From: Geothrix terrae
GTDB lineage: Bacteria > Acidobacteriota > Holophagae > Holophagales > Holophagaceae
Length of the DNA: 64,000 nt
Direction of reading: 5' to 3'
Assembly: GCF_022808775.1 (NCBI RefSeq)
Contig: NZ_JAKZLA010000002.1
Location: forward strand, 310,001 to 374,000
Under the pieces are notes generated by a model. That model was not told the origin of the DNA and searched no databases. It saw only the letters and a program-made list of their open reading frames with translations. Below, one piece after another: positions 1-64,000 of this stretch (positions within the stretch are counted from its first letter, which is position 1; each line of letters opens with the position of its first letter). The translations under genes and the position numbers were made by a program.

Positions 1-1
1 A

Positions 2-217
2 TTCGACTACTACCTCACGCCGGAGGGCTGGAAGGAGGCCTGCGGGGGAACGGATCCCAAAGCCGTCGCCAAGGCTTGTGCGGCGAAGGGACTGCTGGAT
101 CCAGGCCATGCCGGACGCAGTGCCCAGTCGGTTTCGATTCCAGGCCACGGGAAGGCCCGATGCTACGTCATTCGAGCCATCGCACGGGCCCAGCACGAGT
201 CGATCGATGCCGCGTAA
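2..217 (+). CDS. DUF927-type primase/helicase, C-terminal fragment
   Basis: Only the last 71 codons are in the window; the 5' part lies to the left. The frame reads from base 2 (FDYYLTPEGWKEACGG...) to a TAA at 215-217. The visible text (a 'DPKAVAKACAAKGLLDPGHAG' stretch, then 'SIPGHGKARCYVI') resembles the C-terminal end of DUF927 proteins, where a short winged-helix-like tail follows a helicase core. These proteins are found on plasmids, phages and phage satellites and are thought to serve in their replication. Its position at the left of an island that ends in an integrase and a tRNA duplicate fits a mobile-element replication protein. The family call rests on remembered sequence style. 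Confidence 0.6.
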   Translation, partial: FDYYLTPEGWKEACGGTDPKAVAKACAAKGLLDPGHAGRSAQSVSIPGHGKARCYVIRAIARAQHESIDAA

Positions 218-240
218 CGGTCAGGCGGAGACTTGCATGT

Positions 241-464
241 TCCAGGTGTTCCCCATCCGGGGAATGGCATCACTGCTGGGTTTGAATGGAACACCGGGAT
301 GTGTTCCTGAAGGTGTTCTGTGTGTGTTCCATCCCCTCAGTCCGCTCAGGCTGGAACCCTGTCCCATCAAGAGAACACCCCTCACCCCCTCTGGGGTGTT
401 CTTCGAATCCTCATGCACCACCAGGTTTTCTCGGCTCCTGGAACACCCGGATCACCGGAACACG
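241..464. repeat. Cluster of GTGTTCC/GGAACAC heptamers
   Basis: About nine copies of GTGTTC(C) or its complement fall within ~220 bp just after the DUF927 gene, for example near 246, 288, 301, 313, 324, 371, 397, 440 and 458. Two of them form an inverted pair with a 6-bp spacer at 288-307. Such clusters are typical of iterons or multi-copy operators for an element's own replication or control protein. No coding frame here looks real: the overlapping ORFs have no recognisable domain and poor codon structure. Confidence 0.5.
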
Positions 465-718
465 CGTCTTCAAACGGAATCGCCCCATCCAGGCATCAGA
501 GGCATTGGTCGCCATCACGTCGCCGAATCACCTCGAAGATCCCGAAGGACCCGGAACCCTCCGTTAGCCTCGATGACCATGCCTCTTGCCCTTGGCCTAA
601 CGGCCACCCTGCCCCGCCCCAGGGTGTTTCGACCACAGGACCCCAACGAAGCCGTTGGCAAACGGTTTGGGGTTCACGGAGAGGGGTTTGAGGCCTACGG
701 TTCACTGATCACGCAGTA

Positions 719-740
719 GAGAGCCTCCCGGCTCTCCTTT
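719..740 (+). terminator. Possible weak intrinsic terminator
   Basis: A 7-bp stem GAGAGCC / GGCTCTC with loop TCCC is followed only by CTTTG, so the U-tract is poor. It may end transcription from the element's left side. From here to the AbiE operators the only other visible structure is the low-complexity stretch at 831-900. Confidence 0.3.
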
Positions 741-830
741 GAGAACCGTCTCAGATCAGGACGACCTCCGCCGAAGGCGGCTCTCCTCTCCTACCCCACA
801 CCGACCTGCCCTCCCACCCATGCCTCCGCT

Positions 831-900
831 GGGGGGATGCCGGTTGATGGCCGGTTGATGGCTGGGGAATGGCCGGGGGATGGATGGGGGAATGGGGGGC
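831..900 (+). repeat. Low-complexity G/T-rich direct repeats
   Basis: Imperfect tandem units of the form GGTTGATGGCC, GGGGAATGGCC and GGGGGATGG run through this stretch with strong G-over-C strand bias. Similar G-rich simple repeats are common in intergenic parts of mobile elements. No function can be assigned from the sequence. Confidence 0.45.
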
Positions 901-989
901 AAGCGCCTTCGCTTGTAAAAAAAGCAGACCAACTCGACTGCATTCCAGGACTCAAGGCGGCCTCTCTTTGGATGTTCACAATTCATGAT

Positions 990-1008
990 TGTTCCCGTTT
1001 CGTGAACA
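990..1008. promoter_or_regulatory. AbiE operator, distal inverted repeat
   Basis: TGTTCCCGTTTCGTGAACA is an inverted repeat with one mismatch and has the same spacer (GTTTC) as the perfect copy 84 bp downstream. AbiEi antitoxins of the AbiE type IV systems are known to repress their own promoter through a pair of inverted repeats. The AT-rich DNA between the two copies should contain the promoter. Confidence 0.6.
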
Positions 1009-1071
1009 TCAATATTTTTTGAACAGACTCCTTGACTTCTCCAATCTTTTCATTCATGTTCAATGTAATTC

Positions 1072-1094
1072 AATGTTCACGTTTCGTGAACATT
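1072..1094. promoter_or_regulatory. AbiE operator, proximal inverted repeat
   Basis: TGTTCACGTTTCGTGAACA, extended by AA/TT on both flanks, makes a perfect 9-bp-arm inverted repeat ending 16 bp before the antitoxin ATG. It matches the distal copy in arm and spacer, which supports a shared binding protein. The obvious candidate is the AbiEi product itself. Confidence 0.65.
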
Positions 1095-1110
1095 ATCAAA
1101 GTGTGAACGC

Positions 1111-2175
1111 ATGGAACTCCTTCTCCATGAAACCAACCTCCTGGAAGAGGCTCTGAAGAAGCTTCGAGAGAACACGGGACTGGACGTGTGGGAGGTTCCT
1201 CCCCCGTTCACGCCAAACCCGACAGCTCCTCTTCGGCGCCCGGATGCTCGAATCGTCGTGGCAAGAGGTCAGCAGGAAACCGTCTACTGGGTTGAGATCA
1301 AGAAGACGGTCGATCGCCATGCGACCCTGGTGGCGTTCGCACAATTGGAAGCCCAGATTGGGCGGGAGAAGTTGGTCACAGAAGGGGGAGGCCTGCTGAT
1401 TACGAATCAGTTGACCGAAGAACTGGCCGACCACTGCCGGAGGATGCACCTGCAATTCCTGGATGCCGCCGGAAACGCCTACCTGGACCAGGACGGTTTG
1501 TTCGTGCTCATCCAAGGGAAGCGGCTTCACAGAGGCCTGCGCCTGCGGGAGAAACCCGCCCGCGCCTTCGACCGAACCGGCCTGAGGGTGGTCTTCGCCC
1601 TGCTGGTGAATCCGGAGCTGCTCAACGCACCCTATCGGGAGATCGCCAAAGCCGCTGGCGTCGCCCTTGGCACCGTGGGCCGCATCCTGACGGACCTCCG
1701 GATGCAGGGGCAGATCATCGAGCAGAAGGATGGCGAACGGCGCTGGGTGGATCGCGATCGCGCCATGAAGGCCTGGGCCCTGAACTACCCCCTGCGCCTC
1801 CGACCCAAGCTGAATCCCAGGCGGTACCGGGCGACCGACGACACCTGGTGGCATCAGGTCGATCCAGCCGCCTTCGGAGGGTACTGGGGAGGCGAAGTGG
1901 CAGCGGCCCGACGGAAGGGGAATCTCGCTCCGACCACCGCCACCCTCTACCTTCCCGAGAACCGGAACCCGTTCCTGACGGCCCATCGCCTGAGAGCCGA
2001 TGACCAGGGCCCCATCGAGATTCTGGATGCCTTCTGGGATCTTCCAGAACGCCCCCGTCAGGTGCGAGGCCTAGCCCCCGACCTTCTGATCTACGCTGAT
2101 CTTGCGGGCATGGGAGACCCCCGCACCCACGAGGAGGCAGAGCGAATCTATGACGACCTCCTGGCTGGAGCTTAA
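1111..2175 (+). CDS. Type IV toxin-antitoxin antitoxin, AbiEi family
   Basis: A 354-residue protein. The N-terminal half contains an acidic-lysine element (VEIKK near residue 69) and the string FLDAAGNAYL, which I associate with the AbiEi_2 type of antitoxin. Residues about 160-205 form a plausible winged helix (EIAKAAGVALGTVGRILTDL). AbiEi proteins counter the AbiEii nucleotidyltransferase without direct contact and repress the operon. No good Shine-Dalgarno is visible before the ATG, which lies 16 bp after a perfect operator palindrome. The gene overlaps the toxin start by 26 bp, so translation is probably coupled. Confidence 0.72.
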   Translation: MELLLHETNLLEEALKKLRENTGLDVWEVPPPFTPNPTAPLRRPDARIVVARGQQETVYWVEIKKTVDRHATLVAFAQLEAQIGREKLVTEGGGLLITNQLTEELADHCRRMHLQFLDAAGNAYLDQDGLFVLIQGKRLHRGLRLREKPARAFDRTGLRVVFALLVNPELLNAPYREIAKAAGVALGTVGRILTDLRMQGQIIEQKDGERRWVDRDRAMKAWALNYPLRLRPKLNPRRYRATDDTWWHQVDPAAFGGYWGGEVAAARRKGNLAPTTATLYLPENRNPFLTAHRLRADDQGPIEILDAFWDLPERPRQVRGLAPDLLIYADLAGMGDPRTHEEAERIYDDLLAGA

Positions 2176-3022
2176 GCACCCCCTGGAGCCTCACGTCGTG
2201 GCGCTTCTGGGAGACCTGGATGATGTGCTCCAGGCGGAAGGAATCCCCTACCTCCTCAGCGGCGCCATGGCCCGGGAAATCCTGCTCCACTACGGCCACG
2301 GATGTGCCCGGGGACGGAAGACGACGGATCTTGATTTCGGGGTCACGGTGAAGGACTGGAAGGCCTACGAGGCCCTGAAAGCCGCCCTCGTGGCCTCTGG
2401 ACGATTCAGGCTCGATGCAAAGGAATCCCAGCGCGTCATCCACAAGGACGCGACCACGGGCATGGAGACCCGCGTGGACCTGGTCCCCTTTGGCGCCATC
2501 GCCCAGGCGGACGGCACCATCGCATGGCCACCCGATGGGGCCCACGTGATGCACGTGCTGGGCTACGAAGAGGCCTTGGCTTCGGCCATTCGATTGAGGA
2601 TCGACACAACCCATGCGATCCCCATGGCATCAGCCGCAGGCCAGGCCATCCTCAAGCTGGTGGCCTACCGAGACCGAGGCACGAGAACACACGGAAGAGA
2701 CGCAGTGGACTTCTACGAGCTGCTCGGCCACCACGCCGACACACTCACGGATACCCAGCTCTATGACGAATTCCCAGAGGCAATGGAGCGATATGACTTC
2801 CAACCCGAGCCTGCGGGAGCTTGGATTCTTGGGAGACAGGTATCGAACCTGGCACCGGTCGCCCTCCGAGATTGGGTCCGTGGTCTTCTCTGCCCCCCTG
2901 AACGCGAGCGCCTGCTCACCTTCGCAGCACGTACACCCCTGGCCACGGCATCCATAGACACTGAAGTACTGCTAGCCGCTTTCGAAAAGGGGTTTCTATC
3001 CGGGCAACCACAACGGACCTAA
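2150..3022 (+). CDS. Nucleotidyltransferase toxin, AbiEii/AbiGii family
   Basis: The 290-residue form starting MTTSWLELKH is preferred; an ATG-like start 48 bp upstream would lie deeper in the antitoxin gene. The nucleotidyltransferase signature is visible: a GAMAREI stretch around residue 39, then TTDLDFGV with the metal-binding pair D60 and D62. AbiEii enzymes are GTP- or NTP-dependent nucleotidyltransferases that stop growth, for instance during phage infection. Placement directly after an AbiEi gene and before an R-M operon suggests a defence role. Substrate cannot be read from the sequence. Confidence 0.72.
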   Translation: MTTSWLELKHPLEPHVVALLGDLDDVLQAEGIPYLLSGAMAREILLHYGHGCARGRKTTDLDFGVTVKDWKAYEALKAALVASGRFRLDAKESQRVIHKDATTGMETRVDLVPFGAIAQADGTIAWPPDGAHVMHVLGYEEALASAIRLRIDTTHAIPMASAAGQAILKLVAYRDRGTRTHGRDAVDFYELLGHHADTLTDTQLYDEFPEAMERYDFQPEPAGAWILGRQVSNLAPVALRDWVRGLLCPPERERLLTFAARTPLATASIDTEVLLAAFEKGFLSGQPQRT

Positions 3023-3107
3023 AAAAGCCCGTAACCAAACCAACCCACCAATGGGCGTGGCCTAAAGCCGCCCCGGCCATCTACAATGGTTAAAAATAGG
3101 GAACCTC

Positions 3108-5600
3108 ATGGCCGTCAAGAAATCCGACCTCTATTCCTCCCTCTGGGCTTCCTGCGACGAGCTGCGCGGGGGGATGGATGCCAGCCAGTACAAGGACTAT
3201 GTCCTGTTCATGCTGTTCATCAAATACGTCTCCGACAAGTACGGGAACAGCGACGCCTTCGCCCCTCCCATCACCATCCCGAAAGGCGCGAACTTCAAGG
3301 ACATGGTGGCCCTCAAGGGCAAGAGCGATATCGGCGACAAGATCAACACCCAGGTCATCCAGCCGCTCATCGACGCGAATAGCCGCCTGGCCCGCAGCGA
3401 TTTCCCCGATTTCAACGACCCCAACAAGCTCGGGGAGGGCAAAGAGCGGGTGGAGAAGCTCTCCAACTTGATCGCCATCTTCGAGAACCCGGCGCTGGAT
3501 TTCTCGAAGAACCGTGCCGAGCACGACGACATCCTGGGCGATGCTTACGAATATCTGATGCGCAACTTTGCTGTTCAAAGCGGCAAGAGCAAGGGGCAGT
3601 TCCTAACGCCGTCGGAAGTTAGTCGGATCATCGCCAAGGTCATCGGCATATCGCCGGAGAACACCAAGGCCTCCACCACGGCCTACGATCCCACCTGCGG
3701 ATCGGGCTCCCTGCTACTCAAGGTGGCCGCCGAGGCGGGAAAGCACATCACGCTGGAAGGACAGGAAAAGGACGTGACCACCGCCGGTCTCGCCCGCATG
3801 AACATGATCCTGCACGACTTCCCAACGGCCAACATCCTGCCTGGCAACACCCTGGCTTCCCCCAAGTTCAAGGACGACGAGCAACTCCGTACCTTCGACT
3901 ACGTGGTGGCCAATCCCCCCTTCTCCGACAAGACTTGGAGCAATGGCATCACGCCATCCGCCGATCCATACCAGCGCTTCGCATGGGGTGAGCCGCCCGC
4001 CAAGCAGGGGGATTACGCCTACCTTCTGCACATCCTCCGCAGCTTGAAGAGCACCGGCAAGGGCGCCTGCATCTTGCCCCATGGCGTGCTCTTCCGAGGC
4101 AACGCCGAGGCAGTTATCCGCGAGCAGCTCGTGCGCTCCGGCTACCTCAAGGGCATCATCGGCCTGCCCGCCAACCTCTTTTTCGGAACGGGCATTCCAG
4201 CCTGCATCCTGGTGCTGGATAAGGGAAACGCCGCCGCCCGCAAGGGCGTGTTCATGATCGACGCCAGCAAGGGATTCAAGAAGGATGGCCCCAAGAACCG
4301 GCTTCGCGAGCAGGACATCCACAAGATCGTGGACACCTTCACCAAGCAGGTCGAGATGCCCCGCTATGCGCGCATGGTGCCCTTCGACGAGATCGCCGAT
4401 CCCAAGAACGACTTCAATCTCAATCTGCCGCGCTACATCGATAGCAGCGACCCCGAAGATCTTCAGGATATCGACGGCCACCTGCGGGGCGGCATTCCCG
4501 AGCGCGATCTGGATGCAGCTGAGAGCGCCCTCGCCCCTTACTGGAAGGTGCTCCCAAGCCTGCGGACAGCTCTGTTTGAATCCGCTGGGCGCCCCGGCTA
4601 CGCCCGCCTCAGCGTACCCCAGGGCGAGGTGAAGGCCGTCATCCTGAGTCACCCCGAATTCACAGCCTTCAATACCCAGGCGCTGGGCCATTTTAACCAG
4701 TGGCGTAAGGCCAACACGCCGTACCTAACGGGCTTTGCAAAGGATGGTCATCCCAAGGCACTTATCGAGCAGCTTTCGGAGGACCTGCTCACCTCCTTCC
4801 AGAAGGACCCCCTTCTAGATGCCTACGACATCTACCAGCACCTGATGGATTACTGGGCCGAGACGATGCAGGACGACACCTATCTCATCGCCGCCGATGG
4901 CTGGGTGAAGGGAGCCCAACCCCGGGAGATCGGCCAGATCAAGAACAAGGACAATAAGCTGGTCTGGCCCGAGTCCCACGACTACCTGAAGGGGCGACGG
5001 CGCTTCAAGTCCGACCTCATTCCCGCCTCGATCCTGGTGGCGCGCTACTTCGCGGCCGAACGGGACGCCATTGAGGCCCTGGATAACGGGTTGGCGACCC
5101 TGGAGCAGCAGCTCGAGGAGCTGAAGGAGGAGCACAGCGGGGAAGAGGGCCTGCTGGCGGAGGTGATCGAAGGGGAAGGGGACAAACAGAAGATCACCGC
5201 CAAGGCCGTCAAGGATCGACTGAAGGAGATTGGTAAGGATCCGCTCTACCGCGAGGAGTGCGAGGTCCTGAAGGCCTTCGCCGCCCTTCTGGACAAACAG
5301 AAGGACACCAAGGACCAGCGTAAAGCCGCCCAGGTGGCGCTGGACCTGAAGGTCGACGCGAAATACCCCAAGCTCGCCGAGGCCGAGATCAAGGCCTTGG
5401 TCGTGGAGGACAAGTGGTTGGCTCACATCGCCAATGCGGTGCAGGGGGAGCTGGATCGCGTCTCCCAGACCCTCACGGATCGCCTCCGCGAGCTTGCCCA
5501 TCGGTACGCCACACCTCTTCCGGAGCTACTTGATGAGGTAGAGAAGCTTTCCGCCCGCGTGGAGGATCACCTCAAGCGGATGGGGGCGGTATGGAAGTGA
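3108..5600 (+). CDS. hsdM: Type I restriction-modification DNA methylase (M subunit)
   Basis: An 830-residue N6-adenine methyltransferase. An HsdM_N-type helical domain comes first. Motif I (SAM binding) is DPTCGSGSL at 194-202 and the catalytic NPPF at 269-272. The C-terminal ~330 residues are a long extension with coiled-coil-like stretches (EALDNGLATLEQQLEELKEEH). It is longer than the ~500-residue HsdM of E. coli but normal for the subgroup with long C-termini. It methylates the target sequence with HsdS and is also part of the restriction complex. An AGGGA ribosome site precedes the ATG; the stop overlaps hsdS by 10 bp. Confidence 0.93.
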   Translation: MAVKKSDLYSSLWASCDELRGGMDASQYKDYVLFMLFIKYVSDKYGNSDAFAPPITIPKGANFKDMVALKGKSDIGDKINTQVIQPLIDANSRLARSDFPDFNDPNKLGEGKERVEKLSNLIAIFENPALDFSKNRAEHDDILGDAYEYLMRNFAVQSGKSKGQFLTPSEVSRIIAKVIGISPENTKASTTAYDPTCGSGSLLLKVAAEAGKHITLEGQEKDVTTAGLARMNMILHDFPTANILPGNTLASPKFKDDEQLRTFDYVVANPPFSDKTWSNGITPSADPYQRFAWGEPPAKQGDYAYLLHILRSLKSTGKGACILPHGVLFRGNAEAVIREQLVRSGYLKGIIGLPANLFFGTGIPACILVLDKGNAAARKGVFMIDASKGFKKDGPKNRLREQDIHKIVDTFTKQVEMPRYARMVPFDEIADPKNDFNLNLPRYIDSSDPEDLQDIDGHLRGGIPERDLDAAESALAPYWKVLPSLRTALFESAGRPGYARLSVPQGEVKAVILSHPEFTAFNTQALGHFNQWRKANTPYLTGFAKDGHPKALIEQLSEDLLTSFQKDPLLDAYDIYQHLMDYWAETMQDDTYLIAADGWVKGAQPREIGQIKNKDNKLVWPESHDYLKGRRRFKSDLIPASILVARYFAAERDAIEALDNGLATLEQQLEELKEEHSGEEGLLAEVIEGEGDKQKITAKAVKDRLKEIGKDPLYREECEVLKAFAALLDKQKDTKDQRKAAQVALDLKVDAKYPKLAEAEIKALVVEDKWLAHIANAVQGELDRVSQTLTDRLRELAHRYATPLPELLDEVEKLSARVEDHLKRMGAVWK

Positions 5601-6889
5601 GGGCCGGCTACAAGCAGACGGAGGTTGGAGTCATTCCGGAGGAGTGGGATGTAAGAACCTTCGGGAGAAACTATGCCGAATCATCCCGCAACGGCATTTA
5701 CAAGTCAGCGGAGTTTCAGGGGCGAGGCACTCGCATTGTGAACATGGGCGAGATGTTCGGCTTCGATTTCATATCGGATCAAGAAATGAACCGCGTAGCG
5801 CTGACTTCCAGAGAGATGTCGATGACTGGGCTATGCGATGGAGATTTGTTGTTCGGTCGCCGTTCGGTCGTTCCTGCGGGAGCTGGCAAATGTTCCCTCG
5901 TTGTCGAACCATCCGAACCACTGACATTCGAGTCTTCCATCATTCGTGTTCGTCTGAATCAGGCGGACGCGAACCCGCTTTTTTACTACTACTTTTTTTC
6001 GTCATCCACTGGCAGGGATGTGATGAGCATCATCGTCTCTGGAACAAACGTAAAAGGTATTCGCGGGAGCGAACTGCGGGAGTTAAAGATACCGCACCCC
6101 CCGCTCCCTGAACAACGCGCCATCGCGGTGGCGTTGAACGATGTGGATGCGCTGCTGGGTGGGCTGTATCAGGTCATCGCCAAGAAGCGCGACCTCAAGC
6201 AGGCCGCCATGCAGCAGCTCCTTACCGGCCAAACCCGCCTGCCGGGATTCACCGGGGATTGGGAGGTGAAGCGGTTGGGGGACCACGTGACGTTTCTCCG
6301 AAATGGTGTGAACTCCCGAGCTGAGCTTCGACCAGAGGGGCGGGTGAGGTACCTCCATTACGGCGACATTCACGCCAGTACCGGCTCGTTTATCTCGCCA
6401 AAGGCCCTCCCAAGCCTCCCAGATGCAAAGGCTGCACGGCTCGATCGGCTTCGTGACGGCGATGTAATCTTCGCGGACGCATCAGAAGACATCGCCGGAG
6501 TCTGTAAGTCGGTAGAGCTATGCAATACTCTCGATGCCGAAGTTGTCCCCGGGTTGCACACAATCGCGGCGAGATTCGACAAAGGCGTGCTCGCCGATGG
6601 ATTCAAGGGATATCTCCAATTCTGCCCCTCATTCGCAGCACACCTCCGGCGCCTTGCAGCGGGGACCAAGGTTTTTGCAACAAACCGGGCACATATCGCA
6701 AGTGTCGAAATGAAGTTGCCTGGTGTCGCCGAGCAGGAAGCCATCACAAGTGTCCTCTCCGACATGGACACCGAACTGGTGGCGTTGGAACGGCGGCGGG
6801 AGAAGATCCGCGCCCTTAAGCAGGGCATGATGCAGGAACTCCTCACCGGCAAGACTCGGTTGGTCAGCCCGCCGGGAGGGGTGGTATGA
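5591..6889 (+). CDS. hsdS: Type I restriction-modification specificity subunit
   Basis: A 432-residue protein with the two-fold layout of HsdS: target-recognition domain 1, a conserved helical spacer containing PLPEQRAIAVALNDVD, target-recognition domain 2, and a second conserved helix region (VAEQEAITSVLSDMDTELV). Both repeats end in LLTG(Q/K)TRL. It sets the bipartite DNA site recognised by the methylase and nuclease. The target-recognition halves have codon use noticeably less GC-rich than the spacers, as usual for exchanged specificity cassettes. The stop overlaps the next start as ATGA. Confidence 0.93.
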   Translation: MEVRAGYKQTEVGVIPEEWDVRTFGRNYAESSRNGIYKSAEFQGRGTRIVNMGEMFGFDFISDQEMNRVALTSREMSMTGLCDGDLLFGRRSVVPAGAGKCSLVVEPSEPLTFESSIIRVRLNQADANPLFYYYFFSSSTGRDVMSIIVSGTNVKGIRGSELRELKIPHPPLPEQRAIAVALNDVDALLGGLYQVIAKKRDLKQAAMQQLLTGQTRLPGFTGDWEVKRLGDHVTFLRNGVNSRAELRPEGRVRYLHYGDIHASTGSFISPKALPSLPDAKAARLDRLRDGDVIFADASEDIAGVCKSVELCNTLDAEVVPGLHTIAARFDKGVLADGFKGYLQFCPSFAAHLRRLAAGTKVFATNRAHIASVEMKLPGVAEQEAITSVLSDMDTELVALERRREKIRALKQGMMQELLTGKTRLVSPPGGVV

Positions 6890-7431
6890 ACCCCACCGCA
6901 CATACTCACGACCCAGGGGGCAAGGTTCGTCCTGAATGGCCGGCCGATTCCAAGGTCACTGCCGTGTTTTCGGAATGCGGGCAATATCGTTACCAATTGC
7001 GGGAAATATGGGACGAATCCAGACCACTGATTTTGTGGCTACTGATGAACCCCAGCGTGGCCTGCCCCGACTATAGTGACCCCACGCTTCGAAAGACCGG
7101 GAAATTTGCCCGCTCATGGGGTTATGGCGGACAGCTTGTCGGCAATGTCCACGCATACCGGGCCACAGATAAGGATCGTCTGCTGGACGTGGCCGATCCC
7201 GTCGGCCCGGAAAACGACCGGATGATTCTGAACATGGCGGCACAGGCCCAGATGGTCATCTTGGCCTTTGGACAACCCCCAAAATTGCTTCGCCAACGTG
7301 GTCAGAACGTCGTGGCCCTCCTCAGTGACCATCCGCGCCTTTGCTTCCTTCGCCTCGCCGCGGATGGCACTCCTGTCCATCCGCTGTATTTGCCAGGATC
7401 ACTTACACCTCAACCGTATAGCGTGAAGTAA
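6886..7431 (+). CDS. DUF1643 domain-containing protein
   Basis: A 181-residue protein. The text LILWLLMNPSVA, DPTLRKTGKFA, GNVHAYRATD and VILAFGQPP is typical of DUF1643, a family of unknown biochemical function often seen in phage- and defence-linked loci. Its ATG overlaps the hsdS stop, so it is translationally coupled to the type I system. No catalytic residues can be named with confidence. It could modulate the R-M complex or be an independent defence accessory; this is inference from position only. Confidence 0.75.
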   Translation: MNPTAHTHDPGGKVRPEWPADSKVTAVFSECGQYRYQLREIWDESRPLILWLLMNPSVACPDYSDPTLRKTGKFARSWGYGGQLVGNVHAYRATDKDRLLDVADPVGPENDRMILNMAAQAQMVILAFGQPPKLLRQRGQNVVALLSDHPRLCFLRLAADGTPVHPLYLPGSLTPQPYSVK

Positions 7432-7486
7432 TTGTCCAGGAACTGCATATCAGAAGAACACGATTGATTCGAGCTTGGGGTTCGCG

Positions 7487-10075
7487 ATGAGTGATATCTC
7501 ACAGGAAATCATTGGCTGGCTGCACCAGCAGCAGGACTGGCTCCAGGAAGCTGCGGAGCGACTCCATAATTCGGGTTCACTATCTGAGGCCGATATTGAT
7601 CACCTGGTCTCCCGTCTCAAGTCCGAGGAGGGGCGAAAGGTCACCACATCGCGATCCTTTGAGGCGCTGGGTGGCTCTTCCCGAACGACAGCAGAGCTTC
7701 GCCTGCTTAGCCTGGGGGACATCAAGGGGATTGAAAACCTAGCCCCTAGAAGGCCGCTGGACTTTGGCAAGGGCAACCTCGCGGTGATCTATGGTCCCAA
7801 TGGCTCCGGAAAATCCAGCTACACGCGGATTCTGAAAAAGGCCTGCGGAAAGCCCTTGGCTAAGGAACTGAAACCCCATGTGTTCCAGGCTCCTCCTACG
7901 GAACGGAAATGCACGATTCGCTATCGCTCCAGTGGGGCTGAGTTGAGCGTTGAGTGGTCGCCGACCGGTGCTGCGCTCGCCGATCTCCAGTCCGTGGATT
8001 TTTTCGATGCCGACGCGGCGGCTTTCTATCTGAACAAGGAGTCAGAAGCCTCCTACACCCCTCCTGCCGTGGCCCTGTTTGAGGGGTTGGCCGCGGCCTG
8101 CAACCGCGTCAAAGACAAGCTCCAGGCCGAGCAGGTACTGCTGGTCAGTTCACTTCCGACCCTTCCGCCTGAGCACCTTGGAGCCAAGGCGGGAACGGCT
8201 TACCAGGGACTGAAGGCGGACATCTCCGAGGCTACACTTCAGCGCCTGATCCACTGGGCGGAGGCCGACCAGGCCGATCTTGATCTGTTGGTCGAACGGC
8301 TGAAGGTTGCGGATCCAACCCTCGCCGCCAGGCAGAAACGAGCCACCAAAACCCAGGTGGATCAGTTGGTGGAGGAACTGGAAAGCGTCGGAGCGGTCCT
8401 TGGCCAGGATCAGATCCAGGCTCTACGAGCTGCGCGAATGGGCGCCCAGGCAAAACGCAAGGTGGCCACGGAAGCCGCCAAGGCTTGTGCCCAGTCTTCC
8501 AAGCTGCAAGGCATTGGCACCGAGACCTGGAACGCTCTCTGGAAAGCTGCGCGACAGTATTCCCAGATCCCCTACCCAGACCAAGATTTCCCAGTGACCG
8601 GTCCTGGATCCCGGTGCCTGTTATGCCACCAGGAGCTTTCCAGCGATGCCCAGCAGCGCCTGCGTGATTTTGAGGCCTTCGTCCAGGGCATGGTGGAAGC
8701 CGAAGCGACGACTGCGGAAAGCGATTACGATGCCTTGCTGGAGGATCTACCCGTCGCTTTGTCCGAAGATGAGATCCGCACTCGCTGCGAAGCGGCTGGT
8801 GTTACGCAGGATGCACAGCTAAAGATTCTCAATACCTTCTGGGCAAGCGTAGGGCAGGCAAGCGAGCGATTGAAGGCTGGGGAATCAGAAGAATCAGCCA
8901 AGCCAGTAGAGGTGCCCGGCGACTTCCTGGAGTTGCTAAATGCCAGATCCAAAGCACTGGAATCCGAGGCCCATCAGCACGATGAGGACGCCAAGACTTT
9001 CAACCGCGCCTCGGCATTGAGCCAGAAAACAGAGCTTGAGGCCCGGAAGTGGGTCTCCCAGCAGTCCGAGGCCATTCAAAAGGAAATCGAGCGTCTGAAA
9101 AAGGTCAAAGCAATCGAGGGCTGGGCTCGCTGTGCCAATTCTGGACCAATTTCGGTACAGGCCGGGAAAGTCGCAGAGAGGGTCATCACCACAGCCTACG
9201 TGACGCGTTTCAACGCCGAGCTGAAAGCACTGGGTGCAGAACATATTCGCGTGGAATTGGTGAAAACCCGAACCTCACACGGGAAGGCCCTGCATCAGCT
9301 CCGCCTTAAGGGGGCTACTGCTGCCCAAGCCGTGCCGGATTCGGTGCTGAGCGACGGTGAGCGTCGTATTGTTTCACTGGCGGCGTTTCTGGCGGATGTT
9401 GCTGAAAAGCCCCATGCCGCGCCCTTCGTGTTCGATGACCCGATCTCATCCCTCGATCACGACTACGAGTGGCAGGTAGCGCAACGATTGGCGGAACTTG
9501 CAAAGGATAGACAGGTGCTGGTCTTCACGCATCGGCTTTCGCTGTATGGCGCGATGGAAGACGCGGCGAAAAAGAATGGAGACGATTGGCGCAAGGACCA
9601 CCTTGGGAAGCGCTACATCGAATCGTTTGGAGGGGCCTCGGGTCACCCTGCCAATGAGGCAGCGTGGAACGCTAAAACGAAGACGGCCAACAACATCCTC
9701 CTTAGCCGGCTAACGGAGGCCATGAAAGCGGCAGAGGTAGGAGGAGGCGATGCCTATCGACTCCATGCACAAGGCATTTGCTCGGACTTTCGTAAGCTTC
9801 TGGAGCGAACCGTTGAGGATGACCTCCTGAACGAGGTGGTTAAACGCCATCGTCGAAGCGTGACCACAGACAACCGCATTGGGAAACTGCCCCAAATCAC
9901 TCGCGAGGATTGTGATTTCATTGATGGCCTGATGACGAAATACTCTTGTTACGAGCACAGCCAATCACAGGAAACACCCGTTTTTCTGCCGGAAGAGCCT
10001 GCGCTGCGTGCAGACCTTGAAGGGTTGAGAGACTGGAGAGAAAAGTTCCATCAACGAGGTGGTGGCCATGCCTAG
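7487..10075 (+). CDS. RloC/PrrC-like SMC-type ATPase, candidate anticodon nuclease
   Basis: An 862-residue ABC/SMC-like ATPase starting [10 protein letters not shown] (a TTG 12 bp upstream is possible). Walker A is GPNGSGKSS at 103-111; Walker B is [11 protein letters not shown] around 647-657, preceded by an [12 protein letters not shown] signature. The middle is helical and carries a CLLC pair at 377-380, like the zinc hook of RloC. The C-terminus has R769-x3-E773 and H824 (YEHS), an arrangement similar to the Arg/Glu/His set of PrrC-type anticodon nucleases. It sits inside an hsd operon, as prrC does. The nuclease role is inference; the ATPase call is firm. Confidence 0.7.
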
Positions 10076-13000
10076 TCAGCCCCGCTCTGAGCGTACGACC
10101 CAGGATCGCGTCATTACCTTGTTCACGGATCCCAAGCGCCCGGGCTCTTTGGGCTACCGCTACCTGGGGGACTGGCACAAACGGGAGAACAACCGGCCCA
10201 TCGAAGCGGAGATCCTGCGGGAAAACCTGAAGGCCCGAGGGTATTCGGCGGTGCATATCTCCGCAGCCCTGCAAAAGCTGGAGTCCGCCGCTGATGCCTC
10301 CGGCATCACCCTCTACCAGGCCAACCTGCGCACGTACCAACTTCTGCGCTACGGCGTACCCGTGCAGGTCGCCGCGGGGCAGGCCTTCGAGACGGTGCAC
10401 CTGATCGACTGGGAACATCCTGAGAAGAACGACTTCGCTCTGGCGGAGGAAGTGACCATCAAGGGAGGCTATGAGCGCCGCCCCGACCTAGTGCTCTATC
10501 TGAACGGCCTCGCGGTGGTGGTGATCGAGCTAAAGCGCAGTTCGGTGGATGTGGTGGATGGCATCCGCCAGCTCATCACCAATCAGGAGGAGATCTTCAA
10601 CAAAGGCTTCTTCGGTACCGTGCAACTCGTGATGGCGGGCAGCGATTCCCAGGGCCTACGCTATGGCACCAGCGGAACCCTGGAGAAGTTCTTCGTGGAG
10701 TGGAAGAACACGGAGGCTTCCGGGGCTTCTCCTGCTACAGGTGAGCTGTTGGACCTTCCGTTGGCCCAGATGTGTGCCAAGGAGCGTCTGCTAGATCTCC
10801 TCCGCAATTTCATCATCTTCGACGCGGGTCAGAAGAAGGTGCCAAGGCAGCACCAGTTCTTCGGGGTAATAGCGGCGCAGGAACGCATCCAACGACGCGA
10901 GGGCGGCGTCATCTGGCACACCCAGGGCAGCGGCAAGAGCATCCTCATGGTGCTGCTGGCCAAGTGGCTACTGGAATTCGACCCGGAGGCCCGCATCCTG
11001 GTTGTCACCGACCGTGACGAACTCGACAAGCAGATCGAGGGGGTGATGAAGAATGCAGGGGTGATCGGCGAGGACTCACCTTCACCCCGCATCACCACCC
11101 GGGCGCAGTTCGTGCAGAAACTGGGTTCACCCACCCCGCGCCTTCTGTGCGCCTTGGTCCACAAGTTCGACCCTTCGGACCTCAGGGGCGAGCCGCCGAC
11201 GGTCCACGGGCGATTCTATGTGTTCGTGGACGAGTGCCACCGCACCCAAGGCGGCGACATGAACAAGCAGATGAAGCGATGGCTGGAGAGCGCCCTTTTC
11301 ATCGGCTTTACAGGCACGCCCCTGCTCCGCAAGGACAGGACGATGACCCGGGATGTGTTCGGCACTTACATTCACACCTACAAGTTCCACCAGGCGGTCG
11401 CGGACAAGGTGGTGCTGGATCTGAAGTACGAGGCCCGAGATGTGCCCCAGCGGTTGACCTCACCTAAGAAGATCGACGATTGGTTTGAGAAAAAAACGAA
11501 GGCACTGAATAACTTCCAGAAGGCCGTGTTGCGCAAACGTTGGGCAACGATGGAGGACTTGATGAGCTCCGCCGAGCGCAAGCAGCGCATCGTCTCGGAC
11601 ATCATCGAGGACTTCAGCCTGAAACCCCGGCTCAACAACGACCGGGGCACCGCCATCCTAGTAGCCGCTTCCATCTACGATGCCTGCCACTACTTCCGGA
11701 TCTTTCAGAACACGGGATTCGGTCCCTACTGCGGCCTGATCACCTCATTCGAGCCGAATCCAAGCGCCATCTCCAAGGAACCGACCAACAGCGATGAGCG
11801 CTACAAGTTCGACACCTACACCAAGCATGTTCTGAAAAAGGGGCAGAGCACCAAGCAGTACGAAGACCAGACCAAAAAGCGATTCATCGAGGAGCCTGCC
11901 AATCTCAAGCTTCTGATCGTCGTGAGCAAGCTGCTGACGGGTTTCGACGCACCGAGCTGTACTTACATCTACCTGGATAACAGCCTGCATGATCACGATC
12001 TCTTCCAGGCCATCTGTCGCACCAACCGTCTGGATGGCGAAGATAAGGACTTCGGTTACATCGTGGACTACAAGGAGCTATTCGGGGATGTACAGCAGGC
12101 CATCGCGGTCTACAACTCGGACGAGCTGGACATTGATGAGGGCAATGGAGGCAGCAACAACATCGAGCTCAAGGACTGGCTGAAGGAAGGCAAGAAGCAG
12201 CTCGACGCCGCCCAGGAAGCCCTTCGCTATCTCTGCGAACCTGTGGCACAACCGCGAGAGGTCGAGCAGTACCTCCACTACTTCTGCGGCCTAGCCAGCG
12301 ACCCGAACGCCTTGAGCGAAACTGAGCCGCTTCGTATTTCGTACTACAAGGCCGTGGCTTCCTTTGCCCGGACCTTTGCCGACCTCGCCCAGAACATGGA
12401 GGAGGCCGGGTATTCGGCCACTGAGGCCGGAGCCATCCAGAAGGAGCTGGAGGCCCACTGCGAATTCAGGAATGCCATCAAGAAGCATTCAGGTGAGGAG
12501 CTGGACATCAAGCCCTTTGAGGCGGACATGCGCCACCTCATCAATACTTACATCCAGGCGGATCCTTCCGACAATCTCGGCGATCTGGGAGCGCTATCCC
12601 TCACGGAACTCATCATCGAGACCGGCATTCACGATGCCATCGCACGCAAGCTGAACCAGAAGGGCAAGCTGACCAAGAATGCCATCGCCGAAGGAATCAT
12701 CAACAACGTCCGAAAGACCATCATCCGCGAGCAACTCACAGATCCGAAGTTCTACAAGGAGATGTCGAAGCTGCTGGACGACCTGATCCAGCAAAGCCGG
12801 GACGATTCGGAGAAGTACGAGGAATTCCTCCGAAAGGCAGAAGAGCTGGCCCGATTGCTGGCCGATAAGCAGCCCTACAACAACCTTCCCGCCTCTCTGC
12901 ACGGCGCGCACGAGGCCATCGTGGTCTACAACAACCTGGCGGACCTGCCCGGAGATACATTTCAGTGTCCCGGGGAAGACGAGGCCAAGGCGGCGCTTGC

Positions 13001-13163
13001 TATCGAGATCGATCTCGCCATGCGAGAGCATGCTCCCGCAGGATGGAAAGGAGACGAGACGCGGGAAGCTCAGGTCTTGAACGCGCTTTACCCGATCCTT
13101 GCTCGTGATCGGGAAGCGACGAAGGCACTGTTCGACATCATCAAGCACCAGCCGGGGTATTGA
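10068..13163 (+). CDS. hsdR: Type I restriction endonuclease, R subunit
   Basis: A 1031-residue motor/nuclease subunit. The N-terminal PD-(D/E)XK site is visible as D140 in [11 protein letters not shown] and E154-L-K156. The helicase part has Walker A TQGSGKS at 285-291, a DECH box at 388-391 and later SF2 motifs ([19 protein letters not shown]). A long C-terminal assembly domain follows. It cleaves unmethylated DNA at a distance after ATP-driven translocation. The ATG at 10068 is chosen because it overlaps the upstream stop (ATGCCTAG); GTG codons 6-9 bp upstream are less likely. Confidence 0.94.
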
Positions 13164-13879
13164 TGACGGAATCCATCCAGATTGGGGAGATCACCATCAC
13201 GGTGACCCGGAAGGACGTCAAGCACGTTCATCTGTCGGTTCACCCTCCGCATGGCCGTGTCACGCTGGTCACACCTGTGGCCACCCGCCTGGAGGTCGCG
13301 CGGGCCTACGCGATTTCCAAACTGGGCTGGATCCGAACCCAGCAGGAGAAGCTCCAGAACCAGGCGCGGGAGACTAAGCGCCGATTTGTAACCCGGGAAT
13401 CACATTACCTTTGGGGGCGTCGCTATCTGCTGAATGTGCGAGAGGCGGAAGCCAAGCCCGCGGTGTCCCTTGATCATCGCCGTGTCACGCTGAGCATCCG
13501 GCCTGGCAGCAGCGAAGCAAAAAGGGCCGTGGTGATGCACGAATGGCACAAAGGCCTGCTGCATGAGGTGGTTCCCCCCATCATCCAGAAGTGGGAGAAG
13601 CGCCTTGGCGTGTCCGTGGCCGCCTATTTCCTTCAGCGCATGAAGACCAAGTGGGGGAGCTGCAATCCCAAGGCCCAGCACATCCGCCTGAATACCGAGC
13701 TGGTGAAAAAGCCGAAAGATCTGCTGGAATACGTCATTGTCCACGAAATGATTCACCTGATCGAACCCACCCACAGCGAGCGCTTTCTCGCCTTACTCAC
13801 CGAACACTTCCCGACATGGCGCGAAGCTAGGGCCGAACTGAACGATCTGCCATTAGGATCAGAATCATGGAGGGAGTAG
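13163..13879 (+). CDS. SprT/YgjP-like zinc metallopeptidase
   Basis: A 238-residue protein of the YgjP/DUF45 family, seen from KTKWGSCNPKAQHIRLN followed by the zinc-site HEMIH, with a distant third ligand region THSERF. Such genes very often end type I R-M operons, but their role there is not established. Its ATG shares one base with the hsdR stop (TGATG), so it belongs to the same transcript. The product is probably cytoplasmic, since no signal peptide is seen. Confidence 0.82.
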   Translation: MTESIQIGEITITVTRKDVKHVHLSVHPPHGRVTLVTPVATRLEVARAYAISKLGWIRTQQEKLQNQARETKRRFVTRESHYLWGRRYLLNVREAEAKPAVSLDHRRVTLSIRPGSSEAKRAVVMHEWHKGLLHEVVPPIIQKWEKRLGVSVAAYFLQRMKTKWGSCNPKAQHIRLNTELVKKPKDLLEYVIVHEMIHLIEPTHSERFLALLTEHFPTWREARAELNDLPLGSESWRE

Positions 13880-13977
13880 ACACTGGACTTCTCTTCACGG
13901 GTCTACATTCGTGTGAGCAATCATTGACCTGGCGTTTTGATTATTCCTCCCATCGCGCGCGACAGTAAGGATTGACC

Positions 13978-15129
13978 ATGACGACCGGCATGTTCGTCCT
14001 CCAAGAGGGCTCAGGCATCATCGAACTGCGTGAATCTCCCTACGCTTCTGAAGACCTGCTTCAAAGCTACCTGGCCGATCATCCGGCCTTGATGCCTGGG
14101 GACCAGATTAATCCCTCCGCCCCTCGGCGATGGCTTCTGGTTCAGCGGGAGCTGGGTATTCCGGGCGAGGAGGATGGCACCTCACGATGGTCGCTCGATC
14201 ATCTGTTTCTCGACCAGGAGGCAGTGCCGACCTTGGTTGAAGTGAAGCGGAGCAGCGACACGCGTATTCGCCGGGAGGTCGTGGGGCAGATGCTCGATTA
14301 CGCAGCCAACGCCGTGGCCTATCTCAAGGTTGGAGATCTTCAAGAAGCCTTTGCGACCGATTGCGCTCGACAGGGCAAGGATCCTGATGCTGTTCTTCGA
14401 GATGTGCTGGGTCTTGATTTGGAAGCCGATGCCTTCTGGCAGCGGGTGAAGACAAATCTTCAGGCTGGGAGGATCCGCCTGGTGTTCCTGGCGGACCGAA
14501 TTCCTTTGGAGCTGCGCCGCATCGTGGAATTCCTCAACGAGCAGATGGATCCCGCAGAGGTGATCGCCGTGGAGATCCGTCAATTTGAGGGACCGGGGCT
14601 TCGCACCCTCGTACCTCGGGTTTACGGCGTCACGGCCGAATCGGAATCGCGCAAAGCTGCTTCTCCTCGGGGGGCCCGCTGGGACGAGGAAAGGTTCTTT
14701 GGAGCACTTCGCTCTGCCCGGCCTGAGGGTGTGCAAGTCGTGAGATCCCTCCTCACCTGGGCCGAATCCCACGCAGATCGGATCGATTAGGGTGCAGGTC
14801 TTTCCAGTGGCAGTTTCACCCCGGTGATCCTCACGCCGGACGCGTGGTACCCCCTGTTTTCGCTCTACACCAACGGCACGTTAGAGATCCCTTTCCAGTA
14901 CCTCAAGACCCGGCCAGCCTTCATCTCCGAAGCCTCCCGCGAGGAGCTATGGGCCCGTTACCAATCCGTGCCTGGCATCTCCATTCAAAAGCCGAGCCTG
15001 GATAAGCGCCCCTGGTTCAACTGCACGAATCTGCCACCCGAATCCACCCAGATCCTTCAGGAAACCCTTGAATGGTGCTTGGGACAGATGCGGGGGCTGC
15101 CTGGGGCGATGAGTCTCGACCGATCCTGA
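13978..15129 (+). pseudogene. PD-(D/E)XK nuclease-like gene broken by an amber codon
   Basis: The frame opens at ATG 13978 (SD TAAGG) and reads 270 codons to a TAG at 14788-14790, then continues in the same frame for another 113 codons to TGA at 15127-15129. The first part has a nuclease-like core (DHLFLDQEAVPTLVEVKRSSD, a D...E-x-K pattern). The second part (SGSFTPV... TLEIPFQYL) looks like the normal C-terminal domain of the same family. In relatives as I remember them, a Trp-Gly pair occurs where TAG GGT now stands, so a TGG-to-TAG change is likely. It may be a true pseudogene, a truncated working protein or a sequencing error. Confidence 0.6.
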
Positions 15130-15154
15130 CTTTCTTCAGAGTCCAGGAAGGGCA

Positions 15155-16507
15155 TCACCCGGACTTCTTGATCTCCAGATTCGCCACGTTGGAGGTGTCA
15201 AGAATCCCCCAGGTCGGCGCCAGCTTGTCGATGGCCTCGGCCAAGGCGCTGTGGCAGATGTGCCCGTAGTGTTTCTCGACCATGCGGGTATCGGTGTGAC
15301 CGAGCTGGGCCGCGACATAGGCTAGCGGCACGCCTCGGTTCACCAGTCCCGAGGCATAGGTGTGCCGGAGTTCATGGAACGTCATGGCTTCCAACCCCGC
15401 CGCCTCGCAAGCTTCGGCCATGGGTCGTGAGGCTTCTGATTTCCGCCAGGGTCGGAGGATCTTCTCACTGTTCCGATTCCGGTTGCTGTAAGAGTCCCGC
15501 AGGAACAGCGCCTGGTCACCCCGCTTCCCTGCCGTGAGCGAACGGAAGAAGCTGAGCCCCTCCTCCGTGAGATAGACGTATCGGGGCTTCGAGTTCTTGG
15601 TCAGCTCGAAGAAGATCGTTTTGGACATCTCGTTGAAGTCGGAAACCCGGATGCGGGTGAGTTCTCCAAACCGAGCGCCCGTCAGAAGGGCCGCCTGAAC
15701 CAGAAGGCGGAATTCCGGATCGCAGGCATTCACAAGACGCTGAGCCTCGTCGGGATTGAGGAACCGCTGCCGCGCGGAGACCGTCCCCCGGAAGGGCGCC
15801 ACCTCCCGCCAGGCTTCGCCGCTGGCCTTCGTGAGCCTGCGGCGCTTGGCGAAGCTGAGCATGGCTTTGAGCACCCCCAGCACTCGGTTGGCGGAAGCAC
15901 GACGGGCTCGCTTCACATCCGGAGTGATCGGATCTTCCCCGTGGGCATGTTCATCGGCGCCCTTCTTGGTCCGCCTCCGCGCAGGCGCCTCGGCGAGCTT
16001 CTGGTGCCACTTCTCCACGCGGTACTGAGTCAGATCGGATACCTCCATGTTCCCGAACGCGGGAAGGATGTGGGCCCTGACCGTGGCCCCCGTCTGGGGC
16101 AAGCTCTTCATGCCGCGACGCTCGGCATCCTCGGCGTAGGCTTCCCAGGCATCCTTGACGGTGAAAGGGCCACGCCGGATGGGTTCACCCCTGAAGTCCG
16201 CTCGGGCCTCTTCGAACCACTCACGCGCCTTCGCCTGCGCCTGTGCGTAGCTGAAGACATCCCGATCGTCCGCATCGGTGTAGTCGTCGGCGGTGCCAAT
16301 CGACTTGCGGGCGATCTTCTTGGAGACGGGATCGTAGAGGCGGGCGCTCCAGGTTCCGGCCCCGCCCTGCTTGGGCCGGTAGTACCCCAAGGCCTCACCC
16401 GGGGCGAGCGAAACCCAATGAGGTTCCTTCTGACTCGAAAGCTTCAAACGGGCGGATCGGGTGTCCAGTTTTGCGCTGCGAACATTCCTGACCACAAGAT
16501 CCTCCAT
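15155..16507 (-). CDS. int: Tyrosine-type site-specific integrase
   Basis: A 450-residue tyrosine recombinase. The catalytic domain is clear: first Arg in LLTGARFGELTRI, then HELRHTYASG (H-x-x-R), LGHTD, and the nucleophile Tyr in VEKHYGH. The N-terminal part has an Arm/SAM-like binding region (YYRPKQGGAGTWSARLYD; VKDAWEAYAEDAERR). It lies 128 bp from, and reads away from, a duplicated tRNA-Glu 3' end, the usual position of an island integrase next to its attachment site. It should catalyse integration and excision of the island that fills the left 16.7 kb. Confidence 0.92.
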   Translation of the reverse strand: MEDLVVRNVRSAKLDTRSARLKLSSQKEPHWVSLAPGEALGYYRPKQGGAGTWSARLYDPVSKKIARKSIGTADDYTDADDRDVFSYAQAQAKAREWFEEARADFRGEPIRRGPFTVKDAWEAYAEDAERRGMKSLPQTGATVRAHILPAFGNMEVSDLTQYRVEKWHQKLAEAPARRRTKKGADEHAHGEDPITPDVKRARRASANRVLGVLKAMLSFAKRRRLTKASGEAWREVAPFRGTVSARQRFLNPDEAQRLVNACDPEFRLLVQAALLTGARFGELTRIRVSDFNEMSKTIFFELTKNSKPRYVYLTEEGLSFFRSLTAGKRGDQALFLRDSYSNRNRNSEKILRPWRKSEASRPMAEACEAAGLEAMTFHELRHTYASGLVNRGVPLAYVAAQLGHTDTRMVEKHYGHICHSALAEAIDKLAPTWGILDTSNVANLEIKKSG

Positions 16508-16579
16508 CCGAAAATCATCCGAAAAAAGTGTTCCCGGACGACCTCAGACACGAGTAAACCCTGGCGATCTAAATTCTGT

Positions 16580-16593
16580 AAAGTAAATACTTT
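16580..16593. promoter_or_regulatory. AT-rich palindrome between int and att site
   Basis: AAAGTA-AA-TACTTT is a perfect inverted repeat in the short region between the integrase start and the tRNA fragment. It could be part of the int promoter, an excisionase or arm-type integrase site, or chance. Nothing else in this gap stands out. Confidence 0.3.
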
Positions 16594-16634
16594 TTGCTCG
16601 TCCGCCTGCGTCCGCTGATGTCACACAGGGGCAA

Positions 16635-16678
16635 CTTTCACGGCGGTAACACGGGTTCAAATCCCGTTAGCCCTACCA
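16635..16678 (+). other. Island attachment site: 3' part of tRNA-Glu(UUC)
   Basis: The 44 nt start with the seven-base anticodon loop CTTTCAC, then GGCGG (anticodon stem 3' strand), variable TAAC, T-arm ACGGG-TTCAAAT-CCCGT, acceptor strand TAGCCCT, discriminator A and CCA. This is the standard 3' part of tRNA-Glu(UUC). The 5' half is absent: the bases before the loop neither pair with GGCGG nor form a D-arm. The fragment is therefore the duplicated att core left at the right boundary of an element integrated in the tRNA-Glu gene. The working tRNA should be at the left boundary, outside the window. Confidence 0.85.
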
Positions 16679-16684
16679 AACGCA

Positions 16685-16711
16685 ACGGCCGACTACTGTC
16701 GGCCGTTTTTG
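16685..16711 (+). terminator. Intrinsic terminator of the tRNA-Glu locus
   Basis: A perfect 9-bp stem ACGGCCGAC / GTCGGCCGT with loop TACT is followed by TTTTG (TTTTT counting the last stem base). It lies 7 nt after the tRNA CCA end and is the expected chromosomal terminator of the original tRNA-Glu gene. From here to 16977 I see no gene or clear signal. Confidence 0.85.
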
Positions 16712-16977
16712 TTACCAGATCGAGAATCGCGGGAAAGCCCCTGGCCACTAAGCTGAGAGCGGGATGGCCGGACGCTTACGGGAGAACCTTTTGGCTCGCC
16801 TTGCTTTGCACTCGCCCTCCTTCAGGGTCTGGGTAGACCCACTCTGAGGGGAATTCGGGCGAGATTCGATCGGGAATTCGGAGGCCGAATCAACCTTCCG
16901 GGAGGGCCTGCCCCAAGTTCCTCTCGGCGCAAGAAGCCGCCTCGGCCAATCGTTTCAGGCGCGGCTGGTCCGGCTAG

Positions 16978-18045
16978 CTAAAGGAGAAGTCCAGGATTGG
17001 GGTTACTCCCGAACGGATGGTCTTCGAGACGCAGCGCATCCGCAAGAAATGCCCAGAGCGCTCCAGTACCAGGCGTATTGGGAGGCATCGACCCATCCGG
17101 ATTCTGAGGTCCAGCGGTTCCGCAACGTACATACTTCCCGATGATGGTGGCAGTGCCTCCAGGTTCATGATCAGAGGTCGTGACCGTGCGTGAAAATTCG
17201 CCAAATAGAGCCACTACTACATTCCGATTCGACAGAGTGAGCATCCGATCCAGAAAGATTTGAAGAGATGGTATGAGCTGGGACATGATTTTTCGGTCCG
17301 TGGCGCCATCGAGCTCCTTGTGTATGTCGAACTGGCGATCAGGTCTTCCCAAGTAAGCTGGCTGGGAAAAGACAATACTGGTACCTCCGCGCACGAGCAT
17401 TTCCGTAGCTAGGAAGGTGGACGGTGTGTCCGCGATTTCCCGAATTCCCTGAGCCAAGCCGTATGCGGCTGCGGCTTCCTGATGGTCGAAGGCAGGAACT
17501 CTCATCAATTCCGTTTCAACAGAGCGGAAATCAGTCACACGGGTAAATGCGGCTCCGCCCTCCGCCGGGGAATCCCATGAGATCCCCACCGGGAATCCTA
17601 GCGAATTGACAATGGCGCAGCGGATCGGCGCCTTCGTCGTCATCGCGCCTGCGAGCAGCAATAGGTTGCTGTGATTGCCTGTCTGGAGCACCGCCGCCCT
17701 GGCGAGGTCGTGACGGTAGTGTCCGTGCTGGAAATTAATGGATGCCATATGAGATAGGGCTATTGATGGAAGATTCCCAAACGTGGCCGCATCCACCACC
17801 AATCCATTGCCAAGGGCTTTCACATTGTCTGGCCTCACGCCAAAGCTCCCCTTCTCAAGGAAGGACCCGGCACTGTTGAAGAGCCCGGAAGGCCCTCCGT
17901 TTAAGAAAAACACCACAAGAGCGGGCGCTTCATGCGGACCTTGAGGATCATCCTTTCGGAACTCACCCGCTGGCAGGATGGCTGCACTCGCCAAGGCGGC
18001 ACCCACCTTCAGCATTGTTCGGCGTGTGTATAAGGATTGAGACAT
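16978..18045 (-). CDS. DUF1501-like exported protein
   Basis: A 355-residue protein starting MSQSLYTRRTMLKVGAALAS; an upstream in-frame ATG (MARPRLSS) is less likely. The RRTMLKVG string is a twin-arginine signal followed by a hydrophobic segment and APALVVFFLNGG. Text such as ALFGEFSRTVTTSDHEPGG matches the DUF1501 (alkaline-phosphatase-like fold) style. Members are usually paired with a DUF1800 gene and have unknown role; no partner is present here. Its codon use is clearly less GC-rich than the genes from recC onward, suggesting a second acquired patch next to the island. Confidence 0.7.
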   Translation of the reverse strand: MSQSLYTRRTMLKVGAALASAAILPAGEFRKDDPQGPHEAPALVVFFLNGGPSGLFNSAGSFLEKGSFGVRPDNVKALGNGLVVDAATFGNLPSIALSHMASINFQHGHYRHDLARAAVLQTGNHSNLLLLAGAMTTKAPIRCAIVNSLGFPVGISWDSPAEGGAAFTRVTDFRSVETELMRVPAFDHQEAAAAYGLAQGIREIADTPSTFLATEMLVRGGTSIVFSQPAYLGRPDRQFDIHKELDGATDRKIMSQLIPSLQIFLDRMLTLSNRNVVVALFGEFSRTVTTSDHEPGGTATIIGKYVRCGTAGPQNPDGSMPPNTPGTGALWAFLADALRLEDHPFGSNPNPGLLL

Positions 18046-18141
18046 GCACCCTCCGAAGCGCGAGGAAAGCCTCGGCCTCGCCAAGTGTGGGTTGTCCGAA
18101 TATAGCCGTTATGACATCATTCGTCGGAAATCGGACACACC

Positions 18142-18918
18142 ATGGTTCGCACCGGAAACAGCGAGGACTACCAACAGGCACCGCGGCCAGTGGTAGCGAT
18201 GGCGAAGGATTATCCGGACGGATTTGTAATCGCCCCCCATTCTCACCCTCGAGGGCAGCTCCTGTATGCAATCACGGGCCTGATGCACGTGATGACTGAA
18301 ACCACGGGATGGATTGTTCCGCCGTTCCGCGCTGTATGGATCCCTCCGGGGATCCGGCATCAGGTCTCAATGAAAGGTCCCGTTCAGATGAGGACCCTCT
18401 ACCTCACACCTGGCACTTCCGCCGAGATCCCGAAGGAATGCACTGTAATCGAAGTTTCGCTGCTACTCCGCGAGCTCATTCTCAATGCTGTCGATGAATC
18501 TCTCGATTACGATCCGCAAGGCCGTGGTGGCTTGATCATGAATTTAATACTCCTTGAAATTCCACGGGCTCACCAGGTCCCGTTACAAATTCCCATGCCT
18601 TCAGACCCTAGGCTCGTGAGGCTCTGTAACACGCTCCTCGATCGGCCGAATAGGAAGGAGAGCTTCGAAGTGTTGGCCAGGGGTACCGGCGCCAGTAGCC
18701 GCACTTTAATGAGGTTGTTTCATCAAGACCTTGGGATGGGCTTCGTCGCCTGGCGGCAGCAAGTGCTGCTCTCAGAGGCGGTCTCTCTTCTAGCCTCTGG
18801 GAAAACAGTCAAGGAAGTCGCCAACATACTCGGTTATCAGAGCCCTAGTGCATTTACGGCCATGTTCCGCCAGAATTTGGGGAAGGCCCCTGAAGGCTAT
18901 ATGTATCCGCTTGTATGA
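18142..18918 (+). CDS. AraC-family transcriptional regulator
   Basis: A 258-residue regulator with an N-terminal cupin-type sensor domain (FVIAPHSHPRGQLLYAITG; WIPPGIRHQVSM) and a C-terminal double helix-turn-helix (FEVLARGTGASSRTLMRLFHQDLGMGF, then VKEVANILGYQSPSAFTAMFRQNLGKAP). It diverges from the DUF1501 gene with a ~100-bp gap, so it may control that gene. The ligand is unknown. Base composition matches the DUF1501 gene rather than recC. Confidence 0.88.
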   Translation: MVRTGNSEDYQQAPRPVVAMAKDYPDGFVIAPHSHPRGQLLYAITGLMHVMTETTGWIVPPFRAVWIPPGIRHQVSMKGPVQMRTLYLTPGTSAEIPKECTVIEVSLLLRELILNAVDESLDYDPQGRGGLIMNLILLEIPRAHQVPLQIPMPSDPRLVRLCNTLLDRPNRKESFEVLARGTGASSRTLMRLFHQDLGMGFVAWRQQVLLSEAVSLLASGKTVKEVANILGYQSPSAFTAMFRQNLGKAPEGYMYPLV

Positions 18919-19198
18919 GGGCTCTACCACTCGACATCCACCAGGGTATCGACACCAACTGATTACCCTGATTACCAAGGCGCCTCGAATTTTCCTCGTG
19001 CTCCCTGATAGAAAAAAAGATCCCCTGTTCAGACTGTTTAGGAAATTCGATAATCCAAGAGCCAAAGCCCCAGCCACGACTCACTTCCTGCTTCAGATAG
19101 TGCCGCTCAGACCCCGGAAATTCAGGATACCCCTGTCAAATTCCCCAACGCAGGGATTTCCTGACTCCTGTCAGCCCGAAGGATTGGCCACACTGCCA

Positions 19199-19224
19199 AT
19201 TTGGCCGCCGCGAGGCGGCCAAAT
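19199..19224. terminator. Perfect 11-bp hairpin, possible terminator
   Basis: ATTTGGCCGCC and its exact complement flank a GCGA tetraloop. GNRA-type loops are very stable. The A/T ends give a short U-run in either direction, so it could act as a bidirectional terminator between the AraC gene and recCBD. Confidence 0.5.
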
Positions 19225-19380
19225 CTCTATGGGCTAACGAGATTCGAAGTCACAGAATGCCGCGACGGCCAGAATCCATCTCGCTTCATCAGCCCGCTCA
19301 CGGACAAGAAGCCTCCTGACCCCGATGCGGGCGGCCTGAACGGACAGTGGCTGTCCATCGGATCGAGCCATATCTGGAAG

Positions 19381-19410
19381 GCCCGGGCTCAGGCCGGAAC
19401 GAGCCCGGGT
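19381..19410. repeat. 10-bp inverted repeat upstream of recC
   Basis: GCCCGGGCTC and GAGCCCGGGT are complementary in 9 of 10 positions around a 10-base loop, ending 60 bp before the chosen recC start. It could be a leader hairpin affecting recCBD expression. No U-tract follows, so an ordinary terminator is unlikely. Confidence 0.4.
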
Positions 19411-19470
19411 CTACAGAGGGAACGCCGCCTCATCTCCATCCGCTTCCGCTACGCTGGACCCTTCCCGACC

Positions 19471-22400
19471 ATGCTGAGCCTGACCTATGCCAACCGCACG
19501 GAGCGCCTCCTCGAGACGCTGACGGAGGCGTTGCGACAGGAACGGCAGGCCTTCGGGATGTGGGAGCCCATCCAGCTGGTGGTGCCCAATCCGAATGTGA
19601 AGCGCTACCTGCTGGATGGCCTGGGGAAGTCGCTGGGCATCCTGGCCAACTTCAAGGTGAACTACCTGGATGGCCTGTGGCGCGGGCCGCTGGGGCAGAT
19701 GGACCCGCCGGTGCGGCTGTGGAACCGCCACGCCCTCCAGGGCGCCATCCTGTCCGTGCTGTCGCAGCCGGGCGCCCTGGAGGCCGCGGACCTGCAGCCC
19801 CTGAAGCGCTACCTGGAGGGCGACGGGGCCGACCTGAAGCTCATGCAGCTGGCCGAGAAGGCGGCGGGCCTCCTGGAGGACTACAGCCTCACCCGCCCGG
19901 AATGGGCCGGGGCCTGGGCAGCTGGCCGGTCCGTCTCCGGAGCGCCCATCGAGCTGGAAGCCTGGCAGCGGGGCCTGTGGACCCGCATCCTCGCCGGGGC
20001 GGAGGCGGGCCCCGAGCGCTGGACCACTCTCGCCGGCCTCCTGCGGGAGGGGCGCTTCGACCGGATCCCCCTGCCGCCCCGGATCCACGTCTTCGGGTTG
20101 AGCTATGCGGCTGAGGTCTACCACCGGGCCTTCGAGGCTGCCGCCAAGCGTGTGGACGTCCATCTGTACGCCCTGAACCCCTGCCAGGAGTTCTGGGACG
20201 ACCTTCCCACCGAAGCCGAGCACCGCCGCCGGAGCCAGCAGCTAACAGCTTTGCCTGAATCGCTGGACGAAGCCGATCCCTATGCCCTCGAGTCCGAAGC
20301 CGATCCCCTGCTCCTGCGGCGCTGGGGGCGCCCGGGGCGGGAGAACGTCCGGCTGCTCAACGAGATCTCGGACTGCGACTTCCAGAGCGCCTTCCCGGAG
20401 CCGGACCGCTCCACCCTGCTGCGACGGGTGCAGGACGCCCTCCAGCATCGGGCGGCTTGCGAGCCCGGGGAGCCGGATGCCTCCGTGCGCATCCTGGCCT
20501 GCCCCAGCCCTGCGCGGGAGGCCGAGGTGGTGGCTTCCGAGATCTGGCGGCTGATGGAAGCGGCTTCTCCCGAACGGCCGCTGCGCTTCTCGGATATCGC
20601 GGTGGTGGTGCCTCCCAACGGGAGCCTGCGCACGGCGTACATCGATCACCTGCGCACGGCCTTCGACACCACGGGACGCATCCCCATGGTGGTGGTGGAC
20701 GCCCCCTCGCCGGCGCTGGCGTCCCTGCTGGACGGGGCCGAGCTGCTCCTGGATCTCCCCCTGGGCCGGGGCAGCCGCCGGGACCTGCTGCGGGCGCTGA
20801 CCCATCCGGCCGTGACGGCGCACTTCCCCGACCTGGACACGGACGCCTGGGCCCGGTGGACCGAATCCGCGGGCATCGTCCGGGGCCTGGGGCCCGAGGA
20901 TCTGGCGGACGAGGCCCTGGTGGAGCCGGGCTTCTTCCACTGGGAGCAGGGGCTGGAACGCCTCGCCCTCTCCGCCTTCCTGCCCGCCGAGCTCACCTGG
21001 TCCGACAGCGGGTTCGAGCGCCCTTCCGCCCACGCCGGGGACGCGGCCTCCACGGCGGCCTTCGTGGATCAGGCTTCCGCCCTCATCCAGCGGGTGCGCG
21101 GCCTGCGGACCTTCCACGGCACGCCCGCGGCCTGGGGAGAGCGGCTCTCGGAGTTCCTGCTGGCCTATCTCGGCGGCGAGGATGCCGCGGATGCCGGGGG
21201 CCGCGCCAAGCTGGCCCAGGCCCTGCTCCGCCTGTCATCCCTCGTACCCCCGGGATTGGAGCCGCCCATCCTGAACTACCGGCAGGCCCGCGAGCTGGCC
21301 AACCGGGCCCTGGCCGGCATCCGGGGCGAAGCCGGCGGCCGCCCCCACCAGGGCGTGGTGGTCGGGAGCTATGCGCCCATGCGGGCCCTGCCCTTCCGCG
21401 CCGTCATCCTCATGGGGCTCGGGGAGGGCCAGTTCCCGTCACCCGAGGAGCGGCAGCCTCTCGATCTGCGCAACGTCAAGCGCAAGCCGGGCGATGTGGG
21501 GGCGGCCGAGCGCGACCGGTATCTCTTCCTGGAGATGCTGCTGGGGGCCCGCGAGAGCCTGCGCCTGACCTACCCCACCGAGGATCCCGTCAGCAAGGAG
21601 GAGCGGCTCCCTTCCAGCCTCGTCCAGGACCTCGTCCAATCCCTGGCGCCCCTCGCCCAGACGGACCTCCAGGAGTGCCACTCCCGCTACCGGTTCGACG
21701 AAGCCTACTTTCCCGCGGTGGGATCCACGGACCTCCGGTCCCTGGCCCCCGCCGCACACCGCGAGGCCCAGGCCCAGGCCGCCGGGAAGCTGCTGGCTGC
21801 CTCGGTCCCGGGGATGGAGGACCGGCCGTGGTCCTCGCTGCCCCTGCCCGAGCCCATCCGGAAGGACCTCGACGTCCTGGTGGATCCCTGCCCCACGCCC
21901 TCCGGCCGGAGCCTTCCGAGGGCCCTGACCCTGCGCCTGGCCCACCTGAGGGCCTGGCTGGAATGCCCGGTCCAGGGCACCGCCAAGGTCCGGCTGCAGC
22001 TTCGGGACGAGGAAGAGGACGTGGCGGAGCTGGAGGAGGAGGCCCTCGGCACCTCGGCCCTGCACCGGGCCCTCCTCCGCCGGGAAGCCCTCCTGAGGGT
22101 GGCCCGCCAGGGCCTGGATCCGGAAGCGGCCTACCACGGGGCCCGGCGGGCCCTCCAGCGCGCCGGACAGGCCGCGCCCGGGATCTTCGGGCAGGCTGAG
22201 GTCCAGGAGGATCTCGAGCTTCTCGGGCAGCAGGCGAAGGCCCTCCGGGGCGAGAGGGTCCGCCTCGTGCGGTTCGGCCCCTCCATGAGCCTGGAGGAGG
22301 ATGCCGACGAGGTCCGACCGCCCCTGGAGCTTGCCGTTCCCGTGCATGGGGAGACCCTGAAGGTCCGGCTGGTGGGCTCCCTGCAACCCCAGGCGAAGGA

Positions 22401-22917
22401 CGCCAGCCTCATCCTCCTGAAGAAGGCCGGATCCAATTCGAGGAACAACCTGACGGACGCCTTCAAGGGCAAGCTGCTCCGGGCCTACCTGGATCAGCAC
22501 CTGCTGGCCGCGGCTTCAGACATGCAGATCGCCCACAGCGCCCTCGGCATCGCCGGACGATCCGCTAATGGAGAGAAGCCCGGGGCGTACCGGAGCCTCG
22601 TGACCTTCTCGCCTCTGGATCCGGCGGCGGCCAGGGCCCGGCTCACGGCCTGGATCACGGAGTTGCTGGAAACCCGGGAGCCCGGCCTGCTGCCCATCGA
22701 GGCCCTGCTGGAAGCGCCGGTGTGGAACGCGGCGGACCTCCAGGAATGGGTTCTGGAGAAGGCGGAAAACGACCGGAGCTTCGCCGCGTTCAAGACCGGC
22801 CCTCTTCGCCGCGCCGAGCGCTTCGACCTCGATCCCGATCCAGCGGGCACCGCCGAGCGGCGGCTGGGCGACTTCCTCCACCAGGCGGTGACCGGCACCA
22901 CGGAGGAGGTCGAATGA
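19471..22917 (+). CDS. recC: Exodeoxyribonuclease V gamma subunit
   Basis: A 1148-residue RecC. The start MLSLTYANRTERLLETL is chosen because it matches the usual RecC N-terminus; the upstream extension does not. Recognisable parts include VVPNPNVKRYLLDGLGKSLGI, a RVLACPS-like segment (SVRILACPSPAREAEVVASEIWRLM), and MRALPFRAVILMGLGEGQFP. RecC is a catalytically dead helicase/nuclease fold that splits the DNA duplex and reads the Chi site within RecBCD. It is the first gene of recC-recB-recD, coupled to recB by an ATGA overlap. Confidence 0.93.
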   Translation: MLSLTYANRTERLLETLTEALRQERQAFGMWEPIQLVVPNPNVKRYLLDGLGKSLGILANFKVNYLDGLWRGPLGQMDPPVRLWNRHALQGAILSVLSQPGALEAADLQPLKRYLEGDGADLKLMQLAEKAAGLLEDYSLTRPEWAGAWAAGRSVSGAPIELEAWQRGLWTRILAGAEAGPERWTTLAGLLREGRFDRIPLPPRIHVFGLSYAAEVYHRAFEAAAKRVDVHLYALNPCQEFWDDLPTEAEHRRRSQQLTALPESLDEADPYALESEADPLLLRRWGRPGRENVRLLNEISDCDFQSAFPEPDRSTLLRRVQDALQHRAACEPGEPDASVRILACPSPAREAEVVASEIWRLMEAASPERPLRFSDIAVVVPPNGSLRTAYIDHLRTAFDTTGRIPMVVVDAPSPALASLLDGAELLLDLPLGRGSRRDLLRALTHPAVTAHFPDLDTDAWARWTESAGIVRGLGPEDLADEALVEPGFFHWEQGLERLALSAFLPAELTWSDSGFERPSAHAGDAASTAAFVDQASALIQRVRGLRTFHGTPAAWGERLSEFLLAYLGGEDAADAGGRAKLAQALLRLSSLVPPGLEPPILNYRQARELANRALAGIRGEAGGRPHQGVVVGSYAPMRALPFRAVILMGLGEGQFPSPEERQPLDLRNVKRKPGDVGAAERDRYLFLEMLLGARESLRLTYPTEDPVSKEERLPSSLVQDLVQSLAPLAQTDLQECHSRYRFDEAYFPAVGSTDLRSLAPAAHREAQAQAAGKLLAASVPGMEDRPWSSLPLPEPIRKDLDVLVDPCPTPSGRSLPRALTLRLAHLRAWLECPVQGTAKVRLQLRDEEEDVAELEEEALGTSALHRALLRREALLRVARQGLDPEAAYHGARRALQRAGQAAPGIFGQAEVQEDLELLGQQAKALRGERVRLVRFGPSMSLEEDADEVRPPLELAVPVHGETLKVRLVGSLQPQAKDASLILLKKAGSNSRNNLTDAFKGKLLRAYLDQHLLAAASDMQIAHSALGIAGRSANGEKPGAYRSLVTFSPLDPAAARARLTAWITELLETREPGLLPIEALLEAPVWNAADLQEWVLEKAENDRSFAAFKTGPLRRAERFDLDPDPAGTAERRLGDFLHQAVTGTTEEVE

Positions 22918-25900
22918 GCCCGGTCCGCTACCCCAAGCCGGCCGCCTTCCCGGACCTGGAGCCGAAGCACTGGGTGCTGGAGGCCAGCGCCGGGACCGGG
23001 AAGACCTTCACCCTGGAGCACCTGGTCGTGGACCTGGTGCTGACCGCAGGCCTGCCCCTCGAGCAGATCGTCATCGTCACCTTCACCGAGGCCGCGGCCC
23101 TGGAGCTGCGCCGGCGCATCCGCCAGAAGCTCCAGGAGCTGCGGGACCTCCAGGAGGATCGCTTCGAGCCCGGCCGCGCCCACTGGGAGCTCAATGAGGC
23201 GGCCCGCGCGAAGCTGGACGCCGCCCTCCAGGCCTTCGACCGCACCGTGATCTCCACCATCCACGCCTTCTGCCAGAAGGTGCTCCAGGATGCGGCCTTC
23301 GAGACGGGCCGCCTCTTCCGCCAGACACGGATGGCCGAAGGCGAGCTCTTCGCGGAGGTCTTCAAGGACCACCTGCGCACCGCATTCTGTGCCACCGAGG
23401 CCGATCAGGCGTTTCTGATGGAAGCTCTGGAGCAGACCGGATCCCCGGAGGATCTGGAGAAGCTCCTCAGGGACGCCTGGGCCACGCGCGCGACCCTGTG
23501 GCCCGACGAGCCTCAGCTGGCCCAGGCCCGGGCGGCGGTCGGGGCCTTCCCCATGGCGGATCTGATCGAGGCGGAGGCCCTTCAGACCGCGTACGGCAAA
23601 GGTCCCGCCAAGACCGCGCTGGGGCGATTCGCCATCCTGGGCCAAATGCTGGCCTCCCTCCGGGCTCAGGAGACCTTGAGCGGTTGGGAAAAGCTCATCG
23701 GCCTTGATCTGTTCAAGGGTGCTTCGGTCGGGGTCTGGGCCAAGGCGGTGTGGGACGATCCGGTTCCCGCGGGTCCCGCCACGCGAATCCGGGACGGCCT
23801 CGCCGCGCTGAAGGCCGCCCTTCCCACGCTGGAGAGCGTGATCGTCCATCGGCTACTGCCGCCCCTCAGGGTGGTGATGGAGACCCGGAAAGCCTCCGAG
23901 GGGATCTTCGACTTCAACGACATGATCGACCAGGTGGCCGAGGGCGTGAAGAACCCCGATCTGGTGGCCCGCCTCCAGGCCCGCTACCGCGCGGCCCTCA
24001 TCGACGAGTTCCAGGACACGGACGGCCGCCAATGGGAGATCTTCCGCCGGCTGTTCCACGGCCCGGACCATCGCCTCGTCTTGGTGGGCGATCCGAAACA
24101 GGCGATCTACGACTTCCGCGGCGGGGACCTGCCCACCTACTTCGAGGCGCGGAAGACACTCCTGGAATCCGGCGGAGCGCGGCTCGCGCTCCAGCAGAAC
24201 TTCCGATCTTCCGAAGCGCTGATCGGAGCCGTGAACACGGTCCTGGCTCCGGAGGGCGGGTTCTTCTCGGCGCCGAACGAGTACCCGGAGCCCGTCACAG
24301 CGGGGCGGAAGCCCCGCCTCGCGGGGCCGGACGGCGACCTGCCGCCCCTGAGGCTGCTGGAAGTCCCGGCGGCGGGCCCCATGGGCCGGCTCCGGGCGCA
24401 GATCGCCGCGGGCATCGCCGCCGTGTTCCGCGAGCTCATCGACCGCGGGACCACCTTCCACGCCGGCACGTCGGAACCGCCCCGCCCCCTCCACGCGGGG
24501 GACCTGATGGTGCTGACCCACACGGGCGCTGAATCCCGGCTCATGGCCAAGGCCCTGCGGGAGGCCGGGCTGCCTTCGGCGTTCTTCAAGGCGGACGGGC
24601 TGTTCCAGACGCGGGAGGCCTTCGAGTGGAAGGATCTCCTCGGCGGAATCCTGCGTCCCGACGATCCGGACGCACGGGGCAAGGCGCTGCTCACCCGGTT
24701 CTTCGGCTTCGGGATCGCCGAGGCCGAAGTCTGCCTCGACCTGCCCGCGGGCCATCCCGTCCTGGCGCGGCTGGAACGCTGGCGGGAGCTGGCGCACCAG
24801 CGGCGCTACCCCCGCCTGTTCAACGCCATCCTCGAGGAAAGCGGCATCGTACCGCGCCTCCTGATCACCGAGCGGGGCGACCGGTCCCTCACCAACCTGC
24901 ACCACCTCGTCGAGCAGCTGCTGACGGAAGCCACCGCGTCCCACCTCGACCCCGAGGACCTGCTCCTGCGGCTGGGGCGCTGGATCCGCGAGGAGGATCT
25001 CCCCACCCTCGACGCCGAGCCCGGCATCCAGCGGGCGGAGGGGCAGGCCCGGGCCGTGCGCCTCCTGACCATCCACAAGGCGAAGGGCCTGGAGGCGTCG
25101 GTGGTGGCCCTGTTCGGCGGCTACGGCGAAAACCCATTCACGAAGACCGGGACCGTCCACCGCTTCCACGACGCCGCGAACGCCCGGTGCGCCTTCCTCG
25201 GCCCACGGAATGCCATGCCGGATGCGATCAAGGGGCTGGCCAAGGCCGATGCCGACCGGGAGGACGAGCGGCTGCTGTATGTGGCCATCACCCGGCCCAA
25301 GGTGCACCTGGTGATGCCCGTGTTCACACTGGGGTCCGAGCCGCCCAGCGCGCAGGGATCCTTCGACGCCGACGGCCATCCCAAGGGCCGCCACGGCCGC
25401 CTCAACCGGCGCATCAGGGATCTGAAAGAAGCCGAGGCGGCCACCTGGGGCGCGTGGACCACGCCCCTTCCGGCCCCGGTCCACGCCCTCCCCGAGGGGC
25501 CTGCGCCCACCCTGCCGGCGCAGCTCCAGCTCCCTCCCGCGCCGCCCTCCCCCGATTTCCCCGGCCTCGCCCGGCGGGGGCGCCCCCTGCAGCTCCACTC
25601 CTTCACCTCCCTGGCCCGCGCCTTCGGGGAGGCCCAGCGCGCCGCCAGCCAGGAGGAGGAAGCGCGGGCCGACGAAGTGCCGGTGCCGCGGCTGCAGCGG
25701 CCCGCCAGCGGCCTCCCCGGCGGCACCGCCACGGGCACGGCCCTGCACGAGCTGCTCGAGCGCATCCCCACCGGGAAGACCCGCGTCCTGGCTCCCGACG
25801 CCTGGCGGGAGGCCTTCCTGCCGCTGGCCACGGAATGCCTGCGGGGCCAGGGCCTGAGCTCCGCGCTGGCCGGAGAGGCCCTCCGCCTGGCCTGGACAGC

Positions 25901-26381
25901 CCTGACGACGGAGATCCACCTGCCCGAAGGGCCTGGGGCGCGGCTGGATGACCTGGAGAAGCGCCTTCCCGAGGTGGCCTTCCAGATGCCCTTCCCGGAC
26001 CACCCCGACGGCCTCGAAGGCTCGCTGGATCTCCTGTTCGAGCGGGAAGGCCGGATCTACGTCCTCGACTGGAAAACCAACAGCCTCGAGGGCGGCGACT
26101 ACGGCCCGGAAGCACTGGACCGCACCATGGCCGCCCACTACGACCTGCAGGTGCGCATCTACACCCTCGCCGCCCTGGCCTTCGCGGGGATCGAGGATGA
26201 GGCCGCCTTCCAGGCTTGCTTCGGCGGGGCGGTGTACGTGTTCCTCCGCGGCCTGCCGGCGGGCGGGATCTGGACGCGCCGGCCCAGCTGGGAGGAGGTC
26301 CAGGCCTGGCGGCGGGACCTTGGGGCCATGCGCATCGAGGAGCTGGCCCAAAGCCGCATGGAGCGGGGGATGCATGGCTGA
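22914..26381 (+). CDS. recB: Exodeoxyribonuclease V beta subunit
   Basis: A 1155-residue UvrD-type helicase plus nuclease. Walker A is AGTGKT at 26-31; other SF1 motifs are DEFQDTD, VGDPKQAIYDFRGGD and LTIHKAKGLEASVV. The C-terminal nuclease shows D1052-W-K1054 (VLDWKTN), equivalent to the Asp/Lys pair of E. coli RecB. It provides 3'-5' unwinding, cleavage and RecA loading in double-strand-break repair. Length is close to the E. coli protein (~1180). Overlaps the recC stop by 4 bp and the recD start by 8 bp. Confidence 0.95.
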   Translation: MSPVRYPKPAAFPDLEPKHWVLEASAGTGKTFTLEHLVVDLVLTAGLPLEQIVIVTFTEAAALELRRRIRQKLQELRDLQEDRFEPGRAHWELNEAARAKLDAALQAFDRTVISTIHAFCQKVLQDAAFETGRLFRQTRMAEGELFAEVFKDHLRTAFCATEADQAFLMEALEQTGSPEDLEKLLRDAWATRATLWPDEPQLAQARAAVGAFPMADLIEAEALQTAYGKGPAKTALGRFAILGQMLASLRAQETLSGWEKLIGLDLFKGASVGVWAKAVWDDPVPAGPATRIRDGLAALKAALPTLESVIVHRLLPPLRVVMETRKASEGIFDFNDMIDQVAEGVKNPDLVARLQARYRAALIDEFQDTDGRQWEIFRRLFHGPDHRLVLVGDPKQAIYDFRGGDLPTYFEARKTLLESGGARLALQQNFRSSEALIGAVNTVLAPEGGFFSAPNEYPEPVTAGRKPRLAGPDGDLPPLRLLEVPAAGPMGRLRAQIAAGIAAVFRELIDRGTTFHAGTSEPPRPLHAGDLMVLTHTGAESRLMAKALREAGLPSAFFKADGLFQTREAFEWKDLLGGILRPDDPDARGKALLTRFFGFGIAEAEVCLDLPAGHPVLARLERWRELAHQRRYPRLFNAILEESGIVPRLLITERGDRSLTNLHHLVEQLLTEATASHLDPEDLLLRLGRWIREEDLPTLDAEPGIQRAEGQARAVRLLTIHKAKGLEASVVALFGGYGENPFTKTGTVHRFHDAANARCAFLGPRNAMPDAIKGLAKADADREDERLLYVAITRPKVHLVMPVFTLGSEPPSAQGSFDADGHPKGRHGRLNRRIRDLKEAEAATWGAWTTPLPAPVHALPEGPAPTLPAQLQLPPAPPSPDFPGLARRGRPLQLHSFTSLARAFGEAQRAASQEEEARADEVPVPRLQRPASGLPGGTATGTALHELLERIPTGKTRVLAPDAWREAFLPLATECLRGQGLSSALAGEALRLAWTALTTEIHLPEGPGARLDDLEKRLPEVAFQMPFPDHPDGLEGSLDLLFEREGRIYVLDWKTNSLEGGDYGPEALDRTMAAHYDLQVRIYTLAALAFAGIEDEAAFQACFGGAVYVFLRGLPAGGIWTRRPSWEEVQAWRRDLGAMRIEELAQSRMERGMHG

Positions 26382-28293
26382 GCGCACGGCTCACACCGCC
26401 CGCCCCCTGGGCGATCCGAGAGCGTGGCGGGAAACCCTCGTCCGGATGGGCCATGGCCCGGAACTCCTGACCCTGGCCGAGACCTTCGCGGGCATCCCCA
26501 CCGGGCTGGATCGGCAAGACCGGGAGGCCCTCGCCCTGGTGGCCCTGCTGGTGCTGCTCGCCACCCAGGATGGCCACACCCGCCTGCCGCTCACCGGAGT
26601 CGGTGCCGAGGAGATCCAGGCGCGGCTGGTCCTCTTCACCGGGACGGAGGTGCCGCTGGCCGACCTTCTGGATCGACCGACCCTATCGGTGGCCTTCGGG
26701 GCCCCCGGGGAACCCGTCCGCCCCTTCGTGCGAGCCGAGGCCTGGCTCGCCTCCGCTCGGCTGCATGCGGCCGAGTTGCGCCTGGCCGAAGCCATCCGGG
26801 CGCGGACGGCCGCGAGTCCTGCCGGTGGACCGAAACACCCAGACTTAGGGGATCTGCTCGATGCGCCGGTCCTGCTCTCCGGGGAACAGCGCCAGGCCGT
26901 GGGCCAGGCCATCCGGGCGCCGTTCACGCTGCTCACCGGTGGCCCGGGCACCGGGAAGACCTCCATCGTGGTGGCCATCCTCCGGGCGGCGATGCGCCTC
27001 GGCTTCGACCCGGCCGAGATCGCCCTGGCCGCGCCCACGGGCAAGGCAGCCCAGCGCATGGGCGAGAGCATCCGCGGCACCCTGGGCAGGATCACGTCTC
27101 CCAGCGAGGAGGACCGCCGGCTTCTGGACAACCTGCCTGAGCCCCAGACTCTGCATCGCCTCCTGGCCTTCCTGCCCTCCCGGCAGACCTTCCGGCATCA
27201 CCGGAACAATCCCCTGCCCCAGCGCCTGGTGATCGTGGACGAGAGCTCCATGGTGGGGCTGGAGCTGATGGATGGCCTGGCGGGCGCCCTCGACCCCCAG
27301 GCCCGGCTGGTCCTCCTCGGGGACGCGGAGCAGCTTCCTTCCGTCGAGGCCGGCGCGGTCTTCCGCGATCTCGTGGAGTCCCTGCCCGAGGCCACCCTCC
27401 GGCTGACCCACAGCTACCGGATGGACGCCGCCAATCCGGACGGCCGCTCCGTGCTGCTGGCGGCCCAGGCCCTCCGCGCCGGCGGGGCCGCCGCCCTGGA
27501 TGCGGAGGGCGCGCTCGCCACGCGGCCATCCATCGCCGACATCCGAGGCCGCGGCGCTGAGCATGCCGATGGGGACGATGCCTCCCTGAGGGCGTTCCTG
27601 CGGGACTACCTCGAAGGGGAGGTTCTCGGCCAGCCTGGTTTCCGGGAGGCCGCCGACCGGATCTACCACCACGACGGACGGGCCTGGGCCGCCGGTGATG
27701 AAGCGGCCCTGGAGGATCTCTTCCGGGCCCACGAACATGCCAAGATCCTGTGCCCCCTGCGCGAGACCCCCGGCCTGCGCAGCGTGGCGGGCCTGAACCA
27801 GAGGCTCCATCAGCTTGTGGGACGGGAGGCCGCCGGGGCCCTCGACCGCGACCTGGCCGTCTACGCGGGCGAACCCGTGATGGTCACCCTCAACGATTAC
27901 CGGCGCGGCCTCTTCAACGGCGACCAGGGCATCGTCGTCAAGGCCCGCCAGGAGGACGGCATCCATCAGGCGGTGGCCTTCCGGACCTCATCGGGGTTCA
28001 GGCTCCTGCCCCATCGCCCCCTCCAACCCCAGCTCGAACTGGCCTGGGCGCTGACGGTCCACAAAGCCCAGGGGTCCGAGTTCGACCGCGTGATCCTGAT
28101 CCTCCCCCCCGCGGACAGCCCGTTGCTGACCCGCGAGATCCTCTACACCGCCCTCACCCGCGCCCGCACGGGAGCCACCATCCTTGGGGCCAGGGAGGCC
28201 CTCGAAGCGGGACTGGGGCAGACCAGCCGCCGGTTCACGGGGCTTGGCCCTGAAATCAGAGTCGGCCCATCACGCTCAGTGCCGATCAGATGA
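26374..28293 (+). CDS. recD: Exodeoxyribonuclease V alpha subunit
   Basis: A 639-residue SF1B helicase. After an N-terminal RecD_N-like region, Walker A GGPGTGKTS is at 189-197, followed by VDESSMVG, LLGDAEQLPSVEAG and the C-terminal ALTVHKAQGSEFDRV motif. RecD is the fast 5'-3' motor of RecBCD and controls nuclease activity before Chi. The start MAERTAHT is set by the coupled overlap with recB; the longer upstream frame is antisense-like noise. The order C-B-D without ptrA between the genes is common outside enterobacteria. Confidence 0.94.
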   Translation: MAERTAHTARPLGDPRAWRETLVRMGHGPELLTLAETFAGIPTGLDRQDREALALVALLVLLATQDGHTRLPLTGVGAEEIQARLVLFTGTEVPLADLLDRPTLSVAFGAPGEPVRPFVRAEAWLASARLHAAELRLAEAIRARTAASPAGGPKHPDLGDLLDAPVLLSGEQRQAVGQAIRAPFTLLTGGPGTGKTSIVVAILRAAMRLGFDPAEIALAAPTGKAAQRMGESIRGTLGRITSPSEEDRRLLDNLPEPQTLHRLLAFLPSRQTFRHHRNNPLPQRLVIVDESSMVGLELMDGLAGALDPQARLVLLGDAEQLPSVEAGAVFRDLVESLPEATLRLTHSYRMDAANPDGRSVLLAAQALRAGGAAALDAEGALATRPSIADIRGRGAEHADGDDASLRAFLRDYLEGEVLGQPGFREAADRIYHHDGRAWAAGDEAALEDLFRAHEHAKILCPLRETPGLRSVAGLNQRLHQLVGREAAGALDRDLAVYAGEPVMVTLNDYRRGLFNGDQGIVVKARQEDGIHQAVAFRTSSGFRLLPHRPLQPQLELAWALTVHKAQGSEFDRVILILPPADSPLLTREILYTALTRARTGATILGAREALEAGLGQTSRRFTGLGPEIRVGPSRSVPIR

Positions 28294-28459
28294 ATGACGC
28301 CCCTCAAACGCGATCGGACGAGGCCACTCCCGGCAGAGCCACCTCTGGCGCCACAAGCCCAAGGTCCGGACGCTGCCTCCGGGACCTCCTGTAGACAGGA
28401 CGGGGCGCAGGGTGCAGGCTTCCCTTGCACCGGGATCACGGTGCGCAGGGAGCCATGTC

Positions 28460-28642
28460 ATGTCTGGTAAGGAAGACGAAGGTACCGTTCTGCGGACCCT
28501 GGCCGAGTTGTACCCCACCCTCAAGGACCTCAGAACGGCCGCGCCTCCTGAGGCGGCGGGCTTCCTGGCCCACACCCGCACGAACTCGGAGAAATGGCCC
28601 ACCGACTCCTTGATCGAGGGATACCTGGACGCCATTCCCTGA
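28460..28642 (+). CDS. Small hypothetical protein (60 aa)
   Basis: Frame MSGKEDEGTVLRTLAELYP... ends EGYLDAIP. An AGGGAG ribosome site precedes the ATG. The composition is that of a soluble helical protein with an amphipathic run (TVLRTLAELYPTLKDL). No family is recognised. It sits between recD and the glycosylase gene, each separated by a short gap. Confidence 0.5.
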   Translation: MSGKEDEGTVLRTLAELYPTLKDLRTAAPPEAAGFLAHTRTNSEKWPTDSLIEGYLDAIP

Positions 28643-28682
28643 GGCACGCGCCACCCGCTCATTCGATTCAATCGGCCCAACC

Positions 28683-29273
28683 ATGAACGCCACAGACCTG
28701 GACGCCTGCACCTCGCTCCTGGCGGAAGTCCGCGCCTGCACCCTGTGCCGGGACGAGCTGCCCCTGGGGCCGAATCCGGTCCTCCAGCTGCATCCGGCTG
28801 CCCGGATCCTCATCGTCGGCCAGGCGCCCGGGAGGAAGGTCCACCGGTCCGGCCTGCCCTTCGATGACGCGAGCGGCCAGCGCTTGCGCGCGTGGCTGGG
28901 AATCAGCCGCGAGGTGTTCTACGACGCCGAACGGATCGCCATCCTGCCCATGGGATTCTGCTATCCGGGCACGGGGAAGTCGGGCGACCTTCCGCCGCGG
29001 CCCGAGTGTGCGCCGGCCTGGCGCGCCCAGCTGCTCGGACACCTGCCCAACCTTCAGACCACCCTGGTCATTGGGCAGTACGCCCAGCGTCACGAGTACG
29101 GAGCGGGAGCCGCCTCCCTGACCGACCTGGTGCGCAACTGGAGGAAGGACTGGCCCCGCCTGGTTCCGCTCCCCCATCCCAGCCCCCGGAACAACCTGTG
29201 GCTGCGCCGCAACCCATGGTTCGAAGCCGAGGTGCTGCCCTCCCTGAGGACCCTGGTGGCGAAGCTGGTGTGA
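28683..29273 (+). CDS. Uracil-DNA glycosylase family protein
   Basis: A 196-residue member of the uracil-DNA glycosylase superfamily. The N-terminal CTLCRDELPLGP is a Cys pair, then ILIVGQAPGRKVHRSGLPFDD gives the GQAPG active-site loop, and VPLPHPSPRNNLWL the second signature (HPSxRN). The branch with ILPMGFCYPGTGKSGD is a distinct subgroup whose substrate has not been defined to my knowledge. Likely a base-excision repair enzyme in the cytoplasm. Confidence 0.85.
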   Translation: MNATDLDACTSLLAEVRACTLCRDELPLGPNPVLQLHPAARILIVGQAPGRKVHRSGLPFDDASGQRLRAWLGISREVFYDAERIAILPMGFCYPGTGKSGDLPPRPECAPAWRAQLLGHLPNLQTTLVIGQYAQRHEYGAGAASLTDLVRNWRKDWPRLVPLPHPSPRNNLWLRRNPWFEAEVLPSLRTLVAKLV

Positions 29274-29286
29274 AGCCGCTCAAGCC

Positions 29287-30369
29287 TCAGGGCCAGCGGT
29301 AGACCATGGCGTTGATGCTCATGCCCGCGCCCACGGAGGCGAACACGACGATGTTGCCGCTTCTCAGGGTGTGGCCCTCCAGCTGGCCCCTCACGATCAG
29401 GTCGAGGAGGGTGGGCACGGTGGCCACGGAGCTGTTGCCCAGCCAGGAGACGGTCATGGGCATGATGCCGGCGGGCATCTCCGCCATGCCGTAGAGCCGG
29501 AAGAGCCGCTTGAGGATGGCCTCGTCCATCTTCCCGTTGGCCTGGTGGATCAGCACCTTGTCCACGTGCTCCAGGGAGAGACCCGCCCGCTCCAGGCTCA
29601 GGCGCACCAGGCCCGGGACGGTGGCGATGGCGTATTCGTAGAGCTTCCGGCCCTGCATCTTGATGTAGAGCTGGCGATCGCCGCCTTCGCGGTCGAAGGA
29701 GGGGCCCATCCGCAGCAGCCCGGCGTGTTCGAGGGCGTCGGACCGCGTGGCGTGCGAGAGGATGCCCACGGGCTCGCCGTGGGCCTGGGCCTCCAGCACC
29801 ACGGCCCCGGCGCCGTCCGCATAGATCAGGCTGTCCCGGTCGACGGGATCAGAGACGCGGGAGAGGGTCTCGGCACCGATCACCAGGGCCCGCTTCGCGT
29901 CCCCCGAGCGCAGGAAGTAGTCCGCCTGGATCACGGCCTGGAGCCATCCGGGACAGCCGAAGGGAAGGTCGTAGGCCACGCAGAAGGGGTTGGCGATGCG
30001 CAGCTTCGCCTTGACCCGCGCAGCCAAGGTCGGAACCAGGTCGGACTGCCGGCTGCCCGCGGTCACGTCGCCGAAGTTGTGGGCCACGATGATGTAGTCC
30101 AGAGTCTCCGGGTCGATGGCGGCCGAGGCCAGGGCCTTCTCCGCGGCCTCGAGGGCCAGGTCCGAGGCGACCTGATCCTCCGAGACGTAGCGCCGCTCCG
30201 CGATCTCGGTGATCTCCCGGAACTTCCCCACCATCCGCGCCGTCTCGTCGGCCGGATAGGGCCGCCCTTCGCCTTCGAAGAAGGCATGATCCAGAAACGC
30301 TTCGTTCGGAACCTTCCGAGAGGGAATGCAGCTGCCCGTGCCGATGATGACGCTTCGTACCTGAGCCAC
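29287..30369 (-). CDS. 3-oxoacyl-ACP synthase III family protein
   Basis: A 360-residue KAS III-like thiolase-fold enzyme. The GTG start is chosen for its AAGGAG site 5 nt upstream and the natural VRSVIIGTGSCIPSR beginning; an ATG 42 bp further upstream is possible. The catalytic set is visible: Cys139 in FGCPGWLQ, His in IHQANGKM and Asn in WLGNSSVATVP. It should condense an acyl-CoA with malonyl-ACP to start fatty acids or a related product. The insertion FFEGEGRPYPADETARMV differs from FabH of E. coli, so this could be a paralogue rather than the housekeeping FabH. Confidence 0.85.
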   Translation of the reverse strand: MAQVRSVIIGTGSCIPSRKVPNEAFLDHAFFEGEGRPYPADETARMVGKFREITEIAERRYVSEDQVASDLALEAAEKALASAAIDPETLDYIIVAHNFGDVTAGSRQSDLVPTLAARVKAKLRIANPFCVAYDLPFGCPGWLQAVIQADYFLRSGDAKRALVIGAETLSRVSDPVDRDSLIYADGAGAVVLEAQAHGEPVGILSHATRSDALEHAGLLRMGPSFDREGGDRQLYIKMQGRKLYEYAIATVPGLVRLSLERAGLSLEHVDKVLIHQANGKMDEAILKRLFRLYGMAEMPAGIMPMTVSWLGNSSVATVPTLLDLIVRGQLEGHTLRSGNIVVFASVGAGMSINAMVYRWP

Positions 30370-30496
30370 CCGTTCTCCTTGCGGCAGACGAGCCGGAAAT
30401 ACCGAATACAACCAGTCTACTTCCTAGAACTTCCACATTCTCCCTGAAATTCCCGCTCCCGGGCCCCGGGGAGGAGGTCGGTCGGCGGGAACGCTC

Positions 30497-32497
30497 TTAA
30501 GTTGGGGCGGGCTTCCCCGTCTCCACATGCCCGCAGGGCATGCAGCGGTGGACGAATTCGCCGCGCCGGGTGCTGGGGAGGATGCGCATGGGCTGGCCGC
30601 ACGTGGGGCAGGGGCCGCCGTGGAGCTGGGGGGCGGGGGCGTCCTGGAGCTCGGCGACGATGCCTGAGACGAAGCCACGGATGTCGGCCATGAAGGCCTT
30701 GCGGGGTTCCTCGCCGCGGCGCATGCGCTCGAGGCGGGCCTCCCAGCTGCCGGTGAGCTCGGCGCTGCGCAGGGCTTCCGTGGGCAGGCCTTGGATGAGC
30801 CGGATGCCTTTTTCGGTGGGAAGCAGGACATTGCGCTTGCGCTCGACGTAGGCCCGCTTGATGAGGGTCTCGATCATGTTGGCCCGGGTCGCGGGGGTAC
30901 CCAGACCACAGTCGCGCATGGCGCCGCGCAGGGCCTCGTCGTCCAGCTCCCGGCCCGCGCCCTGCATGGCCGCCAGCAGGTCGCCTTCGCTCATGCGCTT
31001 GGGCGGGGTGGTCTTCCCCTCCTTGGGGTGCAGGGAGGCCACGTCCACGGCCTCACCCTTCTTCACCGCGGGCAGGCTGCCCTCGGCCTCCTCGTCGGCA
31101 TCCTCCTCGGCTTCGGCGGGATCGGCGGCCTTCTCCGCCTTCTTCCTGCGGTGGGGCGGATCCACGGCGGACCAGCCCTCCTCCTTCACCACGGTGCCGT
31201 TGGTCTTGAAGGTCTCCCCCTCCACCTCGGTGATGATCGTGGTCTTGGCCTCCACGCGGTCCTGGAAGTAGGCCGCCAGGAAGCGCCGGGCGATGAGATC
31301 GTAGATCCGCAGCTCGTCGCCCTCCAGGCCCCTCGCGGGCTTCTCCGTGGGCACGAGGGCCGCGTGGTCCTCCACCTCCTTGTCGTTCACGAAGCGCTTG
31401 TCCAGCTTCACGGGCCAGCGTTTCCGGAGCTCGTCCAGGAAGGGCTGGAGCTCCGCGAGCTGGCCCTGGGCCAGGGCCTTGATCCAGTGAGGGGCCTTCT
31501 GGGCATCCGCCTCGGTGAGGTGCCGGCTGCTGGTGCGGGGGTACGAGATGAGCTGTTTCTCGTAGAGGGCCTGCGCCAGGGCCAGGGTGCCCTCGGCCGT
31601 GAGCCCGAAGCGCTTGTTGGCCTCCTTCTGCAGGGTGGTGAGGTCGTAGAGCAGCTCGGGCTTCTTCTTCTCCGTGCGGCCCGTGGCGCTGCGGATCTTC
31701 CCGGGTCTCCCCGCCAGCCGCGCCGCGAGGGCCCGGGCCTCTTCCTCGGTGGCGAAACGCTCCTGGGTCTGGCCCTCATGCTCCTTGAACCAGCGGCCCT
31801 CGTAGACACCATCCGGGTGGGCGAAGCGGGCCCGGAGCGTCCAGAAGGGCTGGGGCTTGAAGTTCCGGATGTCCAGCTCCCGGCGCACCAGCAGGGCCAG
31901 CGTCGGCGTCTGCACGCGGCCCACGCTCCACACGCCCTCCTCCGGTCCGGCCCGGCGCATGCGCAGGGTCTGGGCCCGGGTGGCGTTGATGCCCACCAGC
32001 CAGTCCGCCTCCTGGCGGCTGCGGGCGGCGTCCCGCAGGCCCGCATAGGCCTCGCCGGGCTTCATGGCGCCGTAGGCCTCGCGGACGGCCTCGGGCGTGA
32101 GGCTGGAGGTCCAGAAGCGCAGCACCGGCTTGGCGCAACCCGCCAGCCGGTAGACGAGGTCGAAGATCAGCTCGCCCTCGCGCCCCGCGTCCGTGGCGTT
32201 CACGACCTCTGTGATGTCCTCGCGGTTCAGCAGCCGGGCCACCACCTCGAACTGGTCCCGGGTCTGGGCGATGGGGGCGTAGCGGAAGGCCTCCGGAAAG
32301 ATGGGCAGCCGGTCCCAGCGCCAGGGCTTCCAGGCCGGGTCGTACCCCTCGGGATTCAGGGCCTCCACCAGGTGCCCCACGCACCAGGTCACCACCAGGC
32401 CGTTCCCCTCGAGGAGGTTCCGGCCCCGTCCGGTCACGCCCAGGGCTTCCGCCAGGGCGCGGCCCATGCTCGGTTTCTCGGCGATGATCAGGCGCAG
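30497..32497 (-). CDS. topB: DNA topoisomerase III
   Basis: About 666 residues of type IA topoisomerase. The Toprim beginning LIIAEKPSMGRALAEALG, then VVNATDAGREGELIFDLVYR, the active Tyr in LISYPRTSSRHL, and a C-terminal zinc-ribbon-like CPTCGQPM...CMPCG are visible. No ATG, GTG or TTG occurs in frame between the end of the upstream gene (32547) and the Toprim motif; the start given is a CTG at 32497 with GGGAG upstream. Starting further downstream would delete the catalytic glutamate region. It relaxes and decatenates DNA. Confidence 0.88.
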   Translation of the reverse strand: MRLIIAEKPSMGRALAEALGVTGRGRNLLEGNGLVVTWCVGHLVEALNPEGYDPAWKPWRWDRLPIFPEAFRYAPIAQTRDQFEVVARLLNREDITEVVNATDAGREGELIFDLVYRLAGCAKPVLRFWTSSLTPEAVREAYGAMKPGEAYAGLRDAARSRQEADWLVGINATRAQTLRMRRAGPEEGVWSVGRVQTPTLALLVRRELDIRNFKPQPFWTLRARFAHPDGVYEGRWFKEHEGQTQERFATEEEARALAARLAGRPGKIRSATGRTEKKKPELLYDLTTLQKEANKRFGLTAEGTLALAQALYEKQLISYPRTSSRHLTEADAQKAPHWIKALAQGQLAELQPFLDELRKRWPVKLDKRFVNDKEVEDHAALVPTEKPARGLEGDELRIYDLIARRFLAAYFQDRVEAKTTIITEVEGETFKTNGTVVKEEGWSAVDPPHRRKKAEKAADPAEAEEDADEEAEGSLPAVKKGEAVDVASLHPKEGKTTPPKRMSEGDLLAAMQGAGRELDDEALRGAMRDCGLGTPATRANMIETLIKRAYVERKRNVLLPTEKGIRLIQGLPTEALRSAELTGSWEARLERMRRGEEPRKAFMADIRGFVSGIVAELQDAPAPQLHGGPCPTCGQPMRILPSTRRGEFVHRCMPCGHVETGKPAPT

Positions 32498-32546
32498 GGG
32501 AGGCTCCCGGGAGCGAGTCCCATTGTAGAGGGCTGGACAGGGCGTT

Positions 32547-33779
32547 CTACAGCTCCAGCGCCTTCGGCAGCCGCGGGCTGGAGATGAGGTCCACGAAGGC
32601 GGCCCAGCGGCGGGCGGGGTCGGCCACGGTGCCGCCCTGCCGCTCCACCCAGCTCCGCACGAGGTGCTCGCCGAGGTTGTAGTTGATGACGTAGCTGCGG
32701 TAGGTGTCGATGAAGCGCAGGCGCTGGGCGGCCTGGGCCGGGGTCCGCAGGGAGTAGCGGACCAGGAAGGCCTCGGCCTCGTCACGGCGGAGGTGGCCGT
32801 CCAGGTAGCCGCGGGCGGCCTCGTTGTCGGCGAAGGCCAGGAGCTTCAGCTCCGCCTGCACCCGGGACCAGGGCTCCGCCTCGGCGGGATCCAGGCCCGC
32901 CAGGGGGAAGAGCACGTCACGCTCGAAGGCCAGGCGCTCCTCGCCAGGGAAGGCCACCTCCACGCCGAAGTTGGCGGTGCCCTCGGCGATGAGGGACTGG
33001 GGCGAGAAGAGCGGATAGGCGGTGAACTCCACCCAGCCCCGGCCGGCCGGGGGTGCCTGGGCGAAGCGCTGCTCCAGGAGCGCGTTGTAGACGTGGTGGC
33101 CCGGGTAGCCCTCGTGGGCGGCCAGGTCCAGGGCACGGTCCATGGCGATGGGCAGGTCCAGGTTCACCTGGATCACCGAGGTCCCGCCGCCCTGGTACCA
33201 GTTGTAGGCGGACCAGGCCTTGCCCCGCACGTACTCCACGTGGAAGTGGTCCGAGGCCGGCAGTGTCGCGTGGCGCCGGGTGCGCTCGCGGGCCTCGGCG
33301 ATGGCGGTCTGGAAGACCGCATCCACCCGGTCCCCCGGAATGAGCACCCGCGCCCGGGCCGCCTGGTAGCGGTCCTGCACGGAGCCGGGGCCCTCGAGCG
33401 CCTGGTCCAGCCGCGCCAGAGCCGCCTCGAAGGTGGCTTCCGGCGTGCGAGGCGGGCGGACCTGGTAGAGGGCCTCGGCCTCGTCGTCGAAACTGAAGCT
33501 CTGGCCGTCCAGGCGCGCCAGGTGGGCCGCCACGGCCCCCAGCTGGCCCAGGAGGTAGTCGCGCCGCGGCGCCTCGCCGGGCGGGACCTCAGCCGCGGCC
33601 ACGCCGTCCAGGATGCGCCCCGCCTCCGCCCTCAGCGCCAGCAGGGGCCGCGGATCCCCGGCCTCCGCCTCGGCCTTCCAGGCCGGAGGCCCGTAGTAGG
33701 CATCCACGAAATCGGCGTCATGGCGGCCCACCGCCAGCACCAGCCTCACATAGTCCGTCGCCCACCCTGAAAGCGCCAT
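32547..33779 (-). CDS. DUF885-family putative metallopeptidase
   Basis: A 410-residue protein of the DUF885 type, seen from the conserved metal-site-like AAHEGYPGHHVYNALLE and a later region ESLIAEGTANF-like (SLIAEGTANFGVEVAF). The family is thought to consist of metal-dependent peptidases, but substrates are largely unknown. No signal peptide is found, so it is probably cytoplasmic. It precedes topB by 49 bp on the same strand. Confidence 0.75.
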   Translation of the reverse strand: MALSGWATDYVRLVLAVGRHDADFVDAYYGPPAWKAEAEAGDPRPLLALRAEAGRILDGVAAAEVPPGEAPRRDYLLGQLGAVAAHLARLDGQSFSFDDEAEALYQVRPPRTPEATFEAALARLDQALEGPGSVQDRYQAARARVLIPGDRVDAVFQTAIAEARERTRRHATLPASDHFHVEYVRGKAWSAYNWYQGGGTSVIQVNLDLPIAMDRALDLAAHEGYPGHHVYNALLEQRFAQAPPAGRGWVEFTAYPLFSPQSLIAEGTANFGVEVAFPGEERLAFERDVLFPLAGLDPAEAEPWSRVQAELKLLAFADNEAARGYLDGHLRRDEAEAFLVRYSLRTPAQAAQRLRFIDTYRSYVINYNLGEHLVRSWVERQGGTVADPARRWAAFVDLISSPRLPKALEL

Positions 33780-33822
33780 GCCCGCCGAGGCCTCCCGGCC
33801 TTCGACTCTACATGGGCGGGGC

Positions 33823-33999
33823 TCATTTCCCGAGGAAGTGCTTCACATCCGCCACGGCGGGGCCCACGGCCAGGACCGCCTCCCTGAGCCGCTCGCGGGA
33901 GATGCTGAAGTAGATGGCCCAGTCCCGCAGGTCGTAGGGGTCCTCGATACGGATCAACTCCTGGCTTTCGGACGATGGGATCTGCAGGTTGTCGGGCAC
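33823..33999 (-). CDS. DUF3606 domain-containing protein
   Basis: A 58-residue protein. LIRIEDPYDLRDWAIYFSISRERLREAVLAVGPAVADVKHFL is the DUF3606 pattern, a small family found in many proteobacteria and acidobacteria with unknown function. The GTG start is chosen because AGGAGG lies just upstream. The longer form from 34026 adds residues without family support. Confidence 0.75.
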   Translation of the reverse strand: MPDNLQIPSSESQELIRIEDPYDLRDWAIYFSISRERLREAVLAVGPAVADVKHFLGK

Positions 34000-34114
34000 A
34001 GAGCCTCCTGTGGATCGATATCGCACCCGGGCGGGGGCCCGGATGCCTGTCCATACGTGGGATCCTAGGCCCCACCCGCCGCCGGGGCGAGATTTTCCCC
34101 TGAACGGTCGATTT

Positions 34115-37100
34115 CTAGGTCCGAACGGATTCGACCCCTGGCGATTCCGGCCCCGGCGCCAGCCCCCCCTCCCCGGGCCTGGCCAGCCGGGACTCGTAAA
34201 GGCGGGCCAGGAATTCCATGAGGATCCACTCCTGCTCCCGGGGATGGGTGCGGAACAGCCGGTTCAGGTGCATGTGCGCCAGGCTCCCGGCCAAGGCGGT
34301 CCGGTCCTCCCGCAGCTGCCCCTGGTCGCAGGCCTCACGGATGGCCGCCAGGCTCCGGAGGCCGAAAGCATCGGGCGCGGCGGAGGGCCGGGAGAGCTCC
34401 GCCTCCAGATCCTTCCTCAGCTGCCTGAACCTCGCGCCGATCGCCACGACCCCGGGCCCCGTACCCTCGAACTCCTTCCGGAGGGCATCCCGCGTGCCCC
34501 GGGATAAGTCCCGGCGCGCCAGGTCGTCCAGCCCCAGGGCGGCCCAGATCGCATCGACCTGACGGAGGCCCGCCTTCCAGCGGTCCTTCGGGCCCAGGCC
34601 GACCAGCAGGTGGCTCAGGATCCGCTCGCTGTCCTCGAAGAACCACGCCTCCGCGAGGTCGAACCCCCGGGGGCCGCCGTAGCGCTCCAGCTCGGGCTCG
34701 AAGGTGTCCACCTGCCATTTCCACAGGAGGCCCTGGGCGCGGCAGCCCTCCAGATGCCGGTGGACCTCGGGCAGCAGGCCCGTGAGGAGGCGGAGGGGCA
34801 GGCCATGGAACCGGAGGCGGAGGTGGGGCTCCGGATCACGGTACCGGATGAAGTGCCAGCGGTCCCAGAATCCCTGCGCCCGGGTCCACCGGAGCAGCGG
34901 TTCCAGGGCCACGAGGAGGCGGTCCCCGCTGGCGGCGCCGCCATAGAGCTTCAGGTAGAGCCATTCCGAGCCCGGCGGGTAGGCGCGGATCTCGGCGTCC
35001 GCGGGAGCCGGCGGGAGCCGCACCGGCCGCGGCGGCGCGGCGGAAGCTGCTTCGAAGGGGATGACCAGCTCGTGGGCGAACGGCCCTTCGGGCGAAGTGA
35101 CCGGCGTCTGCCCGGCATCCGGGAAACACTCCGTGAGGGTGAAAGCGGACCGGCCCGCCACGAGGTGGTGCAGGGTCTCCACCCAGAGCACGCGATCCAG
35201 GTCCACCCGCAGGCTGTTGTCGGCATCGGTGAGCGTGACGAACCGCGGCAGCCCCAGGCGCTCCCGCAGGATCTGGAAGGCCCCCCAGGCCCCTTCGCCG
35301 CTGGCGGCCAGGGCCGCCTTCAGCTCCTCGGCGCGGATCCGCCACCGCGCCCGGCTGAGGACATGGCGTCCCCGGACCACCCGGGGCAGGAACGGCTGCT
35401 CGGCCAGGGCCCCCCAGGACCAGCCGCCGGCCCGGCCGTCCTGGTCCTGCAGGTGGGCCAGGAACCGGTAGACCACGGGACCGCGGGCGAAGTTGTGGGC
35501 GGAGGACAAGCGGGGGATCACCTCCCGCTCCAGACGCACGGAGGCCAGCACCACCCGGTCCCCCCGCACGGTCACCTGGAGGTCGGACGGGGGGATCACG
35601 TGGTCCTGGGGGACGCCGGCCGTGGCCAGGAAGGGGATCTCGTACTCCCGCAGGGCGGGCCGGGCCAGGACGTTGCCCATGCGGCCCTCCGGCACGTGGA
35701 CCACCTCGGCGAACACCGCCTCCGGGCGCAGGCCCTCCTCCTTCCGGAGGTGCCGCTGGAGGGAGGCCTGGAGCCCCGGGTCGCCGGAGGCGAAGCGCCC
35801 CAGCCACCGGGCCGCCGTGGGACCCGAGTACTGTTCCATCCAGAACTGGAAGTCGCCGCGGTCCAGGTCCGCGGGGTTGGAGGCCGCCAGGGTGGCCAGC
35901 GCCGCGAAGGCCGCGGGGAAGGGCTGGGGATCCGGCTGGACCAGCGCGTCCAGATCCGCATCCTCCAGGGTCCAGACCCGCGTCCCCGCCCACCTCGGGA
36001 ACTGGGCCAGGAGGAACTGGTCCCGGCGCGACAGGGTCCGCGGGGGCGCCGGCGCCTGGAAGGGCAGACCCGCCAGCAGGGGATCGTCATAGGCGGGAGC
36101 GCCGTCGAACCCGATGCCGCTCTCCTCGTCGAGGACCTCCAGGAGGGGCATCCATCGCTGGCCGTACCGCTCACCGAAGGCCCGCCGGAACCCTTCCAGG
36201 GGCCGGTCGATCGGTGCCTGCGTCAGCCGCCGGAGGGTGTCGGCGCCCTCTTCCAGGGCCCGGCGGACCCCAGTGGACAGCGCCAGGCCCGGCGCCGGGC
36301 GGAAGAGGTCCACCTGGAGGATGTCTCGGGTCCCGGGGGGCAGGTCCAGGCCCTGGAGGGACGGCAGGTGGGCCGGGTAGCCCTCGGGGCAGGCGCCGAG
36401 GGGCGCCTTGCGGAGACGGTCCAGGTCCCGGCCCAGGGCCACCAGCGGTTCCGCCTGGGGCGCCGTCAGGGTGTGGGCCCGCAGCGCGGCGATCACGTGG
36501 CCGAGAGGATCGGGGCTGGTCAAGGGCGGGTGCAGGTCCCCGCGCAGCACCTGGGCTTCCACAACCTGCTCCAGGAACGTGCGGGCCTCCGCGAGCTCGA
36601 CCTTCAGGCGCACCGCCAGCCGCACCGCCAGGTCTCCGAAGGACTGCCCCGCCCGCGCCTGCTGGAGCGCGAATTCGAGGTGGGGCGTGGCCTCCACCGC
36701 CTCCAGGTGGTACGACCGCCCCTTCCCTTCCGTATCGCGGGTCTCGAGGTACCGGCGCCACCCGCCCCAGGCATAAAGGCTGGAGTTGGGCCGGTAGGTC
36801 ACGCGGGACCGCACCTCCGGATCACCCTCCAGGCGGTCCACCAGGGCCTCCAGGATGGCCCAGTCCAGGCGCACGGCCTTGCGGCATGAGCGCCAGGACT
36901 CCACGGCCAGGCGGCTTTCCGCCCCCCAGGCGCCCGTGGACACCCCCGCGAAGAGGCCAAAGGGCGTGGCACGGCTGCTCATCCGGCTGAGGTACTTCAC
37001 CAGGGCCCGCTCCACCCCGCGGGTCGCCGGGTCATCCAGCGCGCCCTCCAGCCAGGCATCCAGGCGCGCGGCCAGGTCCGCCGAAGCCAGCGCCACGGCC

Positions 37101-37327
37101 TCCCGCACGGCGGGCTGGCGGATCTGCGCGCGCAGCGCGGCACGCAACGCCTCCCGATCCCGCTCCAGACGGGCTTCCGGGGTTTCCTCTGCCGAACCTT
37201 CCCACGCCAGACCTTCCTGCGACAGGCCTTCCTGCGGCGGCGGAACCGCCACGGCGAGCGCATCCAGGGGGAGGCCCGGGCTCCGGAGCACGAAGAAATC
37301 GGTGGTCTGACAGGAAGTCTGCGGCAT
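34115..37327 (-). CDS. Full-length lantibiotic dehydratase (class I LanB)
   Basis: A 1070-residue LanB. The N-terminus DFFVLRSPGLPLDAL and the region KYLSRMSSRATPFGLFAGV mark the glutamylation domain (roughly residues 10-700). The C-terminal elimination domain starts near residue 785 (EWLYLKLYGGAASGDRLL...HFIRYRDPEPHLRLRFHG). LanB uses glutamyl-tRNA to glutamylate Ser/Thr of a precursor peptide and then eliminates glutamate to give dehydroalanine/dehydrobutyrine. A candidate precursor begins 200 bp away on the opposite strand. No LanC cyclase, protease or ABC exporter is adjacent, which is unusual. Confidence 0.9.
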   Translation of the reverse strand: MPQTSCQTTDFFVLRSPGLPLDALAVAVPPPQEGLSQEGLAWEGSAEETPEARLERDREALRAALRAQIRQPAVREAVALASADLAARLDAWLEGALDDPATRGVERALVKYLSRMSSRATPFGLFAGVSTGAWGAESRLAVESWRSCRKAVRLDWAILEALVDRLEGDPEVRSRVTYRPNSSLYAWGGWRRYLETRDTEGKGRSYHLEAVEATPHLEFALQQARAGQSFGDLAVRLAVRLKVELAEARTFLEQVVEAQVLRGDLHPPLTSPDPLGHVIAALRAHTLTAPQAEPLVALGRDLDRLRKAPLGACPEGYPAHLPSLQGLDLPPGTRDILQVDLFRPAPGLALSTGVRRALEEGADTLRRLTQAPIDRPLEGFRRAFGERYGQRWMPLLEVLDEESGIGFDGAPAYDDPLLAGLPFQAPAPPRTLSRRDQFLLAQFPRWAGTRVWTLEDADLDALVQPDPQPFPAAFAALATLAASNPADLDRGDFQFWMEQYSGPTAARWLGRFASGDPGLQASLQRHLRKEEGLRPEAVFAEVVHVPEGRMGNVLARPALREYEIPFLATAGVPQDHVIPPSDLQVTVRGDRVVLASVRLEREVIPRLSSAHNFARGPVVYRFLAHLQDQDGRAGGWSWGALAEQPFLPRVVRGRHVLSRARWRIRAEELKAALAASGEGAWGAFQILRERLGLPRFVTLTDADNSLRVDLDRVLWVETLHHLVAGRSAFTLTECFPDAGQTPVTSPEGPFAHELVIPFEAASAAPPRPVRLPPAPADAEIRAYPPGSEWLYLKLYGGAASGDRLLVALEPLLRWTRAQGFWDRWHFIRYRDPEPHLRLRFHGLPLRLLTGLLPEVHRHLEGCRAQGLLWKWQVDTFEPELERYGGPRGFDLAEAWFFEDSERILSHLLVGLGPKDRWKAGLRQVDAIWAALGLDDLARRDLSRGTRDALRKEFEGTGPGVVAIGARFRQLRKDLEAELSRPSAAPDAFGLRSLAAIREACDQGQLREDRTALAGSLAHMHLNRLFRTHPREQEWILMEFLARLYESRLARPGEGGLAPGPESPGVESVRT

Positions 37328-37425
37328 GGACCAGGGTCTTTCCGAAGAGAGTCCATCTCAGGAGAACATGTCCCGCGGACGCAGGGCCCGGAAGGGCCGA
37401 ACGGTAGCAGATGGAGGGCCCAACG

Positions 37426-37467
37426 GTTCGAGCCGTGGTTACATACCGTTCATGGAAATCGGTTGGA
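37426..37467 (+). promoter_or_regulatory. GGTT/CGTT direct repeats, possible LytTR sites
   Basis: GTT occurs at 37426, 37438, 37448 and 37462, each in a CGGTT, TGGTT or CCGTT context with spacings near one helical turn. ACCGTTCAT at 37445-37453 fits the general LytTR half-site form as I remember it. The adjacent operon encodes a LytTR regulator, so autoregulation of the precursor operon or of the divergent dehydratase is plausible. The motif is short, so this is tentative. Confidence 0.35.
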
Positions 37468-37527
37468 AGGGCTCCCGCAAGGGCTCACAAACGAGGTCGC
37501 GCCCCGAGGCGCCACCTGGGAGCTCCC

Positions 37528-37689
37528 ATGACCACCCTTTCCTTCCGCAAAGAATCCATCCAGCAGTCGAGCAGCGTGAGCGAGACGCTGAACCGGCAGA
37601 AGGTCGCCGTCACCGATGGCCAGGGCCAGAGGGCCTCTCATGAACCCTGGGCACCCACCCTCACCACCACCATCTTCACGGTCCAGTGA
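37528..37689 (+). CDS. Candidate RiPP precursor peptide, cysteine-free (53 aa)
   Basis: ATG 37528 follows GGGAG at good spacing. The leader MTTLSFRKESIQQ resembles the L-x-L-x-K-x-(T/S)-I leader of Bacteroidota-type class I lanthipeptides. The middle is Ser/Gln/Asn-rich, and the C-terminal segment EPWAPTLTTTIFTVQ carries five Thr and no Cys. It lies beside a divergent lantibiotic dehydratase and before a two-component pair, separated by 22 bp from the kinase start. Without Cys it cannot form lanthionine, so the product would be a linear dehydrated peptide or would cross-link in another way. The assignment is by position and composition. Confidence 0.6.
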   Translation: MTTLSFRKESIQQSSSVSETLNRQKVAVTDGQGQRASHEPWAPTLTTTIFTVQ

Positions 37690-37711
37690 CGATCGACATG
37701 GAGTCTTCCCG

Positions 37712-38800
37712 GTGGAGGCAGACACGGCAAACCCCTGGGCCTCGCTCTTTCCGCTGGCCCGGAATTGGCGAGTCCTCCTGGTCTGCTACTCCCTCTGGGT
37801 GGCGGTCCTCATCTACAGCCTCGGCACCTCCCACCGGCTCTCGAATGCCTGGTTCTGGGCCAGCGCCCTGTCCGGGCCGTTCACGCACGTGGCCGCGTTC
37901 GCCTTCATCGCCCCCCTGCCCTGGACTCTCTCCCGCCGGCTTCCCTCCCCCTGGAAGTTCGTCCTGGGATTCGCCGCATCGGTGGTCATCTGTGAATCCG
38001 TTTCCGTCTCCCTCCCAGCCATCGACGCCTGGTTGCTCACACGGGCGGGTCACCAGTTCAACCTGTCCAGGCTCACGAGTGTCTACTCCTCGCTCGTGGG
38101 GCCAGCCATGATGATCGTCGGAGGTCTCGTCGCATCACGGGCCCGGTCGGAGGAACTCCGGGCGGCCTCCGAGGCCGAGGCGCAGATCGCCAAGAACCGC
38201 CTGCTCCAGGGGCAGGTCCATCCCCATGTGCTGTTCAACGCGCTCAACGGCCTGGCGGAACTGGTCCACAAGGATCCCAAGGCGGCCGAAACCGCCATCC
38301 GGCACCTGTCGGACCTGCTCCGCCGCATCCTGCGGGCCTCCGAGCACATGCGGCTGCCCCTCGGGGAAGAGCGGAAGATCATCTCCGATTTCCTGGCCCT
38401 GGAGGCCATCCGGCTGGGGCCCCGGCTCCGGGTCCTGTGGGACTGGGACGAGGGGCTCGATTCCATCGAGATCCCGCCACTCCTCCTCCAGCCCCTGGTG
38501 GAGAACGCCATCAAGCACGGGATCGCGCCGAGCATTCCGGGCGGCGACATCATCATCCGGGCCCGCTCCCGGGACGGCTCGGTCCGGCTGGAGATCTGGA
38601 ACTCCGGCAGGCCGTTCCCGAACCAGGTGAACGGAAGCGGCATCGGCCTGAAGAACCTGCGCTCGCGCCTCGCCCTGCACTTCGGCTCCGGCGCCGAGCT
38701 CGTCATCGGGCCCTCGGGCCAGGGCACGCTCGCCTGCATCCAGTTCGAGGCGACCCAAGTAGAATGGCCCCATGAAGCCTCTGAAGGCCCTGGTAGTTGA
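37712..38800 (+). CDS. LytS/YehU-type sensor histidine kinase
   Basis: About 362 residues from a GTG with GGAG upstream; an ATG at 37640 would overlap the precursor gene. Four hydrophobic segments cover about residues 10-150 (LLVCYSLWVAVLIYSLG; THVAAFAFIAPLPW; FVLGFAASVVICES; MMIVGGLVAS). A His_kinase domain follows with phospho-acceptor His172 in QVHPHVLFNALNGL and an N-box QPLVENAIKHG. It lacks a recognised extracellular sensor domain and probably senses through the membrane region. The C-terminus overlaps the regulator gene by 29 bp. Confidence 0.88.
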   Translation: MEADTANPWASLFPLARNWRVLLVCYSLWVAVLIYSLGTSHRLSNAWFWASALSGPFTHVAAFAFIAPLPWTLSRRLPSPWKFVLGFAASVVICESVSVSLPAIDAWLLTRAGHQFNLSRLTSVYSSLVGPAMMIVGGLVASRARSEELRAASEAEAQIAKNRLLQGQVHPHVLFNALNGLAELVHKDPKAAETAIRHLSDLLRRILRASEHMRLPLGEERKIISDFLALEAIRLGPRLRVLWDWDEGLDSIEIPPLLLQPLVENAIKHGIAPSIPGGDIIIRARSRDGSVRLEIWNSGRPFPNQVNGSGIGLKNLRSRLALHFGSGAELVIGPSGQGTLACIQFEATQVEWPHEASEGPGS

Positions 38801-39512
38801 TGACGAACCTCTGGCCAGGGAGCGGCTCTCGCGGCTCCTCCAGGAGGCCGAATGCACCATCGTGGATGAGCTGGGAGATGGCGTCGCCCTGCTCCAGTGG
38901 CTGAAGCAGCCGGCCGAGGTGGACGTCATCTTCCTGGACATCCAGATGCCCGGCCTCAACGGGCTGGAGGTGCTGGCCGAAGTCCCGGACTGCCCGCCGG
39001 TGGTGTTCGTGACGGCCTTCTCCGATTACGCCGTGCGGGCCTTCGAGCTCGCCGCGGTGGACTACCTGCTGAAACCGGTGTTCGAGGACCGCCTCGCCAA
39101 GTGCCTCCAGCGCCTCCGCGACCGGCTGGTCCGGCGGCTCAGCCCTTCGGAGCTGAAGACGCTCATGCCGCCTCCCGTCCGCTTCCCCATCCGGGCCGGG
39201 GACGGGGAGATCTACATGGACCTGGACCTGGTGACGCACTTTGAGCTCGAGAGCGACCGCGTGTGGGCCTGCCGGGGCCAGAACCGCTACCTGACCCGAT
39301 GGTCCACCCTGACGGAAGTGGAGCAGGCCTTCCCGGAGGCCGGCATGCTCCGGATCCAGCGGAACCTGCTGCTGCGGCCCCAGATGGTCAAGGGGATCCG
39401 CCCGTCCACGGTGGGCCGGATCAAGGTGCTGGTGGCGCCCCAGGTGGAGCTGACCGTCAGCCGGGCCATGACCTCGCGGACGAAGGAGTGCATCCGGGGC
39501 GAGGGGACCTGA
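38772..39512 (+). CDS. LytTR-family response regulator
   Basis: A 246-residue regulator with a receiver domain (acidic D10/D11, phospho-acceptor D56 in IFLDIQMPG, Lys in DYLLKP) and a C-terminal LytTR DNA-binding domain (VWACRGQNRYLTRWSTLTEVEQAF; MLRIQRNLLLRPQMVKGI). It forms a two-component pair with the overlapping kinase gene. In many bacteria such pairs control bacteriocin or peptide operons; here the precursor-like gene is the first gene of the same operon. Confidence 0.92.
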   Translation: MKPLKALVVDDEPLARERLSRLLQEAECTIVDELGDGVALLQWLKQPAEVDVIFLDIQMPGLNGLEVLAEVPDCPPVVFVTAFSDYAVRAFELAAVDYLLKPVFEDRLAKCLQRLRDRLVRRLSPSELKTLMPPPVRFPIRAGDGEIYMDLDLVTHFELESDRVWACRGQNRYLTRWSTLTEVEQAFPEAGMLRIQRNLLLRPQMVKGIRPSTVGRIKVLVAPQVELTVSRAMTSRTKECIRGEGT

Positions 39513-39553
39513 CGGGGACCCCGTGCCAGTCCATGCATGAAGGTTCGGCACCC

Positions 39554-39643
39554 ATGAAAGCCGGTCTTCGCAACCCCTCTCTCAAGAGACGTCTCACCGC
39601 CCGCATCAGCCCGCCGCGGATACCACCGCCACCCCGCCCGTGA
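39554..39643 (+). CDS. 29-codon ORF, possible remnant of a small basic protein
   Basis: MKAGLRNPSLKRRLTARIS followed by a Pro-rich tail. The first 19 residues resemble the start of a widespread family of small basic proteins that begin GLRxPSLKxRxxAR, but the family's conserved Tyr/Asn-rich C-terminus is missing. A GAAGG lies 9 nt upstream of the ATG. It may be a decayed copy or a chance ORF; no function is claimed. Confidence 0.25.
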   Translation: MKAGLRNPSLKRRLTARISPPRIPPPPRP

Positions 39644-39698
39644 TCCAATCGAACCCGGGATTCCGGGTGTCTCCGGCCCCGGACCTGGAGGTTCCCGC

Positions 39699-42353
39699 AT
39701 GCGGCTCAAGACGATCGTCGGCACGGTGCTCTGCGCGATGGGGGTCGCCCTCTGGAGCGGGGAGGCCACGCCCCCCACGCTGCGCCTTCCGGCCTCCGTG
39801 CGCCCGCTCCGGGGGCGGCTGGAGCTGACCATCGTCCCGTCGCGGGAAGCCTTCACGGGAACCGCCACGTACGACCTGGCGGTCTCGGAGCCCACGGCGA
39901 CCCTCTGGATCAACGCCACGGGCCTCAAGCTCCAGCGCGTGGAGCTCGCGGCGGGCGGCGCGAGCCAGACCGCCACGGTGACCCCGGGGAACGAGGACGT
40001 GGTGGGCCTGCGCTTCGCGGCGCCCGTGGCGCCCGGCCCGGCGCGCCTGACGCTGGCCTGGGAGGGCGCGCTGGATTCCACCCGCAGCCAGGGCCTCTAC
40101 CGGGTGAAGGAGGGCGACGACTGGTACGCCTACACCTTCTTCGAGCCCATCGACGCGCGGCGGGCCTTCCCCTGCTTCGATGAGCCCGGGTTCAAGATCC
40201 CCTGGACTCTGGTGCTCCATGTGCCCCAGGACCAGGTGGGGCTGGCCAACGCCCCGGCCACGGAGGAAACCGCCGAGCCCGGCGGCATGAAGCGGATCGT
40301 GTTCGCGGAGTCCCGCCCCCTGCCCTCGTACCTGGTGGCCCTGGTGGTGGGCCCCTTCGAGGTGATTCCCGCGGGCACGGCCGGACACCACGGCACGCCG
40401 CTGCGGTTCGTGGTGCCGAAGGGCCGCGGCGCGGAGACCCGCTACGCGGCCGAAGCCACGCCGCGGCTGGTGGGCCTGCTGGAGGACTTCTTCGGCATGC
40501 CCTATCCCTTCGGAAAGCTCGATGTGGCGGTGGTCCCGCGCTACTGGGGCACCATGGAGCACCCCGGGCTGGTGGCCCTGGGCCAGCCGCTGACCCTCAT
40601 CAAGCCCGGCGAGGAGACGCCGGCGCGGAAGGAGTTCTACAGCACCATCGCCGTGCATGAGCTGGGCCACTACTGGTTCGGTGATGTGGTGACCATGGCC
40701 TGGTGGGACGACACCTGGCTGAACGAGGGCATGACCACCTGGATCGACGCAAAGATGATGGAGGCCTTCGAGCCCTCCTGGCGGGTCCCTGCGAACCGGC
40801 TCCAGCTCATCGCCAACGCCATGGCGGCGGACGCCCTGCCCTCGGCCAAGCGGGTGCGCCAGCCCGTGGCCTCCAAGGACAACATCGAGAACTCCTTCGA
40901 CAACAACCTCACCTACTTCAAGGGCAACGCCCTGATGACCATGGTGGAGCGGTGGCTGGGGCCCGAGCGCTTCCAGGGGATCGTCCGGGCCTACGTCCAG
41001 CGGCACCAGTGGGGCAACGCCACCTCGGAGGACTGGCTCCAGGCCGTGCAGGAAGGCGCCGGCGCCCCGGCCCGGTCCGTGTTCGAGACCTTCATCGGCC
41101 AGCCCGGCATCCCGGTCCTCACGGGCCGCTGCGTCCAGACACCCGGGGGCTGGAGCCTCGAGCTGACCCAGGCGCGGTTCCTGGCCGCCGGCGCGGAATC
41201 CGGGACCCCGGCGGTCTGGACCCTCCCCGTGGGCATCCGCACGGACCGGACCGCCGAGCCCTTCTATGGGGTGCTCACGGGAAAGTCGGGCACCTTCCCC
41301 CTTCCCGGGGGCCAGCGGCCCGACTGGCTCCTGCTCAACGCGGGCGGCTCGGGCTACTACCGGGTGGCCTACGGGACCGCCCAGCTGGAAGCCCTCCTGC
41401 GCGCCCCCGCCGCGGCGCTGACGGCCCCGGAGCGGTTCCGCCTCCTGGACGACGCGAAGGCCATGGGCGAGACGGGGACTCTGGACCTGGCCTCGACGAT
41501 GCGGCTGGCCTCTGCTGCCGCCCAGGATCCGGACCGGCTCATCGTGGCCCAGTCCCTGGCCCTCGCGGACCGGATCCCGGTTGGGCTCCTGGCCCCCGGC
41601 GACCGCAAGCACCTGGCGGCCTACGTCCAGGCCACCTGGGGCTCGCGAGCCCGAGCGCTCGGCTGGACGCCGCGATCCGGCGAAGACGTGGAGGCCCGCC
41701 GCCTCCGGGCGCTCCTGGTTCCGCACGTGGCGTCCCACGGCCTGGATCCGCGGCTGTCCGCCGAAGCGAGAGCCCTGGCCGGGCGCTGGCTGAAGACCCG
41801 CAAGGGCGTGGACCCCGATCTGGTGGCGCCGGTTCTGGCCGTCGCTGCGCGAACCTCCGCCCAGGCCTCCGGCCGGCCCTTCTTCGACCGGCTGGTGGCG
41901 CAGGCCCGCGCGACCCCGGATCGCCAGGAGCGCGCCCGGCTCATGGCCGGACTCGGCGCCTTCCGCACCCCCGCCCTCGTCAACGCCGCGCTGGACCTGA
42001 TGCTCCGGGACGGCTTCGACATCCGGGAGTCCGTGCTGATCCTGGACGGCGCCCTGGCCGACCCCGAGACCCGGCCCCTGGCCTGGGCCTGGCTCCAGCG
42101 GCACTTCGACCAGGTGGCGCCCCAGTTCCGCAGCGATGATTTCTGCGGCCTCATCGGACGCCTGGGTGGGGTTCTGTGGGACACCGTGGGCCGCGACGCC
42201 TTCGAGGCCTTCCTCCGGCCCCGGGTCCAGGCCTTCGACGGCGGTCCCCTGGCCCTGACCCGCGCCCTGGAGTCCATGGAGGTGCACCAGGCCCGGGGCC
42301 GCCGCGACCTGGAGGCCAGCACCCGGTTCCTCCGCGGAAAGGGACGGTCCTAG
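39699..42353 (+). CDS. Exported M1-family aminopeptidase
   Basis: An 884-residue gluzincin. A Sec signal (RLKTIVGTVLCAMGVALWSG) is followed by the M1 N-terminal beta domain, an exopeptidase motif variant GTMEH in place of GAMEN, and the zinc site HELGH (320-324) with Glu343 in NEG. An ERAP1-like helical C-terminal domain follows. It should remove N-terminal residues from peptides in the periplasm or outside the cell. It is downstream of the RiPP-like locus and could trim peptides there, but it also fits ordinary peptide scavenging. Confidence 0.9.
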   Translation: MRLKTIVGTVLCAMGVALWSGEATPPTLRLPASVRPLRGRLELTIVPSREAFTGTATYDLAVSEPTATLWINATGLKLQRVELAAGGASQTATVTPGNEDVVGLRFAAPVAPGPARLTLAWEGALDSTRSQGLYRVKEGDDWYAYTFFEPIDARRAFPCFDEPGFKIPWTLVLHVPQDQVGLANAPATEETAEPGGMKRIVFAESRPLPSYLVALVVGPFEVIPAGTAGHHGTPLRFVVPKGRGAETRYAAEATPRLVGLLEDFFGMPYPFGKLDVAVVPRYWGTMEHPGLVALGQPLTLIKPGEETPARKEFYSTIAVHELGHYWFGDVVTMAWWDDTWLNEGMTTWIDAKMMEAFEPSWRVPANRLQLIANAMAADALPSAKRVRQPVASKDNIENSFDNNLTYFKGNALMTMVERWLGPERFQGIVRAYVQRHQWGNATSEDWLQAVQEGAGAPARSVFETFIGQPGIPVLTGRCVQTPGGWSLELTQARFLAAGAESGTPAVWTLPVGIRTDRTAEPFYGVLTGKSGTFPLPGGQRPDWLLLNAGGSGYYRVAYGTAQLEALLRAPAAALTAPERFRLLDDAKAMGETGTLDLASTMRLASAAAQDPDRLIVAQSLALADRIPVGLLAPGDRKHLAAYVQATWGSRARALGWTPRSGEDVEARRLRALLVPHVASHGLDPRLSAEARALAGRWLKTRKGVDPDLVAPVLAVAARTSAQASGRPFFDRLVAQARATPDRQERARLMAGLGAFRTPALVNAALDLMLRDGFDIRESVLILDGALADPETRPLAWAWLQRHFDQVAPQFRSDDFCGLIGRLGGVLWDTVGRDAFEAFLRPRVQAFDGGPLALTRALESMEVHQARGRRDLEASTRFLRGKGRS

Positions 42354-42430
42354 CCCCGGAATTCCCGGCCCGGATATCCGCCAGTCATTGTCCAATCCAT
42401 GGATCGATCCTGGGACCAGGAGGTGATCCC

Positions 42431-42715
42431 ATGGCCCGGCCCGACGCACTCCCCCTCACGCACCACGCCCGGCTCCAGATGGACGGCCGGCGCATTCCCC
42501 CGGCGGCGGTGGAGGCGGTGCTGGCCCACGGACGGGAGGCCTGGGTCCGGGGCGCCCGCATCCACGCGCTGGGAAAACGCGAGGTGGCGAAGGCGGCGCG
42601 GCGGGGCCTCGACCTCCGGTCCTACGCAGGCTTGCAGGTGGTCTGCTCGCCCGAGGGGGATGTGCTCACCGTGTACCGGAACCACGACTTCCGGAGCCTC
42701 CGCCGCTCGGCCTGA
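42431..42715 (+). CDS. DUF4258 domain-containing protein
   Basis: A 94-residue protein with LTHHARLQMDGRRIPPAAVEAVLAHGR, IHALGKREV and GLQVVCSPEGDVLTVYRNHDF, the usual DUF4258 pattern. The ATG follows an ideal AGGAGGTGA site. DUF4258 members resemble BrnT/RelE-fold toxins in size and layout, but no antitoxin gene is adjacent here, so a toxin role is not supported. Confidence 0.75.
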   Translation: MARPDALPLTHHARLQMDGRRIPPAAVEAVLAHGREAWVRGARIHALGKREVAKAARRGLDLRSYAGLQVVCSPEGDVLTVYRNHDFRSLRRSA

Positions 42716-42797
42716 CTCGGGAAGGAGTCTGCCCGCTGTATGCTGACCCCGGGCGCCCGGTTCCCCGCGGTGGGGCGGGGGCGGACATCGGAGCGGT

Positions 42798-44114
42798 GTG
42801 GAAGGGAACGGGGAGCGCGCGCGGGTCGTCGTCCTGGGAGGCGGCGTCTCCGGCCTGCTGGCGGCGTGGCATCTGCACCAGCGCGGCTGCGAAGTCGAGG
42901 TCTGGGAGGCCTCCGCCGCGCCGGGCGGGTGGGCGCAGACCCTGCCCTGGCCGGGCCCGGCGGGCGAGCCCGGCTGGCTCGAGCGCGGACCCCAGGGCCT
43001 GCTCGTGGGCCGGGGCAGCGCCCTGGACCGCCTGCTGCGCGACCTGGTCCTAGAGTTGCGCCCCTCGCAACCGAAGGGCCCCCGCTGGCTGGGCAAGGCC
43101 GGGCGGCGGCATCCCGGGCCGGCCTCGCTGGCGGGGCTGCTGCGCGCGCCGGGTCTCAGCCTCGGCGGGAAGCTGCGGGTGCTGGCGGAGCCCTTCATCC
43201 CGGCGGGAACCAGGCCTGAGGAAACCCTCCACGCGTTCTTCGCCCGGCGCCTGGGGGAGGGCTTCGCCCGGGAGCTGCTGCCGGCCCTGGTGGCCGGTGT
43301 GCTGGCAGCCCCGCCGGAGCGCACCGGCCTGGAGGCCGCGCCGCGCCTGAAGCGCCTGGAAGCGCACGGCGGCCTGTTCCTGGGCGGCCTGCGAGCGGGC
43401 CTCGAACACACTCGCGTACCCATGGGCGGGACCGGCACCTTGGCGCAAACCCTGGCGGAGCGGATCGGCGGCGTGCACCCGGACCGGGCCGCGCGGGCCC
43501 TGGAGCCCCTGCCCGGCGGCCGGTGGGGGGTCCACGGAGAGGGCCTCCGCGTGGAGGCCGCAGCGGTGGTCCTGGCCCTGCCGGCGCCCGCCGCCGCGTC
43601 GCTCCTGCGGCCGTTCGCACCCGGTGCGGCCGAGGAGCTGGCGGCCATCCCCCACCTGGATCTCCGCGTCTGGCACAGCCGCCATCCCCTGGTGCCGGGC
43701 TGGGAGCGGGGCCTCGGCCTGCTCGTGCATCCACCGGAAGGCCGAGGCCTGCTGGGGGCCGTGTCCTTCGCGGCGGACGATCCCCGGGGCGTGCCGGGTC
43801 TGCTCCAGCTGCGCACCTACGTGGGCGGCGCCTATCCCGTGGACCCCGCGCTGGCGGCCTGGCCGGGCGTCTTCCACGAGCTGCGCCGCTGGCTGCCGGA
43901 GCTGCGCGCGGCGGTGCAGGTGCGGGAGGAGGCCTGCCCCGGCGCCTTCCCCCTGCTGGAGCCGGGCCACGGCGCCCGGGTGGCGCGTGTGCTCAAGAGG
44001 CTCCCGCCGGGCCTCCACTGGCTCGGCGCCGCCCGCTTCGGGCCGGGGATCCAGAACCTGGCCGAGGGCGTGGAAGCCTGGGCCGGCACGGTGCCGCCGG
44101 CCGGACTCACTTGA
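42798..44114 (+). CDS. hemY: Protoporphyrinogen oxidase-like FAD enzyme
   Basis: A 438-residue FAD-dependent oxidoreductase from a GTG start. The Rossmann dinucleotide motif VVVLGGGVSGLLAAWHLHQRGCEVEVWEA is at the N-terminus and the C-terminal GPGIQNLAEGVEAWA closes the flavin site. The overall order and length match oxygen-dependent protoporphyrinogen oxidase (coproporphyrinogen III oxidase in some phyla), which acts late in haem synthesis. The gene name is therefore tentative. It overlaps the convergent MFS gene by 8 bp. Confidence 0.75.
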   Translation: MEGNGERARVVVLGGGVSGLLAAWHLHQRGCEVEVWEASAAPGGWAQTLPWPGPAGEPGWLERGPQGLLVGRGSALDRLLRDLVLELRPSQPKGPRWLGKAGRRHPGPASLAGLLRAPGLSLGGKLRVLAEPFIPAGTRPEETLHAFFARRLGEGFARELLPALVAGVLAAPPERTGLEAAPRLKRLEAHGGLFLGGLRAGLEHTRVPMGGTGTLAQTLAERIGGVHPDRAARALEPLPGGRWGVHGEGLRVEAAAVVLALPAPAAASLLRPFAPGAAEELAAIPHLDLRVWHSRHPLVPGWERGLGLLVHPPEGRGLLGAVSFAADDPRGVPGLLQLRTYVGGAYPVDPALAAWPGVFHELRRWLPELRAAVQVREEACPGAFPLLEPGHGARVARVLKRLPPGLHWLGAARFGPGIQNLAEGVEAWAGTVPPAGLT

Positions 44115-45354
44115 ACTCGGGCAGGGGCTCCAGGACCGGACCAGCCTCCTTCGCGGGGTCGGTGCAGCCGGCGAGGGTGATGGCGATGGTCAGGAGCTGG
44201 ACGAGGATGACCAGCGCCACGCAGGCGGACCAGCCGCCGAACCGCCAGAGGTAGCCCGGCAGCTCGCCGCCGAAGGAGCCGCCGATGTAGTAGCAGGTGA
44301 CGTAGATCCCCACCGCCAGGGCCTTGCCCTGGCGCGCCGCCACGCCGATGTAGCTGGTGGTGGCCGCCTGGGCCACGAACACGCCCGTGCAGCTCAGCGC
44401 CAGGCCCGCCACCACGGCCCAGAGGTTCGGAATCAGGGTGAGCAGCATGCCGGCGATGCCCGTGCCCATGGCCAGCACCATGGCCGTCCGGTGGCCGTAG
44501 TGGTCGATGATGCGGCCGGCGGAGGGGGTGATCACCGCGCCGACAAGGTAGGTGACGAACAGGAGCCCGATGGCCACGGGGCTCAGGTGGAAGGGCGCCC
44601 CCGCCAGGTGGAAGGTCACGTAGGAGAAGCACGCGATGAGCGAGAACAGGACGCCGAAGCCCACGGCGAAGGTCGCCTGGAGGCGGGGATTGCGGAGGTG
44701 CGCCAGCGCTCCGGCCCACGGGGATTCGCCCTGGCCCCGGCCCGTGAACCTCCGCTCCGCGGGAAGCCACGCCTGGAGGAGGAAGGCCGAGATCACGCCC
44801 AGGATGCCGATGGCGACGAAGGCCCAGGTCCAGTGCCAGCGGGACACGATGAGCCCCGTGGTCATGCGCCCCGTGAAGCCGCCGATGACCGTGCCGGTGA
44901 CGTAGGTGGCCATGGCCCGGCCCACGCCGCCATCGGCCCACTCCTCCTGCACGTAGGCCACCGTCACCGCGAAGACGCCCGGCGTGAAGAGCCCCTGCAG
45001 GAAGCGCCAGAAGACCAGGGCCGGGAGGCTGGCCGCCGTGGCGTTCAGCAGGGTCACCAGCGCCAGCAGGCTGGCGGAGAAGACGATCACACGCTTCCGG
45101 CCCAGCCGGTCGGCCACGGACCCCACGAAGGGCGCCGCGATCGCCACGCCCAGCGTGGAGCTCGTGAGCGTCAGGCCCACGGCCGCCTTGCTGGTGTGGA
45201 AGAGCCGCTCCAGCATCGGCAGGAGGGGCTGGGTCGCATAGAGTCCCAGGAAGGCGCAGAATCCGGCGAAGGCCACCGCCAGGGAACGCCGGCTGTCCGC
45301 CACTCGCAGGCCCGGTTCGGGAAGAGGGGTCCGGGGAAGGTCGCCTTCACGCAT
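44107..45354 (-). CDS. MFS transporter (YnfM-like)
   Basis: A 415-residue, 12-helix major facilitator. The motif VGSVADRLGRKRVIV is the MFS A-motif between helices 2 and 3, and YVQEEWADGGVGRAMATYV follows helix 4-5. The divergent LysR gene 74 bp away makes the same arrangement as E. coli ynfL-ynfM, an efflux-type pair. The substrate cannot be read from sequence. Confidence 0.88.
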   Translation of the reverse strand: MREGDLPRTPLPEPGLRVADSRRSLAVAFAGFCAFLGLYATQPLLPMLERLFHTSKAAVGLTLTSSTLGVAIAAPFVGSVADRLGRKRVIVFSASLLALVTLLNATAASLPALVFWRFLQGLFTPGVFAVTVAYVQEEWADGGVGRAMATYVTGTVIGGFTGRMTTGLIVSRWHWTWAFVAIGILGVISAFLLQAWLPAERRFTGRGQGESPWAGALAHLRNPRLQATFAVGFGVLFSLIACFSYVTFHLAGAPFHLSPVAIGLLFVTYLVGAVITPSAGRIIDHYGHRTAMVLAMGTGIAGMLLTLIPNLWAVVAGLALSCTGVFVAQAATTSYIGVAARQGKALAVGIYVTCYYIGGSFGGELPGYLWRFGGWSACVALVILVQLLTIAITLAGCTDPAKEAGPVLEPLPEFK

Positions 45355-45387
45355 GGCTCCATGGTCGGAGCCTCGAAATCCAATGAA

Positions 45388-45428
45388 AAATATCTATTCG
45401 AGTGTTATCTGATATCCAGGAGATATCA
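45388..45428. promoter_or_regulatory. Divergent MFS/LysR promoter and probable LysR operator
   Basis: An AT-rich island in very GC-rich DNA. It holds GATATC-CAGGA-GATATC (45411-45427) directly before the LysR ATG, plus an upstream ATATC at 45390-45394. The AGGAG in the spacer is also the LysR ribosome site, so binding could block translation start as well as transcription. Confidence 0.5.
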
Positions 45429-46352
45429 ATGGAACTCCGGCTGCTCCGCTACTTCGCCGTCGTCGCCGAGGAACTGCACTTCAGCCGGGCCGCCGCCCGC
45501 CTCCACATGGCCCAGCCGCCCCTGAGCCAGCAGATCCGCCGCCTGGAGGAGGAGCTCGGCGTGCAGCTGCTGGCCCGCACCCAGCGCCGGGTGGAGCTCA
45601 CGGAACCCGGGCGGCAGTTCCTGGCCTCGGCCCGGGAGATCCTGGTCCAGGTGGACCGGGCCGTCCTCCAGGTCCAGCGCGCGGCCCGGGGCGAGGTGGG
45701 CGAGATCGCCATCGGCCTGGTGAGCTCTGCCTCTTACGAGGACTCGCTGCCCCGGGTGCTCCGGGCCTACCGGGAGCGGCACCCCGCCGTGGCCATCACG
45801 CTGCACGAGCTGAGCAGCGGCGAGCAGCTGGCGGCACTGCGCGAGGGGCGGATCCAGGTGGGCTTCCTCCGCCCGCCCATCCACGAACCCGGCATCACCA
45901 CCACCACGGTCCTCCGGGAACCGCTGGTGGCCGTGCTTCCCGCGGACCACCCCCTGGCGGATCGGCGGCGTATCCCGCTTTCCGCCTTGGCCCGCGAGCC
46001 CTTCATCATGATCCCCCGCAGCCACGGCCTGGGGATCCTGGACCTGGTGATGGGCGCCTGCCTGAAGGCCGGATTCTCGCCCCGCATCGCCCAGGAGGCC
46101 AAGGAGATCCAGACGGTGGTGGGCTTCGTGGCCGCGGGATTCGGCGTGTCCCTTCTGCCCGGCACCGTGCGCCGCCTGGCCCACGGCGGTGTGGCCTACG
46201 TGCCCCTCGCGCCGCCCCAGGTGCTCATCGAGATCGCCGCCGCCCACCGGACCGGCGACCCATCGCCGCTGCTGGCGGCCTTCCTGGCCGTCCTGCGGGA
46301 GACTGTCTCAGGCCGTCGGGCGGGTCCGAACCGGCCGGGCGGCGGGCGTTGA
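45429..46352 (+). CDS. LysR-family transcriptional regulator
   Basis: A 307-residue regulator. The winged helix is MELRLLRYFAVVAEELHFSRAAARLHMAQPPLSQQIRRLEEELG, followed by a substrate-binding domain (GEIAIGLVSSAS to VPLAPPQVLIEIAAAHR). The start ATG at 45429 fits the conserved N-terminus. It diverges from the MFS gene and probably regulates it. The C-terminal end overlaps the convergent membrane protein gene by 45 bp. Confidence 0.92.
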   Translation: MELRLLRYFAVVAEELHFSRAAARLHMAQPPLSQQIRRLEEELGVQLLARTQRRVELTEPGRQFLASAREILVQVDRAVLQVQRAARGEVGEIAIGLVSSASYEDSLPRVLRAYRERHPAVAITLHELSSGEQLAALREGRIQVGFLRPPIHEPGITTTTVLREPLVAVLPADHPLADRRRIPLSALAREPFIMIPRSHGLGILDLVMGACLKAGFSPRIAQEAKEIQTVVGFVAAGFGVSLLPGTVRRLAHGGVAYVPLAPPQVLIEIAAAHRTGDPSPLLAAFLAVLRETVSGRRAGPNRPGGGR

Positions 46353-46874
46353 GACGATCCTCGTCCATCCCCAGGCCAGAGCTCCCGCCAGCAGCAGCCA
46401 GCCGATGGGCGACCGGGCCGCGATGCGAAGGTCCTGCCCCGAGGGCAGGGCCCCGAACACGAGATTGGCCAGGAGGAACACCACGGCGGCTTCCGACCAG
46501 CCCAAACCGGGGTGGCCGTTGATGCGCCACAGGAACAGGCCACAGGCCGCGGGCAGCAGGACCAACGGCGCGAGGCCGATGAAGAAGGCGTTGTACCAGC
46601 GCAGGTTCGAGAGGGCGACGGCCCCCAGCACCCAGCCGCGGCCCTCGCGCCGCGGAACCACCGTGAAGCGGAGGGGGCGGCCGTTGAGCAGGTGGCCCGC
46701 GAGCCAGTGGCACAGCTCGTGGCAGAAGGTCCCAGGCAGCACCAGCAGGAGAAGAGCCAGAAGGACCGCTTGGCCCGGCTCAGCAGCCAGAGCGCCGCAG
46801 CCGTTCCCGCCAGGTAGGCCAGTGCCACCCCGCCGGTGTCTGACCCCAGCCTCCAGGCCCCCATCTCCACGCAC
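46308..46874 (-). CDS. Membrane metalloprotease-like protein, possibly frameshifted
   Basis: The frame holds AVLLALLLLVLPGTFCHELCHWLAGHLL, an HExxH motif at the end of a hydrophobic helix as in M50-type intramembrane proteases, followed by three further hydrophobic segments. The N-terminal ~40 residues (MRGDGGLEAGVRHRRGG) do not look natural. The overlapping frame instead reads LGSDTGGVALAYLAGTAAALWLLSRAKR, a good first membrane helix. A one-base shift near 46750-46790 would join the two, so either the start is further in or the gene is frameshifted. Confidence 0.55.
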   Translation of the reverse strand: MRGDGGLEAGVRHRRGGTGLPGGNGCGALAAEPGQAVLLALLLLVLPGTFCHELCHWLAGHLLNGRPLRFTVVPRREGRGWVLGAVALSNLRWYNAFFIGLAPLVLLPAACGLFLWRINGHPGLGWSEAAVVFLLANLVFGALPSGQDLRIAARSPIGWLLLAGALAWGWTRIVSTPAARPVRTRPTA

Positions 46875-46946
46875 GCTCCAGCCGCCACACGCCTTCCCGC
46901 ATTCTTTGGACCATCCCGAACCTTCCGACCTGGGCTCGATCGAAAC

Positions 46947-48950
46947 TCAGATGCCCAGCCTCTGCACCTTCCGGTAGAGGGTGTTCCTCGCCATCCCCAG
47001 TTCCTGGGCGGCCTTCGTCATGTTCCCCTTCCAGGTCCGCAGGCAGGCCTGGATCTGCTCCCGCTCCTCCTCCAGCAGCTGCTCCCGGAGGCTGGCGGAG
47101 CCCGTGGCGCGGATCGGGCCCGAAGCCGCGGGGGCCACGACGGGAACCGCGGGTTCCGGAGGGCGAAGGATCTCGTCGGGGATGTCCTCCGGGAGGAGCG
47201 CCGAGCCCCGGACCGCGTGGACCATGCGTTCCACCACGTTCTGGAATTCCCGGATGTTGCCGGGCCAGGCATAGCCCTGGAGGGCGCCGCTCACCCTGGG
47301 ATCGATGCGGAGGTTCGCGACCCCCTTGCGGGCGGCGAACTTGTGAAGGAAGGCCTCCAGCAGCTCCGGGATGTCCTCGGGATGCTCCCGCAGGGGCGGC
47401 AGCTTGATCATGGAGACGTTGAGCCGGTAGTAGAGGTCCTGGCGGAAGGTCCCCTTGCGGATCTCCTCCCGGAGGTCCTTGTGGGTGGCGCAGATGATCC
47501 GCACATCCACCACGAAGGGCCGGTCCCCGCCGAGGCGGGTGATGGTCTTGTCCTGGAGCACCCGGAGCAGCGCGATCTGCTGTTCCAGCGGCATGTCGCC
47601 GATCTCGTCCAGGAAGAGGGTGCCCCCGCTGGCCAGCTCGAACTTCCCCGGACGTCCGCCCCGGGCGGCTCCCGTGAAGGCCCCGTCCTGGTAGCCGAAC
47701 AGCTCACTGGCGATGAGCTCCCGGGGGATGGCCCCGCAGTTGATGGCCACGAAGGGCCCCTTCCGGCGGTCCGACTGGTTGTGGATGGCGTGGGCGAACA
47801 TCTCCTTGCCGGTCCCGCTCTCGCCGGTCAGCAGCACGTTGCTCTCGTTGGCCGCGGCCAGCTGGCCCAGCTGGACGGCCCGCTGCAGGGCCTCCCCCTG
47901 CCCCAGGATGTCCTCGAAGCGGAAGGTGGCCTGGGCCCCGCTGAAGCGGTTGATGAGCCCCTTGATCTTGTTGATGGGGTTCACGAACAGCACGGCCCCC
48001 TTGATCACGCCGCTTTCATCCAGGATGGGCTTGCCGCTGGCGATGCACTGGAGGGCGCCCCGGCCGGAGGTCAGCTCCAGCTCCCGGTCCAGGAACTCCC
48101 GGCCCCACGCCAGCAGCTCGCGGATGGGCCCCAGGTCCCGCACCAGATCCGTGATGCGCTTGCCGGCGGCTTGCTGGTTGGAGACGCCCAGCAGCCGCTC
48201 CGCCACGGGGTTGATCTGATCGAGGACGCCATCGACGTCCAGCACCAGCACCCCGTCGGTGACCGTGAGGATGATGCTGGAGAGCCGATTGTTGAGCAGC
48301 CTCAGCTCCCGGTTCTTCTGGCCCACCTCCAGCTCGTGCTGGATGGCCTCCACCGCGGCCATCACCAACCCGAGCGTGTGGATGTGCGTCTCGTCCACGG
48401 GCCCGGTCATGTCCAGCAGGCCGATGGTCTTCCCCCGGGGATCGAAGATGGGGGCCCCGGAGCAGGTCCACCGGTGGTGCTTCTGGCAATAGTGCTCGGC
48501 GCCCGAGACCTGGAAGGGACGGCCCAGCACCAGCGGCGTGCCGGCCCCGTTGGTGCCCACCTCGGCTTCGGCCCAGAGCGCGCCCTTGTTCAGGTTCAGG
48601 TCCTGGGAGGCCAGGATGCGGTCCGGGTTTCCCACTGCCTCCAGGAGGTAGCCCTGCTCGTCGAAGAGCAGCACCACGAAGCTGGACCCGGCCACCAGGC
48701 TGTACAGGTTCTCCATGAAGGGCTTGGCGACCCGGATCAGGTCCTGCTTCCGCTCGGCCAGCGCCGCAAACTCGGCGGACCCCAGCACCATCGTGGAGCG
48801 CCCGGCCAGCGGATCCACGCCCGCGGCCTTGCAGCGGCGCCAGGAAGCTTCCAGTTCGGGCCCCAGGGTTCCGGGCTCGAGGATCCCCTCCCGGATGAAG
48901 CGGTTCCAGACCGCCCAGCGCTCCGTGGTCTGCCCCTCCTTCTGCGCCAT
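46947..48950 (-). CDS. Sigma-54-dependent activator (AcoR-like)
   Basis: A 667-residue enhancer-binding protein starting MAQKEGQTTERW after GGAGGAACC. Order: N-terminal GAF-like sensor (about 60-230), PAS-like domain (about 240-340), AAA+ domain with Walker A GESGTGKE, the sigma-54 contact loop GAFTGA, Walker B GGTLFLDEIGDM, and a C-terminal Fis-type helix-turn-helix (MTKAAQELGMARNTLYRKVQRLGI). It diverges from the AOR operon, which has a sigma-54-like promoter, so it very likely activates that operon in response to an aldehyde/alcohol-type signal; the ligand is inferred. Confidence 0.92.
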   Translation of the reverse strand: MAQKEGQTTERWAVWNRFIREGILEPGTLGPELEASWRRCKAAGVDPLAGRSTMVLGSAEFAALAERKQDLIRVAKPFMENLYSLVAGSSFVVLLFDEQGYLLEAVGNPDRILASQDLNLNKGALWAEAEVGTNGAGTPLVLGRPFQVSGAEHYCQKHHRWTCSGAPIFDPRGKTIGLLDMTGPVDETHIHTLGLVMAAVEAIQHELEVGQKNRELRLLNNRLSSIILTVTDGVLVLDVDGVLDQINPVAERLLGVSNQQAAGKRITDLVRDLGPIRELLAWGREFLDRELELTSGRGALQCIASGKPILDESGVIKGAVLFVNPINKIKGLINRFSGAQATFRFEDILGQGEALQRAVQLGQLAAANESNVLLTGESGTGKEMFAHAIHNQSDRRKGPFVAINCGAIPRELIASELFGYQDGAFTGAARGGRPGKFELASGGTLFLDEIGDMPLEQQIALLRVLQDKTITRLGGDRPFVVDVRIICATHKDLREEIRKGTFRQDLYYRLNVSMIKLPPLREHPEDIPELLEAFLHKFAARKGVANLRIDPRVSGALQGYAWPGNIREFQNVVERMVHAVRGSALLPEDIPDEILRPPEPAVPVVAPAASGPIRATGSASLREQLLEEEREQIQACLRTWKGNMTKAAQELGMARNTLYRKVQRLGI

Positions 48951-49162
48951 GGTTCCTCCGGAGCACGGTCTCGCTCCAGGCCGTGCCAATCTGTTCCATC
49001 ATGGTAGCGATTCGATACATAAATGATCAATAAGTAACATTTCAACGCGAGAGCTGGCGGCAACCCCCACGGATCCAGCTCGGTCTTTTTTCCTGCCGTC
49101 GCCCAGGGCGGCGGGGCTTCGTGGATGATTGGGTCAGGAATGGCTCCCCCTGGTCCGGTTCC

Positions 49163-49178
49163 CGGCACACCTCCTGCC
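49163..49178 (+). promoter_or_regulatory. Sigma-54 (-24/-12) promoter of the AOR operon
   Basis: CGGCACACCTCCTGCC places GGCAC and TGC at the exact spacing of the TGGCAC-N5-TTGCW consensus (GG to GC 12 bp). It lies ~40 bp before the AOR ATG and is downstream of a divergent sigma-54 activator gene. The region between it and the activator start (48951-49160) is the natural place for the upstream activator sites and contains an AT-rich stretch at about 49005-49045. Confidence 0.65.
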
Positions 49179-49218
49179 TTGGCCAGAGACCGACCCGAAC
49201 CCTCGAGGAGCATCCATC

Positions 49219-50949
49219 ATGGACAAGATCCTGCGCGTGAACATGACCGATCTGACCACCAAGGTCGAGGAGACTCCCGCCGAGTGGGCCGGCCTGGGCG
49301 GTCGGGCCCTCACGTCGACCATCGTGGCGAAGGAGGTTCCGCCCGCCTGCCACGCCCTCGGGCCCAACAACAAGCTGGTGTTCGCCCCCGGGCTGCTGTC
49401 GGGCACGGCGGCCTCCAACTCTGGCCGCCTCTCCGCTGGCGCCAAGAGCCCGCTGACGGGGGGCATCAAGGAGAGCAACGTCGGCGGCACGGCGGCTCAG
49501 ATGTTCGCCCGCCTCGGCATCAAGGCCCTGATCGTCGAGGGCATGCCCCAGGGCGAGGGCTGGTACGCCCTCAAGGTCGGCAAGGACGGCGTCACCATCG
49601 AAGAGGAGCGCGGGCTCCTGGGCCTGGGGAACTTCGCCGTCATCGAGGCCCTCCAGTCCCTCCTCGGCAAGAAGACCGGCGTGATCGCCATCGGCCCCGC
49701 GGGCGAGATGCGGCTCACAGCTGCCAACATCTCCGTGAAGGATCCCTCGGGCAAGATCCGCAGCCATGGCCGCGGCGGCCTCGGCGCCGTCATGGGGTCC
49801 AAGCGGATCAAGTTCATCGCCATCGACGACGAAGGCACCCCCGGCATCCAGCTCGCGGATCCCGAAGGATTCAAGGCCGCCTCCCGAATCTTCACGAAGG
49901 CCCTGATGGACCATCCCGTGAGCGGCCAGGGGCTCCCCACCTACGGCACCAACGTCCTGGTCAACATCCTCCATGAGGCGGGCGGCCTGCCCACCCGGAA
50001 CTTCACCCACGGCCAGTTCGACGGGCACGAGCAGATCTGCGGCGAGACCATGCACGACACCATCGTGGCCCGCGGGGGCAAGCCCCGCCACGGCTGCCAC
50101 GCGGGCTGCGTCATCCAGTGCTCCCAGGTCTACCACGACCAGGAGGGCCAGTACCTCACCTCCGGCTTCGAGTACGAAACCATCTGGGGCCTGGGTGCCA
50201 ACTGTCTCATCACTGAACTGGACGACATCGCCCGGGCCGACAACCTCATGGACGACCTCGGCCTCGACTCCATCGAGACCGCCGTGGCCTTCGGCGTGGC
50301 CATGGAGGCGGGCCTCCTGCCCTGGGGCGACGGGAAGGAAGTGGTCCGCATCCTGCGCGAGGAGATCGGCAAGGGCACGGCCCTGGGCCGCGTGATCGGC
50401 TCCGGCGCGGGCGCCGTGGGGCGCACCTACGGCGTCACCCGGGTGCCCGTGGTGAAGAACCAGGCCATCCCGGCCTACGATCCCCGGTCGGTCAAGGGCA
50501 TCGGCATCACCTATTGCACCAGCCCCATGGGCGCGGACCACACGGCGGGCTACACCATCGCCACCAACATCCTCAACGTGGGCGGCCAGGTGGATCCGCT
50601 GAAGAAGGAGGGCCAGGTCGAGCTCTCCCGGAACCTCCAGATCGCCACCGCCGCCATCGATTCCACGGGCATGTGCATCTTCATCGCCTTCCCGGCCCTG
50701 GACATCCCCGAGTGCCTGCCGGCGCTGATCGGCATGATCAATGCCCGCTTCGGCGCCAACCTCACCGGGGACGACGTGACGGGCCTCGGCAAGTCGGTCC
50801 TGAAGCTCGAGCGCGCCTTCAACCTGGCGGCCGGCCTGACCAGCGCCGACGACCGCCTGCCGGAGTTCTTCCACTCGGACCCCATCACGCCCCACCAGGC
50901 CGTGTGGGACTTCACGAACGAGGAAATCGACGCCTTCTGGGATTTCTGA
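49219..50949 (+). CDS. Aldehyde:ferredoxin oxidoreductase (tungsten/molybdenum)
   Basis: A 576-residue AOR-family enzyme. The N-terminal AOR domain starts KILRVNMTDLTTKVEE and has GGRALTSTIV and the pterin-binding RGGLGAVMGSKRIKFI. The [4Fe-4S] cysteines appear as C293-x3-C297-x3-C301 and C486 (DSTGMC); the first pair is spaced one residue wider than the Cx2C of the archaeal enzyme. It oxidises aldehydes to acids with ferredoxin. The ATG at 49219 follows GAGGAG. The next gene, 1 bp after the stop, encodes a MoaD-like protein, a common pairing. Confidence 0.92.
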   Translation: MDKILRVNMTDLTTKVEETPAEWAGLGGRALTSTIVAKEVPPACHALGPNNKLVFAPGLLSGTAASNSGRLSAGAKSPLTGGIKESNVGGTAAQMFARLGIKALIVEGMPQGEGWYALKVGKDGVTIEEERGLLGLGNFAVIEALQSLLGKKTGVIAIGPAGEMRLTAANISVKDPSGKIRSHGRGGLGAVMGSKRIKFIAIDDEGTPGIQLADPEGFKAASRIFTKALMDHPVSGQGLPTYGTNVLVNILHEAGGLPTRNFTHGQFDGHEQICGETMHDTIVARGGKPRHGCHAGCVIQCSQVYHDQEGQYLTSGFEYETIWGLGANCLITELDDIARADNLMDDLGLDSIETAVAFGVAMEAGLLPWGDGKEVVRILREEIGKGTALGRVIGSGAGAVGRTYGVTRVPVVKNQAIPAYDPRSVKGIGITYCTSPMGADHTAGYTIATNILNVGGQVDPLKKEGQVELSRNLQIATAAIDSTGMCIFIAFPALDIPECLPALIGMINARFGANLTGDDVTGLGKSVLKLERAFNLAAGLTSADDRLPEFFHSDPITPHQAVWDFTNEEIDAFWDF

Positions 50950-50950
50950 G

Positions 50951-51184
50951 ATGGCACCGATCACGGTCACCATCAAGCTCTTCGCCCACTTTCGAACCGG
51001 CCGGTTCAAGGAGGCGGACCACCAGTTTCCGCCCGGCGTGGCCTGTCGCGACGTCATCCTCGGGCTCGGCTTCCGGCTGGGCGAGATGGGCATCGTCATG
51101 GTGAACGGCCATCACGCCACCCTGGACCACTCCCTGAACGAGCGCGACACCCTGGCCCTCTTCCCCCTGGTGGGTGGGGGATGA
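50951..51184 (+). CDS. MoaD/ThiS-family sulfur carrier protein
   Basis: A 77-residue ubiquitin-like protein ending in VGGG, with ITVTIKLFAHFRTGRF and LNERDTLALFPLVGGG typical of MoaD. The C-terminal Gly-Gly is activated as thiocarboxylate for dithiolene sulfur insertion into pterin cofactors. Being co-transcribed with the AOR gene suggests a dedicated carrier for its tungsto/molybdopterin cofactor. Confidence 0.88.
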   Translation: MAPITVTIKLFAHFRTGRFKEADHQFPPGVACRDVILGLGFRLGEMGIVMVNGHHATLDHSLNERDTLALFPLVGGG

Positions 51185-51196
51185 AGGCCCGGCCGG

Positions 51197-52198
51197 CTAG
51201 TGCACTTTGACCACGACCTTCCCTTTCGCGCGCCCGGTTTCGACATAACCCAGCGCTTGTCTGGTTTCCTCGAACGGGAAGACCCGGTCGATCACCGGCC
51301 GGATGTGACCGGCTTCGATCAATCGGGTGATCTCGCCCAGTTGTTGGCCGCTGGCAGTCATAAAGTGGAAGGAGTAGCTGGCGCCGCTGCGCCTGGCCGC
51401 TTTCCGGATGCCGTAACTGAGCAGCCGCATCACCAGGCTGAGAAAGCCGTTCATGCCACGCAGCTTGGCGAAATCGGGGTCCGGCGGACCGGCGATGCCA
51501 ATCAGCTTTCCGCCTGGCTTGAGCACGCTCAGCGATCTTTTCAGCGTGTCCCCGCCCTGCGTGTCAAGCACCAGGTCGTAGCCTTTCAGCTTGGTCGAGA
51601 AATCGTCCTTCTTGTAATCGATGACGATGTCGGCGCCCAGGTCCTTCAGCATGTCGGCATTGGCCTCGCTGGCGGTGGTGGCGACCGTGGCGCCGAAATA
51701 CTTGGCCAACTGAATCGCGATCGTGCCGACGCCGCCCGAACCAGCGTGGATCAACACCTTCTGGCCCTTCTTCAGCCCGCCTTTTTCCACCAGCGTTTGC
51801 CATGCGGTCAGTGTCACCAACGGGATGGACGCGGCCTCCTCCATCGACAGGTTGGCCGGCTTGAGGGCCAGCGAATCTTCTTTGATCGCGATGAATTCGG
51901 CAAAGGCGCCGATACGATCGTCGTCTGGCCGCGCGTAGACCTCATCGCCTGCCTTGAAGCGGCGCACACGTGGGCCGACACGCACCACCACGCCGGCCAG
52001 ATCCGTGCCCAGGATCAGCGGCATTTTGTATGGCAACAGCAGCTTGAATTCGCCAGCCCGGATTTTATTGTCCACTGGATTGACGCCCGCAGCATGAATC
52101 TGCACGAGGACATCATCGTCGCGTAGCGTCGGCTCGGGCAGCTCGCCCAACCTGAGCACGTCAGATTTGCCGTAACGGTTGATGAAGAATGCCTTCAT
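51197..52198 (-). CDS. NADP-dependent quinone/zinc-type oxidoreductase
   Basis: A 333-residue MDR-superfamily enzyme starting MKAFFINRYGKSDVLRLGE after AGGAGCC. Features: GVNPVDNKIRAGEF, the catalytic-domain TDLAGVV, and the NADPH-binding VLIHAGSGGVGTIAIQLAKYFGA. No structural zinc cysteines are present, so it belongs to the quinone-oxidoreductase branch. It is the last gene of a three-gene cassette (TetR, SDR, this gene), all on the minus strand with lower GC and different codon use from the flanks. Confidence 0.88.
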   Translation of the reverse strand: MKAFFINRYGKSDVLRLGELPEPTLRDDDVLVQIHAAGVNPVDNKIRAGEFKLLLPYKMPLILGTDLAGVVVRVGPRVRRFKAGDEVYARPDDDRIGAFAEFIAIKEDSLALKPANLSMEEAASIPLVTLTAWQTLVEKGGLKKGQKVLIHAGSGGVGTIAIQLAKYFGATVATTASEANADMLKDLGADIVIDYKKDDFSTKLKGYDLVLDTQGGDTLKRSLSVLKPGGKLIGIAGPPDPDFAKLRGMNGFLSLVMRLLSYGIRKAARRSGASYSFHFMTASGQQLGEITRLIEAGHIRPVIDRVFPFEETRQALGYVETGRAKGKVVVKVH

Positions 52199-52220
52199 GT
52201 ATGGCTCCTGTTCTCGGACA

Positions 52221-53075
52221 TCACCGCGCCGAGGCCGTGGCGCGGCTGCGCACAGCTGGCTGGGAATCAAGTCTCAAGTCCTTGCGGACACCAGCTTCGA
52301 CCAGCGCGGCGGGCGCGAATCGACGCAAGAAGCGCAACCGGCCGGCCAACGCTCCGGAGGTGTAGCGCACCTTCGGCGTCGCCGCCAGCGCCACCCGCAC
52401 CACTGTTTCGGCCACCACGCCCGGGCCATCCGCACTTTCCAGTGCTTCCTTCACGCGCCGATCCAGTCCTGCGCGCAGGTCGCGGTACTCGTCGAGCGCC
52501 TCATCGGGCTGCATCTGGTTGGCGTCGAACGGTGACTTGATGTAGGCCGGTTCGACCAGCGACACACGAATGCCCTGGGTACGCAGCTCTTGGTCCAGTG
52601 ATTCTGAATAACCCTCCAGTGCATGCTTGGTGGCCGAATACAGGGCCATGTACGGCATCGGCACAAAACCCAATACCGAGCTGATGTTGATGATGCGTCC
52701 GCTCCCCCGCTTTCGCATGTGCGGCACGACGGCGCGGATCATTCGGACGGTACCGAAGAAGTTGGTATCGAAGATCGCTTGCGCCTGCCGGATCGAGCTC
52801 TCCTCGGCCGCGGCGGGCGCGACGCCAAACCCGGCGTTGTTGACCAACAGATCGATACGCCCTTCAAGCCGCAGCACTTCGTTGACAGCGGCCGCCACAG
52901 ATTCGTCGCTGGTCACATCCAGCGCCAGCATCTCAAATGTGCGCTTGCCGCTTTGCCCTTGCGCGCCGCGGCGGCTGGTCCCGTACACCTTGTAACCCAC
53001 CCTGGCGAGCTGCTCAGCGGTGGCTTCGCCGATACCCGATGACGCTCCGGTCACGATCGCGATCTTGCTGTTCAT
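52221..53075 (-). CDS. Short-chain dehydrogenase/reductase
   Basis: A 284-residue classical SDR starting MNSKIAIVTGASSGIGEA. The cofactor motif TGASSGIG, NNAG, the catalytic Ser in INISSV and the Tyr-x3-Lys in YSATKHALEGY are all present. The arginine in TSRRG after the second strand suggests NADPH preference. It is preceded by the TetR operator and followed after 22 bp by the quinone oxidoreductase start, so the two form an operon. Confidence 0.9.
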   Translation of the reverse strand: MNSKIAIVTGASSGIGEATAEQLARVGYKVYGTSRRGAQGQSGKRTFEMLALDVTSDESVAAAVNEVLRLEGRIDLLVNNAGFGVAPAAAEESSIRQAQAIFDTNFFGTVRMIRAVVPHMRKRGSGRIINISSVLGFVPMPYMALYSATKHALEGYSESLDQELRTQGIRVSLVEPAYIKSPFDANQMQPDEALDEYRDLRAGLDRRVKEALESADGPGVVAETVVRVALAATPKVRYTSGALAGRLRFLRRFAPAALVEAGVRKDLRLDSQPAVRSRATASAR

Positions 53076-53097
53076 GGGGGCCCTCCTCATGGACATT

Positions 53098-53119
53098 AAA
53101 TATGATGATCGTCATATTT
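53098..53119. promoter_or_regulatory. TetR-type operator before the SDR gene
   Basis: AAATATGA and TCATATTT form an 8-bp-arm palindrome with a TGATCG centre, 22 bp before the SDR ATG. The inner 14-mer ATGATGATCGTCAT matches 11 of 14 positions of ATGATGGACATCAT at the start of the TetR gene. Confidence 0.6.
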
Positions 53120-53161
53120 TCAATCAAAATAAATCCAAACCACGAACTGCTTGGCGGGTCT

Positions 53162-53782
53162 TTATTTACCGACCTCTGAAAAATGCTTGAGCGCCGCTTC
53201 GCGCAACGCCTTGGACAGCCTGGGGTCATCGACGGCGCGCGCCACCACCATCGTGCCGACCAACGAACTGACCATGAACATGGCCTGCTCGTGCGCGCCG
53301 GGCGTTCCCCAGTCGGGCAGCTGGCGGGCCACCACATCGATCATCTCCTTGATATGACGCGTGGCCGCCTGCCGCACCTCAGGCGCCTGGCGGTGCATCT
53401 CGGAGCCAAGGGCAGCCACGGGGCAGCCATTCTCAACACCTTCCAGGTGCTGCTGTGACAAATAGGCGCGCATCAGCGCCTGTAGGGACTGCCCCGGCGC
53501 AGCAGCGGCGGCGATGTTGGCCGACCAGTTGACTGCCTCAGAACCAGCGCGGTCGGCCGCTTCGGCCAGCAGCGTTTCGCGCGAGGCGAAATGCGCGTAG
53601 AAGCCGCCATGCGTGAGCCCGGCTTCCTTCATGATATCCGCTACCCCGGTGCCGGCATAACCGCTGCGTCGGATCGCGCGTGCGGCCACCTCGACGATGC
53701 GGTCGTGCGTCACTTCCTTGCGGCTCTGGGTGGCGCGCTTGGCGCCTGGCTTGGCGCTTGGACGGGCGGATTTGATTCGCAT
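53162..53782 (-). CDS. TetR/AcrR-family transcriptional regulator
   Basis: About 206 residues starting MRIKSARPSAKPG; in-frame ATGs 9 and 12 bp upstream lie inside an operator-like palindrome. The N-terminal helix-turn-helix reads GYAGTGVADIMKEAGLTHGGFYAHFASRETLL, the TetR signature. The C-terminal domain contains the TetR_C-like segment GCPVAALGSE. It probably represses the adjacent SDR-quinone oxidoreductase operon and itself. Confidence 0.9.
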   Translation of the reverse strand: MRIKSARPSAKPGAKRATQSRKEVTHDRIVEVAARAIRRSGYAGTGVADIMKEAGLTHGGFYAHFASRETLLAEAADRAGSEAVNWSANIAAAAAPGQSLQALMRAYLSQQHLEGVENGCPVAALGSEMHRQAPEVRQAATRHIKEMIDVVARQLPDWGTPGAHEQAMFMVSSLVGTMVVARAVDDPRLSKALREAALKHFSEVGK

Positions 53783-53794
53783 GATGGACATCAT
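53781..53794. promoter_or_regulatory. Second TetR operator-like palindrome
   Basis: ATGATGGACATCAT overlaps the start region of the TetR gene and resembles the core of the operator before the SDR gene. This points to autoregulation and favours the downstream ATG (53782) as the real start. Confidence 0.45.
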
Positions 53795-53901
53795 ACATTA
53801 ATTTCAACAGAGCATGCGCACCTGCATGCCAAATTGATTGTTTGACGGTCTGCCTTGAGGGACGCGACTCAACACTACCCGTGTGTATCGCTATGTGGCT
53901 C

Positions 53902-53923
53902 CCACTTTGAAAACAGACCCTAG
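53902..53923 (-). repeat. MITE terminal repeat, copy 1
   Basis: CCACTTTGAAAACAGACC followed by CTAG, where the CTA is the (minus-strand) stop codon of the nitroreductase gene. The same terminal repeat occurs three more times (pair at 61097/61416 and hairpin at 62942). Here it is a single end, facing the TetR cassette; no matching left end was found next to 51.2 kb. Confidence 0.7.
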
Positions 53924-54633
53924 TCTTCAACGAATCGCGCGAATTCGGCGACGGGGGCGCGCTCGGTCTCCAGACTGTTCTCCACGGCTGCCGGATCGGC
54001 GAAGCCGAGCGCCATGCCGCAGACCAGCATCTGGTCGGGCCGGAAGGCCAGCTCCTCGGCGATGGCGCGGTGGAACTGGGTGAAGGCGGCCTGAGGGCAG
54101 GTGTGCAGGCCCCGGGCCCGGGCCGCCACCATGATGGCCTCCAGGAACATGCCGTAGTCCAGCCAGCTGCCCACTTGCATGATCCGGTCGATGCTGAAGA
54201 TCAGGCCCACCGGCGCGTCGAAGAAGCGGAAGTTGCGGCCATGCTGCGCGTGCATCCGGGCCTTGTCGGTCTTCTCGATGCCCAGGAGGCCGTAGAGGTC
54301 CCACCCCACCTTGCGACGGCGGTCGAGGTAGGGAGAGACCCACGCCTTGGGGTAGTACTCGTACTCCCGTTCGTGCCGGGCCAGCTCGTCAGGGTCGTCA
54401 TAGATGGCAAGGATGCGGTCGCAGAGGCGGGCCTTGGCGGCGCCCGTCAGCACGTGCACCTGCCAGGGCTGGATGTTGGTGCCGGACGGGGCCCGGGACG
54501 CCACGCGCAGGATGTCCTCCACCACGGCCCGGGGCACGGGCGTGGGCAGGAAGGCGCGCATGGAGCGGCGGCTGGTGATGGCGGCATCGACCACGGCGGT
54601 CTGGGCCTCGGTGGGCGGGTCGAACGGGTTCAC
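53920..54633 (-). CDS. Nitroreductase family protein
   Basis: A 237-residue FMN-dependent nitroreductase from a GTG start with AAGGAG upstream. AAITSRRSMRAFLPTPVP is the N-terminal FMN-binding motif, then ASRAPSGTNIQPWQVHVLTG and the C-terminal LVCGMALGFADP. Family members reduce nitro compounds, quinones or flavins with NAD(P)H. The long upstream open frame to 54762 is not supported. Confidence 0.87.
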   Translation of the reverse strand: MNPFDPPTEAQTAVVDAAITSRRSMRAFLPTPVPRAVVEDILRVASRAPSGTNIQPWQVHVLTGAAKARLCDRILAIYDDPDELARHEREYEYYPKAWVSPYLDRRRKVGWDLYGLLGIEKTDKARMHAQHGRNFRFFDAPVGLIFSIDRIMQVGSWLDYGMFLEAIMVAARARGLHTCPQAAFTQFHRAIAEELAFRPDQMLVCGMALGFADPAAVENSLETERAPVAEFARFVED

Positions 54634-54800
54634 AGGGTCGCTCCTTTGAGGAAGCGTGCGGTGGCGCGGGTGGGGGGCTCGTGCAGCTTCCATCGCCGAT
54701 CCCTCCAGTACATCATCCTCGATCCCATTCCTGGCCAGACATTCGTCTGTATATACAATCAATACCTGGTTCTATCCGTCCCATCCTCCAGGAGCGTCGA

Positions 54801-55439
54801 TTGATCCCTCCCAAAGAGCTCGTCCTGTTCGCCGGTGCCGCGCTGCTCATGGTGCTCAGCCCCGGGCCCAACATGATCTACCTGATCTCGCGCTCGATCT
54901 GCCAGGGCCGCAAGGCGGGGGTCATCTCCCTCCTCGGCGTCATCGCGGGCTTCCTGGTCCACATGTTCTCCGCCGCCGTGGGGCTGACGACGCTCTTCCT
55001 GGCCGTCCCCCTGGCCTACGAGGTCCTCAAGTGGGCCGGCGCGGCCTACCTCCTGTGGCTGGCCTGGCAGGCGGTCCGGCCCGGAGCCCGCTCCCCCTTC
55101 GAGGCGAGATCCCTGCCGGCGGATCCACCCTCCCGGCTGTTCGCCATGGGATTCCTCACGAACCTGCTGAACCCCAAGATCGCCATGTTCTACCTCTCGG
55201 TGTTCCCCCAGTTCGTCTCCGCGGCGCATGGCTCCATCTTCACGCAGAGCATCACCCTGGGTCTGACGCAGATCGCCGTCAGCTTCTCGGTCAACCTCGC
55301 CATCGCCCTCTCCGCCGCCCGGATGGCGGCCTGGTTCGGCCGCAACCCGCTCTGGCTGGCGGCGCAGCGCTACTTCATGGGGTTCGTCCTCACCGGACTG
55401 GCCATTCGCCTGGCGGTGGAACGGCGACACGCCGCCTAG
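54801..55439 (+). CDS. LysE-family amino-acid exporter
   Basis: A 212-residue, six-helix exporter of the LysE/RhtB type. The TTG start with AGGAG upstream gives the natural N-terminus PPKELVLFAGAALLMVLSPGPNMIYLIS, whose SPGPN is the family hallmark; GFLTNLLNPKIAMFYLSVFPQF is the second. It exports amino acids or related metabolites; the substrate is unknown. Confidence 0.87.
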   Translation: MIPPKELVLFAGAALLMVLSPGPNMIYLISRSICQGRKAGVISLLGVIAGFLVHMFSAAVGLTTLFLAVPLAYEVLKWAGAAYLLWLAWQAVRPGARSPFEARSLPADPPSRLFAMGFLTNLLNPKIAMFYLSVFPQFVSAAHGSIFTQSITLGLTQIAVSFSVNLAIALSAARMAAWFGRNPLWLAAQRYFMGFVLTGLAIRLAVERRHAA

Positions 55440-55479
55440 CCGCGCCTGTCCTGGCCAGCCCGGCCCCTGACTTGGCCGC

Positions 55480-56145
55480 TTAGCGCAGCCCGTGCTTCGC
55501 CTTGAAGACGGGCCACTCGCCCTTGAGGCGGATGAAGGCCGCCACATCCGGGCAGCGGAGGAAGGGGTTGGCCTCGAGCTCCCAGGCCAGGGTGGAGCTG
55601 GGGCGGGCGCCGTAGTCGTGGCCGGGCCAGAGGGTCGTGTGGGCGGGCCACTCCCGCAGCAGGCGCTGGAGGCTGTCCCACTCGGTGCGGGCGTCCCGGT
55701 CGTTCGGCGTGCCGCCGACCTTGCCCACGAAGAGGAGGTCCCCCGTGAGGCCCGCGGCCAGGTCCCCGGGCAGGCCCTCCGTCAGGAAGGCCAGGTGATC
55801 CGGGCAGTGGCCGGGCACATGCCACACGCCCAGCCGCCAGGCGCCGAAGGGGACGCGCTCGCCGTCCTTCAGCACGCGGTCCAGGGGGCCGGGATGGCCG
55901 GGTCCGCCCAGGACAGGGGCGCCGGTGAGGGCCTGGGCACCGCCGTTGCCGTTGCTGTGGTCGGCGTGGCCGTGGGTGTTGAGGATGGCCGTGATCCGCA
56001 GCCCCTGGGCCTTCGCCCGGGCCACCAGGGCGCCAGGGTCGTAGGACGGATCCACCAGGATGCCCTCCCCGGCCTCCCGGTCCCCCAGCAGGTAGCCGAA
56101 GTTGCGGTCCCCGCCCACCTTGACCTGTTCGAAGATGAACCGCAT
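55480..56145 (-). CDS. MBL-fold hydrolase (glyoxalase II-like)
   Basis: A 221-residue metallo-beta-lactamase-fold protein starting [15 protein letters not shown] after GGAGG. The metal motif [14 protein letters not shown] (HxHxDH), [12 protein letters not shown] and [12 protein letters not shown], plus WPGHDYG, match the hydroxyacylglutathione-hydrolase type. Substrates could be glutathione thioesters or persulfides. Confidence 0.85.
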
Positions 56146-56238
56146 GGGCGCCTCCGGCCCCATTGTCCCCTACGCCCCTCCCGGGAGGAACGCCCGGGCC
56201 TCCACCGGCATCCAACCCTGCATCCGGAGGAGCTGTCC

Positions 56239-57315
56239 ATGTGGAGTGGAAAGACTTGGCTGGCCCTGGCCGCGACGGCGGTGCTGGCGGCAGGCGCGGC
56301 CCTGGCCCTTCCCCGCCCCGGCGATGCCCATGCCCCGGCCGCGACCGATCATGAGGTGAAGGTGAACGCACCCGAGAAACCCAGCCAGGACGTGCTCAAG
56401 AAGAAGCTCACGCCCATGCAGTACCACGTCACCCAGGAGGCCGGCACGGAGCCGCCCTTCCAGAACGCCTTCTGGAACGACCACCGGGAGGGGATCTACG
56501 TGGACGTGGTGAGCGGCAAGCCGCTCTTCTCCTCCAAGGACAAGTTCGACTCGGAGTGCGGCTGGCCCAGCTTCACGAAACCCCTGGCCGCGGATGAGGT
56601 GGTGGAGAACCGCGACACCTCCCACGGCATGATCCGCACGGAGGTGCGGTCCAAGGGCGCCGACTCCCACCTGGGCCATGTCTTCGATGACGGCCCCCGC
56701 GACCAGGGCGGCCTGCGCTACTGCATCAACTCCGCCTCCCTGCGCTTCGTGCCTGTGGACGACCTGGAGAAGGAGGACCTGGGCCGCTTCCTCCCCCTGT
56801 TCGGCCGCACCGCGCCCAAGGCCGCGCCGGCCCCGAAGCCGGCGGAGGAGATCGCCACCCTGGCCGGGGGTTGCTTCTGGGGCATGGAGGATCTGCTGCG
56901 GAAGCAGCCCGGCGTCATCGCCATCGAGGTGGGCTACACCGGCGGAAACGTTCCCCACGCCACCTACGAGCACCACGAGGGCCACGCCGAGGCGGTGCAG
57001 ATCCGCTTCGACCCCACGAAGACCAGCTTCGAGGCCCTGCTGCGCTTCTTCTTCCGCATGCACGACCCCACCACGCTCAATCGCCAGGGCAACGATGTGG
57101 GCTCCTCGTACCGCAGCGCGATCTTCTATCACAGCGAGGCCCAGCGGCAGACCGCCGAGCGGGTGAAGGCCGAGGTGGGCGCCAGCGGCAAGTGGAAGCG
57201 CCCCATCGTCACCGAGATCACGCCGGCCGGCCCCTGGTGGAAGGCCGAGGAATACCACCAGGACTACCTGGTCAAGCACCCGGGCGGCTACACCTGCCAC
57301 TACGTGCGTGACTAG
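56239..57315 (+). CDS. msrBA: Exported bifunctional methionine sulfoxide reductase B/A
   Basis: A 358-residue fusion. A signal peptide ([21 protein letters not shown]) is followed by MsrB ([19 protein letters not shown], catalytic Cys in [10 protein letters not shown]) and then MsrA ([27 protein letters not shown], with Cys in YTCHY near the end). It repairs both epimers of methionine sulfoxide in exported proteins. The zinc-type CxxC pairs of MsrB are not obvious. The overlapping upstream ORF extension is a shadow of the MBL gene. Confidence 0.92.
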
Positions 57316-57373
57316 GCGCATGGCATCCTTATCCTACCGGACCTTCCCGGTCCGGACGGATCCTGGAGAACCC

Positions 57374-58270
57374 ATGCCCGGCACGCGACACCCGGAGAAC
57401 CGGCCCGACCTCCATGCGGTGGTCGAGGCCCTGGCGGAGGCTTCCTCCACCCTCACGGAGATGCCCCTGGGTTGTCGCGAGTTCCCCTCCCGCACCGCGC
57501 TGGCCGCGCTGGTGGAGGAGATGCGGGCCCTGCTCTTCCCCGGCTACTTCGGCGCCTCCGAGCTGAACGCGGAGACCCTGCGCTACCACCTGGGCGCCCG
57601 CATGGACCGGGTGCTCCACGGCCTGGCGGACCAGATCCAGCGCGGGCTGATGGCCTCGGACCCCGCCTGCGGCGACTGCGATGAGCGGGCCCTGGGCCTG
57701 GCCCGGGCCTTCCTGGCCCGGCTGCCCGAGGTGCGGCGCCTCCTGGCCACGGACATCCAGGCGGGCTTCGAGGGCGACCCCGCCGCCACCAGCCCCGACG
57801 AGGTGCTCTTCAGCTACCCGGGCCTGCTGGCCATCACCAATCAGCGCCTGGCCCACGAGCTGCTCAAGCTGGGAGTGCCCCTGCTGCCCCGCATGATCAC
57901 CGAGCACGCCCACAGCCTCACCGGCATCGACATCCACCCCGGCGCGCAGATCGGCGAGCGGTTCTTCATCGACCACGGCACGGGCGTCGTCATCGGCGAG
58001 ACCTGCGTCATCGGCCGCAACGTGCGCCTCTACCAGGGCGTGACTCTGGGCGCGAAGAGCTTCCCCCTGGACGCCGAAGGGCACCCCGTGAAGGGCATCC
58101 CCCGCCACCCCGTGGTGGAGGATGACGTCATCGTCTACTCCAACGCCACGGTGCTGGGCCGCATCACCATCGGCCGGGGCTCTGCCATCGGCGGAAACGT
58201 GTGGCTCACCCGCAGCGTGCCCGCCGGCAGCGTCATCACCCAGGCCAACGAAAAGGACGGGATGCCCTGA
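57374..58270 (+). CDS. cysE: Serine O-acetyltransferase (EpsC-type)
   Basis: A 298-residue enzyme starting MPGTRHPENRP after GGAGA. The long helical N-terminus precedes a left-handed beta-helix with hexapeptide repeats (GIDIHPGAQIGERFFIDHGTGVVIGETCVIG; GVTLGAKSFPLD). His in IDHGTG and the Asp-His layout are those of CysE. It makes O-acetylserine for cysteine synthesis. Extra N-terminal length over the E. coli enzyme marks the EpsC-like branch. Confidence 0.9.
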   Translation: MPGTRHPENRPDLHAVVEALAEASSTLTEMPLGCREFPSRTALAALVEEMRALLFPGYFGASELNAETLRYHLGARMDRVLHGLADQIQRGLMASDPACGDCDERALGLARAFLARLPEVRRLLATDIQAGFEGDPAATSPDEVLFSYPGLLAITNQRLAHELLKLGVPLLPRMITEHAHSLTGIDIHPGAQIGERFFIDHGTGVVIGETCVIGRNVRLYQGVTLGAKSFPLDAEGHPVKGIPRHPVVEDDVIVYSNATVLGRITIGRGSAIGGNVWLTRSVPAGSVITQANEKDGMP

Positions 58271-58289
58271 TGAACGATGAGGTTCTCGG

Positions 58290-58691
58290 ATGACGACGGT
58301 CCTGCGTTTCCTCTTCTCCGCCATCGGCCTGCTGGTGGCCAGCGCCTTCGTGCCCGGCCTGGGCCATGGGTCTTTCCTGGATCTGCTCATCGTGGCCGTC
58401 ATCCTGGCCGCCCTGAATGCCACCGTGGGCAGCCTCCTGAAGGTCATCGCCTTCGTGCCCATGGCCTGCTCCCTCGGCTGCTTCAGCCTGGTCATCAACG
58501 GCCTGGTGTTCTGGCTGGCGGGCACGCTGTCCGTGCGGCTGGGCCTCCAGTTCACCGTCAGCGGCTTCTGGGCCGGCTTCTTCGGCGCCCTGGTGACCAG
58601 CGTCGTGGCCTCCATCCTCGGCGCCCTCTTCATCCCCAAGGACCGGCAGCGCCCCCGGGGGCCGGCTCCGCGCATCAAGATCGTGAACTGA
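58290..58691 (+). CDS. Phage holin family IV-like membrane protein
   Basis: A 133-residue protein with four hydrophobic helices (FLFSAIGLLVASAFV; LLIVAVILAALNATVGSLLKVIAF; CFSLVINGLVFWLAG; FGALVTSVVASILGALFI), matching the YvlD/holin-IV family in layout. Such proteins are chromosomal in many bacteria and no lysis role is implied. It follows cysE by 19 bp. Confidence 0.75.
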   Translation: MTTVLRFLFSAIGLLVASAFVPGLGHGSFLDLLIVAVILAALNATVGSLLKVIAFVPMACSLGCFSLVINGLVFWLAGTLSVRLGLQFTVSGFWAGFFGALVTSVVASILGALFIPKDRQRPRGPAPRIKIVN

Positions 58692-58707
58692 ACCTGCGCT
58701 CCTGCCG

Positions 58708-59442
58708 TTAGAGGCTTCCCGTCGCCCCCAGAAGCCCTCGCACCGCTGCTTCCGCGGCCCCGCGCAGGGCGTCGGAATCCGTGTAGGCGCTGGATTCTAG
58801 GGGCTGACCCACGGTGATGCGGTAGGAGCCGCTCTTCACGCGCCAGGCGCCCTTGGGCAGGATCTCGGGGCCGCCGTGGATGGCGAAGGGCACCACGGGC
58901 ACGCCGGCCTCGAAGGCCAGGGCGAAGGCGCCCTTCTTGAAGGGCAGGAGATTCCCGTCGCGGCTGCGGGTGCCCTCGGGGAAGGCCACGATGGCCTGGC
59001 CCGCGCCGATGCGGGCCGCGGCCTCGGCCAGGCTCGCCATGGCGGCGGCGCGGTCGCGGCGGTCGATGAAGATGAAGTCCGCCAGCCAGATCACCCAGCC
59101 CAGGAAGGGGATCCCCGCCAGCTCCCGCTTGGCCACGAAGACGGGGCGGCAGGGCAGCGTGGAGATCATCAGGGGCGGATCGAAGAGGGAGGTGTGGTTC
59201 CCGATGAAGACGGCGGGCCGTCGGCCCGTGCGGAGATCCTCCGGCAGGGCCTCCCAGCCCTCCAGCTCGCGCCGGATGCCGAAGGCCTCCGCGGTCCCGC
59301 GGATGTACCACGGGGCCACGATCCAGAAGGCGCGCGGGCCGCCGAGGAAGGGCGCCAGGAGGAAGCAGAGGCAGACGGCCAGCGCCAGCATCATGGCGCC
59401 GAAGATCCAGACCAGCAGCGGGCGGACGAAGGGCCTTCCCAC
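58708..59442 (-). CDS. plsC: 1-acyl-sn-glycerol-3-phosphate acyltransferase
   Basis: A 244-residue membrane-bound acyltransferase. An N-terminal hydrophobic segment (LLVWIFGAMMLALAVCLCFLLA) precedes the motif NHTSLFD (HX4D), then FIDRRDRAAAMASL and the FPEGTRSRDG motif that binds glycerol-3-phosphate. It transfers the second acyl chain in phospholipid synthesis. Confidence 0.9.
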   Translation of the reverse strand: MGRPFVRPLLVWIFGAMMLALAVCLCFLLAPFLGGPRAFWIVAPWYIRGTAEAFGIRRELEGWEALPEDLRTGRRPAVFIGNHTSLFDPPLMISTLPCRPVFVAKRELAGIPFLGWVIWLADFIFIDRRDRAAAMASLAEAAARIGAGQAIVAFPEGTRSRDGNLLPFKKGAFALAFEAGVPVVPFAIHGGPEILPKGAWRVKSGSYRITVGQPLESSAYTDSDALRGAAEAAVRGLLGATGSL

Positions 59443-59448
59443 CGGCGC

Positions 59449-60117
59449 CTACTGGGGCGGCAGGAGGATGGCGTCCTTGATGCGCACCGCGTACTGGGGC
59501 ACGCCGCTCTGGCCCTTGCGCCATTCCGTACGCACCTTCTCGATCTTGTCCACCACGTCCATGCCCGACACCACCCGGCCGAAGACGCAGTAGCCGTAGC
59601 CGTCCTCGCTCATGTCCCGGTGGTCGAGGGCCTTGTTGTCCACCGTGTTGATGAAGAACTGGGCCGTGGCGCTGTGAGGGGATCCGGTGCGGGCCATGGC
59701 GATGGTGCCGCGGGTGTTCTTCAGGCCGCCCCGGAAGGTCTCGGGCGCCTCGTTGAGGATGGCCGGACGGGTGGGCTTCTCGTCCATGCTCTCCAGCATG
59801 CCGCCGCCCTGGATCATGAAGCCCTCGATGACGCGGTGGAAGATGGTGCCCTTGTAGAACCCCTCCTTCACGTACTGGAGGAAGTTCTCCACGGTCTTCG
59901 GCGCCAGCCCGGGCTCCAGCTCCACCACGATGGGACCGTAGCTGGTCATGAGCTGCACGCGGGGCTTCGCCACCGGCACGGGCGTGGCCACCGGGGCGGG
60001 TGCGGGGGTCTGGGCCGGGGGCGCCGGGACGGGCGCCTGATGAGTCGGGGGCACCGGGACGGGCGCCTGGGCGGACAGGGTGGCGGCGAGGAAGAGGCAG
60101 GGCAGCAGGCGGGGCAC
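59449..60117 (-). CDS. Exported cyclophilin-type peptidylprolyl isomerase
   Basis: A 222-residue protein from a GTG with AGGAG upstream. A signal peptide (PRLLPCLFLAATLSAQA) and a Pro/Ala-rich linker (about residues 20-55) precede a cyclophilin domain with FHRVIEGFMIQGGG, GTIAMARTGSPHSATAQFFIN and GYCVFGRVVSGMDVVDKI. The catalytic Arg (FHR) and FFIN are present. It should assist folding in the periplasm. Its stop lies 6 bp from the plsC start, so the two may be co-transcribed. Confidence 0.88.
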   Translation of the reverse strand: MPRLLPCLFLAATLSAQAPVPVPPTHQAPVPAPPAQTPAPAPVATPVPVAKPRVQLMTSYGPIVVELEPGLAPKTVENFLQYVKEGFYKGTIFHRVIEGFMIQGGGMLESMDEKPTRPAILNEAPETFRGGLKNTRGTIAMARTGSPHSATAQFFINTVDNKALDHRDMSEDGYGYCVFGRVVSGMDVVDKIEKVRTEWRKGQSGVPQYAVRIKDAILLPPQ

Positions 60118-60185
60118 GGGAACTCCTGGGGCGTTCCCTTCCATTCTGCCGCGAACGGCGGATAAGTCCCCGTTATCGTGGATGC

Positions 60186-61100
60186 ATGCCCTTCCTGGAC
60201 CTGCCGCCCTGGATCCTCAGCCTCTTCCTGGCCCCCTTCGGCCTGATGATCGGCTCCTTCTGCAACGTGCTGATCCACCGGCTGCCCCAGGAGGCCCCCG
60301 AGGACCGCAACGTGGTGACGAAAGCCAGCCACTGCCCCTCTTGCAAGGCGAAGATCAAGCCATGGCACAACGTGCCCCTCTTCGGCTGGCTGTGGCTCCG
60401 GGGGAAGTGCGCGGCCTGCGGCTGGCGCATCCCCGTCCGCTACCCGCTGGTGGAACTGCTGGGGGGCCTGATCCTGGGCGGGGCCCACTGGCTCTTCCCC
60501 TTCGGGGCGCTCATCTGGTTCAAGGCGGTGATCTGCGCCTATGCGCTGCTGGTGCTGTTCTTCACGGACCTCACGGAGATGATCCTGCCGGACGTCCTGC
60601 AGTTCCCCCTCATGGCCCTGGGCGTGCTCTTCGCCCTGCCGCAGGTGGCCTGGCCGGAGGCGCTCCTGAAGGCCTGGGGCCGCGGCGACACGCTCATCCA
60701 GGCCCTGGCCTTCCACAACGGCCTCCAGCCCGGCCCGGCCTACCGCGGCTTCGAGCCCGCCGTCACCTGGCAGGCCAGCCTCCTGGGCCTGGCCATCGGC
60801 TACGGCGCCCCGGCCCTGCTGAACCAGATCTACAAGGGGATCCGCAAGACCGATGGCCTGGGCATGGGCGACTTCAAGATGCTGGCCTGGCTGGGCGCCT
60901 TCTGGGGTTGGGGCCCCATGCTGGGGATCCTCTTCCTGGGCGCGGGTCTGGGCGCCGCCGTGGGCCTGCCCCTCATGCTCACCCGCCGCTCCGGCGGCCA
61001 GACCATGCTCCCCTTCGGCTGCTTCCTCGCCCTGGCCACTCCCATCGTCGTGTTCTTCGGGCGGGCACTGTGGCTGGGGTACCTGGGCGTGGTGGGCTAG
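60186..61100 (+). CDS. pilD: Type IV prepilin peptidase
   Basis: A 304-residue aspartic membrane peptidase/N-methyltransferase. The N-terminal domain has FGLMIGSFCNVLIHRLP and two zinc-type pairs CPSC...CAAC. The catalytic aspartates are in FTDLTEMILPD and GMGDFKMLAWLG. It cleaves and N-methylates type IV pilin-like proteins. Its stop TAG is part of the CTAG at the left end of an inserted repeat element. Confidence 0.92.
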   Translation: MPFLDLPPWILSLFLAPFGLMIGSFCNVLIHRLPQEAPEDRNVVTKASHCPSCKAKIKPWHNVPLFGWLWLRGKCAACGWRIPVRYPLVELLGGLILGGAHWLFPFGALIWFKAVICAYALLVLFFTDLTEMILPDVLQFPLMALGVLFALPQVAWPEALLKAWGRGDTLIQALAFHNGLQPGPAYRGFEPAVTWQASLLGLAIGYGAPALLNQIYKGIRKTDGLGMGDFKMLAWLGAFWGWGPMLGILFLGAGLGAAVGLPLMLTRRSGGQTMLPFGCFLALATPIVVFFGRALWLGYLGVVG

Positions 61101-61437
61101 GGTCGGTTTTCAAAGTGGGGTGTGGCCGCGCAAGGGCCGCCGCCCAAGTGATGCAAGGAAAGCGACGAAGGCGATAGCGGCACTACCGACGAGGTGCTTG
61201 ACGCAGCATCGCGCCGACGCCGCCCCTTGCCGGTTCCGCCCTCTGCCCGGCGGAAGGCCGGGCAGGAGCAGGCCCCAGGCGGGGCCTGCGATAGGGAGAG
61301 GGGGGCGCCGCCCAGCCGCACCCCTGGCTGCGTTGAGGGCCTCGAACGATGTCCCGCATCGCCCTTCGGCCCCCGCCTTGCCATGCGCGCGGCTGGACGG
61401 CGTCGCGGCTCGCATCCACTTTGAAAACCGACCCTAG
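61097..61437. mobile_element. 341-bp MITE-like element with perfect ~18-bp terminal inverted repeats
   Basis: Left end CTAG then GGTCGGTTTTCAAAGTGG; right end is the exact inverted copy CCACTTTGAAAACCGACC then CTAG. No credible gene lies inside. The CTAG on each side would be a 4-bp target duplication. The termini and CTAG target fit the IS427 group of the IS5 family as I know it, with the transposase deleted. The pilD (plus strand) and MarR (minus strand) stop codons both use the flanking CTAG. Confidence 0.75.
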
Positions 61438-61910
61438 GGCGTCTCCGCGGGCTCGAGGACAATCGCCGCCAGTATCTCCTGCAGGTCCCGGATGCGACCG
61501 GCGCCCACCCGCCGGCCCCAGTCGGCCTCGACGCCGCGGACGAAGGCCCGGACCTCCTTCGTGAAGGCGCGCCCCCGCGCCGTGAGGCGCACGCGGGAGG
61601 CTCGGCGGTCGTCGGGATCCTCCACGCGCTCGGCGTAGCCGACTCGGCACAGGTGGTCGACGAGGGCTCCCATCGACTGCTTCGTGACGCGCGCCGCCTG
61701 GGCCAGCTCCGTCAGGCGGGCCCCTCCAGGCCGGGTCCACAGTGCCTGGATGGCGGCACAGTGGGCGGGCTGGATGTCCGCGTGCCCTGAGGCGGCCAGC
61801 CATCGGACCAGTTCCTGGCCCATGATCTGGTTGGCCAGCCGGAGCAGCGCCCCGAGAAGCGGGCGCTCAGGTGGGTCCGCACGGCGGGTGGAGGATCTGG
61901 GCCTTGACAT
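61434..61910 (-). CDS. MarR-family transcriptional regulator
   Basis: A 158-residue winged-helix regulator: LTELAQAARVTKQSMGALVDHLCRVGYAERVEDPDDRRASRVRLTARG is the MarR helix-turn-helix and wing (D-x-R-D/R). Its C-terminal stop is in the right CTAG of the inserted repeat. It diverges from a VOC-like gene across two operator copies. Confidence 0.9.
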   Translation of the reverse strand: MSRPRSSTRRADPPERPLLGALLRLANQIMGQELVRWLAASGHADIQPAHCAAIQALWTRPGGARLTELAQAARVTKQSMGALVDHLCRVGYAERVEDPDDRRASRVRLTARGRAFTKEVRAFVRGVEADWGRRVGAGRIRDLQEILAAIVLEPAETP

Positions 61911-61913
61911 GAA

Positions 61914-61951
61914 GTCAGGTTAGCTGACCATATCTAGTCAGGTCAACTGAC
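61914..61951. promoter_or_regulatory. Two MarR operators in the divergent promoter
   Basis: GTCAGGTTAGCTGAC (61914-61928) and GTCAGGTCAACTGAC (61937-61951) share GTCAG...CTGAC arms with 5-bp spacers and lie 23 bp apart, about two helical turns, on the same face. They fill the short space between the MarR start and the VOC-like gene, so one protein could control both directions. Confidence 0.65.
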
Positions 61952-61965
61952 CAATGGAGCCAGGA

Positions 61966-62460
61966 ATGATCCATCACATCTCGATCCCCGCCCGCGACCC
62001 TGAACACGTGGCGAAGGTGCTCGCGGAGCTGCTGGGCGGCTACGCGGGCCCCTTCGTCGGCCCCATCCCCGGCGCCTGGGTCGCGTACGCGGAAGACGCC
62101 CACGGCACCGGGGTCGAGGTCTACCCCGAGCGGACCACCCTGGTGCCCGGCGAGGACGAGAGCATGGGCGCCGTCGCGCTGCGTGACGCACCCGCCGCCG
62201 TCGCCTTCCATGCTCTGATCTCGGTCAAGGCCGGACGGGTGGACATCGAGCGGATCGGCACCCGCGAGGGCTGGCGGACGCGGCACTTCTGGCGCGGGCC
62301 CAATCCGCAGGTCCGGCTCTTCGAGCTCTATGAGTTCTGGGTGGAGAACCGCGTCATGCTCGAACTCGTCACGGAGGACATGGTCGAGGCCTACCGGAAG
62401 ATCGCCCAGGGCCCGGCCCAGCGCGACCTGCTCGCCCGCCTGGCCAGCGCCCGGTCCTGA
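61966..62460 (+). CDS. VOC-like small protein under MarR control
   Basis: A 164-residue protein starting MIHHISIPARDPEHVAKVLAELLGG, which looks like the first beta-alpha unit of a vicinal-oxygen-chelate (glyoxalase) fold. GTGVEVYPERTTLVPG and RVMLELVTEDM continue the pattern. A longer start at 61954 is less likely given GGAG spacing. Function is unknown; VOC proteins include dioxygenases, glyoxalases and resistance proteins. Confidence 0.6.
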   Translation: MIHHISIPARDPEHVAKVLAELLGGYAGPFVGPIPGAWVAYAEDAHGTGVEVYPERTTLVPGEDESMGAVALRDAPAAVAFHALISVKAGRVDIERIGTREGWRTRHFWRGPNPQVRLFELYEFWVENRVMLELVTEDMVEAYRKIAQGPAQRDLLARLASARS

Positions 62461-62491
62461 GGGCCTCTCAGCGCCCGGCTCTGTGGGCGCC

Positions 62492-62896
62492 TCAGCGCCC
62501 CTGGCTCAGCTCCATCAGCACGCCGCCGGTCTCCGCGGGGTGGATGAAGGCCACGCGGCAGCCGTGGGCTCCGTTTCTCGGGGCCTGGTCGATCATGCGG
62601 ATGCCCTTGGCCAGGAGCTGGGCCACCGCGGCGTCGATGTCATCCACCTCGAAGCAGACGTGGTGGATGCCGGGGCCGCGCTTGGCTAGGAACTTCCCGA
62701 CGGGGCCCTCGGGATCGGTGCTCTCCAGGAACTCCAGGGTGCTCTCTCCCACGGGGAAGAAGGCCGTCGTCACTTTCTGCTCGGGCACCGCCTCCGTGTG
62801 GTCGGGAGCCATGTCGAAGAGCCGCGCCATGCGGTCCATGGCCTCGTCCAGGCCCGGCGTCGCGATGCCCAGGTGGTTGATGCGCAGCAGTTTCAT
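62492..62896 (-). CDS. mce: Methylmalonyl-CoA epimerase
   Basis: A 134-residue VOC-fold enzyme starting MKLLRINHLGIATPGLDEAM after GGGGAG. The conserved order NHLGIA, EFLESTDPEGPVGKFLAKRGPGIHHVCFEVDD and GVLMELSQ is that of the epimerase that interconverts (2S)- and (2R)-methylmalonyl-CoA in propionate metabolism. Metal ligands are His (NHLG), His (GIHH) and Glu (MELS). Confidence 0.92.
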   Translation of the reverse strand: MKLLRINHLGIATPGLDEAMDRMARLFDMAPDHTEAVPEQKVTTAFFPVGESTLEFLESTDPEGPVGKFLAKRGPGIHHVCFEVDDIDAAVAQLLAKGIRMIDQAPRNGAHGCRVAFIHPAETGGVLMELSQGR

Positions 62897-62941
62897 GCCG
62901 GACTCCCCTGCCCCATTCTCCGGCATCCGCGCAGGGAAGGG

Positions 62942-62999
62942 TTAGGGCCTGTTTTCAAAGTGGGGCGTGGCGGCGCCCCACTTTGAAAACAGACCCTAG
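62942..62999. repeat. MITE hairpin, minimal copy
   Basis: Left arm TAGGGCCTGTTTTCAAAGTG... and right arm are complementary over 25 positions with one mismatch, joined by a 6-base loop (TGGCGG). This is two ends of the same repeat placed head to head, giving about 56 nt of near-perfect palindrome. The right CTAG contains the stop codon of the sensor gene; the left flank reads TTAG. Confidence 0.75.
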
Positions 63000-64000
63000 G
63001 CCGGGGGTAGCTTTCCGGCCCTCGGCGGGAAGACCTCCTTCGCGCAGTCGGGACAGATGCCATGGGTGAACTCGGCGTCGGTGTGCTCGTTCAGGTAGGC
63101 CTCGAGCTGGTTCCAGTAGCCCTTGTCATCCCGGATCTTCTTGCAGTGGCTGCAGATGGGGAGCATGCCACCCAGGGTTTTCACTTCGGCGAGGAGGGCC
63201 TCCAGGCGCGCATGGGCGGCCTGCTGGCGGACCCAAACCCGATGCAGCAGCCAGGAGGCCGCCAGGGTCAGGCAGGTGAAGAGGGCCACCTCCAGGACCT
63301 CCTGGGCCAGGTCCTGCCGCCACTCCGCCAGGACATCCTGATCGGCCAGACCCACCACCACGTAGAAGGGCTGCCCCTCGACCCGGCGGATGGCGAAGGT
63401 GCGCCGGACGCGATCGAAGGGTGTGAGGGCTCGGTAGGTGCCAGCGCCCCGGCCGGATCGCGCGAAGGCCTCGAACTCCGGAGAGACGATCCTCTGGCCG
63501 ATGGCGGTGCCGGCGCTGACGGGCTCCGGGTGGCGGGCGATCAGCTCCAGATCCAGGTCCCGGAGGGCCACGGAGCCGCGCTGCCCCACATCCAGGGCCG
63601 AGAAGGCGCGGTTGAACTGGTCCAGCTCGATGACGGCGTGGGCCATGCCGGCGAAGCTGTGGTCCGGGCGCTCGATGCGCCGCGCCAGGACGATCACCCA
63701 GGTGCCCGTGAGCCGCCCCACCAGGGGCTTGGAGATCACCAACCCAGCGTGGGGATCATCCCTGAGGCGGAGGAAGTGGGCCCGGTCCGACAGGTCGACG
63801 GGGGTGGCCATCCCGGCGCCGAGGCCGCGCACGACCACGCCCCGGGCATTGGTCACCCGCAGGGCCTTCACCTCCGGCACCCGCGCCTGCTGGCGGCCGA
63901 TGAAGGCATCCAGGGCCGCGCCGGCCCGGGCGGGATCCGCGAGCGCGCGCTCGGCCTCGTCCTGCACCGCCCGCAGGGCGAGGTCGGCCTTGCCGAAGGT
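62996..64000 (-). CDS. Sensor protein with PDC/Cache-like domain, 5' end outside window
   Basis: The minus-strand frame is open to the window edge, so the start is missing. The visible part has an extracytoplasmic PDC/Cache-like sensor (ALRVTNARGVVVRGLGA; VDLSDRAHFLRLRDDPHAGLVISKPLVGRLTG), a membrane helix (EVALFTCLTLAASWLLHRVW), a short coiled coil and a C-terminal ICSHCKKIRDDKGYWNQLEAYL... CPDCAKE motif. That cysteine-bearing tail is common at the end of bacterial sensor proteins and its function is not known to me. No kinase or GGDEF domain follows in this frame. Confidence 0.72.
   Translation of the reverse strand, partial: TFGKADLALRAVQDEAERALADPARAGAALDAFIGRQQARVPEVKALRVTNARGVVVRGLGAGMATPVDLSDRAHFLRLRDDPHAGLVISKPLVGRLTGTWVIVLARRIERPDHSFAGMAHAVIELDQFNRAFSALDVGQRGSVALRDLDLELIARHPEPVSAGTAIGQRIVSPEFEAFARSGRGAGTYRALTPFDRVRRTFAIRRVEGQPFYVVVGLADQDVLAEWRQDLAQEVLEVALFTCLTLAASWLLHRVWVRQQAAHARLEALLAEVKTLGGMLPICSHCKKIRDDKGYWNQLEAYLNEHTDAEFTHGICPDCAKEVFPPRAGKLPPA

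Follow-up and report, generated by a model that had tools for sequence, protein, structure and literature searches.

Genomic Setting of the Interrupted Gene

The window, by which we mean the whole 64-kb stretch of DNA that was analysed, starts inside an island of about 19.2 kb and contains a gene whose reading frame is interrupted by a single TAG codon. The gene lies 3' of an apparently intact type I restriction-modification operon and a YgjP-like gene, and 5' of an integrase (Table 1). A 43-base repeat of the tRNA-Glu 3' end probably marks where an integrative island ends on the right; the intact tRNA-Glu gene is found at G000:C7:307390-307464, about 19 kb upstream of this copy.

Table 1. Features of the interrupted gene and its surroundings, in window coordinates.
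Feature	Position	Strand	Remarks
hsdM of type I restriction-modification operon	3108..5600	+	N6_Mtase, HsdM_N
hsdS	5591..6889	+	Methylase_S
AAA ATPase gene, PADLOC PDC-S06	7490..10075	+	Between hsdS (with a DUF1643 gene) and hsdR; start 7490 chosen by eye, mechanical ORF start 7475
hsdR	10059..13163	+	
YgjP-like metallopeptidase gene	13160..13879	+	Ends in TAG
Upstream part of interrupted gene	13978..14787	+	270 codons; whole PD-(D/E)XK domain (about residues 1-218), linker, first helices and start of first strand of C-terminal domain
In-frame TAG	14788..14790	+	Residue position 271; in first strand (268-271) of C-terminal domain
Part behind the stop	14791..15129	+	Remainder of C-terminal domain; 112 codons and TGA
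Mechanical ORF from in-frame GTG after the stop	14824..15129	+	Not regarded as a gene; without ribosome-binding site by eye
Tyrosine integrase	15155..16507	-	Phage_integrase
Copy of tRNA-Glu(TTC) 3' end	16636..16678	+	43 bases; one mismatch to intact gene

An AbiEi/AbiEii-like type IV toxin-antitoxin pair at 1111-3022 of the window adjoins the restriction-modification operon. An empty island site was sought in a congener (L161, G006:C5:145000-152000), where the search found only a right flank similar to the window from 16680 onward, standing behind a tRNA-Met-like 3' fragment. An intact tRNA-Met gene lies about 4 kb upstream of that fragment, and this is perhaps another element at a different tRNA.

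The Interrupted Frame

Exactly one internal stop is observed in the plus-strand frame from 13978 to 15129, which ends in a TGA at 15127-15129. Inter-stop gaps of at least 112 codons make up 251 of the 2114 in the window, so that the open stretch behind the TAG is not unusual when taken alone. Its length is thus no proof of a single gene; homology across the stop, which was observed directly, indicates more than chance. When the downstream 112 residues were searched by themselves against the fetched loci (tblastn, E ≤ 1e-3), 45 of 83 relatives matched, every one of them in the frame of the upstream match and at most 120 bases from where that match ends. The initial annotation had described family-like sequence on both sides of the TAG, and the homology found upstream and downstream in one frame bears this out.

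The downstream codon score was positive in frame 0 only, at 0.17 per codon, a value reached by 5.2% of non-coding pieces, while 9.2% of coding pieces score as low. The upstream part, with 0.21 against a coding mean of 0.44, was also low for coding sequence. A mechanical scan of the window returned three candidate split frames, the interrupted nuclease gene included; the other two were set aside as apparent ends of normal genes, one at a cyclophilin gene followed by an acyltransferase gene and one at a sigma-54 activator. Promoter and terminator scans of the nuclease gene gave nothing beyond chance.

Relatives and the Residue at the Stop Column

Genome contigs yielded 376 relatives, of which 80 loci were retained, and 3 loci from 23 plasmid records brought the comparison set to 83 relatives; partial matches are present among the plasmid matches listed (20 of the 23 records). 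Open frames of 370-389 codons were found in 68 of the 83. At the column of the window's TAG, 79 relatives have Trp (54), Phe (14), Tyr (8), Val (1), Thr (1) or Ile (1) and none has a stop, with the residue unsure in a few rows whose C-terminal region hardly aligns (e.g., L035, L041, L070, L071, L004). The four relatives left out of this count have frames that end before the site. L025, L030 and L043 end early by internal stops of their own, and their read-through frames have Trp at the column by eye; L018, which is ambiguous, has 244 codons and ends at a TGA shortly before the contig end. Homologues, then, do not normally end where the window gene does, and the objection that the initial annotation had foreseen on this point fails. 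The Trp that the initial annotation named for this position is the commonest residue but is not shared by all relatives, Phe and Tyr being the main alternatives. A weakly supported tree puts the window gene on a long branch, next to rows that carry Val and Thr at this column, and the rows nearest to it by path have Trp. These sequences allow no safe reconstruction of the residue lost at 271, which could also have been Tyr.

The distribution of the gene is observed to be sparse. Its nearest relatives share about 60% identity at most, and a search of the genus with the upstream part gave nothing in 46 genomes besides its own; of the full 47, 30 have a completeness of at least 90%. In the phylum, the family gave matches in 11 of 395 other genomes, most of them partial. 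No match in the genus and few in the phylum are what is expected of a dispensable acquired gene, and this gene is most likely both acquired and dispensable. The upstream part had no match among phage records; two viral contigs encode relatives.

Domains and Fold of the Encoded Protein

The gene product is an uncharacterised two-domain protein, with an N-terminal PD-(D/E)XK domain and a separate C-terminal domain. A structure predicted for the window sequence, with Trp put in place of the stop, had a pLDDT of 88.3 and a pTM of 0.59; the border between the domains is placed in this predicted model, where a poorly predicted linker lies near residues 227-231. Four residues, D74, E88, K90 and Q104, do not vary among 42 aligned sequences taken from the fetched relatives, and the first three of them supply the catalytic D...(D/E)xK signature. 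The predicted model also has the core fold of the PD-(D/E)XK superfamily: NucS/EndoMS catalytic domains (2vld, 5gke) head the VIA-align list with Z 11.6 and 11.1, the match at Z 11.6 having an rmsd of 2.0 over 108 residues (model residues 24-203), and SduA, HamA, Card1 and McrBC chains appear lower in the same list. Foldseek alone gave no match to the predicted model at E ≤ 0.001. Fold and signature both support the first description of the gene as PD-(D/E)XK-like.

The C-terminal domain, predicted alone, reached a pLDDT of 92.8. Its best fold match was YdhG/frataxin-like (9t2w, Z 6.9), and it also matched the C-terminal "double wing" domain of MotA (1kaf, Z 6.5); at Z below 8, these matches may mean just a common arrangement. 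A guess from such weak fold matches is that the domain may bind DNA or regulate the nuclease. Pfam, NCBIfam and PHROGs offered no usable family for the gene, and a by-product of this analysis is a two-domain family, widespread and bearing a NucS-like nuclease, that went unrecognised by Pfam or NCBIfam models in the sequences scanned.

Divergence Behind the Stop

Across pairs of relatives, the identity of the C-terminal part tracks that of the N-terminal part, and the window row falls near the family line (mean residual -0.013; standard deviation of other pairs 0.072). This test used 74 of 84 rows, the window included; by divergence, the window ranks 27th among the 74, and 17th when only the 59 rows that carry Trp or Tyr at this column are taken. 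Nineteen other C-domain columns are conserved in at least 70% of those rows, and in 14 of them the window keeps the family residue, differing at residues 314, 328, 331, 349 and 357. With downstream divergence that is ordinary for the family, the stop probably either arose recently or is not real; the test is coarse, the relatives being at most about 60% identical, and excludes old decay only. The initial proposal of a recent inactivation agrees with this result.

Stops Elsewhere in the Family

Additional searches of genomes enlarged the set to 138 loci, 132 of them distinct. Internal stops were found in 10 of the 132 distinct relatives, in a count that ignores the last 12 aligned residues; an eleventh, L188, has its stop near the C-terminus. 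In window numbering, single stops fall at 271 (L170, a TGA), 276 (L076), about 265 (L174), 249 (L030) and 222 (L176), and, outside the domain junction, at 52 (L025), 116 (L043) and about 366 (L188), the positions in L174 and L188 having been transferred by eye. More than one stop is present in L087, L192 and L198. Several of the stop-bearing loci are metagenome assemblies, and L043 and L187 are listed together among the family members with internal stops. These stops, at differing sites, show that such lesions are common in this nuclease family.

Counting the one in the window, nine stops are single, and six of these fall within residues 222-276, near the domain junction. In simulations scanned over position, with the multi-stop loci left out, this clustering had a P of about 0.02 (0.017 uniform, 0.020 codon-weighted); the region was picked after the data had been seen, and the scan corrects for place and not for length. 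We treat the clustering as a lead only. L170 (1498-2616 on the minus strand), a relative from a search of Chloroflexota, has its TGA in the very column of the window's TAG. This was rejected as a striking coincidence, two of nine stops sharing a column with a P of 0.30 when codon-weighted and 0.09 when uniform. The C-terminal regions of L174 and L176 are of another kind than the window's, and by eye the N domain is joined to differing C-terminal regions in relatives such as L173, L175 and L178-L181.

tRNAs and the Use of TAG

The genome has 71 Rfam tRNA matches. ARAGORN, run on the stretches that hold them, called no tRNA with a CTA anticodon (amber suppressor); the one match that it passed over, L133 7547-7620, has the anticodon GCA. 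TAG is the terminator of 2 of 7 checked window genes (the AAA gene and ygjP) and also of the cyclophilin gene at 59449.

About 31 tRNA genes stand on one strand at G000:C14:157278-163603 (L133 7278-13603), outside the window and a few kb from a contig end. This array is additional to the ordinary set elsewhere in the genome, and ARAGORN also calls a doubtful tmRNA within it.

Interpretation of the Stop Codon

We consider it likely that the window holds an accessory gene for a two-domain, NucS-like nuclease, carried on a tRNA-Glu-targeted island and cut short by a recent nonsense mutation. The nuclease gene would have been acquired on an integrative island that targets tRNA-Glu, and a recent nonsense mutation would have produced the TAG at position 271, ending translation after residue 270. 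The short product would retain the complete NucS-like PD-(D/E)XK domain and lose most of the C-terminal domain. Relatives are intact across the site and the truncation removes conserved sequence, as in a nonsense pseudogene. Most likely the allele is heading for decay, being either inactive or misregulated; the remaining part has intact catalytic residues, and its activity may persist. If this is simple decay, the locus is one more mobile accessory gene broken soon after arrival.

We infer that the TAG base itself is correct. A base error in the assembly, with the gene intact in the organism, would account for a single substitution in a frame that is open elsewhere and has diverged to an ordinary extent behind it, and the lone stops in relatives, several from metagenome assemblies, fit such an error; it is nonetheless an unlikely explanation, as the genome appears to be of good quality (14 contigs, completeness 97.68%, contamination 0.08%) and the mechanical scan turned up no other gene of the window interrupted in this way. 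We are a little more doubtful that the short form is functional, with a nuclease domain that works alone and a junction truncation that is tolerated or selected. The nuclease domain does end well before the stop and its catalytic residues are intact, and both the varied C-terminal partners of the N domain and the six stops near the junction, one of them in the window's own column, speak for this reading. Yet the ends inspected include no clear, normally ending single-domain relative (L018 being ambiguous), the clustering is weak after correction and the shared column is expected by chance, and the window's stop lies not at the linker but inside the C-terminal domain, past its two helices. Improbable, in turn, is the stronger form of this idea, in which junction truncation would be a recurrent, selected change: stops near 222-276 would repeatedly drop the C-terminal domain and keep the nuclease as a short form, deregulated or on standby, with the loss regained by reversion or low-level readthrough.

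The initial annotation had raised stop readthrough as an alternative to inactivation, and this suggestion is not supported. A little full-length protein made beside the short form would explain why the frame behind the stop is open and conserved, but it would call for a very unusual situation here: no CTA-anticodon tRNA is among the tRNAs found, none of the 79 aligned relatives has a stop at the column and the one further relative that does, L170, has TGA, and TAG serves as an ordinary terminator in the window. Genome-wide amber suppression was rejected on the tRNA and terminator evidence, and a conserved recoding site on the stops of relatives, which differ in identity and place. Readthrough above background is therefore unlikely. 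Hardly credible is separate production of the downstream part from the GTG at 14824, which begins 33 bases after the stop in the right frame; by eye it has no ribosome-binding site before it, its product would lack the conserved C-domain residues 272, 274, 278 and 280, and the relatives encode one protein.

A Possible Role in Defence

The N-terminal domain resembles PADLOC PDC-S11, a single-gene candidate for phage defence, matching PDLC04916 (E 1.2e-10, 39 bits, residues 14-242) and PDLC04915 (E 7.4e-7). The match differs from a true PDC-S11 assignment in being weak and confined to the N domain (model positions 14-212 of 358), and the downstream part had no PADLOC match at E ≤ 0.1. The intact relative L011 likewise matches over residues 12-246 only, and not at full length. 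In a passage of PMC10855318, PDC-S11 is described as encoded in 10 P. aeruginosa strains, 90% of which are phage-resistant.

The type I restriction-modification setting, the weak PDC-S11 match and one relative that lies beside BREX genes (L004) point towards a defence role. In the available flanking DNA, a homologue of the window's restriction-modification or YgjP genes was found near 6 of the 83 relatives. Surveys of 110 neighbour genes of 56 relatives, made without a background control, found no PADLOC model that matched more than two (among the first 25 of the 230 models with a match), and DAP epimerase, with nine, was the Pfam family seen most often among these genes; a general defence association was not seen among relatives in these uncontrolled surveys.

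Comparison with Known Systems

The protein shares with NucS/EndoMS the fold of the catalytic domain. Identity over the aligned part is 17%, and PDB chains searched by sequence profile yielded nothing at E ≤ 1; similarity to NucS/EndoMS was found at the level of fold and not of sequence. The catalytic domain aligns with residues 126-233 of 2vld and is N-terminal in the window protein, where it has a different partner domain.

The interrupting stop is a real but ordinary finding. As in ordinary bacterial nonsense pseudogenes, an accessory gene on a mobile island is open but for one stop; the case departs from them in the intact catalytic domain left upstream of the stop, and nothing else observed distinguishes it.

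Follow-up and report, generated by a model that had tools for sequence, protein, structure and literature searches.

The closest described systems to the element reported here are insertion sequences of the IS5 family and one MITE, and we compare them as far as the accessible parts of the published reports describe them. Elements of the IS427 group of the IS5 family, e.g., IS1248 and ISPaes1 of Paracoccus, are 832-865 bp long and are listed with mostly 2-bp repeats (PMC3281130). MITEPsy1 of Pseudomonas syringae is a 100-bp element with 18-nt inverted repeats that occupies CTAG or YTAA targets, is reported with a 4-nt duplication and is thought to be related to IS5 (PMC3189936).

We analysed a window of 64,000 nucleotides from Geothrix terrae (contig NZ_JAKZLA010000002.1, positions 310,001 to 374,000) that contains a MITE between two convergent genes. 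Like MITEPsy1, this element is small, has IS5-related ends and lies in a CTAG-type target; unlike MITEPsy1, it has a different sequence and is linked to stop codons, a link of which the accessible part of the MITEPsy1 report makes no mention. Unlike members of the IS427 group, it has no transposase. REP- and ERIC-type intergenic palindromes are also short foldback repeats, often found at the 3' ends of genes; the Geothrix MITE family differs from these in that its ends are almost those of an IS5 element and that relatives retain clean empty sites. With E. coli IS5 it has in common a Py-T-A-Pu target of which CTAG is the commonest form, whereas E. coli IS5 is autonomous, makes a 4-bp duplication and is described, in the part of the report available, as inserting mostly upstream of genes under selection (PMC5493358). 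Among the literature titles and abstract openings that we searched, none dealt with the landing of IS5-type elements on stop codons or with a Geothrix MITE.

The pilD/MarR site and its alleles in relatives

The element (copy A; 61100..61434, 335 bp) lies between a pilD-like prepilin peptidase gene on the forward strand (60186..61100; PF06750 and PF01478, A24_N_bact/Peptidase_A24) and a MarR-family regulator gene on the reverse strand (61434..61910; PF12802, MarR_2). Delimited by its inverted ends and by alignment with 27 other copies, it belongs to the larger of two size subfamilies, which is marked by a central block of two GC-rich hairpins (approximately 61231..61304 in the alignment) that is missing in copies of about 270 bp. 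Scans for inverted repeats and for the core of the terminal inverted repeat (TIR) placed the left TIR, GGGTCGGTTTTCAAAGTGG, at 61100..61118 on the forward strand and the same sequence at 61416..61434 on the reverse strand. The repeats are perfect over 22 nt (61097-61118 and 61416-61437) with CTAG outermost on both sides, and over 19 bp when the outer CTA and TAG are left out. With at most three mismatches, the TIR core was counted five times in the window, where shuffled sequence gave an expectation of 0.03. The genome contains 10 occurrences, compared with 2 of the same pattern read backwards. None of the window ORFs, when checked, gave a transposase within 61100-61434.

Each end of the element is bordered by a TA. 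The left one (61098..61099) forms with the first G of the element the TAG stop codon of pilD (61098-61100), and the right one (61435..61436) forms with its last C the stop codon of the MarR gene, a TAG read from the CTA at 61434-61436. When the element and one TA were removed in silico, the flanks joined into ...GGGCTAGGGC..., in which a single CTAG closes both genes. The initial annotation had proposed precisely this, i.e., insertion into one CTAG that served two convergent genes as their stop, to be checked by finding a relative with the empty site. We found the empty site in two relatives, G. campi (GGTGGGCTAGGGCGTT; L053) and G. paludis (GGTGGGCTAGGACCTC; L050), and a tblastn search with both gene ends bore out that in each of them the two stops overlap in one CTAG. 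The accompanying claim, that the insertion came at no coding cost, was likewise supported, with both stops restored and both pilD and the MarR gene intact.

To place these alleles we fetched 46 distinct pilD loci, of which 43 were read at the pilD 3' end. The nearest named relatives by pilD identity were Geothrix paludis SG195 (98%), Geothrix sp. SG200 (96%), G. fermentans (94%) and G. campi SG10 (93%). SG200 (L051) carries at the pilD/MarR site a 34-bp remnant, CTAGGGTCGCGGTTCGCATCCACTTTGAAACCGACCCTAG, which is an internally deleted copy; as this remnant retains a CCGACCC end, a variant found in only 2 of 28 aligned copies, it is most simply the same insertion as that of the window. In G. fermentans and two other relatives checked (L052, L054 and L055) pilD ends in TGA and has no adjoining MarR gene, and these loci therefore have no bearing on the insertion site; the remaining pilD relatives were judged by their printed bases only. 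The MarR gene itself is present in 6 of 47 genomes of the genus, the window genome included. The pilD/MarR site thus provides a clean record of three states (empty, full and decayed) of an insertion that split two genes with a common stop. We also considered precise excision in G. paludis, which proved unneeded: the window strain, G. paludis and SG200 lie at almost equal distances from one another (93% and 92% over 10 kb; locally 93.6, 92.6 and 91.7%) and four-taxon site patterns (25, 23 and 20) single out no branching order, so that the empty allele of G. paludis can be explained by lineage sorting or recombination.

Shared stops were also found at the places of two further copies. A copy in SG200 (L030) lies between genes for a FAD-dependent protein and a TonB_C protein which in G. 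paludis share one CTAG (L258). This was the only shared stop among the three unoccupied loci in which both gene ends were readable, the other two being the window genome, with TGA and a gap, and a weak match. At the site of L032 (genome G015), the two genes share a TTAG in G060 and a CTAA in G001 (L282 and L292), i.e., in 2 of 16 unoccupied readable loci found by tblastn, the rest being spaced from overlap to several hundred bases; spacing between gene ends, then, changes fast. The shared stop looks ancestral at the pilD site, and is possibly so at the other two.

Target duplication and a candidate helper transposase

The initial annotation had regarded the whole CTAG as the duplicated target. 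While a stop was indeed recreated on each side, the duplicated unit itself is better read differently when the family is considered as a whole. TA was found on both sides in 34 of 55 MITE loci and was altered on at least one side in 21. Among the 34 TA-flanked loci there were 24 of the form CTA..TAG, four TTA..TAA, three TTA..TAG, two CTA..TAA and one CTA..TAT. The 24 CTA..TAG loci are uninformative on a 2-bp versus a 4-bp duplication, as are CTAG empty sites, and at the pilD/MarR site alone the two are indistinguishable. A 4-bp duplication would have precedents in the reports available in part, given that E. coli IS5 duplicates Py-T-A-Pu, mostly CTAG (PMC5493358), and that MITEPsy1 has CTAG or YTAA (PMC3189936). 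It predicts, however, equal 4-mers on the two sides, whereas the outer 4-mers were unequal in 10 of the 34 loci, with G as the inside base on the left and C on the right in all 10. A duplicated TA next to a G and a C that belong to the element explains these 10 loci without extra mutations, and IS427-group elements are tabulated, in the accessible part of the source, with mostly 2-bp repeats (PMC3281130). Judging from these flanks, TA is the best reading of the duplicated target, and a TAG is completed on each side by the G and the C of the element; a 4-bp CTAG duplication appears quite improbable.

Other Geothrix genomes contain an IS5-family, IS427-like element of 860-861 bp whose ends are almost those of the MITE, and this is the likely helper. 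Its transposase matches NCBIfam NF033580 (IS5 family transposase, IS5_3; E 8.5e-43), and a protein search of 77 genomes of the family (E <= 1e-15) returned relatives in 12 of them and none in the window genome. Genome G019 has seven paired IS copies of 860-861 bp, all flanked by CTA..TAG and with ends such as GGGCCTGTTTTCAAAGTCA / GGGTGTGTTTTCAAAGTCG; the copy that was examined has two overlapping reading frames. Over 19 positions the TIR of the MITE, GGGYCTGTTTTCAAAGTGG, differs from the full-length G019 IS at two on each side, and at one from a 3.2-kb unit of genome G036 that has GGGTCTGTTTTCAAAGTCG at both ends and contains the 3' portion of an IS5-family transposase. Beyond the terminal ~17 bp the MITE is not visibly like the IS, so that descent from the IS is only a possibility. 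We call the Geothrix IS IS427-like on the basis of its length and of the 2-bp TA duplication as read from the MITE flanks (10 informative of 34 loci), its family being given by the NF033580 match; it resembles the IS427 group, as described in the available part of the source, in size, short inverted repeats, an IS5-family transposase and a 2-bp duplication, which in IS427 applies to most elements (PMC3281130).

The G036 unit (L176, 712-3942) deserves a separate mention: identical MITE/IS ends with TA flanks, and IS5 transposase 3' sequence at both ends (at the right one by DNA reading), surround other genes, and the unit is possibly a composite transposon.

Insertion sequences of the IS630 type also duplicate TA and use CTAG targets, and from the TA target an IS630/Tc1-type MITE had been our first guess. 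DDE_3 has, however, no match in the window genome and matches in 6 of 47 genomes of the genus, and none of 15 DDE_3 loci carries the TIR (at most four mismatches), whereas IS5-family elements do. On these results the first guess was dropped, and an IS630/Tc1-type origin is hardly credible.

The MITE family and its excess at stop codons

Of 93 genomes from the class, 48, including the window genome, gave DNA matches to the MITE (E <= 1e-5); of 77 from the taxonomic family, 33 had a TIR match with no more than one mismatch. Pairing ends that lay 40-1000 bp apart with at most four mismatches per end and six in all yielded 95 pairs, 60 of which were distinct after orthologous or repeated ones had been dropped (55 MITE and five full IS copies, with at least one doubtful pair, L033, retained in the counts). 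Paired MITE copies span 50-456 bp, with main sizes near 270 and 335 bp, the central hairpin block occurring in the latter only, and copies of 50-58 bp, nearly just two ends, were seen in G007, G011, G020, G028 and G033. They are short, have no transposase gene, and are dispersed with clean empty sites, as is characteristic of MITEs. Plasmid relatives of the element amounted to short matches (best E 0.07), none of which covered 80% of it; the exact TIR was not found in viral contigs, and Rfam gave one match far below the gathering score.

The window holds two further traces of the family. Copy B (62945..62996, 52 bp) is barely more than two inverted repeats, its right end contributes the C to the stop codon of a reverse-strand gene (62996-63967), and where it lies G. 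campi and G. paludis have an unbroken CTAG. A lone end, C (53902..53920, reverse strand), abuts the stop codon of a nitroreductase-like gene (53920-54762, reverse strand; named by reading its translation). This lone end borders a stretch (51197-53923) with a GC content near 61-63% that carries TetR-like, short-chain dehydrogenase-like and zinc-oxidoreductase-like genes (also named by reading) and is possibly a foreign cassette by which the other MITE end was removed; G. paludis (G025, L139) has the same lone end and junction.

To quantify the association with stop codons, we scored a site when its TA began, on the joined flanks, an in-frame stop codon closing a gene-like frame, i.e., one of at least 65 open codons that also satisfied a third-position GC rule, genes not being taken from annotation. 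Any in-frame TAR is a stop, and NTAY targets were left out of the count, so the test is independent of the element's G. Five of the 55 MITE loci, with flanks below 250 bp, were dropped. We found a stop codon at 33 of 50 MITE loci, drawn from many genomes, against 40 of 137 CTAG sites in 460.9 kb of the window genome alone (Fisher 8e-6), and two convergent stops at 12 of 50 against 4 of 137 (3e-5). Across five sets of thresholds, p ranged between 2e-7 and 8e-6 when any stop was counted, and between 4e-6 and 4e-5 when only double stops were. Restricted to MITE loci with an intact CTAG, the counts were 20 of 23 at a stop and 8 of 23 at two, a figure that is biased because a stop preserves its own letters, so that 33 of 50 is the fairer one. 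The excess was also present when sites within genes were dropped (20/22 intact-CTAG MITE loci vs. 40/104 CTAG sites, p 7e-6; vs. 35/77 by another gene rule, p 2e-4); by that other rule, 35 of 143 background CTAG sites lay at stops and one at two.

A related IS of another genus (G088) behaved similarly. From 47 protein-search hits, 26 places were sampled, of which 23 had both ends and 22 were distinct; 17 of these 22 lay at stops, compared with 19 of 80 CTAG sites of G088 (p 7e-6), and 17 of 20 against 19 of 68 once in-gene CTAGs were dropped (p 1e-5). Double stops were not significantly more common (3/22 vs. 4/80, p 0.17). The parent-type IS copies of G019 showed no bias, with 1 of 7 at a stop, which either counts against a general stop rule or reflects too few copies.

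As to whether the scored frames are genes, 15 of 20 flank ORFs, hand-picked out of 48, had a Pfam match (E <= 0.01). At all eight intact-CTAG double-stop loci at least one partner had a Pfam hit, and at four both did: pilD/MarR, FAD-depend_C/TonB_C, YdjM/Oxidored_molyb and epimerase/Glyco_transf_9, the epimerase hit being only at the cut-off. The double-stop class does contain false positives, such as copy B, whose left frame is antisense to ORF 62492-62926.

Survival or targeting at stop codons

The account that we consider highly probable as a whole is that an IS5/IS427-type transposase would act in trans on the ends of the non-autonomous MITE, which would enter the TA of the CTAG that pilD and the MarR gene had as their common stop. 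The TA would be doubled; as the element has G as its first base and C as its last, CTAG would again be read on each side, with both stops exactly restored. The insertion would have been neutral and would have persisted, a later internal deletion shrinking the SG200 copy. Family-wide, landing in an in-frame TAR stop would always restore TAG, so that insertions there would be costless and survive, with convergent genes that have one stop site as the safest places; insertions in genes or promoters would be lost and those on stops would stay. What we observed are the empty site, the remnant, the nearly common ends and the excess at stop codons; the helper transposase, neutrality and selection as the cause of that excess are inferred. 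For the pilD/MarR case no new machinery is needed, as ordinary transposition accounts for it. The element would be harmless through its own ends, given that an in-frame TA followed by its G is always a stop.

Survival alone, however, leaves the scant use of intergenic non-stop CTAGs unexplained, which gives room for targeting. The transposase could prefer CTAG at gene 3' ends, e.g., because of convergent transcription, supercoiling or strand opening, and the excess would then reflect insertion. Most G088 IS copies (22 of the 25 set against L297) exceed 99% identity in their aligned parts and are hence probably young, yet 17 of 22 lie in stops, and both for these copies and for the intact-CTAG MITE loci the excess remains without in-gene CTAGs; E. 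coli IS5, too, is reported in the accessible part of its source to favour structurally destabilised sites (PMC5493358). Against targeting stand the G019 copies, with 1 of 7 at stops, and the fact that selection against insertions in promoters and 5' regions would give the same picture, and we hold active targeting to be a tentative alternative to survival, and the less likely of the two. Equally speculative is the broader proposal that Holophagaceae harbour an IS5/IS427-type system for which stop codons are a landing niche, in which the terminal G would restore a TAG at either side, and in which either the machinery or the state of gene-end DNA would steer insertions above all to shared convergent stops. 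The stop-codon excess is the part most worth following, as it turns targeting versus survival into a testable question.

It had also been suggested that the new intergenic DNA could act as a terminator. This found no support: a scan of 60700-61900 returned no intrinsic terminator (GC stem followed by a T-run), and the strong RNA folds that the element forms on both strands (z -8.5 and -10.5) have no T-run after the stem. A domesticated element, kept as a bidirectional terminator or 3' mRNA stabiliser that separates two overlapping convergent transcripts, would fit the strong foldback on both strands and the MITE excess at convergent double stops. Such a role is nevertheless unlikely, considering the empty terminator scan, the decayed SG200 copy, and G. 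paludis and G. campi, which manage without the element. Survival of a neutral insertion remains our preferred reading of the site. Each copy also puts palindromic DNA and apparent small ORFs between genes, by which annotation can be misled.

Some minor observations concern the interior of the element and a locus in another genome. A 45-bp stretch common to six other places in the genome was at first taken for the central hairpin block; it is instead a different internal motif (61337-61381, around GAACGATGTCCCGCATCGCCC), shared with a second foldback repeat family of the window genome (L196-L201) the ends of which are apparently close to TGCCTAACAAAACCCC. At a similar internal place in two different foldback families (L123, L198 and L200) there is a unit of some 42 bp (TCTCGGTATCGCC..GGCGATACGCGAGAC..ACTGATATCTG), as if it were itself mobile. 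Finally, in G015 a MITE occupies the stop of a gltB-type gene, and a MITE-like end is present at the stop codon of this gene in G063 (L288).
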